Source: Acidobacteriota bacterium (GTDB lineage Bacteria > Acidobacteriota > Aminicenantia > UBA2199). Taken from it: a DNA stretch of 44,320 nt. A program made the position numbers and the translations under genes. Positions 1 through 44,320 of the stretch are shown here, piece by piece (the stretch's first letter is position 1; each line of letters opens with the position of its first letter). The stretch is from contig JAKLEC010000008.1 in assembly GCA_022711715.1 (NCBI GenBank), positions 1 to 44,320 of the forward strand, in the 5' to 3' direction. Under the pieces are notes generated by a model that saw nothing but the letters and a program-made list of their open reading frames with translations, made no database searches and was not told where the DNA came from.

Positions 1-53
1 GAAGACCACGGAACAGATAAAAAGCCTTCATATCGGACTCCTGCCCGCCTTCC

Positions 54-77
54 GGAACTCACAAAGTGAGTTCCTTT
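54..77 (+). terminator. Rho-independent-like terminator hairpin
   Basis: A perfect 9-bp stem (GGAACTCAC / GTGAGTTCC) with a 3-base AAA loop is followed by TTTAAGAATTT. It fits a terminator for a gene left of the window, although the T run is short. It lies just before the psd promoter and so separates psd from upstream transcription. Confidence 0.6.
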
Positions 78-121
78 AAGAATTTAAGAGTCCAATATGT
101 ATCTGAACTTCTACAGGGCCG

Positions 122-150
122 TTGACTCCCGGCGGCCGGCAGGATACAAT
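122..150 (+). promoter_or_regulatory. Sigma-70-type promoter of psd
   Basis: TTGACT (122-127) and TACAAT (145-150) are separated by 17 bp. The -10 box ends 15 bases before ATG 166. This argues that the in-frame ATG at 97 is not the main start of psd. Confidence 0.65.
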
Positions 151-165
151 CCCGATGTCCCGCTC

Positions 166-1008
166 ATGTCGACGATGAAGCGAATCTCCCTGCCGCTCGG
201 GCGCGCCATGCTGGCACCGCTGTCATGGATCCCGCTCAGCCGCTGGTACGGCCGGGTCATGCGCCTGCGCCGGCCGCGCTTCCTGGCGCGCTGGATGATC
301 CGCCGCTTCCAGCGCCATTACGGCATCTCCATGAACGGGTTCCGCGGCGGGCCGGAGGACTACCCGTCGCTCGCCGATTTCTTCCTGCGTCCCCTCGATC
401 CGGCGCAACGGCCGCTGGCCGCCGACGACGGCCTCCTGCTCTCGCCGGCCGACGGACGGCTGAGCGGGCTCGAGAGGGTCTCCGGCGACGCCGCCACCCA
501 GGTCAAGGGCTGGACCTACTCCCTGAGCGGATTCCTGGCGGAGGAGCTCGACCCGGCGGCGCAATGGCTCGTGGCGACCATCTACCTGTCGCCCCGCGAC
601 TACCACCGTTTCCATTACCCGCTGTCGGCCCGCATCACCGGCTGCTTCCACGGCGGCACCCGCCTGTTCCCGGTCAACGGCTTCTCGGTGCGTCGGGTCA
701 GGCGGCTCTACGTCCGCAACGAGCGGGCGGTGACTCGCTTCGCCCTGCCGAGGCGGCCGCTCTACATGGCCGCAGTCGGCGCCACGTTCGTGGGCGGCAT
801 CGGCCTGGAGTTCCTGGAGCACGGGCTGCCGGCGACCGGCGCCTGGCAGCCCTGCGACATCCCGGTTCGGCAGATGGCGGAGATGGGACGCTTCGCCATG
901 GGATCGACGATCGTGCTGGTCGTCCCCGCCGACCATGTCGGCGAGACGCTGGCCGGGGAAGGATCCCCGCTCCGCGTCGGCCAGCCCCTGTTCAAACTAT
1001 GTCCCTGA
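166..1008 (+). CDS. psd: Phosphatidylserine decarboxylase proenzyme
   Basis: Converts phosphatidylserine to phosphatidylethanolamine at the inner membrane, using a pyruvoyl group made by self-cleavage. The 280-residue protein carries the family signature YLSPRDYHRFHYP in the middle and a C-terminal GST motif (Gly246-Ser247). Cleavage there would give a large beta chain and a short alpha chain with Ser247 becoming the pyruvoyl group. The N-terminus is basic with a hydrophobic stretch, as expected for membrane association. The frame is open back to ATG 97, but a good promoter lies between 97 and 166, so 166 is preferred. The gene stands alone: a terminator precedes it and repeat-rich spacer follows. 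No pssA lies beside it in the window. Confidence 0.93.
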   Translation: MSTMKRISLPLGRAMLAPLSWIPLSRWYGRVMRLRRPRFLARWMIRRFQRHYGISMNGFRGGPEDYPSLADFFLRPLDPAQRPLAADDGLLLSPADGRLSGLERVSGDAATQVKGWTYSLSGFLAEELDPAAQWLVATIYLSPRDYHRFHYPLSARITGCFHGGTRLFPVNGFSVRRVRRLYVRNERAVTRFALPRRPLYMAAVGATFVGGIGLEFLEHGLPATGAWQPCDIPVRQMAEMGRFAMGSTIVLVVPADHVGETLAGEGSPLRVGQPLFKLCP

Positions 1009-1028
1009 ACATTGAGAGCCCTGAATCC

Positions 1029-1344
1029 AAAGTAAAAAGGTAAAAGGAAAAAGTTAAAGCCCTCGCCCAAACAAAACATTGAACTATCGTGACGAGTGAC
1101 GCGTGACGAGTTCAGACTGTAATTCAAATCACAAGCACCAAATGCCAATGAACCAATGACCCAAATGAAGAAAATGTCAGTGGTCGAACTGCGGTTCAAT
1201 CGAGCTAAATTTCAGTGCCCGGGTTAGCCAAACATTGGTTTTGGACATGGGAACTCTTTTCTTATTGGGTGATTGGAATTTGCTGCTTCACTGTTATCGA
1301 ACGCCGAGTGTCTTTTCTTGCTTTTGCCTTTTTCCTTTTGCCTT
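1029..1344. repeat. Intergenic repeat element 1 (imperfect inverted repeat with heptads)
   Basis: This fills the gene-free stretch after psd. Its ends are inverted: an A-rich block of AAAGG/AAAAAGG words at 1029-1059 faces CTTTTGCC/TTTTTCC words at 1311-1344. Inside are heptads CGTGACG, AGTGACG, CGTGACG (1088-1108) and a CCAATGA-type block (about 1144-1175) whose weak inverse lies at about 1243-1285. Words are shared with the elements at 5291 and 31215. No credible ORF is seen. Confidence 0.7.
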
Positions 1345-1413
1345 AAGCGGAGCTTCCCCTCCCGCGCGAAAAAGTACTCGGCCATGGTCTTGTGCTAGTA
1401 AGCTCCGCTGAAG
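1342..1413. repeat. 14-bp inverted repeat pair flanking 44 bp
   Basis: CTTAAGCGGAGCTT (1342-1355) and AAGCTCCGCTGAAG (1400-1413) match as inverted arms at 13 of 14 positions. They bracket the 3' half of the small ORF at 1343-1504 and abut repeat element 1. It could be a small insertion scar or the end of a mobile repeat. Confidence 0.6.
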
Positions 1414-1504
1414 GGGGCGCACCCCGTTTCATCGCCACCTGGATTGGGAATCTCTCCCGCAGATGCCAGCCCTCGCGTGCCGGCAGGTTGGCGATGATCT
1501 TCAT
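1343..1504 (-). CDS. Small ORF (53 aa), possibly a gene remnant
   Basis: ATG 1504 overlaps the stop of the EamA gene as ATGA, and GAGGGG lies just upstream, so translational coupling is plausible. The N-terminal part (MKIIANLPAREGW) reads like a normal start. The second half is low-complexity and runs into the inverted repeat 1342-1413, with the stop inside its left arm. I do not recognise a family. It may be a gene whose 3' end was replaced by repeat DNA, or a chance frame. Confidence 0.3.
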   Translation of the reverse strand: MKIIANLPAREGWHLRERFPIQVAMKRGAPPSAELTSTRPWPSTFSRGRGSSA

Positions 1505-2454
1505 CGGCCCCTCCCGTCCCTGGCAGATGTTTCCGCCATCGGCCGCGCCAGGGCCAGGACGGCGATGCCGGTCACGGCCGTCAGCATGCCGGCCAGCTTC
1601 AGCCAAGGCAGCCAGTGGCCCAGCACCGCCAGGTCGAGCAGGCTGACCAGGATGGCGTTGGCGCCCGACACGGCCGACGCCGGTCCGGCCTGGCCCAGGG
1701 TGACCGCCTTCTTGATCCCCAGCATGCCCAGGGCCAGCGTCCCGCCGGCGAGGAAAGCCAGGAGCGTGAGCCAGGGGGTGGCCAGGGCCGGGAAGCGCGC
1801 TTGGCCCAGCCAGCGGCCGCCGACCGCCAGGGCTCCGCAGGCGCCGACGGCGAGCCACAGCACGATGGCGGCCGAGATCGAATCGCAGCCCTGCCTTCCG
1901 GCAAGCTTCAACAGGAAATTCGTGATCCCGAAGAGGAGCATGGCGGCGACGGCCAGGCCGACGGCTCCCAGCTGGGCGCGACCGCCGCTGCCCAGGCTCA
2001 CCAGGACGATGCCGGCGACAATGACGGCCAGTCCCGCCCATTGTCCCCGGGAGAGCCGCTCGCGGATGAGGGCCCAGGCCAGCAGGGCGACCACCAGCGA
2101 GTTGCTCGAGGTCACGGCGACCATGGGCCCCTTGGCCAGGGGGTTGGCGGCCAGGCTGCTTTTCAGCAGCAGCATGCCGAGGGCCAGGGCGACGCCGGCG
2201 GCGATGGGCGCTCCATAGGACCGCCTGCCCGGCATCCCGGAGAAGCCGCGTCCCGTGGCCTTGAACAGGAAGGCTCCGGCAACGCCGAGCAGGCCGCAGC
2301 CGAGCCAGAGGACCATGGCCGCCTTCACGCTGGCGCCGGGATCCGCCGCGCTCTTCTCGGCGATGTAGCCGAGCAGGAAATTGGTGGCCCCGAAACAACC
2401 CATCGAGGCCAGCGCCCAGCCCAGCCAGGCGCGCCGCGCCGGCGCTGCGCTCAC
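1501..2454 (-). CDS. EamA/DMT-family membrane transporter
   Basis: A 317-residue polytopic protein with about ten hydrophobic segments arranged as two similar halves. This is the usual architecture of drug/metabolite transporters of the EamA (10-TMS) family, which export small metabolites. The first half has Gly/Asn-rich helices (GCFGATNFLLGYI) and the second repeats the pattern (LFGITNFLLKLAG), showing the internal duplication directly. Start is GTG 2454, 10 bases after the stop of the upstream small membrane protein, so the two are one leftward operon. The substrate cannot be read from sequence. A second, unrelated EamA gene is at 36019. Confidence 0.85.
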   Translation of the reverse strand: MSAAPARRAWLGWALASMGCFGATNFLLGYIAEKSAADPGASVKAAMVLWLGCGLLGVAGAFLFKATGRGFSGMPGRRSYGAPIAAGVALALGMLLLKSSLAANPLAKGPMVAVTSSNSLVVALLAWALIRERLSRGQWAGLAVIVAGIVLVSLGSGGRAQLGAVGLAVAAMLLFGITNFLLKLAGRQGCDSISAAIVLWLAVGACGALAVGGRWLGQARFPALATPWLTLLAFLAGGTLALGMLGIKKAVTLGQAGPASAVSGANAILVSLLDLAVLGHWLPWLKLAGMLTAVTGIAVLALARPMAETSARDGRGR

Positions 2455-2464
2455 CCGGAGCGGA

Positions 2465-2662
2465 TCAGCGGCCGGGCCCGCGCAGCACCCGCGCCGGCAG
2501 GGTGATGATCGCCCGCAGCAGCTCGAAGACGGCGCTGACCGTCATGCCCAGCAGTCGGAACGGCAGCAGGAACAGCCAGACGACGGGATAGAGGAGCAGG
2601 GCCAGGATGGCCAGCGGCCAGCACAGGACCAGCAGGATCAGCCACAGCAGGAACTTCGTCAT
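2465..2662 (-). CDS. Small membrane protein (65 aa)
   Basis: A 65-residue protein almost entirely hydrophobic, with two probable membrane helices (about residues 3-34 and 38-54) and a basic tail (RVLRGPGR). ATG 2662 is chosen because AAGGAGGAGGCG precedes it directly; an upstream in-frame ATG at 2701 has no such site. It is first in the leftward operon with the EamA transporter and is driven from the divergent region at 2709-2737. Family unknown. It resembles short membrane accessory proteins but no function can be assigned. Confidence 0.7.
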   Translation of the reverse strand: MTKFLLWLILLVLCWPLAILALLLYPVVWLFLLPFRLLGMTVSAVFELLRAIITLPARVLRGPGR

Positions 2663-2708
2663 CGCCTCCTCCTTGCACACGGTGTCGGGCGCCACGGCCA
2701 CGGAGATT

Positions 2709-2737
2709 TTTTTACCACACTGTGATAGAATTCACAA
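2709..2737 (-). promoter_or_regulatory. Promoter of the small membrane protein-EamA operon
   Basis: On the minus strand TTGTGA (2737-2732) and TAAAAA (2714-2709) are 17 bp apart. The -35 box lies inside the CRP-like palindrome at 2721-2736. The long T run on the plus strand forms part of the -10 area. Confidence 0.45.
2721..2736. promoter_or_regulatory. CRP/FNR-type palindromic operator
   Basis: TGTGATAGAATTCACA has perfect TGTGA-N6-TCACA half-sites, the classical CRP-family consensus. It overlaps both the plus-strand -10 box TAGAAT (2726-2731) of the B3/4 gene and the minus-strand -35 box. A bound regulator would therefore affect both divergent operons, probably as a repressor. That a CRP-family protein binds here is inferred. 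Confidence 0.5.
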
Positions 2738-2742
2738 ACGCC

Positions 2743-3387
2743 ATGAGCGAAGATTTCCCGCTGCAGAACCTGCTGGCCGGCCGGCTGCGCGCCGGAGTGA
2801 TCGTTTACCGCGGCGTGGCGCCGCGGCCGGGGGCGTCCCTGCGCGAGCGGATCGCGGCCGAGACAACGGCGCTGCGTGCCGCAGCCGCCGGCGCTCCGGC
2901 GCCGGGATTCGAGCTGGCGCGCCGGCTGTATCGTTCCTTCGGCGTCGATCCGACCAAGCACCGCCCCTCGTCCGAAGCGCTGTGGCGCCGGCTGCGCGAC
3001 CGCGGCGATTTCCCCGCCGTCAACCCGGCCGTCGACCTGACCAACCTGCTCTCGCTGCGCTACCAGGTCTGCTACGGGCTCTACGACCTCGACCGCCTGC
3101 AGCCGCCGCTGGCCATCGACCTGGGACGCGAGGGCGACGCCTACCAGGGGATCCGCAAGGACGTATTGAACCTTGCAGGCAGGATCGTCGTGCGCGACAG
3201 CCAGGGCGCCTTCGGCAACCCGTCGGCCGACTCGCTGCGGGCCAGCGTCTCCGCCTCCAGCCGCGGCATCCTGCAAGTGCTTTTCTTCCACCCGCAGGAC
3301 CCGCGCCAGCGGGAGATCGTATCCGCCAGCGCATCGGCTTTCGCCGAGTTTTTTTTCGCGGCCGAGTGCCGCTCGTTCATCACCTGA
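2743..3387 (+). CDS. B3/4 domain protein (tRNA synthetase editing-domain-like)
   Basis: A 214-residue stand-alone B3/4 domain, like the editing region of the phenylalanyl-tRNA synthetase beta chain (COG3382 type). Such proteins are thought to edit or bind mischarged tRNA or amino acids, but their role is not settled. Visible signs are the SFGVDPTKHRPSSEAL stretch, then NPAVDLTNLLSLRYQVCYGLYDLD and the GDAYQGI segment. ATG 2743 is preferred over GTG 2722, which lies in the palindrome and promoter; a -10 box (TAGAAT) ends 11 bases upstream, so the leader is very short. A bactofilin gene follows 40 bases later in the same direction. Confidence 0.8.
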   Translation: MSEDFPLQNLLAGRLRAGVIVYRGVAPRPGASLRERIAAETTALRAAAAGAPAPGFELARRLYRSFGVDPTKHRPSSEALWRRLRDRGDFPAVNPAVDLTNLLSLRYQVCYGLYDLDRLQPPLAIDLGREGDAYQGIRKDVLNLAGRIVVRDSQGAFGNPSADSLRASVSASSRGILQVLFFHPQDPRQREIVSASASAFAEFFFAAECRSFIT

Positions 3388-3427
3388 CATGCCGACCGGA
3401 CGCCATCCCGGCCCTACAGGAGAAACC

Positions 3428-3865
3428 ATGGAGAACAAGAGAATCAGCGAAAGCTACAGCGACTCCGACGGCAAGTCGTTCATCCGCGGCGTCACGCGCA
3501 TCACCGGCACCATCAGCGGCCCCGGCGACCTGGAGCTGGAGGGGGAGCTGAACGGCGACGTGTCGGTCGCCGGGCTGCTGGTGATCGGCGAGCAGGGCTC
3601 GGTGCAGGGGAAGGTGACGGCGGGCAACATGGTCCTGGCCGGCCGCGTGCACGGCAAGGCCACGGTGCGCGAGCGCATCGAGGTCCGCTCCAGCGGCCGC
3701 ATGGAGGGGAACATCGTCTGCCAGAAGATCGCCATCGCCGAGGGCGCCTATCTCGACGGCGAGGTGCACACCCACAAGGGCCAGCCCCTGGCCCCCGACT
3801 TTTTCACCGAGAAGCGCAAGGACCTGCAGGCGGCGAAGGCCGCCGGCAACGGCCAGGCGAAATAG
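3428..3865 (+). CDS. Bactofilin (polymer-forming cytoskeletal protein)
   Basis: A 145-residue bactofilin (DUF583/PF04519). The core, about residues 18-115, is a run of short beta-helix repeats rich in Gly and Val (GTISGPGDLELEGELNGDV; GLLVIGEQGSVQGKV; GNMVLAGRVHGKA). Short disordered ends follow the family pattern. Bactofilins polymerise without nucleotide and scaffold cell-shape or envelope enzymes at the membrane. ATG 3428 follows AGGAGA at a good distance; the same frame is open further upstream but that part overlaps the B3/4 gene in another frame. No M23 peptidase partner, common for bactofilins, is adjacent. Confidence 0.92.
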   Translation: MENKRISESYSDSDGKSFIRGVTRITGTISGPGDLELEGELNGDVSVAGLLVIGEQGSVQGKVTAGNMVLAGRVHGKATVRERIEVRSSGRMEGNIVCQKIAIAEGAYLDGEVHTHKGQPLAPDFFTEKRKDLQAAKAAGNGQAK

Positions 3866-3911
3866 CGTTTCCCGTTCCTTGCCGCGGCGACGGCGCGGCC
3901 GGCCGCCGCCC

Positions 3912-3940
3912 TTGACATTTCCCGCGATGCGGATTACAAT
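3912..3940 (+). promoter_or_regulatory. Sigma-70-type promoter of the four-S1-domain gene
   Basis: Consensus TTGACA (3912-3917), a 17-bp spacer, and TACAAT (3935-3940). ATG 3996 follows after a leader of about 50 bases. Confidence 0.8.
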
Positions 3941-3995
3941 AGGGCCTAGAATCTTCGGTCATCCACATAGATCCGAGATCAGAGAAGGTCAACCC

Positions 3996-5231
3996 ATGAA
4001 AGAGAACCAGGGCACTGCGCCATCCGCAAAGGGCGAAGAGAGCTTCGCCGAAATGCTCAACGCCTCGTTCCGCCCCGCCGCCCGCGTGCGCGTGGGCGAG
4101 GTGACGACCGGCAAGGTCATTTCCGTCGGCCGCGACAGCCTCTTCCTCGACCTGGGCGTCCGCGCCGAGGGCATGATCGACCGCGAGGAGTGCGAGCGCC
4201 AGGGCGAGCTGACGGTCAAGCCCGGTGACCCGCTGCAGGTGCTGGTGACCTCCTTCCGCGACGGCATTTTCCACTGCACGTCGCGCCTGCGCCAGATGGG
4301 GCGCGGCGACCTGCGTTCTGCCGCGGCCAAGGACTCGCCCGCCCTGGCCATGCTGCGTGAGGCCTTCTCCGCCCGCCTGCCCGTCGAGGGCAGGGTCAAG
4401 GGCGTGAACAAGGGGGGCTTCGACGTCCAGGTCATGGGCCTGAAGGCCTTCTGCCCCATTTCGCAGATCGAGAAGAACTACTGCCAGAAGCCGGAGGCCC
4501 ACCTGGAGCAGACTTACGCCTTCCTGATCACCCAGTTCGAGGAGGGCGGCCGCAACATCGTGGTCGGCCGCAAAGAACTGCTGCTCGCCGAGGAACGCCA
4601 GCACGCGCAGCGGCTTTGGAGCGAGCTCGAGGTCGGCCAGGTTCGCGAGGGCCGGGTCACCTCGGTCCACGACTACGGCGCCTTCGTCGACCTCGGCGGC
4701 GCCGAGGGCCTGCTGCACGTGTCGGAGATCTCCTACCAGAAGGTGCAGAGCGCCAAGGACGCCATCCAGCCGGGCCAGACCCTGCAGGTGGCGGTGATCA
4801 AGCTCGATCCCGAGGCCGGCAAGATCTCCCTCAGCCTCAAGGCGCTGCTCGCCGATCCCTGGACCACCGCCGCCGACAAGCTGGTCGTGGGGGCCGATCT
4901 CCCCGGCCGCGTCGTGCACATGAAGCCCTTCGGCGCCTTCATTGAGCTCTTCCCGGGCGTGACCGGCCTGCTGCACGTGTCGCGGCTGGGCGTCGGCCGC
5001 CGCATCCAGCATCCCAAGGAGATCCTGACGGTCAACGACGAGGTGCGCGTGCGCATCCTGGCCGTCGATCCCCAGCGCAAGACCCTCTCGCTGACCATGG
5101 AGGAGCCCGAGGAGGACCTCAGCGGCGAGCTGCAGCGGCTGAATGCCGACCAGCGCAGCGAGTCGCGCCGCGGCGGCGCCATGGCCGATCTCTTCGACGC
5201 CGCCCTGCCGCAGGAAAAAGACTCGCACTAA
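3996..5231 (+). CDS. S1-domain RNA-binding protein (four S1 repeats)
   Basis: A 411-residue protein made of four S1 OB-fold repeats at about residues 33-98, 128-193, 215-283 and 300-368. The last two are the most canonical (VHDYGAFVDLGGAEGLLHVSEIS and MKPFGAFIELFPGVTGLLHVS). The domains imply binding of mRNA or rRNA. It is a second S1-repeat protein besides the six-repeat ribosomal S1 at 23013, so it is more likely an S1-like translation or RNA-metabolism factor than the ribosomal protein itself. The tail (about 375-411) is acidic and Arg-rich without a domain. It has its own promoter; ATG 3996 has GAAGGTC upstream. Four-repeat S1 homologues occur in several phyla, sometimes annotated as rpsA. 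Confidence 0.85.
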   Translation: MKENQGTAPSAKGEESFAEMLNASFRPAARVRVGEVTTGKVISVGRDSLFLDLGVRAEGMIDREECERQGELTVKPGDPLQVLVTSFRDGIFHCTSRLRQMGRGDLRSAAAKDSPALAMLREAFSARLPVEGRVKGVNKGGFDVQVMGLKAFCPISQIEKNYCQKPEAHLEQTYAFLITQFEEGGRNIVVGRKELLLAEERQHAQRLWSELEVGQVREGRVTSVHDYGAFVDLGGAEGLLHVSEISYQKVQSAKDAIQPGQTLQVAVIKLDPEAGKISLSLKALLADPWTTAADKLVVGADLPGRVVHMKPFGAFIELFPGVTGLLHVSRLGVGRRIQHPKEILTVNDEVRVRILAVDPQRKTLSLTMEEPEEDLSGELQRLNADQRSESRRGGAMADLFDAALPQEKDSH

Positions 5232-5290
5232 TCCAAGGCTCCTCTCACAGGCTTGTGCAAGGTTCGAGCCATTCGGAGTGTGATCTGGTA

Positions 5291-5457
5291 GGACCAAAGC
5301 ACCAATTTCCAAGCACCAAAATCCAAACTAGTTCCACGTTCCAATGACCAAATGACCCAAACGAAGAAAAATGCTTGAAATGGCTTTCGTTTGGGACAGT
5401 GGATTTTTGAACTTGGAATTTATTTGGGATTTGGTGTTTGGTACTTGGAATTTGTCC
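5291..5457. repeat. Intergenic repeat element 2 (167-bp imperfect inverted repeat)
   Basis: This lies in the gene-free stretch between the S1-like gene and ppsR. Outer arms are 5291-5335 (ACCAAAGCACCAATTTCC-type words) and 5415-5457 (their inverse). A perfect inner stem CCCAAACGAA (5356-5365) / TTCGTTTGGG (5386-5395) encloses a 20-base loop, so the whole element could fold as one long hairpin. It shares CCAATGA and CCCAAA words with element 1. No ORF is seen, and the composition is much more A+T-rich than the neighbouring genes. Confidence 0.75.
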
Positions 5458-5531
5458 CCTCCCATGCCTATCCAGCCTTCCACTCAGCCAATCTCACCTT
5501 AACCGGTACCGAAATCCCGTGAGGAACCCTA

Positions 5532-6383
5532 TCAATAGGGGATGTTCCCCTTCTTCAGCCCCGAGCGGGCGTAGATCAGGCGCATGACCTCGGTGGCCGT
5601 CTCCTCGATCGACTTATAGGTCGCGTCCAGCACCGGCCAGCCCTTGCGCTCGAACAACCGCAGGGCGAAAAGCGCCTCGCGGCGGATCGCCTCCGGATCG
5701 ACATAGGCCGATCCGTCTCCCGCCTGCAGCTTGATCTGCCGCTCGCGGCGGATCGCCTCCAGACGCTTGGGCTGGATGGTCAGGGCGACAATGCGCTTCG
5801 GGTCGACGGCTTCGAGCTCGGCCGGCGGCTCCTCGCCGAGAAGGATGGGGACATTGGCCACCTTCCAGCCGCGGTAGGAGAGATAGATGCTGACCGGCGT
5901 CTTGGAGGCCCGCGACACTCCCAGCAGCACGATCTCGGCCTTGCCGATCGTCTCCAGCCGCCGGCCATCGTCATGCTGGATGGTGAAGTCGACCGCCTCA
6001 ATGCGCTGGAAATAATCCTGGTCCAGCTGGTGAAACAAGCCGGGCTTGGCCAGCGGCGAGATCTCCAGCAGATCGGAGAGGCGGGTGAGCACCGGGCCCA
6101 GGATGTCGACGGTGGGCACGCCGTTCAGCCGCCCCAGCTCAGTGATCTCGTGGCGCAGCTCGGGCGAGGCCATGGTGTAGATGACCACGCCGTTGACCGC
6201 CGCCGCCCGCGTGAACACCTCGTGCACCTGCTGCGGCGTACGCACGTTGGACAGGGTCTCCAGTACGATCTGGGTGGTCTTGAACTGGCTCAGGGCCGCC
6301 AACACCACCGTCTCGCAGGTCCTGCCGGTGGCATCGGACACGGCAAAGACGTAGCGCTTGTACTCCTTCTGCCCGCCGGCCAT
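5532..6383 (-). CDS. ppsR: Pyruvate,phosphate dikinase / PEP synthase regulatory protein
   Basis: A 283-residue bifunctional kinase/pyrophosphorylase (PPSR/DUF299 family). It switches PEP synthase or pyruvate phosphate dikinase off by ADP-dependent phosphorylation of a Thr beside the catalytic His, and on again by Pi-dependent dephosphorylation. The N-terminus has the typical VFAVSDATGRTCETV segment (about residues 12-26), and the nucleotide-binding loop is GVSRASKTP (155-163). Length is normal. Its target enzyme is not in the window. The start is ATG 6383. The -10 box of its promoter ends only 6 bases upstream and there is no ribosome-binding site, so the mRNA is probably leaderless. Confidence 0.9.
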   Translation of the reverse strand: MAGGQKEYKRYVFAVSDATGRTCETVVLAALSQFKTTQIVLETLSNVRTPQQVHEVFTRAAAVNGVVIYTMASPELRHEITELGRLNGVPTVDILGPVLTRLSDLLEISPLAKPGLFHQLDQDYFQRIEAVDFTIQHDDGRRLETIGKAEIVLLGVSRASKTPVSIYLSYRGWKVANVPILLGEEPPAELEAVDPKRIVALTIQPKRLEAIRRERQIKLQAGDGSAYVDPEAIRREALFALRLFERKGWPVLDATYKSIEETATEVMRLIYARSGLKKGNIPY

Positions 6384-6389
6384 GACCGC

Positions 6390-6418
6390 AGGATACCCTC
6401 CCGCCGGCCGCTTGTCAA
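6390..6418 (-). promoter_or_regulatory. Leaderless-type promoter of ppsR
   Basis: On the minus strand TTGACA (6418-6413) and TATCCT (6395-6390) are 17 bp apart. Transcription starting about 7 bases after the -10 box would begin at the A of ATG 6383. The -35 box lies 5 bases from the 79-bp repeat array. Confidence 0.75.
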
Positions 6419-6423
6419 ACTAC

Positions 6424-6683
6424 GGCAGCGTCGCCGACGGGAAGGTCCCGGAGGCCATTCAATCCCCGACCGCGAGGCAGTAATGGCTTCGCGGGCCGGG
6501 GCGGCAGCGTCGCCGACGGGAAGGTCCCGGAGGCTATTCAATCCCCGACCGCGAGGCAGTAATGGCCTCGCGGGCCGGGGCGGCAGCGTCGCCGACGGGA
6601 AGGTCCCGGCGGCTATTCAATCCCCGACCGCGAGGCAGTAATGGCCTCGCGGGCCGGGGCGGCAGCGTCGCCGACGGGAAGGT
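6424..6683. repeat. 79-bp tandem repeat array, 3.3 copies
   Basis: Copies begin at 6424, 6503, 6582 and 6661, an exact 79-bp period; the fourth is a 23-bp partial copy. Copies differ at very few positions (for example GGCCATT against GGCTATT). Each unit can form two hairpins: CGGGA-AGG-TCCCG and CCGCGAGG-N9-CCTCGCGG. Because 79 is not a multiple of three, no frame repeats through it. The array fills the gap between the ppsR -35 box (ending 6418) and the secA -35 box (starting 6683). There are no spacers, so it is not CRISPR. Confidence 0.95.
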
Positions 6684-6711
6684 TGCGAACGCCCGGCGCC
6701 TCCGGTATAAT
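6683..6711 (+). promoter_or_regulatory. Promoter of secA-guaB, nearly leaderless
   Basis: TTGCGA (6683-6688), a 17-bp spacer and TATAAT (6706-6711). ATG 6721 is only 9 bases after the -10 box and has no Shine-Dalgarno sequence, so a leader of zero to four bases is expected. The -35 box begins at the last base of the repeat array. Confidence 0.75.
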
Positions 6712-6720
6712 ACCCCCATC

Positions 6721-10763
<4,043 letters not shown>

Positions 10764-10773
10764 AACGCAGCCC

Positions 10774-10802
10774 TTTTCTCGGCGGGCGAGTTCCGGTATA
10801 AT
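10774..10802 (+). promoter_or_regulatory. Promoter of the MerR gene
   Basis: A perfect TATAAT (10797-10802) with a weak -35 (TTTTCT, 10774-10779) 17 bp upstream. A weak -35 is usual where a regulator helps RNA polymerase. It probably also serves the tRNA-Pro downstream. Confidence 0.5.
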
Positions 10803-10828
10803 CACGGCAGAGAGGTCGCCGAGCCGCC

Positions 10829-11200
10829 ATGAGCGAGTCCCATATCCCCGACAAGCTGACATTCCGCCGCAAGGAGGTCATGCAGCTGGCCAAGCTGGAC
10901 GGTCGCGTCCTGGACTATTGGGAGAAGGAGTTCCAGGCCTTCGCGCCGGTCGTCAACCAGAGCGGCGAGAAATTCTACAGCCGCCGCGACGTCGAGGTCA
11001 TCCTGGCGGTCAAGCAGTGGCTGATCAAGGAGAAGCGCGACAAGAACGAGATCAAGGACCTGCTCCTCCAGCACTTCGGGGACCTGGCGGGCGCCGCGCC
11101 CGCCGCCGGCGGCGATGCCGTCGACCCCGAGAAGCTGCGGCGCATCCGCCGCGGCCTCGACGAAATCTTGACTTTGCTCGCCAAAGATGATAAAAAGTAG
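10829..11200 (+). CDS. MerR-family transcriptional regulator
   Basis: A 123-residue protein with a MerR-like winged helix-turn-helix at about residues 10-75: RRKEVMQLAKLDGRVLDYWEKEF, then KFYSRRDVEVILAVKQWLI. A Lys/Glu-rich helix follows and a short C-terminal helix that may dimerise. There is no Cys-rich metal site or large effector domain, so it resembles the short HTH regulators often found beside housekeeping genes. The target is unknown. tRNA-Pro begins 5 bases after its stop, so the two may be co-transcribed. Confidence 0.85.
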   Translation: MSESHIPDKLTFRRKEVMQLAKLDGRVLDYWEKEFQAFAPVVNQSGEKFYSRRDVEVILAVKQWLIKEKRDKNEIKDLLLQHFGDLAGAAPAAGGDAVDPEKLRRIRRGLDEILTLLAKDDKK

Positions 11201-11205
11201 CAAGC

Positions 11206-11280
11206 CGGGGCGTAGCGCAGCCTGGTTAGCGTACACGCTTGGGGTGCGTGTGGTCGGTGGTTCGAATCCACTCGCCCCGA
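11206..11280 (+). tRNA. tRNA-Pro (GGG)
   Basis: The full cloverleaf can be drawn: acceptor CGGGGCG/CGCCCCG, D-stem GCGC/GCGT, anticodon stem CACGC/GCGTG with loop TTGGGGT (anticodon GGG), and T-arm GGTGG TTCGAAT CCACT. A73 is at 11280. CCA is not encoded. It is squeezed between the MerR stop and surE, probably cut out of a common transcript. Confidence 0.95.
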
Positions 11281-11303
11281 CTTTTTCCTGAACCCATCCC
11301 GCC

Positions 11304-12065
11304 ATGAAGACCATACTACTGACCAACGACGACGGTTTCTATTCGCCGGGGCTCACCGCCCTGAAGGCCGAGCTGGAAAAACGGCACCGCGTCTGGGTGG
11401 TGGCACCCGACCGCGAGATGAGCGCCATCAGCATGGCCCTGACCCTCAACCGCCCGCTGCGCGTGAAGCGCATCGCCGAGAACGTCCACGCCGTCAGCGG
11501 CACCACCTCCGACTGCGTGAACATCGCCCTGCAGAAGATCCTGCCAACGCGTCCCGACTTCGTCGTCTCGGGGATGAACCTGGGCGAGAACCTCTCCGAG
11601 GACGTGTTCTTCTCCGGCACCGTCGGGGGCGCCTTCTCCGGGCACCTCTACGGCATCCCGGCGCTGGCCGTGTCGCTGATCGCCGGGCTGGGCGATTCCC
11701 GCGAGCAGGAGTTCGAATGCGAGTCCGGGGCGCGCGTGGCCGCGCGCATCCTGGACAAGCTGCTGGAGGGCGCCGGCGACCGCGCGGTCTACAACGTGAA
11801 CATTCCCTTTCCCAACCGCGGCGAGGTCGCCGTCACCGCCCTGGGCAGCAAGCGCTACACGCCCGACATCGTCGAGCGCGTCGACCCGCGCGGCCGCCCC
11901 TATTACTGGATCGGCACGGGGATGCCGAACTACGAAGGCGGGGAGGGGAGCGACGTCTGGGCCGTGAAGAACGGCTACGTCTCCCTGAGCGTCATCCGCT
12001 ACGACCTGAACGCGCACCCGGAGCGAATTCGCCTGGCGCAGGCTTTCCGCGGCTTTGCCCTCTAG
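11304..12065 (+). CDS. surE: 5'/3'-nucleotidase SurE
   Basis: A metal-dependent phosphatase of nucleoside monophosphates (and in some bacteria short polyphosphate), linked to stationary-phase survival. The 253 residues start with the hallmark LLTNDDG (Asp9-Asp10 bind the metal), followed by APDREMSAISMALT, SGMNLGENLSEDVFFSGTVGGAF (the family SGINxGxN and GTVGAA region) and VNIPFP. SGVG of many members is SAIS here. Length is normal. It lies 23 bases after tRNA-Pro. Its stop overlaps that of the convergent DUF2007 gene by four bases. Confidence 0.95.
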   Translation: MKTILLTNDDGFYSPGLTALKAELEKRHRVWVVAPDREMSAISMALTLNRPLRVKRIAENVHAVSGTTSDCVNIALQKILPTRPDFVVSGMNLGENLSEDVFFSGTVGGAFSGHLYGIPALAVSLIAGLGDSREQEFECESGARVAARILDKLLEGAGDRAVYNVNIPFPNRGEVAVTALGSKRYTPDIVERVDPRGRPYYWIGTGMPNYEGGEGSDVWAVKNGYVSLSVIRYDLNAHPERIRLAQAFRGFAL

Positions 12066-12319
12066 CCTCCGTTCCCGCCGTCAGCCGATCCGGCATGGTC
12101 CGCCTTGTCGGCCAGCACCTGCCGCGCCTCCGCCAGCAGGCGGCGCGGGACCATGACGCGCACCTTGCCCAGGCCGTCGAGGGTGATGCCGAAGATGCGG
12201 CCGGCCGCTTCGTAGCGCAGCAGCACCGGGATGCCGAAGCTTTCCAGCTTGGATTTGACGATCTCGGCCTCGATGCCCCCCTCGAGCGCCGCCAGTTCTT
12301 CCAGGTCGTCTTCGCTCAT
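12062..12319 (-). CDS. DUF2007-type small signalling-like protein
   Basis: An 85-residue protein with an acidic start (MSEDDLEELAALEGGIEAE), then an alpha/beta unit (AEIVKSKLESFGIPVLLRYE ... VRVMVPRRLLAEARQVLAD). It matches the small DUF2007 family, called putative signal-transducing and related to the PII fold by shape; the function is unknown. It is second in a leftward pair with the lipoprotein gene at 12356, 36 bases apart. Its stop shares CTAG (12062-12065) with the surE stop on the other strand. Confidence 0.75.
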   Translation of the reverse strand: MSEDDLEELAALEGGIEAEIVKSKLESFGIPVLLRYEAAGRIFGITLDGLGKVRVMVPRRLLAEARQVLADKADHAGSADGGNGG

Positions 12320-12355
12320 TGCCGGACGCCGCAGCCGCCGCGCGGGGCCGCCCCC

Positions 12356-13234
12356 CTATTTCACCTTCTCGCGGAAATAGAGGAAGAAAAGCTGCATGCC
12401 GAGCTCACGGTTGTCCTTGCTGTCGGGAGAAATCTTGTTGGGAGTGAACACCTTGTCGCAGAGGAACTCCAGGGTAAACTCCTCGGCGTTGCCCATCATC
12501 TCCGGAGTGACGGTGTACTCGCGGGTGAACAGCGCGTCGGGGACGAACTCCTCCAACAGGGCGCCGTTGAGCTTGAGGGTCAGCTTCTGGTCGGCCAGGA
12601 CGCTCTTGTTGACCCCGCCCTTGATGAGCAGCGTGCACTCCTTCTTCGGGTTCTCGATGACGCACACCGAGCGCGCCGTCGTCCAGCGCCAGCTCTTGGT
12701 GAAGGGTTCCGGGGCGTTGGCGTCGGTCTCGATCTCGTTCCAGCCCTCGTCGTAAACGATCTCCGGGGCATTGATCGAGGCCGGCTGGACATTGAGCTTC
12801 TTCTCGAACAGGGCGATGGGCTTCTCCTGGCTGCCCGGCTTGTACAGCCCGACCGACAGCTTGATCTCCTCGTAGCCCTCGAAATCGACGTCGAACTCGT
12901 TCAGGAACTGGGGGATGAAGACGGTGCGCGAATAGTGCACGCGGTCGTTGGCCGCCCAGGCGCCGGTATCCTTGACCGGCAGATGGTCGTCCTGCAGGAG
13001 CATCTCCTTGCTGTTCATCCGCCAAAAATGGACGAAAATCCGGCAGCCGGGATCGAGTTTCCTGAAGTCGGCGGCGGTCTTGAAGTCGAAATCGAGCTTG
13101 AGGAAAAGCGAGTCGGTGACGGTCGCGGGCGCCAGCGTCAGGGCAAGGTCGATCCCGCGGCGGTCCGCCTTGCCCCCGCAGGACGGAGCCAGGAGGAGTA
13201 TCGGCAGGATGGCCCAGGCGATTCTCAGCTTCAT
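12356..13234 (-). CDS. Putative lipoprotein, unknown function
   Basis: A 292-residue protein with an N-terminal hydrophobic stretch ending in LLLAPSC, a probable lipobox with Cys19. The body is beta-rich, with alternating hydrophobic residues and many Trp/Phe (CRIFVHFWRM; VSVGLY-like and VYDEGWNEIE segments), and looks like one or two beta-sandwich domains. No enzyme motif is seen. ATG 13234 follows AGGAGGCATT at good spacing and the promoter at 13260-13288 supports it; the longer open frame upstream reads into non-coding DNA. It is co-directional with the DUF2007 gene. I do not recognise the family. Confidence 0.75.
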   Translation of the reverse strand: MKLRIAWAILPILLLAPSCGGKADRRGIDLALTLAPATVTDSLFLKLDFDFKTAADFRKLDPGCRIFVHFWRMNSKEMLLQDDHLPVKDTGAWAANDRVHYSRTVFIPQFLNEFDVDFEGYEEIKLSVGLYKPGSQEKPIALFEKKLNVQPASINAPEIVYDEGWNEIETDANAPEPFTKSWRWTTARSVCVIENPKKECTLLIKGGVNKSVLADQKLTLKLNGALLEEFVPDALFTREYTVTPEMMGNAEEFTLEFLCDKVFTPNKISPDSKDNRELGMQLFFLYFREKVK

Positions 13235-13259
13235 AATGCCTCCTATTAAAAACAGGGGA

Positions 13260-13288
13260 AATGTAGCATAAACGGCCGCGCAATGCAA
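13260..13288 (-). promoter_or_regulatory. Promoter of the lipoprotein-DUF2007 pair
   Basis: On the minus strand TTGCAT (13288-13283) and TACATT (13265-13260) are 17 bp apart. The leader of about 20 bases contains AGGAGG. Confidence 0.6.
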
Positions 13289-13420
13289 TCGGCGCTCTTG
13301 TCCGGCCGCTCCGACCTCGCAGCGGTTGCTTATCCCGGCTTGGCGCCGGAAAGGCGGCTTGGAAGGCCGGCGCCAGGCGAATGGGCATCGATCAGGGCCC
13401 GGGAATGGGGAACACGCTGT

Positions 13421-13476
13421 GGCCGGCCAGGCAGGAGGCGGCAAAACCGAAAGGTGCCGCCCCGCCTGGTGCCGGC
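13421..13476 (-). terminator. Long GC-rich hairpin after dnaK
   Basis: GGCCGGC-CAGGC-type sequence at 13421-13443 is the imperfect inverse of 13453-13476, just downstream of the dnaK stop. No T run follows on the minus strand, so it may be an mRNA 3'-end stabiliser or an imperfect terminator. Confidence 0.4.
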
Positions 13477-15408
<1,932 letters not shown>

Positions 15409-15444
15409 GATCTATTCTCCTTATGGTTGAACTTTATCTTCATT

Positions 15445-15473
15445 AATATATTCCAATTTTTTTTTATTGTCAA
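15445..15473 (-). promoter_or_regulatory. Sigma-70-type promoter of dnaK in AT-rich spacer
   Basis: On the minus strand consensus TTGACA (15473-15468), a 17-bp A-rich spacer and TATATT (15450-15445). The surrounding 15409-15560 is strikingly A+T-rich. The rest of the spacer, to 15668, holds nothing I can assign. Confidence 0.8.
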
Positions 15474-15668
15474 CAAATTAATAATTGAATTGTAATAATT
15501 ATCTTAGTGTCCGACTATCAATCTTAAAATATTTTTATCCAGTGGAAACATTGATTTATGCTGGATTATCCACCAGCAACCGGGCACGAACGACCGATTA
15601 TTATGACCCTGTCTTGAAAGTAATCGCCGCCATACGCCTTGCGCCGATTTCCGCAACAAGCATCTCGC

Positions 15669-17432
15669 CTATTCGCCCCTGACTTCAAACATGAAGGTGT
15701 TTTCCGCAACCTCCTTCAGCGAGCGGCCGTTGTCGCCCCTGGGGAGGAGCCAGCAAACGGCCGATTTCCCCTTGAAATACTTCATTGTCCGGCGGACGGC
15801 CTTTTCCAGGTCGAAGCCGCAGTTGATCACCACATTGACCACGATCATCAGCCAGTTCACCGAGTAGTGGCTGATGTTCGATCCTCCCTTGAGGAGCTGC
15901 ACCACCGACGGCCCGGCCGTCTTCTTCTTGGCATGGCCGAAATCGGGGGCGTCGGCCTTGCCGACGGTTTTCAGCCCGGTCAGGCCAGGGAATTCCTTGC
16001 CGGCCCAGCGGGCCACGGCCGGGGAAGAGGCGATGCGGTCGTAGTCACAGCCGTAAATGTCCATGATCAGCTCGAACTGGGAAGTGGTCGGCGACGAGAA
16101 GAAGGGGAAGGAAGGGGAGAAGGCCTCGACGCTCTCGACCAGGCGGGGCATCAGCGCCTTGGAGGCGCGATTGCCGCGGCGGTCGTACTCGAAGATGCGG
16201 GTGTTCCTGCGGATCGTCTTGATGCCGGCGAAGGAGCCGCGGGGCACGTGCCAGCACAGCGCCCTGTCGGCCTTGAAGAAGCCGAGGGAGGAGCGGATGG
16301 CGTCGTTCACCGGCAGAAAGGCGCAGGTAAAGCAGTTGAGGGCGGCCATGCGCCCGTAGCGCCGATAGTTGATGGCGCTGGTCTCCACGTACTGCACCAG
16401 GGTGGCGCCGTCGCCCAGGCGCGGATCGGCGTAGATGGGCTCGCCGAAGGCCTTCATCTTGATGGCCTCGCAGGTGCGGGAGGCCCAGCGGGACACCTGC
16501 CTGGCGCCCGGGGCGCTCCCTGCGGGCAGGTTGACGTCCATGACGATCTCCTCGCCGTACTTGTCTGTTTCCAGCCGCTTCTGGAACTCGGGATAGGGGA
16601 CGGCCGAGATGCGCGGCGAGTACCAGGAGGTGCGGAAGCCGGCCTTGGCGTAAGCCTTGAGGGCGTGGCGCTCGGCATCGCGGAACACGCCCCGGCCCTT
16701 GGAGCCGGCGGTGAGGCTGAACGGCCCGCCCATGTAGCTGATGTTGGCGAACTGCACCACGCGCACGTCGTCGAAGCTGCGCTCGATCTGGCGCCAGCTG
16801 CCCGGCGCCTCAAAGGGCTGCAGGATGAGCGCCCCGGTCTGGTGGATGGCGATGCCCCCCTCGCGCAGGGCGTCGTAGACGCTCTGGTAGAAATCGGTGT
16901 TGAACAGGCTCTGGGCCGGCCCGATGGGGTCGGTGGAGTCAATGACGATCACGTCACACTGCCCCTTCAGGCGGCGGATGATCTCGGCGCCGTCGCCGAC
17001 GATCAGCTTGAAGCGCGGATCCTCGTAGACACCGGCGCACACGGCCGGCATGTGCTCGCGGCACAGGTCGCAGACCAGGCGGTCGATCTCGACCATGGTC
17101 ACCCGCTCGACCGACTTGTGGCGCAGCACCTCGCGGGCCACGCCGCAGTCGCCGCCGCCGATGATCAGCACGTGGCGCGCCGGCCGCTTCAGGGCGAACA
17201 GCGGCCAGTGGGCGATCCACTCGTGGTAGATCCCCTCGTCCTCCTCGGTCAGCTGCACGATGCCGTCCAGCACCAGCACACGGCCGAAGCGGTCCGTTTC
17301 CAGGATCATCAGCTTCTGGAAGCCGGTGTCGGTCTCGGGGACGATCACCCGCGAGACCTTGAATCCGTAGGTCGTGTCGCTGTAGAGGTCCTCGAAGAAC
17401 CAAAGCTCTTTTCCCTTCTTTATCAAGCCCAT
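15669..17432 (-). CDS. speE: Spermidine synthase fused to two tandem SpeD-like domains
   Basis: A 587-residue protein. Residues 1 to about 290 are a spermidine/aminopropyl synthase: VLIIGGGDCGVAREVL (88-103) binds decarboxylated SAM, and IDSTDPIGPAQSLF (164-177) is the catalytic signature. Residues about 293-416 and 452-584 are two copies of a SpeD (SAM decarboxylase)-like fold, each starting EIVMDV or ELIMDIYGCD and ending with FK..(R/S)A.CW..PRG. In copy 2, GGSNIS (516-521) aligns with the ESH.S cleavage site of SpeD; Ser518 and Cys538 keep the usual 20-residue spacing but the Glu is Gly. Copy 1 has VETSAI and CFTC. Decarboxylase activity is therefore uncertain. ATG 17432 is best spaced from AAGGAG; ATGs at 17441 and 17468 are alternatives. 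Confidence 0.85.
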   Translation of the reverse strand: MGLIKKGKELWFFEDLYSDTTYGFKVSRVIVPETDTGFQKLMILETDRFGRVLVLDGIVQLTEEDEGIYHEWIAHWPLFALKRPARHVLIIGGGDCGVAREVLRHKSVERVTMVEIDRLVCDLCREHMPAVCAGVYEDPRFKLIVGDGAEIIRRLKGQCDVIVIDSTDPIGPAQSLFNTDFYQSVYDALREGGIAIHQTGALILQPFEAPGSWRQIERSFDDVRVVQFANISYMGGPFSLTAGSKGRGVFRDAERHALKAYAKAGFRTSWYSPRISAVPYPEFQKRLETDKYGEEIVMDVNLPAGSAPGARQVSRWASRTCEAIKMKAFGEPIYADPRLGDGATLVQYVETSAINYRRYGRMAALNCFTCAFLPVNDAIRSSLGFFKADRALCWHVPRGSFAGIKTIRRNTRIFEYDRRGNRASKALMPRLVESVEAFSPSFPFFSSPTTSQFELIMDIYGCDYDRIASSPAVARWAGKEFPGLTGLKTVGKADAPDFGHAKKKTAGPSVVQLLKGGSNISHYSVNWLMIVVNVVINCGFDLEKAVRRTMKYFKGKSAVCWLLPRGDNGRSLKEVAENTFMFEVRGE

Positions 17433-17473
17433 GGATTGCATTCTCCTTATTCCCCGATAAGGGATCAAGGCAT

Positions 17474-17502
17474 ATTGTATTGGAAAACAGCGGGGATTTC
17501 AA
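17474..17502 (-). promoter_or_regulatory. Promoter of the speE-speD fusion gene
   Basis: On the minus strand TTGAAA (17502-17497), a 17-bp spacer and TACAAT (17479-17474). The leader of about 40 bases carries AAGGAG. Confidence 0.65.
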
Positions 17503-17594
17503 CACGCCCGGCAGGAATCCATGGGCTGGAATCCTCATTCGCCCCCCTGCCGTACGACATTCGGCCCAGATTGACCCAGCGTATGTTCTTCCAG

Positions 17595-19793
17595 TCAGCG
17601 CCGCTGCTTGCGTCCTACAGGAGCCCGTTTATCGGCAATCACTGAACCCGGAACCATATGGCTCTGCTCGAGGCAATGGAAACCAGGCTCGCCTGGACCA
17701 GGCGCGCCAAGGTCATCCTCCGATCCGGAAGGGTCCAGGTTCTCGCCCCCTGCAAAATGGAAATTCATCCCGCCGGGAGCGTTGCCCGAGAGATCGAGCG
17801 CGTCGGCGCCGTCAATCGGTCCGAAATCGTCCTCAATTGCGGCGCCAGATGCCATTGCCGCGCCGGGGAACGACGTCGCGCCAGCCGCGCGCATCACGCC
17901 GGCGGCGATGTCCACGGCCGTAGACGACAGCTTGGTCCAGGTACCCGCCTGCGAGTACTTGACCCACACTCCCGCCTGCGAGGGCCAGATGCCGATCACG
18001 TCGTCGCTGCCGTCTCCGTCCAGGTCTCCGGCGGTCACCTGCGTCGCCGGCGTGGCCAGCTTCACCCAGGCGCCGCCATCGGAGTCGCGATAATAAACGC
18101 CTTGGCCATCCCAAGTCGCCAAAAGATCGTCCCGGCCGTCGCCGTTCATATCGCCGGCGGCGATGTCCGTCGCCGTGGTTGACAACCTCTCCCAAGAGCC
18201 GGATTGGGAGTATTTCACCCACACCCCGCCCTGGCTCGGCCAGATGCCGATCAGATCATCCGTTCCGTCGTGGTCGATGTCACCCGCGGTGATGAGCGTA
18301 GCCGGCGAGGCCAGCTTTGTCCAGGCTCCCGAAGTGTTGTTGCGCCAGTATACGCCCTGGCCGTCCCATGTTCCCAGCAGTTCCACGCGGCCGTCGCCGT
18401 TCATGTCGCCCGTTGCGATATGCTTTGCGGTCGAGGAGAGCTTGGCCCAGGTGCCAGTCGCCGAGAACTTTACCCACACCCCGCCCTGGCCCGGCCAGAT
18501 GCCGATGATGTCGTCGATGGCATCGTCGTCGAGGCCGCCCGCAGCGATCAGAGTCGCCGGCGAGGCGAGCTTCACCCAGGCGGCCGTGACCGAGTTGCGG
18601 TAGTAGACCCCCTGCCCGTCCCAGGTGGCAACGAAGTCATCCTGGCCGGCATTGGCAAGGTGGAGTGAAAAAACCGTCCCCAGATCACTACCGCCTCCGG
18701 CAGTAGTCATGCCGTACAGGGCCGAAGGGCCAAGGACAAGCGATTCGTATGGATGGGAGCCATCGGTTGCTCCCCCGGTGAACTCGTGCAGCAAGGAATA
18801 GCCGCTGCCGTCGGTCTGTATCGTGAAGACGGTGCCGAGATCGCTGTCCCCCCCTTCGGAGGTCATGCCGTAGAGGGTCGAGCCGGAAAGGATGAGGGAA
18901 CCCTTGGGATAGGAACCATCCTCGCTGCCCCCGGTAAAAACATGCAATGCCTCGTAGCCGCTGCCGTCAGTCCCTATTTTGAAGATCGCGCCTCCGCCGC
19001 TGCTGCCGGGGCCAAAGCACGTCGTCCCGTAGAGGGTTGAGCCGGACAGGACCAGCGAGCCCTCGGGCAGGCGCCCGCCGCCGTCCTCCCAGCCGAACTC
19101 GTGGAGCAGCGTGAAACCGCTGCCGTCGGTGTTGATCTTGAATACTGTCCCTTGCATCTCGTCCCCGCCCATCCATGTCATCCCGTAGAGGGTGGAGCCG
19201 GAGAGGACGAGGTTCCCGTACGGATCTTCGCCATCGTCGTCGCCTCCGGCAAAGACATGCAGGACGGCATAGCCGGTGCCGTCGGTGTTGATCTTGAAGA
19301 CCGTGCCGTTGCTCATCCAGCCCCTGGACATGCCGTACAAGGTCGAGCCCGAGAGGATCAGCGATCCCTCCGGCCAGCCCCCGTCGGTGCCGTCGCTGAA
19401 TTCGTGCAGCGGGGTGCGCCCCGTGCCGTCGGCGTTGATCTTGAAGACCGCGCCCCGGCCGCTGCCGTACCAGCCGAAATAGGTGGTCCCATAGAGGGCC
19501 GAGCCCGAGATGACCAGCGAGCCCAGCGGCCTCGCCCCGTCGTCATCGCCCGTGAAGGTGTGAAGGCGGGTGTAGCTCGTGCCGTTGGTTTGGAGTTTGA
19601 ACACGGTTCCAGCCCCCCAGAAACCGCCCGCGGTGGTCATGCCGTAGAGGGTCGAGCCGGACAAGCACAACGAGCCTTCGGGTTGCGCGCCGTCTGGATT
19701 GCCGGTGAACGAGTGCAGCACCTCAATCTCGGCTCCTGCAGGCATAACCTGCAGGGTCAGAAAGACCACAATCAAGAACAAGTTCTTTTTCAT
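17595..19793 (-). CDS. Secreted GloVer / FG-GAP repeat protein
   Basis: A 732-residue exported protein with signal peptide MKKNLFLIVVFLTLQVMPAGA. Residues about 23-390 are seven GloVer repeats (TIGR03803 type) of about 52 residues, each with LHxFTGG..DG..P.GSL.LSGSTLYGMT...G.GTVFKI. Next come six FG-GAP/VCBS-like repeats of about 43 residues, alternating type A (ATWDGQGVYYR...WVKLA.PAT) and type B (IGIWPSQGGVWVK...W.KLSSTA), with calcium-loop-like DxDGDGxDD. Both blocks suggest beta-propellers. The last 85 or so residues are different: Gly/Pro/acidic with two echoes, FHFAGGENLDP and FHCLEQSHMVP. The role is unknown, perhaps adhesion or surface display. ATG 19793 follows GGAGGTGGGGC. Confidence 0.85.
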   Translation of the reverse strand: MKKNLFLIVVFLTLQVMPAGAEIEVLHSFTGNPDGAQPEGSLCLSGSTLYGMTTAGGFWGAGTVFKLQTNGTSYTRLHTFTGDDDGARPLGSLVISGSALYGTTYFGWYGSGRGAVFKINADGTGRTPLHEFSDGTDGGWPEGSLILSGSTLYGMSRGWMSNGTVFKINTDGTGYAVLHVFAGGDDDGEDPYGNLVLSGSTLYGMTWMGGDEMQGTVFKINTDGSGFTLLHEFGWEDGGGRLPEGSLVLSGSTLYGTTCFGPGSSGGGAIFKIGTDGSGYEALHVFTGGSEDGSYPKGSLILSGSTLYGMTSEGGDSDLGTVFTIQTDGSGYSLLHEFTGGATDGSHPYESLVLGPSALYGMTTAGGGSDLGTVFSLHLANAGQDDFVATWDGQGVYYRNSVTAAWVKLASPATLIAAGGLDDDAIDDIIGIWPGQGGVWVKFSATGTWAKLSSTAKHIATGDMNGDGRVELLGTWDGQGVYWRNNTSGAWTKLASPATLITAGDIDHDGTDDLIGIWPSQGGVWVKYSQSGSWERLSTTATDIAAGDMNGDGRDDLLATWDGQGVYYRDSDGGAWVKLATPATQVTAGDLDGDGSDDVIGIWPSQAGVWVKYSQAGTWTKLSSTAVDIAAGVMRAAGATSFPGAAMASGAAIEDDFGPIDGADALDLSGNAPGGMNFHFAGGENLDPSGSEDDLGAPGPGEPGFHCLEQSHMVPGSVIADKRAPVGRKQRR

Positions 19794-19914
19794 GCCCCAC
19801 CTCCATCCTGTTCCATCAGAATGGATACAATTGCCATGCCAATCCAGGCCATGCCGTGGAAACCTTGCAGGGGGGGCTTTTCGAAACATCGGCTCGCAGA
19901 AAGGCCCACCCCAT

Positions 19915-19930
19915 ATACTCCGGGGAGTAT
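19915..19930. promoter_or_regulatory. Possible operator: 7-bp inverted repeat
   Basis: ATACTCC-GG-GGAGTAT is a perfect inverted repeat with a 2-base centre. It sits in the 169-bp gap between hutU and the GloVer-repeat gene, about 120 bases before the latter's start. It may be a regulator site; no clear promoter was found beside it. Confidence 0.3.
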
Positions 19931-19962
19931 GGGAAATGGCGCCGGCAGTATTTTTGGTAAGA

Positions 19963-21993
19963 TCAGTTCTTTGAGACCGGGAAGCTCTTGCCGACAAGCT
20001 CGTCAATCAGCCGGTCATCGGCCAGGTGCGGCAGGGTGATGAGGCCGCGGCCGGGGTTGTCCCGGTTCCAGGCAGCGGCGGTCTCGAGGGCGTGCTCGTT
20101 GCGCGCCCAGGCGCGGCGGGCGATGCCGTTCATCACGTCCCACTCCATGGCCGAACGGATGACGCGGTCCCGGGCCCGCGTGCCGTCAAGCACCAGGCCG
20201 AAGCCGCCGTTGAACGCCTTGCCGATGCCCACGCCGCCGCCGTTGGAGAGGACGACCATCGACATGCCGCGGGCGGCGTCGCCGGCGAAGTTGTGCACCG
20301 CCATGTCGGCGGTGACATGGCTGCCGTCGCGGACATTGGCCGTCTCGCGGAACGGCGAGTCGGTGCCCGCGACGTCGTGGTGGTCGCGGCCGAGCATCAC
20401 CGGGCCGATGGCGCCGCGGCGCACCAGCTCGTTGAACTTGAGGGCGATCCGCACCCGGCCGGCGGCGTCGGCGTAGAGGATGCGCGCCTGGGTGCCGACC
20501 ACCAGCTTGTTGCGGCCGGCGTTGCGGATCCACTCGAAGTTGTCGCGGTCCATGGCCCGGCGGTCGGGGTCGAGGCAGGCCATGGCGGCCTCGTCGGTGC
20601 GCTTCAGGTCGGCCGGCCGGCCGCTCAGGCACACCCAGCGGAAGGGGCCGTAGCCGTAATCGAAGCAGAGCGGGCCCATGATGTGCTCGACGTAGCTGGG
20701 GAAGATGAAGCCGTCGCTCTCGTCGCGGCCGTTGGCCGCGACGTCGGCGGCGCCGGCGTCGAAGACCGCCTTTAGGAAGGAGTTGCCGTAGTCCCAGAAG
20801 CGGGTGCCGCGCTCGGCCATGCGGCGGATGAGAAGGAACTGGCGGACCAGGGACTCGTCGACCTTGCGGCGGAAGAGCTCGGGGTCCTCACGCAGCAGGC
20901 GGCGCCCCTCCGCGAAGTCCACCCCGGCCGGCGTGTAGCCGCCGCCGTACACGTCATGGCATGACGTCTGGTCGGAGGCCAGCTCCACGCGGATGCCGCG
21001 GTCCAGCACGTACTGCCACAGGTCGACGACGTTGCCGTGGTAGGCGATGGAGACGGGCCGGCGCGAGTGGCGGAACTCATCGATCCAGCGGGCGATCTCG
21101 TCGAGATCGGCCGAGATCCGCGAGACCCAGCCCTGGCGGTGGCGGGTCTCGATGCGCGAGTAGTCGACCTCGGCCAGGACGCCGATGCCGCCGGCGATCT
21201 CGACCGCCTTGGCCTGGGCGCCGCTCATGCCGCCCAGACCCGAGCTGAGGTAGACCACGCCGGCCAGGTCGGCCTGGTCCGGGATGCCGAGGTACATGCG
21301 GCCGGCGTTAAGCAGGGTCAGGTAGGTGCCGTGGACGATGCCCTGCGGGCCGATGTACATCCAGCCGCCGGCGGTCATCTGCCCGTAGTTGGAGACGCCC
21401 ATGGCCGCCGCCTGGTGGAAGCCGGCGGGGTTGTCGTACATCCCGACCAGCATGCCGTTGGTCGAGATGACCCGCGGGGCGTCCGGGGAGGACTCGAACA
21501 GCCCCAGCGGGTGGCCCGAATAGACCACCAGCGTCTGGCGCCCGGTCATCTCGCGCAGGTACGCCTTGACCAGGCTGTACTGCATCCAGTTCTGGAAGAC
21601 CTGGCCGCTCTCGCCGTAGGTCACCAGCTCGTAGGGGTAGAGGGCGACGTCGAAGTCGAGGTTGTTGTCGATCATCACCTGGAAGGCCTTGGCCTCGAGG
21701 ATCTTGCCGGAGTAGCGCTGCACCGGCTTGGCCTTCAGGCTTCCCGCGGGCCGCCAGCGGTAGCCGTAGATGCGCCCGCGGGTGTAGAGCTCCTCCAGAA
21801 ACTCGGGGGCGATCTCGCCGTGCAGCCCGGCCGGGACGTAGCGCAGCGCGTTCCTCAGGGCCGTCTTGGCCTGGGCCGGGGTCAGGCGGAAGCCGCGGTC
21901 GGGGGCGCGGCGGATGCCGGCGACGAACGGCTTCTTCTCGGGAAGACGGGCGGGCAGGGAGAGCCGGCGGGCCTTGTCCAGGTTGACGTTCAT
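19963..21993 (-). CDS. hutU: Urocanate hydratase
   Basis: Hydrates urocanate to imidazolone propionate in histidine degradation, with NAD+ as electrophilic cofactor. At 676 residues it belongs to the longer form, like the animal enzyme, and not the roughly 555-residue form of many bacteria. Recognisable stretches are YSGHPLGLFESS, GQMTAGGWMYIGPQGIVHGT, YLSSGLGGMSGAQAKA, DQTSCHDVYGGGYTP (active-site Cys region) and the C-terminal VLSNGGGVGIGKAFNGGFGLVLDG. ATG 21993 follows GGAGG. It has its own strong promoter. No hutH, hutI or formiminotransferase gene lies nearby, so the rest of the pathway must be elsewhere or absent. Confidence 0.93.
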   Translation of the reverse strand: MNVNLDKARRLSLPARLPEKKPFVAGIRRAPDRGFRLTPAQAKTALRNALRYVPAGLHGEIAPEFLEELYTRGRIYGYRWRPAGSLKAKPVQRYSGKILEAKAFQVMIDNNLDFDVALYPYELVTYGESGQVFQNWMQYSLVKAYLREMTGRQTLVVYSGHPLGLFESSPDAPRVISTNGMLVGMYDNPAGFHQAAAMGVSNYGQMTAGGWMYIGPQGIVHGTYLTLLNAGRMYLGIPDQADLAGVVYLSSGLGGMSGAQAKAVEIAGGIGVLAEVDYSRIETRHRQGWVSRISADLDEIARWIDEFRHSRRPVSIAYHGNVVDLWQYVLDRGIRVELASDQTSCHDVYGGGYTPAGVDFAEGRRLLREDPELFRRKVDESLVRQFLLIRRMAERGTRFWDYGNSFLKAVFDAGAADVAANGRDESDGFIFPSYVEHIMGPLCFDYGYGPFRWVCLSGRPADLKRTDEAAMACLDPDRRAMDRDNFEWIRNAGRNKLVVGTQARILYADAAGRVRIALKFNELVRRGAIGPVMLGRDHHDVAGTDSPFRETANVRDGSHVTADMAVHNFAGDAARGMSMVVLSNGGGVGIGKAFNGGFGLVLDGTRARDRVIRSAMEWDVMNGIARRAWARNEHALETAAAWNRDNPGRGLITLPHLADDRLIDELVGKSFPVSKN

Positions 21994-22013
21994 GGCGGGA
22001 TACCTCCGGCCGA

Positions 22014-22042
22014 TTTATATGCCTTCGCGGCAGGGTTGTCAA
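22014..22042 (-). promoter_or_regulatory. Promoter of hutU
   Basis: On the minus strand consensus TTGACA (22042-22037), a 17-bp spacer and TATAAA (22019-22014). A 17-base palindrome abuts the -35 box. Confidence 0.75.
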
Positions 22043-22043
22043 G

Positions 22044-22060
22044 CCGGCCCCGGGGGCCGG
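22044..22060. promoter_or_regulatory. GC-rich palindrome between hutU and ispH promoters
   Basis: CCGGCCCC-G-GGGGCCGG is a perfect 8-bp inverted repeat with one central base. It starts one base beyond the hutU -35 box, so it could be an operator for hutU. In DNA this GC-rich some such palindromes arise by chance. Confidence 0.35.
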
Positions 22061-22108
22061 ATCCAGGCCGAAAGGCCCTTTCCGGCGGCAGGAAATGGCT
22101 GGCCGCGG

Positions 22109-22137
22109 TTGACAAAATGCCGGCAATCATGTATAGT
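22109..22137 (+). promoter_or_regulatory. Promoter of the ispH-rpsA operon
   Basis: TTGACA (22109-22114), a 17-bp spacer and TATAGT (22132-22137). ATG 22151 is 13 bases further with no Shine-Dalgarno sequence, so the leader is only about 6 bases. Confidence 0.75.
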
Positions 22138-22150
22138 TTGGCTCTATTTC

Positions 22151-22993
22151 ATGAAAATCTTAGTCGCTGAGCAGGCGGGATTCTGCTTCGGAGTCAAAAG
22201 AGCCTTGAAACTGATCGACGAATTCCAGCGGCAAGGCAAGACGATCCAGACCTACGGTCCCCTGATCCACAATACCCCGGTGCTGAACGACCTGGCGGCC
22301 CGCGGCATCGGCCAGGTCTCCCCGTCCGACGCCATCGCCCGGGACAAGGTGCTGTGCATCCGCACCCACGGCATCCCCCGCGACGCCGAGCGCCGCCTGC
22401 GGCGGCGCGGCGTGCCCCTCCTCGACGCCACCTGCCCGCTGGTCAAGAAGGTGCAGAAGGTCATCGAGCGGCTGGGACGCAACGGCGCCCCGGTGCTGAT
22501 CGTGGGCGACCCCGCCCACCCGGAGATCGTCGCCGCCCGCAGCTACGCCCGCAACGTGCGCGTCATCGACTCGCTGGCGGCGGCGCAGGCCCTGCCCCGC
22601 CTGCGCGAGGCGGGAGTGGTGGCCCAGACCACGCTGGACACCGATTTCTTCCGGCAGGTGGTCGCCGCCCTGGTCGAGCGCTGCCAGAAGCTGCACGTGG
22701 TCAACACCGTCTGCCAGGCCACCCAGGACCGCCAGGAGGCGGTGCGCAAGCTCGCCGAGCGGGTGGATGCCGTCGTCGTCGTCGGCAGCCGCACCTCCTC
22801 CAACACCAAGAAGCTCTACCAGATCGCCCGCGCCAAGAACCGCCGCGCCCTGTGGATCGAGACGGCCGACGACCTGCGCCGGGGGCGCGCCGCGGCCCGG
22901 CTGCGCGCGTTCCGCCGCGTCGGCCTCGCCGCCGGCGCCTCCACCTCGCCGCAGGAGCTGGATAACGTAAAAAAATTCTTGCAGAAGCTATAA
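22151..22993 (+). CDS. ispH: 4-hydroxy-3-methylbut-2-enyl diphosphate reductase
   Basis: The last enzyme of the MEP isoprenoid pathway; it reduces HMBPP to IPP and DMAPP with a [4Fe-4S] cluster. The three cluster cysteines are visible in GFCFGVKRA (Cys12), DATCPLVKK and NTVCQATQDRQ. Substrate-binding signs are the THGIPRD segment and GASTSPQELDNV near the end. The 280-residue length is normal. The reading frame is open upstream for about 95 codons, but the promoter at 22109-22137 and family length fix ATG 22151. It leads the seven-gene operon. Placement directly before rpsA repeats an arrangement known in Clostridia, where the two can even be fused. Confidence 0.96.
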   Translation: MKILVAEQAGFCFGVKRALKLIDEFQRQGKTIQTYGPLIHNTPVLNDLAARGIGQVSPSDAIARDKVLCIRTHGIPRDAERRLRRRGVPLLDATCPLVKKVQKVIERLGRNGAPVLIVGDPAHPEIVAARSYARNVRVIDSLAAAQALPRLREAGVVAQTTLDTDFFRQVVAALVERCQKLHVVNTVCQATQDRQEAVRKLAERVDAVVVVGSRTSSNTKKLYQIARAKNRRALWIETADDLRRGRAAARLRAFRRVGLAAGASTSPQELDNVKKFLQKL

Positions 22994-23012
22994 AGGCTTA
23001 AGGAGACGCAAC

Positions 23013-24722
23013 ATGTCAGACAGCAACGACACCATCGAGAAGAACACGGAGGACTTCTCAGAGCTGGTGAAAGAGTACGATCTCAAGTCCGTGGGCTCCA
23101 ACGCCCCGCTGGAGGGGCGCATCGTGGACATCGTCGAGAACCGCGTGGTCATCGACATCGGCCAGAAGACCGAGGGCATCCTCGACCGCCAGGAGCTCCT
23201 GGACCATGAAGGCAACCTGAAATACAAGGTCGGCGACACGATCAAGGTGCTGGCCAAGAACGTCAACTTCAAGGAAGGCTACATCATCGTCTCCAAGAAG
23301 CAGCTCGACGAGCAGGAGGGCTGGGAGAACGTCTTCCACGCCTACAAGAAGAACGCCCCCATCGCCGGGCGCATCGTGCGCCTGACCCCTGACGAGAAGG
23401 GCTATGTCGTCGACATGGGCGTCGAGATGTTCCTGCCCATGAGCCAGGTGGACATCCAGAAGGTCAAGGCCCCCAAGAAGATGCTGGGCCGCGAGCTGGA
23501 GTTCAAGGTGGTCAAGCTGAACAAGAAGGAGAAGAGCGGCACCGTCTCGCGGCGCATCCTGCTGGAGGACGAGCGCCAGGAGAAGCAGAAACAGCTGCTG
23601 GAGACGCTCGCCCCCGGCCAGGTCGTCAAGGGCGTGGTGACTTCGATCGTCGACTACGGCGCCTTCGTCGATCTCGGCGGCGTCGAGGGACTGGTGCACA
23701 AGGACAACATCTCCTACGGCCGCATCAACCACCCGCGCGAGAAGCTGCGCAAGGGCGATGAGATCGAGGTGAAGGTGCTCGAGATCAACAAGGAGACGGG
23801 CAAGATCTCCCTGGGCATCAAGCAGCGTTTCGCCGATCCCTGGATGGACATCGAGGCCCGCTACCCACTGGGCAAGCGGCTGGTGGCCAAGGTGGTCAAG
23901 ATCGTCAGCTTCGGCGCCTTCATCGAGCTGGAGGAGGGCGTCGAGGGGCTGCTGCACATCTCCGACCTGACCTGGGAGGGGCGGCCGACCTCGGTGGAGG
24001 AGTACGTGGCCGTCGGCGACAAGCTGTGGGTGCAGGTGATCGAGCTCAACAAGGAGGAACGCAAGATCAAGCTGGGGCTGAAGCAGCTGGAGACGCGCCC
24101 CGAGGAGCGCTACCTGGAGAAGCACAAGCGCGGCGAGGTGGTGCGCGCCAAGGTGAAGAAGATCCTCAAGTCGCGTGTCTTCATGGGCCTGGAGGACGGC
24201 GTGGAGGGCGTGGTGAAGATCTCCGACATCAGCTACCACCACATCGAGTCGCCCGAGGAGTTCATGAAGGAGGGCGAGGAGCTCGATGCCATGATCATCA
24301 GCGACGAGCTCGACCGCAACTACAAGGTGCAGCTGGGCATCAAGCACCTGGCTGAGAGCGAGTGGCGCTCCTTCTTCGCCAAGCACAAGCCGGGCAGCAC
24401 CGTCGCGGTGACGGTGCGCAAGGTCAACGAGGCCGGGCTGGCCGTGGAGATCACGCGCAGCATCGAGGGCTTCATCCGCATCGGCGACATCGACGAGGAC
24501 AAGATCAGCCCCCAGGAGCTGGAGCAGCGCTTCAAGCCCGGCGACAAGATCGAGGCGCTGGTGTCGCGCGTCGAGGTCGAGCGCAAGAAGGCCTACCTCA
24601 GCCTGCGGGCGCTGGCCAAGGCCCGCGAGCGCGAGGAGCTGCAGAAATACATGAAGGCCGAGGACGATTCGGTGACGACCATCGGCGACCTGCTGCAGAA
24701 CGAACTGGACAAGAAAAAATGA
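23013..24722 (+). CDS. rpsA: 30S ribosomal protein S1
   Basis: Binds mRNA and helps initiation on the 30S subunit. The 569 residues hold six S1 OB-fold repeats, beginning near residues 32, 115, 205, 290, 375 and 460. The third and fourth are the most canonical (VDYGAFVDLGGVEGLVHKDNIS; VSFGAFIELEEGVEGLLHISDL). Length and repeat number match the proteobacterial-type S1, unlike the four-repeat homologue at 3996. AAGGAG lies before ATG 23013. The gene is 19 bases after ispH. The acidic-basic C-terminus (NELDKKK) is short. Confidence 0.95.
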   Translation: MSDSNDTIEKNTEDFSELVKEYDLKSVGSNAPLEGRIVDIVENRVVIDIGQKTEGILDRQELLDHEGNLKYKVGDTIKVLAKNVNFKEGYIIVSKKQLDEQEGWENVFHAYKKNAPIAGRIVRLTPDEKGYVVDMGVEMFLPMSQVDIQKVKAPKKMLGRELEFKVVKLNKKEKSGTVSRRILLEDERQEKQKQLLETLAPGQVVKGVVTSIVDYGAFVDLGGVEGLVHKDNISYGRINHPREKLRKGDEIEVKVLEINKETGKISLGIKQRFADPWMDIEARYPLGKRLVAKVVKIVSFGAFIELEEGVEGLLHISDLTWEGRPTSVEEYVAVGDKLWVQVIELNKEERKIKLGLKQLETRPEERYLEKHKRGEVVRAKVKKILKSRVFMGLEDGVEGVVKISDISYHHIESPEEFMKEGEELDAMIISDELDRNYKVQLGIKHLAESEWRSFFAKHKPGSTVAVTVRKVNEAGLAVEITRSIEGFIRIGDIDEDKISPQELEQRFKPGDKIEALVSRVEVERKKAYLSLRALAKAREREELQKYMKAEDDSVTTIGDLLQNELDKKK

Positions 24723-24753
24723 CGGCGAGTTGCGGCCGGCGCGGAGGGCGGGG

Positions 24754-25239
24754 ATGAAGTTCCTCCCGGCCCCCTGGCGCTGGAAGTTCATCACCGGCCA
24801 GGCCGGCGGCGGCGACGGCTGCGTTTTCTGCGAGGCCGCGGCCTCGGCGGACGACCCCGCCGCGCTGGTATGCTACCGCGGCCGCGACTATTTCGTCATG
24901 CTGAACCGCTATCCCTACAGCTCCGGCCACCTGATGGTGGCGCCGCTGGCCCACCTGGCCTCGCCCGAGCAGGCGCCGGAAGGCTCCCTCGCCGAGTTGT
25001 GGGAATTGACCCGCCGCGCCCTGCTCGTCCTGCGCCAGGCCTTCCGGCCCGACGGCTTCAACGTCGGCATGAACATCGGCCAGGCCGCCGGCGCCGGGAT
25101 CAAGGACCACTTCCACCAGCACATCGTGCCGCGCTGGCAGGGCGACGCCAACTTCATGGCAACGGTCGGCGGCACCAGGGTGCTTTCCTATGACTTGGAG
25201 GCCGTCTACACGGCCGTCCGCGACGCCTTCGCCCGATGA
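24754..25239 (+). CDS. HIT-family nucleotide hydrolase/phosphorylase
   Basis: A 161-residue HIT protein with catalytic HFHQHIVPRW (HxHxH) near the C-terminus and a typical N-terminal GCVFCEAAA segment. This is the branch whose members split Ap4A or other nucleotide phosphoramidates and dinucleotides. The middle has LNRYPYSSGHLMVAP, the usual substrate-pocket stretch. ATG 24754 is chosen because GGAGGGCGGGG precedes it; an in-frame TTG at 24730 is less likely. It lies 31 bases after rpsA and overlaps the sulfatase-like gene as ATGA. Being next to aminoacyl-tRNA synthetases, which make Ap4A as a by-product, fits an Ap4A role, but this is inference. Confidence 0.9.
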   Translation: MKFLPAPWRWKFITGQAGGGDGCVFCEAAASADDPAALVCYRGRDYFVMLNRYPYSSGHLMVAPLAHLASPEQAPEGSLAELWELTRRALLVLRQAFRPDGFNVGMNIGQAAGAGIKDHFHQHIVPRWQGDANFMATVGGTRVLSYDLEAVYTAVRDAFAR

Positions 25240-26834
25240 GCAAGCGCTCTTTCCGGCTGCTGGCGCTGCTGCCGGCGCTGGCGGCGCTCGCCGCCGCCGG
25301 CTGGCTCCTGCTGCGCCGCCCGCTTCCGCGCCATGTCTTCCTGATCACCCTGGACACGTTGCGCGCCGACGCGGTCGACTACCGCAGCGGCGGGGACACG
25401 GCGACGCCGAACCTGGCCGCGCTGGCCGCAGCCGGCGTGCGCTTCGCCAACGCCTACAGCGTCATCCCCATCACCACCCCCAGCCACGCCGCCATGTTCT
25501 ATTCCCTGCCGCCCCATGCCCTCCAGCAGTACAACAACGGCCAGCGGCTCCAGGCGCCCTACCCGCCCCTGGCCGAGATCATGAAGCGCAACGGGTTCGC
25601 CACCGGCGCGGTCGTCTCGCTGGCCGTGCTCAAGCGCGAGTTCGGCCTGGACCGCGGCTTCGACCGCTATGAGGAGAATTTCCGCCCCTTCCTCTGGTAC
25701 CGCAGCGCCGAGGAGGTCAACCGCGACGCCTTCGCCATGATCCGGCGGCTCAAGGGCGGCAGATCGTTCGTCTGGCTCCACTACTCTGATCCCCACGAGC
25801 CCTACTTCCCCCCGGGCGGCCGCGAGCGATTCACCGCCTCCTGTGCCGGCGAGACGCTGTTCAGCGGGCCCAGCAGCGAGCAGCCGGTGCTGCGCCTGAG
25901 GCTGCTCCTGCGGCCGGGGGCGAACGAGGTGACGCTGGACACCGAGCCCCCCGCCGGCGGCTTCACCAGCATCGCCTTCTCCGACCTGCGCGTCGAGGCG
26001 CTGGAGCCCGGGAGGACGATCCGCCTGGGGCCGTCAAGCGACCTGCAGCCGCGCAGCGAGCGCTACGGCCGCGTCACCTTCCACACGACGTCGGCCCGCT
26101 CCAGCCTGGACCTGACCCTGGCCGGAGACCAGCCCTGCCGCGCCGAGCTGGCCTTCAAGTACCAGCTCAAGACAGGCGACGAGGCCATGCGCCGCGGCTA
26201 CCGCCGCGAGGTCGCCTACCTGGACGGACAGATCGGCCGGCTGATCGGCTTCCTGAAAAGCGAGGGGCTGTACAAGACGTCAGCGTTCCTGGTGCTGGGC
26301 GACCACGGCGAGGGACTGGGCGAATACAACGGCCACTTCGGCCACATCCACTACCTGAACAAGGTCTATACCCACGTTCCCTTCTTCATCAGCGGCCGCG
26401 GCGTCCGCGGACGCGGCGAGCGGCGCCAACCGGTCTCCAACCTCAGCGTCGCCCCCACCCTCCTCGCCATGGCCGGCATCGCCCCTCCGGCCTACATGAC
26501 CGGCCACGACGCCTTGAAAGGAGGGGGCGATCCACGCCTCTTCATGGAGACCTATTCTCCCGAGGCCTATTTCGACTCCTTCGCCGTGGTCCGTTTCCCC
26601 TGGCAGCTGGTCTTCCAGCCCGGCCGCCGCGAAGGGCAGATGGAGTTCTACGACCTGGCCGCCGACCCCCTGGGCACCGCCAACCTGCAGGCGGGGGGCG
26701 ACCCTTCCGGGCAGCGCCCGGAGATGACAGCCGCGGTGCTGCGCCTTTCGCGCGCCATTACCTCGGCCCGGCGCCGCCTGGGAGGAAGCGAGAAGAAGAC
26801 CATGGACACGCTGAAGACACTGGGGTACCTATGA
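25236..26834 (+). CDS. Membrane-anchored sulfatase-like hydrolase
   Basis: A 532-residue protein of the alkaline phosphatase/sulfatase superfamily with one N-terminal membrane segment (residues 7-26) and the catalytic domain probably outside. Metal-site stretches are LITLDTLRAD (36-45), the DPHEPYFPP segment, and GDHGEGLGEYNGHFGH. The nucleophile motif is TTPSH (80-84) in place of the Cys/Ser-x-Pro-Ser-Arg of true sulfatases, so formylglycine cannot form and Thr80 is the likely nucleophile, as in lipid-head-group transferases. An extra beta-rich insert of about 100 residues (about 210-310) splits the domain. Starts and ends as ATGA overlaps with HIT and hisS. Substrate unknown. Confidence 0.85.
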   Translation: MSKRSFRLLALLPALAALAAAGWLLLRRPLPRHVFLITLDTLRADAVDYRSGGDTATPNLAALAAAGVRFANAYSVIPITTPSHAAMFYSLPPHALQQYNNGQRLQAPYPPLAEIMKRNGFATGAVVSLAVLKREFGLDRGFDRYEENFRPFLWYRSAEEVNRDAFAMIRRLKGGRSFVWLHYSDPHEPYFPPGGRERFTASCAGETLFSGPSSEQPVLRLRLLLRPGANEVTLDTEPPAGGFTSIAFSDLRVEALEPGRTIRLGPSSDLQPRSERYGRVTFHTTSARSSLDLTLAGDQPCRAELAFKYQLKTGDEAMRRGYRREVAYLDGQIGRLIGFLKSEGLYKTSAFLVLGDHGEGLGEYNGHFGHIHYLNKVYTHVPFFISGRGVRGRGERRQPVSNLSVAPTLLAMAGIAPPAYMTGHDALKGGGDPRLFMETYSPEAYFDSFAVVRFPWQLVFQPGRREGQMEFYDLAADPLGTANLQAGGDPSGQRPEMTAAVLRLSRAITSARRRLGGSEKKTMDTLKTLGYL

Positions 26835-28059
26835 GCGCCATCCAAGCCGCGAAAGGGACGCGCGACATCTTCGCGCCCGAGATCCACGCCTGGCAGCACC
26901 TGGAGGGGGCCATCCGCGACTATTACGGCCGCTACCTCTACCAGGAGATCCGCACGCCGCTCTTCGAGCACAGCGAGCTCTTCAGCCGCGGCATCGGCGA
27001 CCAGACCGAGGTGGTGCAGAAGGAGATGTACACCTTCCGCGACAAGGCCGGTCGCAGCCTGACCCTGCGGCCGGAGAACACCGCCTCGGTGGTGCGCGCG
27101 GCCATCGAGAACAACCTGTTCGAGGCGCTGGCGCCGCTGCGCTTCTTCTACATCGGCCCCATGTTCCGCTACGACAAGCCCCAGAAGGGGCGCTACCGCC
27201 AGTTCCACCAGTTCGGCGTCGAGGTGTTCGCCGACGATGCGCCGCAGGTCGACGCCGAAGTGATCTTCTCGGCCGTCGACTTTTTACGCGGACTGGGCAT
27301 CGCCCAGGTGCAGCTGGAGCTGAACTCGGTGGGCTGCCCCAACTGCCGCCCGGCCTACCTGAAGGTGCTGCGCCAGGCGGCGCAGGCCCGCTCCGCCGAC
27401 CTGTGCGAGGACTGCCGGCGCAAGATCGACGGCAACCCGCTGCGCATCTTCGACTGCAAGCAGCACGCCTGCGCGGGGATCGCCGCCGCCTTCCCGGTGA
27501 TCGGCGACCACCTGTGCCCCGAGTGCCGCGAGCACTTCGCGGCCGTGCGCGAGGCGCTGAGCTGGATGAACGTCCCCTTCCTCCTCAACCCGCGGCTGGT
27601 GCGCGGGCTGGACTACTACACCAAGACCGCCTTCGAGGTCACCTCGGGGCAGCTCGGCGCCCAGAACGCCCTGCTGGGCGGCGGCCGCTACAACGATCTG
27701 ATCCGCGAGCTCGGCGGCCCCGACATGGCCGGCATCGGCTTCGCCGCCGGCATGGAGCGCCTGGTCCTGCACCTGGAGCACCTGGCCGCGCCCAAGCCCA
27801 AAGTCCTGTTCGTGGCGACCGCCGACCCGCGCTGGCTGGCGCACGCCGTGCAGCTGGCGCAGGTGCTGCGCTCCGAGGGCCACCCGGTCTACGTCGACTA
27901 CCAGAGCAAGAACCTCAAGAAGCAGTTCAAGAAGGCCGACCGCATCGCCGCCGCCTTCACCCTGGTGCTGGCCGAGGACGAGGTCCGCGACGGGGCGGTC
28001 TCGGTCAAGAACATGGCCACCCAGGAGCAAGTCAAAATACCCCTCAAGGACCTGAACGC

Positions 28060-28081
<22 letters not shown>
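26831..28081 (+). CDS. hisS: Histidyl-tRNA synthetase
   Basis: Charges tRNA-His with histidine (class II synthetase). The 416 residues show AAKGTRDIFAPE at the start, motif 2 in the FRYDKPQKGRYRQFHQFGVE region, the histidine-specific LVRGLDYYTKTAFEV, motif 3 (GFAAGMERLVL) and a C-terminal anticodon-binding domain. A cluster of paired cysteines (CPNC, CEDC, CPEC) lies in the insertion between motifs 2 and 3, as in many HisRS of this type. ATG 26831 overlaps the preceding stop. Its 3' end overlaps aspS by 22 bases. No T-box or attenuator leader is present, as it is internal to the operon. Confidence 0.97.
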
Positions 28082-29808
<1,727 letters not shown>

Positions 29809-29821
29809 CCCGGAGGACCCC

Positions 29822-31204
29822 GTGGACACAACCGCGACCAAGCCCGCGCCTTTTCCCCGCCCCTACTGGACCGCCAACGTCATCGAGCTGTTCGAGCGCG
29901 CCGCCTACTACTCCATGGCCAGCTTCGTGGTCATCTACCTTGGCCAGCTCGGCCTGGGCAACTACTGGCCCAGCACGCTGAACAGCGTCCTGTGGTTCCT
30001 GGTCTACTTCCTGCCCGTGCTCTCGGGCACCATCGCCGACCAGATCGGCTTCCGCAAGGGGCTGCTGCTGGCCACGCTGCTGCTGATCGCCGGCTACTTC
30101 CTGATGGGTTTCCCGGTATGGTTCGGCGGCCAGAAACTCGCCAGCGAGGTGGCCCCCGAGGTCACCGCCGGCGCCGGCACCCTGCTGCCGGTGATGCTGG
30201 CCATCGTGCTGATCGGCATCGGCGGCTCCTTCGTCAAGCCCTGCATCGCCGGGTCGGTGCAGCGCTTCCACATGGGGCGCGCCACCCTGGCCTTCGCCAT
30301 CTTCTACATGGTGATCAACATCGGCAGCATCGCCGGCCGCGTCACCGCCTTCTTCGTGCGCACCCAGCTCCACAAGCTGCAGGCGATCTTCGCCGTGGCC
30401 ATGGGCGCCTCGGCCATGGCCTTCCTGGTGGTGCTGTTCTTCTACCGCCCGAGCCGGCCGCAGGCGGCGGAGGCGGCCAGGCCGCGGCGCTCGGTCAAGG
30501 AGATCCTGCTGGGCATGGTGCGCGTGCTGCGCTCGGGGCGCTTCGTCATGTTCCTGCTGGTCTCCAGCGGCTTCTTTTTCATCTACAACCAGGTCTACAA
30601 CGTGCTGCCGCTCTACGTCAAGCAGACGGTCGAGCTGTCGCCGGCCATGGACATCTACACCATGGCCAACCCCATCGTCATCGTCTGCTTCCAGCTGCTG
30701 ATCACCCGCTTCTTCGGCAAACTGCCACCGATCAAGTCGATCGTCGTCGGCACGGTGATCATCGGCCTGTCGATGGTGATCAACCTCGTGCCGGTCTTCG
30801 CCGCCGGCGGCGTGCGCAGCGAGGCGCTGGGCATCCTGCCCCTGGGCAGCCTGTTCATCGTGCTGACCGTGGCCATGATCGCCTTCGGCGAGCTCTTCGC
30901 CTCCAGCCGTCTCTACGAGTATATCGGCTCGCTGGCCCCCAAGGGCCAGGAAGGGCTCTTCCTCGGCTACGCCAACCTGCCCATGGCCATCGGTTCGCTC
31001 GTGGGCGGCCCGGTGGGCGCCTGGCTCTTCAACGAGGTCATGTGCCGGGGCGCCCGCAAGGTCATGCTGGCCGACGGCAAATGGCTCCTCGACCTCGAGC
31101 CCAGGGCGGCCGCCACCGGCTGGATCATCCTGACCGCTTTCGGCCTGCTCTCGGCGGCCTCCCTCTACGCCTACAATGCCTGGCTCAAAAAACACCCTGC
31201 CTGA
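29822..31204 (+). CDS. POT-family (PTR2) peptide/MFS transporter
   Basis: A 460-residue membrane protein with about twelve helices. The first helix has ELFERAAYYSM, a form of the ExxERxxYY proton-coupling motif of proton-dependent oligopeptide transporters, so it probably imports di- or tripeptides with protons. The helix pattern PVLSGTIADQIGFRKGLLLATLLLIAGY is typical of the major facilitator superfamily. The start is GTG 29822 after CCGGAGGACCCC. It ends the ispH-to-POT operon; repeat element 3 follows immediately. Alternative: a nitrate/amino-acid member of the same superfamily. Confidence 0.88.
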   Translation: MDTTATKPAPFPRPYWTANVIELFERAAYYSMASFVVIYLGQLGLGNYWPSTLNSVLWFLVYFLPVLSGTIADQIGFRKGLLLATLLLIAGYFLMGFPVWFGGQKLASEVAPEVTAGAGTLLPVMLAIVLIGIGGSFVKPCIAGSVQRFHMGRATLAFAIFYMVINIGSIAGRVTAFFVRTQLHKLQAIFAVAMGASAMAFLVVLFFYRPSRPQAAEAARPRRSVKEILLGMVRVLRSGRFVMFLLVSSGFFFIYNQVYNVLPLYVKQTVELSPAMDIYTMANPIVIVCFQLLITRFFGKLPPIKSIVVGTVIIGLSMVINLVPVFAAGGVRSEALGILPLGSLFIVLTVAMIAFGELFASSRLYEYIGSLAPKGQEGLFLGYANLPMAIGSLVGGPVGAWLFNEVMCRGARKVMLADGKWLLDLEPRAAATGWIILTAFGLLSAASLYAYNAWLKKHPA

Positions 31205-31214
31205 CAAGAACAAT

Positions 31215-31351
31215 CGTGACGCGTAACGCGTGACACGTGACGAGTAGCAGCACGAAACCTAACCAGCGTAATTCGTGATTCGTGATTCGTAATTCGAAAC
31301 AGCATTGGATCGGTTCATGCTGTTGCTAACACAAACACTAACACTAACACT
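31215..31351. repeat. Intergenic repeat element 3 (heptad and hexad runs)
   Basis: Four heptads CGTGACG, CGTAACG, CGTGACA, CGTGACG (31215-31242), then after 24 bases four more, CGTAATT, CGTGATT, CGTGATT, CGTAATT (31267-31294), then four AACACA/AACACT hexads (31328-31351). The first heptad set is nearly that of element 1. It lies between the POT gene and the Cys-rich secreted protein gene. No coding sequence is apparent. Confidence 0.8.
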
Positions 31352-31377
31352 GCAGTTCGTTCAAAGAAGGCAAAGAC

Positions 31378-31406
31378 TTGTTGATCCAATCATCCCGGGA
31401 TATAAT
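31378..31406 (+). promoter_or_regulatory. Promoter of the Cys-rich secreted protein gene
   Basis: TTGTTG (31378-31383), a 17-bp spacer and perfect TATAAT (31401-31406). ATG 31430 follows 23 bases later. It lies directly after repeat element 3. Confidence 0.7.
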
Positions 31407-31429
31407 CATTGCAGGCAAATGGAGCATCC

Positions 31430-31969
31430 ATGAAGAGAAAGAACTTCATCAAAGGGGTGGGGATGGCGGCGGCGGGAGCGCTTCTGGGAGGCAAGGCCAT
31501 GGCGCAGGAAACGAAGGCGCCGGACTGCGAGAAGGCGCTTGCGGGCAAGAACAAGTTCATCATGGGCTGGATCACGGCCTGGCTGGGCAACATGAAGAAG
31601 CGGATGCCTGGGGCCGAGGCGGCGATGCTGATCGAGGAGAACGGCCGCGCCTGCGCCGGCCGCGGCGCCGTCGCCTGGGCGAAGTCCTTCCACGGCGACC
31701 TCGACAAGTTCCTGGCCGCGATGCGCCGGGAGATCGGCGAGAACGGCGCCCGGCGCGTCGGCAACAAGATCATGCTCGTTTACGACAAGTGCTTCTGCCC
31801 GCTGGTCGGCGACGCTCCCGGGACACTGCCTCCCGAGTACTGCCTCTGCACCGTAGGCTGGACCAAGGCCGTCTACGGCGAGATCACCGGCAAGGACGTG
31901 AAAGTCGATCTCAAAAGTTCGATCAAGCGCGGCGACCCCCAGTGCCTGATCGAGGTCGACATCGGATAA
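31430..31969 (+). CDS. Exported Cys-rich protein (ATC-hydrolase/4VR-like C-terminus)
   Basis: A 179-residue protein with N-terminus MKRKNFIKGVGMAAAGALLGGKAMAQ: a basic start, hydrophobic core and AxA-like cut site. It resembles a Tat signal but has KR-K and not RR. The C-terminal third has paired cysteines (CFC, CLC) and ends GDPQCLIEVDI, reminiscent of the closing GD.xC motif in L-2-amino-thiazoline-4-carboxylate hydrolase-like and 4-vinyl-reductase-like proteins. This assignment is tentative. Eight Cys in a secreted protein suggest metal binding or disulfides. ATG 31430 follows a short leader with GGAG. Confidence 0.7.
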   Translation: MKRKNFIKGVGMAAAGALLGGKAMAQETKAPDCEKALAGKNKFIMGWITAWLGNMKKRMPGAEAAMLIEENGRACAGRGAVAWAKSFHGDLDKFLAAMRREIGENGARRVGNKIMLVYDKCFCPLVGDAPGTLPPEYCLCTVGWTKAVYGEITGKDVKVDLKSSIKRGDPQCLIEVDIG

Positions 31970-31999
31970 AGTCATCTTGAATTCCGATCTGATAATGTT

Positions 32000-32380
32000 A
32001 TGAGCTGGAATCTGATTGAAGCAGACGGGACATACCATTGGCGGGACCCTGTCGTGTTCATTGCCATGATGATCACCTTGGTGATCTTATTTTTGGCAAC
32101 ATTTATATGGATGAAGCAGACTCTCAAAGGAAAGAAACGCCTTTGGGCAGTACCCCTATTCCTGTTATATCTGGCATCCCCCTGGATTCAAAGCGCATTG
32201 GTTGGAGCATACATTGTTGTTTATAGCCAAACATATCCCGGCGCCACAATGCACCTCAATTACTCGATCGACTGGGCAACTCCCATTGATAAAGTGATCA
32301 CGTTTCTCTCTCCTCCGCTTTTCGCATTCCTCTTGGGATTACGGGTTTGGATGAATAATAAAGGAAGAGTGATCAAATGA
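32000..32380 (+). CDS. Small integral membrane protein, unknown
   Basis: A 126-residue protein with three probable membrane segments (residues 16-38, 48-75, 99-118) and a basic end (NNKGRVIK). No family is recognised. The coding sequence is clearly more A+T-rich than the surrounding genes, with many TTA/ATT-type codons, which hints at recent acquisition. It lies between the secreted protein and the deformylase gene; its stop is 7 bases before the def ATG. There is no strong ribosome-binding site at ATG 32000. Confidence 0.7.
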   Translation: MSWNLIEADGTYHWRDPVVFIAMMITLVILFLATFIWMKQTLKGKKRLWAVPLFLLYLASPWIQSALVGAYIVVYSQTYPGATMHLNYSIDWATPIDKVITFLSPPLFAFLLGLRVWMNNKGRVIK

Positions 32381-32387
32381 GTCTGAA

Positions 32388-32942
32388 ATGGCAATAAAAA
32401 AAATTCTGCTGCTTGGTGATGTAAGGCTTTTTCAGAAATGCGCGCAGGTGAGGGGGTCTCAAACCCCGGCAATTCAGAAGGCCGTCCGCGACCTGCAGGA
32501 TACGCTGGCGGATTTCAGGAAAAAGAACGGCTTCGGGCGCGGGATCGCGGCGCCGCAGATCGGAATATTGAAAAGGATCATTTATATCCATTTCCCGCAG
32601 GAAGGGATCGACGGCGCTTTCATCAATCCGCGGATCGTAAGAAAAAGCAAAAAAAAGATCCGGCTCTGGGACGATTGCTTCAGCTTCCCCGGACTGCTGG
32701 TTCGGGTGGAGCGGGCGCGGGAGATTGCGGTCGAATACATGGACGTTACAGGGAAGCGGCGCACGATTATCGCGGGAGGCGACCTGTCCGAGCTGCTGCA
32801 GCACGAGATCGACCACCTCGACGGCATCCTGGCGGTCGAGAGGGCCATCGACGGCCGCTCGTTCGCCCTGCGCGGCGAACTGAAAGCAAGGCAAAAGGAA
32901 GCATATGCGAATGACGGGATGTTGCGGGGAGGCCGGAAATGA
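32388..32942 (+). CDS. def: Peptide deformylase-like protein, divergent
   Basis: Removes the formyl group from the N-terminal Met of new proteins. The three family motifs are visible but drifted: motif 1 GRGIAAPQIG (residues 50-59), motif 2 WDDCFSFPG in place of EGCLS.P (metal-ligand Cys97 kept), and motif 3 LLQHEIDHLDG with HExxH (His139, Glu140, His143). All catalytic residues are therefore present, so it is probably active. The changed motif 2 fits the divergent type III peptide deformylases. It is far from fmt, its usual partner. Early codons are A-rich. It ends as an ATGA overlap with the small membrane gene. Confidence 0.88.
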   Translation: MAIKKILLLGDVRLFQKCAQVRGSQTPAIQKAVRDLQDTLADFRKKNGFGRGIAAPQIGILKRIIYIHFPQEGIDGAFINPRIVRKSKKKIRLWDDCFSFPGLLVRVERAREIAVEYMDVTGKRRTIIAGGDLSELLQHEIDHLDGILAVERAIDGRSFALRGELKARQKEAYANDGMLRGGRK

Positions 32943-33220
32943 TGAACTTGCTTTACGGGCTGGCCATTGGGGCCGTCTGCGCCGCGATATGGGGAACGGT
33001 GGCCGCCGTCAAGATCGCCGCTTTCCTGGAGCGGCGGGGGATCAAGACGCCCTTCGTCCTGTTCCGGGGCTATGTTTTCCGCAACATCGGCCGCTACCGG
33101 AAGATCACCGTCGAAGAGAACGGCAGGCCGGGCGAGCTGTACTATCACTGCGCATACGCTTTCAACGCCGCCCTGGTCCTTGGACTGGCGGCGCTGGCGA
33201 TCAGATTGTTCTCCCGCTGA
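32939..33220 (+). CDS. Small membrane protein (93 aa), unknown
   Basis: A 93-residue protein with a membrane segment at about residues 4-28, a soluble loop with many charged residues (RYRKITVEENGRPGELYYHC) and a second segment at about 74-90. It starts ATGATG overlapping the def stop, so either ATG 32939 or 32942 may be used. Clear coupling to def. I do not recognise the family. Confidence 0.75.
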   Translation: MMNLLYGLAIGAVCAAIWGTVAAVKIAAFLERRGIKTPFVLFRGYVFRNIGRYRKITVEENGRPGELYYHCAYAFNAALVLGLAALAIRLFSR

Positions 33221-33224
33221 GCGG

Positions 33225-33253
33225 TTGCCTTCCTGCTTCCAGGGGGATACAAT
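33225..33253 (+). promoter_or_regulatory. Promoter of the DUF3795 gene
   Basis: TTGCCT (33225-33230), a 17-bp spacer and TACAAT (33248-33253). ATG 33290 lies 36 bases downstream with CAGGAG in between. Confidence 0.65.
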
Positions 33254-33289
33254 CGGATCCTCCCCACCGATGAGGCACAGGAGCACAAC

Positions 33290-33526
33290 ATGAAGACAGG
33301 AGTCTGCGGCATCGCCTGCGAGAAGTGCCCGCGCATGGTCCAAAAAACATGCCCGAATTATCCCCAAGGGTGCGTTCCCAAGGAAAACAAGTTCTGCAAG
33401 ATTGCCAGCTGCGCCTTCGCCAAGGGCGTCCGCCTGTGCTTCGCATGCGGCGAGTTCCCCTGCGAAACGACGAAGTCGGGGCCCATCGCCTACGGCTACT
33501 GCCAGTACATCTCGGGAAAAAACTGA
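33290..33526 (+). CDS. DUF3795 Cys-rich small protein
   Basis: A 78-residue protein with ten cysteines arranged as in the DUF3795 family: CGIACEKCP, CPNYPQGC, CKIASCAF and CFACGEFPC. It probably binds zinc or an iron-sulfur cluster. The family is widespread in anaerobes and its biochemical function is unknown. It follows its own promoter. The PhzF-like gene begins 25 bases later. Confidence 0.82.
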   Translation: MKTGVCGIACEKCPRMVQKTCPNYPQGCVPKENKFCKIASCAFAKGVRLCFACGEFPCETTKSGPIAYGYCQYISGKN

Positions 33527-33551
33527 CGCCCCCGGGGCGAGGAGGACCACG

Positions 33552-34427
33552 ATGAAACGCCTGCCCTTCACCATCGTCGACGTGTTCGCCGAGAGCAAGT
33601 ACGCCGGCAACCAGCTGGCGGTGTTCCGCGACGCCGGGGGATTGAGCGGCGACGAGATGCAGGCCATCGCCCGCGAGACCCATTTCTCCGAGACGACATT
33701 CGTTCTGGCAGGGAAGCCGCGCGACAACGGCTGGGACGTGCGCATCTTCACCCCGGGCGAGGAGGTGCCCTTCGCCGGCCACCCGACGCTGGGCACGGCC
33801 CATGTCATCCGCGACGAGATCCTGAAGGGCATGGCGCAGAGCGTAACGCTGCGCCTGAAGGCCGGCCCCATCCCGGTGGCGCTCGAATCCGGCGGCATCG
33901 GCTGGATGAGGCAGAATGAACCCGAGTTCGGCCCGACGCATCCTGCCGCCTCCCTGGCGGCCGTGCTGGGCCTGGGCGAAGAGAGCTTCGACCGGCGCTT
34001 CCCCGTAGAGGAGGTCTCCACCGGCCTGGGATTCTTCATCGTGCCGCTTCGCGGCCTCGATGCGCTGAAGAAGGCTCGGATCGACCGCGACCGCTATTTT
34101 TCCCTGGTCCGCGCTACGCCGACCAAGGGGATCCTGGTCTTCTGCCCGCAGGGGCGCGAAACGGGCGAGGACCTCAGCGTGCGCGTCTTCGTCGATTTCT
34201 TCGGCGTGCCCGAAGACCCGGCCACCGGCAGCGGCAACGGCTGCCTGGCCGCCTGGCTGGTGAAGCACCGCTTTTTCGGCGGCGCCGCCGTCGACCTGCG
34301 CAGCGGCCAGGGGCACGAGATCAACCGGCCGTCGCGGTTGTTGCTGAAGGCGGAGGAGAAAGAAGGGCGCATCGCGGTCTGGGTCGGCGGCCGCAGCATC
34401 ACCGTCGCCAGGGGCGAATTCGTCTGA
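33552..34427 (+). CDS. PhzF-family isomerase/epimerase-like protein
   Basis: A 291-residue PhzF/DapF-fold protein. Signs are VDVFAESKYAGNQLAVF at the start, HFSETTF with catalytic Glu47, the EEVPFAGHPTLGTAH motif and DPATGSGNGCLAAWLV near residue 220. Family members isomerise small acids such as phenazine precursors, but most genomic copies have unknown substrates; no phenazine genes are near. ATG 33552 follows GGAGGACCACG. The longer frame from 33402 overlaps the DUF3795 gene and is rejected. Confidence 0.9.
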   Translation: MKRLPFTIVDVFAESKYAGNQLAVFRDAGGLSGDEMQAIARETHFSETTFVLAGKPRDNGWDVRIFTPGEEVPFAGHPTLGTAHVIRDEILKGMAQSVTLRLKAGPIPVALESGGIGWMRQNEPEFGPTHPAASLAAVLGLGEESFDRRFPVEEVSTGLGFFIVPLRGLDALKKARIDRDRYFSLVRATPTKGILVFCPQGRETGEDLSVRVFVDFFGVPEDPATGSGNGCLAAWLVKHRFFGGAAVDLRSGQGHEINRPSRLLLKAEEKEGRIAVWVGGRSITVARGEFV

Positions 34428-34445
34428 GCGCGGCCCCGGCCGCGA

Positions 34446-34474
34446 TTGGCCGGCGTCGGATAACATGCTATGAT
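34446..34474 (+). promoter_or_regulatory. Promoter of the DHFR-like gene
   Basis: TTGGCC (34446-34451), a 17-bp spacer and TATGAT (34469-34474). ATG 34503 follows 28 bases later with GGAAGGTGGG. Confidence 0.6.
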
Positions 34475-34502
34475 GCCCGGAGTCCGCAGGGGAAGGTGGG
34501 TC

Positions 34503-35168
34503 ATGAAGGTCATCATGCACAACTCGGTGAGCCTGGACGGCTCGCTGCTGGAATTCGCCGTCGACATGGCCGCTCATTACCGGATCGCCCGCAGCTTCCG
34601 TGCCGGCATCCACCTGATCGGCTCGAACACGGCGCTCGCGGGGCTGAAGATGTTCCACAAGAGACTCCCGCCCGAGCAGGAGAAGGACCTGCGCAGGCCG
34701 AAGGCGAGCGCGAAGCTGCCGCTGTGGGTCATCCCCGACTCGGACGGGAAGCTGAAGGGCAAGCTTCACGTCCTGCGCCAGTCAGGTTTCTGCCGCGACG
34801 TCGCCATTCTCACCACGAGCGCGACTCCGAAGGGATACCTGCGCTACCTGACCGAGCGCGGCTACGACTGGCACTACATGGGCAACGGACCGATCGACTA
34901 CGCCCACGCCTTCGAGGTTCTGGCCCGTGAGTACCGGGCCCGCGTCGTGATGAGCGACAGCGGCCCGACGCTGAACGACATCCTGCTCAACGCCGGGCTG
35001 GTGGACGAGATCAGCCTGCTCGTCCATCCGCACATCGTGGGAGCGGGGCGCTTCGCCCTCTTCGCCGGGGTGAAGAACGAGATCGCGCTGAAGCTGGCCA
35101 AAAGCCGGACGATCGCCGGCAAGTCCTGGCTGCTGTTCCGCGTCGCCTCGCCGCGGCGGGGGAAATGA
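34503..35168 (+). CDS. Dihydrofolate reductase-family (RibD C-terminal-like) protein
   Basis: A 221-residue protein of the RibD_C/DHFR fold. It starts VIMHNSVSLDGSLLEF, has the IHLIGSNTALAG nucleotide-site stretch, VVMSDSGPTLNDILLNAGLVDEISLLVHPHIVG near residue 165 (the family's GG..L...L...GLVDE pattern with SDSG for GGG) and ends with the usual strand. Members are NADPH-dependent reductases of pteridines, pyrimidines or drugs; no rib cluster is near. ATG 34503 has a strong ribosome site. It ends in an ATGA overlap with the next gene. Confidence 0.83.
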   Translation: MKVIMHNSVSLDGSLLEFAVDMAAHYRIARSFRAGIHLIGSNTALAGLKMFHKRLPPEQEKDLRRPKASAKLPLWVIPDSDGKLKGKLHVLRQSGFCRDVAILTTSATPKGYLRYLTERGYDWHYMGNGPIDYAHAFEVLAREYRARVVMSDSGPTLNDILLNAGLVDEISLLVHPHIVGAGRFALFAGVKNEIALKLAKSRTIAGKSWLLFRVASPRRGK

Positions 35169-35722
35169 GCGCCGCCCGGCGCGATGCGTTATTCCGCATG
35201 CCGAGGAAAACGATGGGAGCGCCCAAGCGGATCGTGGTCAACGACACGATGCAGCACAACTATGCCTATTGCCTGACCGAGCCCGCCGGCAGGAACTTCC
35301 ACCGCGATTTCAAGCCCGAGCTCACGCCGAAGCAGATGCTGCAGCTCGGCGTGTTCGGCGGCAGGTACATGACCGACTGCTGCAGGGAGTTCCCCTCCGG
35401 CTGGTTCGCCCGCGCCAAGCTGTCGCCGGACCGCCATGACCCGCGGCTGAACTTTTTCGGAGTCAACGCCTCGCAGCCGCTCCGCGTCTGGCGCGCCAAG
35501 GGCTGGATCCATCCCGACGATCCCCGCGGCTGGTTCCAATGGTACTGCCGCTACTACCGGGGGCGGCGCCATGATGACGACGATCGCCAGATCCGGCGCT
35601 GGCGGGCCATGCGCCGCCACGCGGCCCAGATCCTGCGCCACTGCCGGCCCGGCGACCTGGCCTGCCGCCGCCGCCAGCGCCAGGCGTTGCTCAACTGGGG
35701 CTACGACAGCCGCAGGCTGTAG
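35165..35722 (+). CDS. Conserved hypothetical protein, basic, WFQWYCRYY motif
   Basis: A 185-residue, Arg-rich soluble protein. It has GGRYMTDCCREFPSGWF, FFGVNASQPLRVWRAKGWIHPDDPRGWFQWYCRYY and a basic C-terminal helix (RRHAAQILRHC...RRRQRQALLNWGYDS). I recall homologues with the same VNASQPL.VW and DPRGWFQWYCRYY stretches in several bacteria and plants, all without function; this is from memory. Conserved Cys, His and Trp suggest a catalytic or nucleic-acid role, but none is established. Its ATG overlaps the DHFR-like stop (ATGA), so the two are coupled. Confidence 0.8.
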   Translation: MSAARRDALFRMPRKTMGAPKRIVVNDTMQHNYAYCLTEPAGRNFHRDFKPELTPKQMLQLGVFGGRYMTDCCREFPSGWFARAKLSPDRHDPRLNFFGVNASQPLRVWRAKGWIHPDDPRGWFQWYCRYYRGRRHDDDDRQIRRWRAMRRHAAQILRHCRPGDLACRRRQRQALLNWGYDSRRL

Positions 35723-35729
35723 GGTGCCC

Positions 35730-35758
35730 TTGACAGGCGCGGACGTGGCCCCTACAAT
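35730..35758 (+). promoter_or_regulatory. Consensus promoter before the small membrane-EamA pair
   Basis: Perfect TTGACA (35730-35735), a 17-bp spacer and TACAAT (35753-35758). ATG 35774 is 15 bases after the -10 box without a Shine-Dalgarno sequence. Confidence 0.8.
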
Positions 35759-35773
35759 GCCCGCATCACGGTC

Positions 35774-36022
35774 ATGTCCCCGCGGGAAGTGAATCTCCTG
35801 GAGTGGCTGCTGCTGGCGCTCGGCGCCGGGCTGTCGTTTTCCGGCTGGCGGGCGATCGCCCGCCGACGGACCCGGGCCGACGGCAGCGAATACGAGGGAT
35901 GTGCGGCCGCACGGCTGGGCTGGTTCTGGCTGGCACTGGGGATCCTGCTCATCCTGGCGGCCGCCCTCGACATCGCCTTCCTCAAGGTCCTCGGCCGCTT
36001 GTTCCTGGAATCGGGGACATGA
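35774..36022 (+). CDS. Small membrane protein (82 aa), unknown
   Basis: An 82-residue protein with two membrane segments (about residues 8-24 and 48-73) around a basic/acidic loop (RRRTRADGSEYEG). It is first in a two-gene unit with an EamA transporter (ATGA overlap). The same pairing, a small two-helix protein directly before an EamA gene, is seen at 2465-2662, although these proteins show no obvious sequence likeness. Function unknown. Confidence 0.75.
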   Translation: MSPREVNLLEWLLLALGAGLSFSGWRAIARRRTRADGSEYEGCAAARLGWFWLALGILLILAAALDIAFLKVLGRLFLESGT

Positions 36023-36945
36023 CCCGCGACGCGTCCCCGCCGGCCGGAACCTGGCAGGCCGTTGCCCCGCGCCTGGCCCTGGGGCTCGGCATCGTGGCCG
36101 TCTCCTGCGGGTCGCTGTTCGTCCGCCGCGCCCAGGAGGACGCCCCGTCGCTTGCCGTCGCGGCCTTCCGCCTGCTGCTGGCGACGCTCATCCTGCTTCC
36201 CTGGGCCTGGCTGCGCCACCGCCCGCTCCTGCGCCGGCTCGTTCCCGCCGACTGGGGCTGGCTTCTGGCCTCGGGCTTCTGCCTGGCCGTTCACTTCGCC
36301 ACCTGGATCACCTCTCTCGAATACACCTCGGTGGCCAGCTCGGTAGCGCTGGTCTCCACCTCGCCGCTATGGGTGGCGCTCATCGCCTGGCTGGCCTGGC
36401 GCGAGCCGCTGACGCCCCGCCTGGGGGCGGGGCTGGCGCTGGCCCTGGCCGGCAGCGCGCTGATCAGCCTGGCCGAGGCGCGCTCGGCCATATCGGCTCG
36501 GCCGTTCCTGGGAAACGCCCTGGCCCTGGCCGGCGCGCTGGCCGTCAGCGGCTACTGGCTGATCGGGCGCCGGCTGCGCCGCCGCCTCCCCCTCGTCCCC
36601 TACGTGACCGTGGTCTACGGCACGGCGGCCGCGCTCCTGATGGCCGCGGCGCTGTTGCTGCGCCAGAGGCTCAGCGGCTTTGCCCCGGCGACCTACGGCT
36701 GGTTTTTGCTGCTGGCGCTGCTGCCGCAGCTGCTCGGTCACTCCTCCTTCAATTGGGCGCTGGGGCAGCTGCCGGCCTCCTACGTGGCCATCGCCACCCT
36801 GGGCGAGCCGATCGGCGCCGCCGTCCTGGCCTGCGCCTTCCTCGGCGAGACGCCGACGCGGCTGAAGCTGCTGGCCGCAGCCATGGTCCTGGCCGGGATC
36901 TTCCTGGCGCTGTCCCGCCGGAAGCGGAACGCGCCGGGCGGATGA
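36019..36945 (+). CDS. EamA/DMT-family transporter
   Basis: A 308-residue, ten-helix protein with the classic EamA two-repeat layout. Repeat 1 contains FRLLLATLILLPWAW, ALEYTSVASSV-like (SLEYTSVASSVALVSTSPLWVALIAWLAWREPLT, shown by parts) and repeat 2 contains ASYVAIATLGEPIGAAVLACAFLGE. The conserved end-of-helix E/P motif occurs in both halves. It probably exports small metabolites or amino acids; the substrate is unknown. ATG 36019 overlaps the previous stop. Confidence 0.9.
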   Translation: MTRDASPPAGTWQAVAPRLALGLGIVAVSCGSLFVRRAQEDAPSLAVAAFRLLLATLILLPWAWLRHRPLLRRLVPADWGWLLASGFCLAVHFATWITSLEYTSVASSVALVSTSPLWVALIAWLAWREPLTPRLGAGLALALAGSALISLAEARSAISARPFLGNALALAGALAVSGYWLIGRRLRRRLPLVPYVTVVYGTAAALLMAAALLLRQRLSGFAPATYGWFLLLALLPQLLGHSSFNWALGQLPASYVAIATLGEPIGAAVLACAFLGETPTRLKLLAAAMVLAGIFLALSRRKRNAPGG

Positions 36946-36957
36946 GAAGGCGCGGCC

Positions 36958-36986
36958 TGGACTTGGCCCCGGCCTTCGGCTACAAT
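36958..36986 (+). promoter_or_regulatory. Possible promoter of the flavodoxin gene
   Basis: TACAAT (36981-36986) with a weaker TGGACT (36958-36963) 17 bp upstream. ATG 37008 follows with GGAGG. Confidence 0.5.
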
Positions 36987-37007
36987 CCCCTCCGAACAGG
37001 AGGTCGC

Positions 37008-37532
37008 ATGGAAATCCTGGTGGCATATTATTCGGAGACCGGGAACACGCGCAAGGTCGCCGAGGCGGTCTTCGCCGGGCTGCGCCACACCCGCAAGAAG
37101 CTGCTGCCCATCGACCAGGCCGGCGACATGACGGGCTATGACCTGATCTTCTGCGGCTTCCCGGTCCAGCACCATGGCGTGCCGGCCAGGATGGTCCATT
37201 TCCTGAGATCGATCCCGGCCGGGAAGAAGATCGCCCTGTTCGCCTCCCACGGCTCGCTGCGCGGCGGCGAGAAGGCGCTGAGCGCCTTTTACGCCGCCCT
37301 CAGTTTGCTGCAGGGCCACACGGTGATCGGCACGTTCGGCTGCCGCGGCCAGGTCAAGCCGCAGATGATCGACGAATGGATGGAATCGCCGCAGCACCAG
37401 GCCTGGGCCCGCGAGGCCCAGAGCGCCAGCGGCCATCCCGACGCCGCCGACCTGCACGACGCCCGCGAGTTCGCCGAGACGATGCTCTACTCTGCGGAGC
37501 ACATCCACGGGCTGGGCAAGAAGCCGCGCTGA
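37008..37532 (+). CDS. Flavodoxin-family protein
   Basis: A 174-residue flavodoxin-fold protein. The FMN phosphate loop YYSETGNTRKVAEAV is at residues 7-21, and IFCGFPVQHHGVP and LFASHGSLRGG follow as the isoalloxazine-side loops. It should bind FMN and serve as an electron carrier or quinone/flavin reductase; the partner is unknown. The roughly 40-residue C-terminal extension (HPDAADLHDAREFAETML) is helical. ATG 37008 follows ACAGGAGGTCGC. Confidence 0.9.
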   Translation: MEILVAYYSETGNTRKVAEAVFAGLRHTRKKLLPIDQAGDMTGYDLIFCGFPVQHHGVPARMVHFLRSIPAGKKIALFASHGSLRGGEKALSAFYAALSLLQGHTVIGTFGCRGQVKPQMIDEWMESPQHQAWAREAQSASGHPDAADLHDAREFAETMLYSAEHIHGLGKKPR

Positions 37533-37533
37533 C

Positions 37534-38217
37534 ATGGAAGCGGTCAGCCACCCCGCTCCTTCCTCCGCGCCGCCCGCTCCCCGGGACGGCCCCGCCCCCG
37601 GCCTGCTCGCGCGGCTGCGCTCCTCGGCCGTGGCCCTTGTAGTCGCCAACCTGGTGCCGGTCTACGGCGTGCTGGCCCTGGGATGGAAAGTGGCGCCGAT
37701 CATGGTCTTCTATTGGACCGAGAACCTGGTGGTCGGCTTCTTCAACGTAATGAAAATGAGGCGCGCCCAGGGGCCGGTCAATGCCGCGGGCATGACGCTC
37801 AACGGCCAACCGGTGACCGAGGGCTCGCGGCGGGCGCTGATCCTGTTCTTCATCCTGCATTACGGCCTGTTCACGCTGGTCCACGGCGTCTTCGTATTGG
37901 TCCTCTTCGGCCCGGGCATGCGCCTGGGCCGGGAGCTCGGCCTGGCGCTGCTGGCGCTGGCCGCCAGCCACGGCTATTCCTACCGGCGCAACTTCATCGG
38001 CGCCGGCGAGTACACGCGCGCCTCTTTCGCCCGCCTGTTCTGGCAGCCCTACGCCCGGATCATCGTCATGCACGTCACCATCCTGGCCGGCGGCGCACTG
38101 GCCGCCGCGATGGGCTCGCCCCTGGGCGCGCTGCTGGTGCTGGTTGGGCTGAAGACGCTGATCGATCTCGGCTCCCATTGGCTGGAGCGCCGCAAGTTCG
38201 CCGTCCAGGTGGGATGA
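37534..38217 (+). CDS. DUF6498-type membrane protein
   Basis: A 227-residue membrane protein with about five helices. FYWTENLVVGFFNVMKM (about residues 59-75), followed by helices around FFILHYGLFTLVHGVFVLVLF, is typical of DUF6498-containing proteins, whose function is unknown. The first 25 residues are Pro/Ala-rich. It begins 1 base after the flavodoxin stop and ends in an ATGA overlap with the thioesterase gene, so the three are one unit. Confidence 0.75.
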   Translation: MEAVSHPAPSSAPPAPRDGPAPGLLARLRSSAVALVVANLVPVYGVLALGWKVAPIMVFYWTENLVVGFFNVMKMRRAQGPVNAAGMTLNGQPVTEGSRRALILFFILHYGLFTLVHGVFVLVLFGPGMRLGRELGLALLALAASHGYSYRRNFIGAGEYTRASFARLFWQPYARIIVMHVTILAGGALAAAMGSPLGALLVLVGLKTLIDLGSHWLERRKFAVQVG

Positions 38218-38621
38218 AGCCCATGGGCGACATCCGTTTCGCGATCGAACTGAAGGTCCGCGACTACGAGCTCGACGCCCAGGGCGTGGTCAACAACGCG
38301 GTCTACCTCCACTACCTTGAGCACTGCCGCCACGAGTTCCTGCTGTCGCGGGGGATCGATTTCAACCGCTACGCCCGCGAGGGCATCGACCTGGTGGTCG
38401 TGCGCTGCGAGCTCGACTACAAGGCCCCCCTCCGCGGCGGTGACGCCTTCCGCGTCACGCTGGCGCTGGAACGGCTCTCGCCGCTGCGCTTCGTCTTCCT
38501 GCAGGAGATCCGCCGCCAGGGCGATGACCGCCTGGTCCTCGCCGCCCGGACCATCGGGACGGCCCTCAACGCCAAGGGCCGCCCTTTCCTGCCCCCGGAG
38601 ATGGAGCGGCTGCTCTCCTGA
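38214..38621 (+). CDS. Acyl-CoA thioesterase, 4-hydroxybenzoyl-CoA type (hotdog fold)
   Basis: A 135-residue single hotdog domain. The start RDYELDAQGVVNNAVYLHYLEHCR is the YbgC/FcbC-type catalytic helix region, with Asp/Gln-Gly-x-x-Asn and Tyr. VVVRCELDYKAPLRGGD follows as the central strands. It should hydrolyse acyl-CoA thioesters; the chain type is unknown. ATG 38214 overlaps the DUF6498 stop. It may act with the neighbouring membrane protein in lipid handling, which is only suggested by position. Confidence 0.9.
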   Translation: MKPMGDIRFAIELKVRDYELDAQGVVNNAVYLHYLEHCRHEFLLSRGIDFNRYAREGIDLVVVRCELDYKAPLRGGDAFRVTLALERLSPLRFVFLQEIRRQGDDRLVLAARTIGTALNAKGRPFLPPEMERLLS

Positions 38622-38659
38622 GTCCAAGCCGGAACGCCGGCCCACGAAGCGGATGCCGC

Positions 38660-38688
38660 TTGCCAGGCCGCAAACAACCGTGTACCCT
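38660..38688 (+). promoter_or_regulatory. Promoter of the lipoprotein gene
   Basis: TTGCCA (38660-38665), a 17-bp spacer and TACCCT (38683-38688). ATG 38708 follows with AAGGAGGGATTC. Confidence 0.5.
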
Positions 38689-38707
38689 ATTGCCCAAGGA
38701 GGGATTC

Positions 38708-39193
38708 ATGGCCAATAAGCGTTTCCTGCACCTGGCGGTCATGGCCGCCGTGATCACCGCCCTGTCCGCCTGCGGCGGGGCCTCGTCTTCCGGGGACCTC
38801 CCGCGTTATCCGGGCGCTACCCAGCTGAAAGCCGGGGAGAGCGCCGTCGGCGACACCTTGGCCAAAAACATGGACCGGGACGCCGCCATGCGCAAGGCGA
38901 TGGGAGCCGGCGGCAAGACCGAGCAACTGGGGTTCCGCCTGCCCGGCGACGCGTCCTGGGACAAGGTCAAGGCGTTTTACGACAAGGAATTGAAGGCCGG
39001 CGGCTGGGAGAGCGGGCTGGGCGGCATGGCGGGGGGATTCGTCGACATCAACGCCGTCATGGGAGCAGCCAACCAGGGGAACGAGCTGTTCCAGACCGCC
39101 ATGTGGTCGCGGGGCAAGCAGACCCTCACCGTGGTCATGGCCGCCGGCCCGTCCGGCCAGCGGGAGCTCATCCTGTCGCTGTCGAGCCGCTGA
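38708..39193 (+). CDS. Small lipoprotein, unknown function
   Basis: A 161-residue predicted lipoprotein: MANKRFLHLAVMAAVITALSAC ends in the lipobox LSAC (Cys22). The mature part has an ~120-residue alpha/beta region (FRLPGDASWDKVKAFYDKELKAGGWE) followed by beta strands ending in LSLSSR. That W.KV..FY...L...GW pattern resembles small periplasmic domains found in many Acidobacteria/Deltaproteobacteria lipoproteins, but I cannot name one. Strong AAGGAGG before ATG. It is monocistronic; tRNA-Gly follows 80 bases later with its own promoter. Confidence 0.8.
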   Translation: MANKRFLHLAVMAAVITALSACGGASSSGDLPRYPGATQLKAGESAVGDTLAKNMDRDAAMRKAMGAGGKTEQLGFRLPGDASWDKVKAFYDKELKAGGWESGLGGMAGGFVDINAVMGAANQGNELFQTAMWSRGKQTLTVVMAAGPSGQRELILSLSSR

Positions 39194-39233
39194 AACGGCG
39201 GCGGCGCAGCGCCGGCCGGGGCCGGCCCGGGGG

Positions 39234-39262
39234 TTGACAAAACACGCGGTTTCGATTATTCT
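39234..39262 (+). promoter_or_regulatory. Promoter of the tRNA-Gly/tRNA-Cys unit
   Basis: TTGACA (39234-39239), a 17-bp spacer and TATTCT (39257-39262). tRNA-Gly begins 11 bases later. Confidence 0.75.
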
Positions 39263-39273
39263 TAGCCCCTAGA

Positions 39274-39348
39274 GCGGGAATAGCTCAGCGGTAGAGCGCC
39301 ACCTTGCCAAGGTGGATGTCGCGGGTTCAAATCCCGTTTCCCGCTCCA
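39274..39348 (+). tRNA. tRNA-Gly (GCC)
   Basis: Acceptor GCGGGAA/TTCCCGC, anticodon stem CCACC/GGTGG with loop TTGCCAA (anticodon GCC), and T-arm GCGGG TTCAAAT CCCGT. The discriminator T is at 39345 and CCA (39346-39348) is encoded, unlike the other two tRNAs here. Confidence 0.96.
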
Positions 39349-39368
39349 GTTCCGCCTCCGCTCGTTTC

Positions 39369-39440
39369 GGCGGCGTAGCCAAGTGGTAAGGCAGCGCTCT
39401 GCAAAAGCGCTATTCATCGGTTCAAATCCGGTCGCCGCCT
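39369..39440 (+). tRNA. tRNA-Cys (GCA)
   Basis: Acceptor GGCGGCG/CGCCGCC, anticodon stem GCGCT/AGCGC with loop CTGCAAA (anticodon GCA), and T-loop TTCAAAT. CCA is not encoded. It is 20 bases after tRNA-Gly and shares its promoter. It ends 4 bases before the stop of the convergent M16-family gene. Confidence 0.96.
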
Positions 39441-39444
39441 CTTT

Positions 39445-40863
39445 TCAATCCAGCGAGAGCTCGAGCGCTTCCGTCTTGAGCGATTTCAGGCTGTTCAGGA
39501 TCTGGTCGGCGTCCCCCACCAGGACCACGATCCCCCGCTCCCGGCCGTTGTTGCGGTGCTTGGCCCCCATCTGCTCGTCGATGGCCTGCAGCACCTGGCC
39601 GTGGCTCACTTCCTGGAAAAGCTCGGGGCCGATCCGCGGGGTCTCCTGGTGTGCCACCTGGCCGTGGAAGCCGTCGATGACCGGCTGCAGGTCGGAATCG
39701 GGCCTGCCGGTCGCCACCAGGGCGTGGCCGACGTAATAATTGAGGGCGTCGAGGTATTCCTTGCGCTCGACGGGCCGGACGGCGAACTTCCTCCGCTCCT
39801 GCTCCACCAGCAACAGGAAATCCTCGATGTCGCCGTAGTTGAGGCGCACCGAGTTGCAGAACAGGGTGAAGTCCTTCAGGCGGATGGCCTCGGTATCGAC
39901 CTTGTACCCTTCCATGGCAAAGCGGTTGCGCTGCGAGTGGTAGATGCGTCCGCCGGGGAAGCCGAACAGGGAGAAGTTGCCGATGGCGTAGGGCAGGAAC
40001 GCGTCGGCGGCGGCCGGCGGCGCCACGTCGAACCAGTAGACCATGGGCGGATCGGAAGTGTCGACGTTGAGGATGAAGACCTTGCGCCCGGGGTTGACCT
40101 GCACCGGCTCGCGCCGCGGCTGGGCCTGCCTGGGTCCGGGCGGCGGCAGGTCCTTCTCGATCATGCCCAGGACGAGATAGGGGTTGAGTCTCCCCTTGAT
40201 GACCAGCAGGGCGTTGTCGGGGCGGAAGGTGCGCAGCATAAACGAGCGCAGCTGCGCCATGTTGATGCCGTTCACGACCTCGCGCAGCATGAAGCCGCGG
40301 GTAAAAAAGAAATTTCCCGTCAGCTGCTGGTAGGCCAGCATGACGGCGATCTCCTTCCTCCAGTCGCGGCCGCGCTTGTACAGGGTCCAGAACTTCTCCT
40401 TGCTCAGGTTGAACTTGCCGAGATGGAACGACTGGTAGGTGAAGATCTCCCGCAGCAGCCTGGAGAACGCCCCCAGGCGGTCGGGGAGGAAATTGAGGCG
40501 GATGCGGACGAATTCGGGATTCTGCTCGACGGCGAAGTCGCCCCCCTGGCGCTGGAGCATGCCCATCAGGTTGGAGGGCGGCGAGTTCAGTGCGGGGGCG
40601 AACATGTCCAGGAGCGCCAGCTGAGTGATGGCCAGCGACGGGTAGTTCTGCGTGTTGCCGTCGAGGTAGACCAGCAGCTCGGCGTGGACGAAGGGCAGGT
40701 CGTTGTCCTGCAGCACCTTGACCGCCAGCCCCTTGGAGGTCGTGAAGGAAAACAGCCGGGTCTCGGCGCCGCGGACGTTCACGGCCGCCAGCAGCAGGAG
40801 CGCGCCGCCGAGCAGGCAGCCGGCGCCGCGCCGCAGGCAACCCGGATTATTCGCCATAGACAT
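39445..40863 (-). CDS. M16-family peptidase homologue, no zinc motif (second of pair)
   Basis: A 472-residue secreted protein: hydrophobic signal about residues 14-30 (LLGGALLLLAAVNVRGA), then an M16 (insulinase/pitrilysin-type) fold. At the place of HxxEH it reads YPSLAITQLALLD, with no metal ligands, so it cannot be a zinc protease. Other family features remain (the QGGDFAVEQNPEFVRIRLNFLPDRL strand-helix region, split by parts, and the FRPDNALLVIKG strand). Inactive M16 subunits normally pair with an active one; here the partner upstream is inactive too. ATG 40863 overlaps the partner gene by 17 bases. Likely role is structural or binding in the periplasm. Confidence 0.8.
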   Translation of the reverse strand: MSMANNPGCLRRGAGCLLGGALLLLAAVNVRGAETRLFSFTTSKGLAVKVLQDNDLPFVHAELLVYLDGNTQNYPSLAITQLALLDMFAPALNSPPSNLMGMLQRQGGDFAVEQNPEFVRIRLNFLPDRLGAFSRLLREIFTYQSFHLGKFNLSKEKFWTLYKRGRDWRKEIAVMLAYQQLTGNFFFTRGFMLREVVNGINMAQLRSFMLRTFRPDNALLVIKGRLNPYLVLGMIEKDLPPPGPRQAQPRREPVQVNPGRKVFILNVDTSDPPMVYWFDVAPPAAADAFLPYAIGNFSLFGFPGGRIYHSQRNRFAMEGYKVDTEAIRLKDFTLFCNSVRLNYGDIEDFLLLVEQERRKFAVRPVERKEYLDALNYYVGHALVATGRPDSDLQPVIDGFHGQVAHQETPRIGPELFQEVSHGQVLQAIDEQMGAKHRNNGRERGIVVLVGDADQILNSLKSLKTEALELSLD

Positions 40864-42157
40864 TGAGGATGACCTGGTTCGGCTTGGCCAGGTACTTTTT
40901 CGCGCTCTCCATGACGTCGTAGGGCACGATCCGGCGCAGGCGCTTCAGCTGGTCATCGAAAAAGTTCAGGTCGTTGAACATGTGGTAGAACTCGCCGATG
41001 CGCAGGCAGCGGTCCTCCAGCGACGTCATGCCCTTCAGGAAATCGAGCTCCATCAGCGAGCGCACCGCCTTCATGTCGTTGTTGCCGATGGGATTGCTGG
41101 CCAGCGCCTGGAACTCCTTGTCGATGATGTACTTGGCCTTTTCCAGGTTGAAGCGCCGCGGGCTGGAGACCTGGATGAGGAGGCAGTTGGCCTCCATGTA
41201 GTCGGAGAAGAAGCTCTCGATCTCCACGTCCAGCTTGTTGACGGCGTTGAGGATGGTTTCGAGCCGCGAGAGCCGCGGGTCGGTCAGGTAGGTGCGCAGG
41301 AAGTCGAAATACACGAAGTTGTAGCCGATGCGCGCCGGCGCCTTGATGCCGTAGACGACGAAGTGTTTCTTCAGCCCTGGCAGGAGCCAGTTCTTGACCA
41401 CGTGGGCGCGCCGCGGGTTCTGGGCGCTGAAGGCGGGGGCGGCGGCCCGCCTGCCGGGAGGGATGTCCTGGAAGAAGCGGTTGATGCCGGCGCGCAGCTC
41501 GCTGATGTCGAAGCGGCCGGAAATGATCAGCAGTACGTTGCCCAGGTTCTGGAAATGCTGGTAGTAGTCGCGCACGCGGTCGTTGCTCAGGACGCGGAGG
41601 CGGTTAAGATCCCCGTACAGCGGCACCTCGTAGGCCGAGCCCTCGAAGACCTTGGCGCTCACCCAGGTCTGCGCCCGGTAGGCGGGATTCGACTCGAGGA
41701 AACGGCCGATGCGCGAGATGACCTGGTTCTTCTGGGCATCGATGTTCGCATCGTTCAGGCGCAGGCTTTTCAGGCGCTCGCTCTCCAGCCAGAGGGCGAC
41801 GTTGATCTCCTGGGCGGGGAGCAGGTCGTAGAAGACGGCGTTGTCGTAGTTCACCCGGCCGCTGACGACGCCCCCCATCTTGTTGATGAACAGCACGTGG
41901 TCGAACGGCTCCAGATTCTGGTTGCCGTCGAACATCAGGTACTGGTACAGGTAGGCGATGCCGCGGGCGTCCGCCGGCTCCTGGCGGGCGCCGCGCATGT
42001 GGTAGACGCAGACCGCGGCGGCCTGCACGCCGGAACTGGGGGCGAGGATAACCTTCAGGCCGTTGGGCAGCTCGAAGGTGCTGACGGCTGGCGTCTGGGC
42101 GCTCAGGGTGATCAGGGACGCCAGGAACAGCAGGAGGAAGAGCCTAGTCTTGATCAC
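40847..42157 (-). CDS. M16-family peptidase homologue, HxxEH replaced by YxxQY (first of pair)
   Basis: A 436-residue secreted protein with signal peptide MIKTRLFLLLFLASLITLSA. The N-terminal domain has the usual FELPNGLKVILAPSSG start and then GIAYLYQYLMFDG (66-78) where active M16 enzymes have G.AHFLEHM.F.G. Both His are Tyr (69, 73) and the Glu is Gln (72), so zinc binding and catalysis are lost. The rest of the fold (FQNLGNVLLIISGRFD, SRLETILNAVNKLDVE) is intact. The start is GTG 42157. The -10 box ends 6 bases upstream, suggesting a leaderless mRNA. It is followed by the second homologue. Confidence 0.85.
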   Translation of the reverse strand: MIKTRLFLLLFLASLITLSAQTPAVSTFELPNGLKVILAPSSGVQAAAVCVYHMRGARQEPADARGIAYLYQYLMFDGNQNLEPFDHVLFINKMGGVVSGRVNYDNAVFYDLLPAQEINVALWLESERLKSLRLNDANIDAQKNQVISRIGRFLESNPAYRAQTWVSAKVFEGSAYEVPLYGDLNRLRVLSNDRVRDYYQHFQNLGNVLLIISGRFDISELRAGINRFFQDIPPGRRAAAPAFSAQNPRRAHVVKNWLLPGLKKHFVVYGIKAPARIGYNFVYFDFLRTYLTDPRLSRLETILNAVNKLDVEIESFFSDYMEANCLLIQVSSPRRFNLEKAKYIIDKEFQALASNPIGNNDMKAVRSLMELDFLKGMTSLEDRCLRIGEFYHMFNDLNFFDDQLKRLRRIVPYDVMESAKKYLAKPNQVILNVYGE

Positions 42158-42163
42158 CGGGCC

Positions 42164-42192
42164 ATTGTACCGGGGAACGTTTTTTTAGTCAA
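42164..42192 (-). promoter_or_regulatory. Leaderless-type promoter of the M16 pair
   Basis: On the minus strand TTGACT (42192-42187), a 17-bp spacer and TACAAT (42169-42164). The next 6 bases lead directly to GTG 42157, so transcription should begin at or beside the start codon. Confidence 0.75.
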
Positions 42193-42225
42193 ATCACGGG
42201 CAAAAGCGGCGCTCTTTCCGTCAAC

Positions 42226-42255
42226 TTGACATTGGAGTTAAGGATTAATTATAAT
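42226..42255 (+). promoter_or_regulatory. Promoter of the TPR protein gene
   Basis: TTGACA (42226-42231), an 18-bp spacer and perfect TATAAT (42250-42255). It diverges from the M16 promoter. ATG 42293 follows with GGAGGACCCC. Confidence 0.8.
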
Positions 42256-42292
42256 GACGACTTAAGCCCAATCCAAAGCGGAGGACCCCGAA

Positions 42293-43309
42293 ATGAAGAA
42301 AGCCGCCTGTTTGATCATCATGGTCATGGCGTTCAGCCTGTCCATGGCGCTGGCCATCGACAAGGAGCAGGTCGATACCTGGACCGCCCTGGCCGGCGAA
42401 AAGGACCTCCAGGTCAAGATGCAGAAGCTGGAAGCCTATTACAATAAGTACGGCGCCAGGGAAGACCGCTATTCCATGTACATGTACGTCTACCTGGCCC
42501 AGACCTCCTACCTCCTCCAGCAGTACGAGAAAACCATTCAGTTCGGGGAAAAAGCCCTGGGCTACAAGGATCTCGATGCCAGCAACAAGCTGCCCCTCTA
42601 TCTCTACCTGGCCAACGCCTACAACCTGACCAAGCAGGACCAGGACAAGGCGTTCGGCTACGCCGAGCAGATTGTCGTGCTGGCCGATTCCCTGCGCGTT
42701 GCCAGCTCCGGGAACTCCGCCATCGACGTCAACTACACCGCCCCCGCCCTGCGCATCCAGGTGCAGCTCCTGGCGGCCAAGGCCCAAGACCCGCAAAATG
42801 CCGTCGCCGCCCTCAACAAGGCCATCGCCGCCTACAAGCTCGACAAGTCGGACAAGTCGGCCAACTTCGTGATCCGGCTGAGCGACCACCTGAGCAAGAA
42901 CGACAAGGTCGAGGACGCCATCCGCGGCATGGAGGCCATCGTCCAGGAAAAGCCCAACGCCGACTACCTCAAGCTCATCGGGAACTGGTACGCGCGCCTC
43001 AAGAACAACCCCAAGGCCATCGAGAACTTCAAGGCTTCCTATGCCCTGAAGCGCAACGCCCAGGTAGGGTACAACCTCGGCATCCTGCTCAACCAGAACC
43101 AGGAGCTTGACGCCGCCATCGGCTACCTGGCCGAGGCGCACCTGCTCAACGACGAGAAATATTCCCCCGAGGCGCTCAAGCTGTTCGACCACCTGGTGAT
43201 CTTCGTCAAGGCCAAGGACATGCCCAAGCCCGAACAAGAGAAGCTGTACAACGAGCTGCTGGCCGCGGCCAGGGAGCGCCTGGCGGCCGCGCCCCAGGTT
43301 CAGCCCTGA
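42293..43309 (+). CDS. Secreted TPR-repeat protein
   Basis: A 338-residue exported protein: signal peptide MKKAACLIIMVMAFSLSMALA, then a helical solenoid. TPR-like pairs can be seen in YVYLAQTSYLLQQYEKTIQFGEKAL, split here for length, NAYNLTKQDQDKAFGYAEQIV, and the C-terminal LGILLNQNQELDAAIGYLAEAHLLN. There is a Pro/Ala-rich end. It is likely a periplasmic scaffold, of unknown partner. It is transcribed away from the two pseudo-M16 genes and convergent with the SelB-like gene, with one base between the stops. Confidence 0.85.
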   Translation: MKKAACLIIMVMAFSLSMALAIDKEQVDTWTALAGEKDLQVKMQKLEAYYNKYGAREDRYSMYMYVYLAQTSYLLQQYEKTIQFGEKALGYKDLDASNKLPLYLYLANAYNLTKQDQDKAFGYAEQIVVLADSLRVASSGNSAIDVNYTAPALRIQVQLLAAKAQDPQNAVAALNKAIAAYKLDKSDKSANFVIRLSDHLSKNDKVEDAIRGMEAIVQEKPNADYLKLIGNWYARLKNNPKAIENFKASYALKRNAQVGYNLGILLNQNQELDAAIGYLAEAHLLNDEKYSPEALKLFDHLVIFVKAKDMPKPEQEKLYNELLAAARERLAAAPQVQP

Positions 43310-43310
43310 T

Positions 43311-44320
43311 TCAGGAGCCGAGCAGGATCTTTCTCCGGTTGCCGATCCGGCAGGTGATGTGCTGCCGGTCCCAGTACTCGAAGAGCACGATGAGGTATTT
43401 CCGCGAATAGCCGGTCAGGCCGCGCAAATCGTCGAAGGTCAGCACGTCGCCCTGGTTGCGGGCGAACTTCTTCAGGCGGTTGATGATCTTGGCGTACTCG
43501 TCGCTGAAGATGAAGTGGCGCTCGTCCAGCTGCAGGAAGGTCCCTTCGTTGAGCATGGCCCACAGGGCGTCATTGATCTGCTTAACGGTGAACGGCGTGT
43601 TCTTCTGCACGTTCTCGAAAGTGAAGAGCGGCAGCTTGTTCGTGCGCAGCGCCTTCTCGATCTCGGCGATGCGCGTTTTTTCTTCGGCGCTCAGCGGCAG
43701 CTGCGAGAAAACCAACGCCTGGGGCAGGACGCGGCAGGGGAACTCCTGGCTGCACTTGCGCAGCAGGTAGCGGAAGAAGATGGATTCCTGGGGGGCGCCC
43801 ACGGCCTTCTCCAGCCGGGCGAACTTGACGGTGCGCTCGCGGCCCTCGTAGGCCTGGCGCAGGACCGTTTCCATGGCCTCCAGGCTGGCGGCGTAATGCT
43901 CCCAGGAGGTGACGAAAAGATAGTTCAGGTTAATCACCTTCAGCCGCAGCGCCAGCTCCAGGGCGGTCAGGGCCTCGACCGCCTGGCTGCGCTCCAGGGA
44001 GAAGAAGTGCAGCAGCCCCTCCAGGTCCAGGAAGTTGTCGACGGCCAGCAGGGCGGGGACGATCTGGATGAATTCCCGCCCCTCGATGTCAGAGAGCGCC
44101 TCGCCCATGCGCCGCAGCTTGCGCTGGTTGTACTGCGACAGCACGGGAAGCAGGACCGTGAAGGCGCCGCGGGCGTTCTTCAGCTCCAGTCGCTGGCGGA
44201 AGGTGAACTCGGCCTGGTTCGTGAAGTGGGCCATGAAGAGATCGCCGGCCAGGCGGCGGAAGGAAGCCGGCAGGCTCTGGCCGTCCAGCTGGACACTGCC
44301 CTGGAAAACGTCCTGAGGGG
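43311..44320 (-). CDS. selB: SelB-like elongation factor, C-terminal part (partial at window edge)
   Basis: The frame is open through the window end, so the 5' part (GTPase domains) lies outside. The roughly 335 residues seen are consistent with the end of domain II/III and the C-terminal winged-helix repeats of the selenocysteine-specific translation factor: LPLSAEEKTRIAEIEKALR and the final DDLRGLTGYSRKYLIVLFEYWDRQHITCRIGNRRKIL (split: GYSRKYLIVLFEYWDRQ, CRIGNRRKIL), the typical SelB ending. These domains bind the SECIS hairpin in the mRNA. A full gene would imply UGA-selenocysteine decoding. The internal ATG at 44234 is not the start. The assignment rests on the C-terminal motif only. Confidence 0.7.
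   Translation of the reverse strand, partial: PQDVFQGSVQLDGQSLPASFRRLAGDLFMAHFTNQAEFTFRQRLELKNARGAFTVLLPVLSQYNQRKLRRMGEALSDIEGREFIQIVPALLAVDNFLDLEGLLHFFSLERSQAVEALTALELALRLKVINLNYLFVTSWEHYAASLEAMETVLRQAYEGRERTVKFARLEKAVGAPQESIFFRYLLRKCSQEFPCRVLPQALVFSQLPLSAEEKTRIAEIEKALRTNKLPLFTFENVQKNTPFTVKQINDALWAMLNEGTFLQLDERHFIFSDEYAKIINRLKKFARNQGDVLTFDDLRGLTGYSRKYLIVLFEYWDRQHITCRIGNRRKILLGS

Follow-up and report, generated by a model that had tools for sequence, protein, structure and literature searches.

In the ordinary class-1b SpeD dimer two active sites span the interface, each drawing Ser63 and Cys83 from one chain and Ser55 and His68 from the other (T. maritima SpeD numbering, used throughout), and in eukaryotic S-adenosylmethionine decarboxylase (AdoMetDC) Ser68 and Cys82 lie in the first half of the chain and Ser229 and His243 in the second. 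Toms and colleagues are said to have matched T. maritima His68 to human His243 in 2004, and the origin of the two-half eukaryotic enzyme is debated. That enzyme consists of two fused bacterial halves (PMC5201418). T. maritima Ser55 is analogous to human Ser229, and T. maritima SpeD carrying S55A still self-processes, so Ser55 is no strict marker (PMC3975893). Bacterial proteins in which SpeD is fused to SpeDC, a pyruvoyl ornithine decarboxylase, are found in Omnitrophota, Desulfotignum and Lentisphaerota, and Li et al. 2023 (PMC10407285), who described them, proposed a route to the eukaryotic two-half AdoMetDC through degenerate SpeD fusions and gave four residues, Gln, Thr, Phe and Tyr, as diagnostic of SpeDC (we assigned their alignment columns from the text of that paper).

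The minus strand of the window (the whole 44,320-nucleotide stretch of DNA analysed) carries at 15669-17432 a single uninterrupted open reading frame of 587 codons, with its ATG at 17432, its stop at 15669-15671 and an AAGGAG 10 nt upstream of the ATG. A sequence-only reading had seen here an aminopropyltransferase followed by two SpeD-like copies, and this fusion is real: the frame is intact, a SpeE model matches its N-terminal part and the AdoMetDC fold its tail. The end motif FK..xA.CW..PRG that had been noticed in both copies is present at residues 386-399 and 553-566 and is largely invariant in relatives. The features are as follows:

15669..17432, minus strand: whole fusion gene, 587 aa, predicted 65.7 kDa; SpeE, SpeDC-like copy 1, linker, SpeDC-like copy 2; no stops in relatives
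16578..17432, minus strand: aminopropyltransferase (spermidine synthase) with N-terminal tetramerisation domain, residues 1-285 (NF002010, PF01564, PF17284)
16182..16556, minus strand: SpeD-like copy 1, residues 293-417; pyruvoyl-site side E350-T351-S352 and C370 kept; Ser55 replaced by T344, His68 by R357
16377..16382, minus strand: predicted self-cleavage bond Thr351-Ser352; expected 39.4 kDa beta chain including SpeE and 26.3 kDa alpha chain (register from the SpeDC/SpeD alignment and the AlphaFold hairpin)
16323..16325, minus strand: Cys370, equivalent of T. maritima Cys83 (23/23 sequences)
16086..16181, minus strand: inter-copy linker, residues 418-449, fast-evolving by pN/pS
15672..16085, minus strand: SpeD-like copy 2, residues 450-587; Ser55/His68 side S509, H522 and Y523 kept; Ser63 replaced by G517, Cys83 lost
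15906..15908, minus strand: Ser509, Ser55 equivalent, closing the invariant block APDFGHAKKKT(A/S)GPSV (23/23 sequences)
15867..15869, minus strand: His522, His68 equivalent (23/23 sequences)

The sequences come from metagenome assemblies only, and an assembly or reading-frame artefact that links separate genes might on that ground be suspected; it is refuted, and virtually impossible, since the same full-length frame occurs in 11 other genomes of the window's genus (77-83% identity, with 2 more broken by contig ends), in 10 genomes of a second family of the same class, spread over five genera (tail 51-57% identical), and also in MAG records that are independent of these. Most of the records that bear a name are MAGs of Candidatus Aminicenantes or Acidobacteria, and one is labelled Chrysiogenales. 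We collected 23 C-termini, 51-77% identical to that of the window, and among 396 sampled genomes of the phylum no additional genus with the fusion came to light. Every domain is under purifying selection, with pN/pS of 0.12-0.41 in the folded domains and 0.49-0.62 in the linker (in the window's genus, 0.49 for the linker versus 0.22-0.26 for the copies).

The SpeE part scores 279.9 bits against NF002010, over the NCBIfam cut-off of 260, and 232.8 bits against TIGR00417, under the cut-off of 249.55; its Pfam matches are PF01564 (3.2e-47) and PF17284 (1.9e-10). The motifs GGGD and D165-S-T-D-P (DSTDPIGP) and residues Q198 and Y233 are invariant or nearly so among 20 full-length members, and GGGD is followed by Cys in the window's genus and by Gly in most second-family members. 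In five other genera of the window's family (g2, g3, g5, g8 and g9) there was no good SpeE match: either nothing turned up or just long proteins that resemble SpeE over a stretch, which suggests that spermidine synthesis has been lost in parts of the family.

Against PF02675 (AdoMet_dc) the C-terminal half of the window protein matches in two stretches at 19.2 bits, the cut-off being 25, and one relative (L068) passes that cut-off, also in two stretches, at 30.8 bits; the isolated copies have no Pfam match, so that the family can be recognised only from the whole tail or with the help of relatives. PF01536, the eukaryotic class-2 AdoMetDC family, does not match the fusion at E up to 10, and a search of PDB sequences with the tail profile (A2) found nothing, so a fold search was needed. 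An AlphaFold model of residues 290-587, built on the alignment of 23 natural sequences, has pLDDT 87.3 and pTM 0.88, and its best Foldseek matches in the PDB are AdoMetDC structures or proenzymes of T. brucei, human (1msv), T. maritima (1tmi; TM 0.85 over 120 columns, E 2e-6) and A. aeolicus. A single half superposes well on T. maritima SpeD, and both halves together poorly on human AdoMetDC (TM ~0.5, rmsd 8.8). These model scores and matches give good support to a SpeD fold in the tail; HMM search and structure prediction of the C-terminal part, on which the sequence-only reading had staked its claim, found a SpeD fold and a SpeD-family match, the latter below the cut-off in the window protein. 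Phage records searched held no match, and the viral structures searched gave ordinary SpeD matches only. Residues 494-509 of copy 2 (15906-15953, minus strand) form an invariant Lys-rich block, DAPDFGHAKKKT(A/S)GPS, which ends at the Ser55 equivalent, is modelled with pLDDT partly below 50 and is possibly an active-site lid or substrate loop.

To what kind of SpeD are the two copies related? In hhalign comparisons copy 1 matches SpeDC with E 8e-13 versus 0.13 for canonical SpeD, and copy 2 with 3e-9 versus 0.03. A tree calculated without SpeDA (arginine) sequences, and with a small set of SpeDC references from the same class, places the copies and SpeDC apart from SpeD (support 100/99) and joins the two copies to each other (92/78); this joining, and a C-terminal helix-strand extension that both copies have and SpeDC lacks, point to an internal duplication. 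The diagnostic Gln is present in both copies, Thr in copy 1 and Phe/Tyr in copy 2, and the fourth residue (Tyr) in neither. Sister Aminicenantia genera (L032-L040) carry an operon of canonical speD, speDC and speE, the second SpeD-like gene of which (ETSLISAHF...VYLDIFSC) bears all four diagnostic residues. In the window's genus the fusion lies between hutU and dnaK, and in one sister genus (L034) speD-speDC-speE lies between the same hutU and dnaK in the opposite orientation. Judged from sequence, the ancestor of both tail copies was apparently an ornithine-decarboxylating SpeD. Between hutU and the fusion the window also encodes a large repeat protein with GTVF-type repeats (17595-19793, minus strand), which looks like an insertion since hutU and the fusion are nearly adjacent in L121 and L123. 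Elsewhere, at L124:5072-5829 (G046), two neighbouring short genes are both weakly SpeD-like, in otherwise unrelated surroundings.

We tabulated the catalytic positions in 19 canonical SpeD, 7 SpeDC and 23 fusion tails. All canonical SpeD and SpeDC sequences have Ser55, Ser63, His68 and Cys83 together on one chain; in the fusion Ser63, His68 and Cys83 are not found within one repeat but are divided between the copies. Copy 1, in 23 sequences from two families, has Thr55 (22/23), Ser63, Arg68 and Cys83, and its candidate pyruvoyl Ser (in E350-T351-S352, the SpeDC-type ETS motif) and its Cys (in F368-T369-C370) are invariant (23/23). Copy 2 has Ser55, Gly63 (23/23), His68 and a variable residue at position 83. 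The sequence-only reading had looked for the pyruvoyl site in the other half of the tail: it credited copy 1 with VETSAI only, and so overlooked the candidate pyruvoyl Ser352 and Cys370, both present in 23/23 sequences, and it took Ser518-Cys538 for the pyruvoyl pair of copy 2, although no other aligned sequence has Cys538 and the register of Ser518 is off by one residue. Its proposed cleavage site, Gly517-Ser518, was thus in the wrong copy and the wrong register, Gly517 being the residue at the pyruvoyl position. The hairpin strands are 220-225/228-235 in copy 2 and 55-60/63-70 in copy 1 of the tail AlphaFold model (model numbering), and 509-514/517-524 and 344-349/352-359 in a full-length model (pLDDT 75 overall, weak in SpeE, used solely for this register); in both the turn precedes Gly517 exactly as it does Ser352. 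A gapped alignment of copy 2, with Ser518 at position 63 and a one-residue deletion before the His, was considered less likely because Gly517 stands at the turn in the two models, and copy 2 lacks Cys83 in any case.

The likely self-cleavage site, by alignment and model, is Thr351-Ser352, to which copy 2 would contribute Ser509 and His522. By homology to solved relatives (Ser55/Ser229, His68/His243 and the fused halves) we infer that the active site spans both halves and that precisely one composite site is still complete in the fusion, its parts being ordered as in the eukaryotic enzyme. Eukaryotic class-2 AdoMetDC divides its catalytic residues in this way, and the fusion apparently arrived at the arrangement independently, from a SpeDC ancestor. 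Given two losses per copy, the chance of perfect complementarity is 2/36, so conservation and genomic context weigh as much as the split itself. Each copy alone lacks essential residues, and both the AdoMetDC-like N-terminal domain of animal spermine synthase (PMC12803844) and the trypanosome prozyme (PMC5201418) are precedents for a catalytically dead structural or regulatory module, which here would assemble or control SpeE. We think this unlikely, as the full Ser, Cys, Ser, His set does not vary in the two families and is divided between the copies in the way that completes one site, and as the genomes would then be without a known putrescine enzyme; the earlier suggestion that the SpeD parts may be regulatory is accordingly retained as a weaker rival only.

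The interpretation that we favour, though with some reserve, is that the protein is bifunctional, a half-and-half pyruvoyl ornithine decarboxylase that hands putrescine to its own SpeE; it draws on sequence, structural models and analogy, the residues being assigned to their sides from solved relatives and the self-cleavage, substrate and channelling being predictions. The C-terminal tandem would be a SpeDC that was duplicated and then degenerated asymmetrically, such that Ser352/Cys370 of copy 1 (with Thr351) and Ser509/His522 of copy 2 (with Gln512 and Tyr523) would form the composite site and the mirror site would be dead. Self-cleavage at Thr351-Ser352 would leave the pyruvoyl group on the C-terminal fragment, the site would decarboxylate ornithine to putrescine, and the attached N-terminal SpeE would receive this and move an aminopropyl group onto it. 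A separate gene would supply the decarboxylated AdoMet, in the second family class 1b SpeD and in the window's genus a class-2-like candidate.

Which substrate does such a site prefer? A Phe six residues before Ser55 (Phe49), which we take to be the equivalent of the adenine-stacking Phe223 of the human enzyme, is present in 19/19 canonical SpeD, 0/7 SpeDC and 0/23 of each fusion copy, and Glu62 and Pro71, both in 19/19 canonical SpeD, are absent from both copies. Of the SpeDC residues, Thr62 (copy 1) and Gln58 and Phe/Tyr69 (copy 2) are still present in the surviving composite site, and Tyr77 is not. Enzymes of both PLP-decarboxylase folds (Orn_Arg_deC_N and full-length OKR decarboxylase) and agmatinase/arginase were looked for and not found in the 11 genomes of the genus searched or in the second-family genomes G127, G132 and G135, which have class 1b SpeD and the fusion as their sole good SpeE. 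Putrescine formation is thus the missing step in these genomes, making ornithine the likeliest substrate, and on sequence grounds the composite site most likely converts ornithine to putrescine. Weak PF01276 matches (mostly 394-aa proteins, 18-20 bits) were judged to be other PLP enzymes, and four second-family genomes (G133, G134, G128 and G137) also have agmatinase or PLP decarboxylases. At three second-family loci (L125, L126 and L127) canonical class-1b speD lies apart from speE, near a glutamine-synthetase-like gene (L125, L126) and near potABCD-like polyamine transporter genes (L126). Action on another amino acid such as lysine or arginine, or on some other substrate, with SpeE aminopropylating the product, seems to us very unlikely: the pocket is unlike that of SpeDC (Tyr lost; invariant KKK loop 502-504) and SpeD relatives with arginine activity exist (PMC10407285), but both copies have SpeDC ancestry and the genus lacks an agmatinase to use agmatine.

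The ornithine reading at first had the genus itself counted against it, since none of 16 genomes of the window's genus has a class-1b SpeD. A PF01536 search of these brought up a single conserved protein, ~407 aa long, in 15 of the 16, the window's own genome included, with E of 1e-4 to 1e-3, just under the cut-off:

G000:C69:10094-11314 (L147:3595-4815): class-2-like AdoMetDC candidate, weak PF01536 match and motifs; orthologues L145-L158

Its first half contains EES83H and NTC109G and its second half F284-x5-T290...H304-V-T-P (FDPPGYT...LHVTP); PF01536 is its sole Pfam match and TIGR00535 its best NCBIfam match, both far from strong. Its N half scores 27.2 against SpeD in hhalign versus a shuffled maximum of 21.2, and its C half against class 1b SpeD no better than shuffled, so that its support comes from the N-half comparison and the PF01536 match. 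It was not found in other genera of the phylum sample, and its sequence makes it a good candidate for the AdoMetDC of the window's genus, in which case the fusion would be free to be an ornithine decarboxylase and spermidine synthase. The alternative that the composite site decarboxylates S-adenosylmethionine, the chain making and using its own decarboxylated AdoMet, has in its favour the lack of class-1b SpeD in the genus, the need of SpeE for that donor and the known SpeD-SpeE fusions (PMC11107197; PMC12803844). We regard it as quite unlikely, given that the fusion lacks the Phe49 equivalent, Glu62 and Pro71, that both copies group with SpeDC, that second-family genomes have the same site together with canonical SpeD, and that the separate candidate of the genus retains the Phe. 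The sequence-only reading had allowed that one chain might make and use either decarboxylated SAM or putrescine; SpeDC affinity and the genomic gap uphold the putrescine half, and the missing Phe, the SpeDC ancestry and the separate AdoMetDC genes or candidates count against the SAM half.

The broader scenario, in which a SpeDC underwent duplication, became attached behind spermidine synthase and independently reached a one-site two-half design that works, in the window's genus, beside a divergent bacterial class-2-type AdoMetDC, is in our estimate a serious possibility that falls slightly short of an even chance. If true, one bacterial lineage would hold two separate inventions of an asymmetric two-half pyruvoyl decarboxylase, or an early branch near it, and the fusion would be the first one-chain pyruvoyl ornithine decarboxylase-spermidine synthase found in the open-access literature searched; the class-2-like candidate could bear on how the eukaryotic enzyme arose. 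In the sequences of 23 relatives two fused SpeD halves would have become fixed in a subfunctionalised state, starting from another ancestor and possibly acting on another substrate, so that a handful of point mutants would suffice to test whether fused halves drift to one common site. It would be wrong to dismiss SpeD domains as dead because they score below threshold and look "degenerate".

Among known systems, the SpeD-SpeDC fusions share with the Aminicenantes fusion two class-1b-type SpeD domains per chain and a polyamine context, and their Victivallis variant has a degenerate second domain; their N-terminal domain is an intact AdoMetDC and their SpeE a separate gene, whereas the protein described here has SpeE attached at the front of two SpeDC-like copies that are both half-degenerate. 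SpeE and a SpeD fold also share one chain in animal spermine synthase and in the AdoMetDC-aminopropyltransferase fusions of Pelagibacter and others (PMC11107197, PMC12803844), but in these a single SpeD domain precedes SpeE, the opposite order, and those that are active are AdoMetDCs. The stand-alone SpeDC proteins of the sister genera are the closest relatives found of both copies, with that of L034 in the same hutU-dnaK neighbourhood, and each is a single protein of ~130-145 aa with all catalytic residues, unlike either copy. Eukaryotic class-2 AdoMetDC (PF01536) resembles the fusion in having fused halves and, as predicted here, one site, with the pyruvoyl Ser and Cys in the N-terminal half and Ser and His in the C-terminal half; the fusion differs from it in having no PF01536 match, a SpeDC-like sequence, an attached SpeE and no adenine-stacking Phe.
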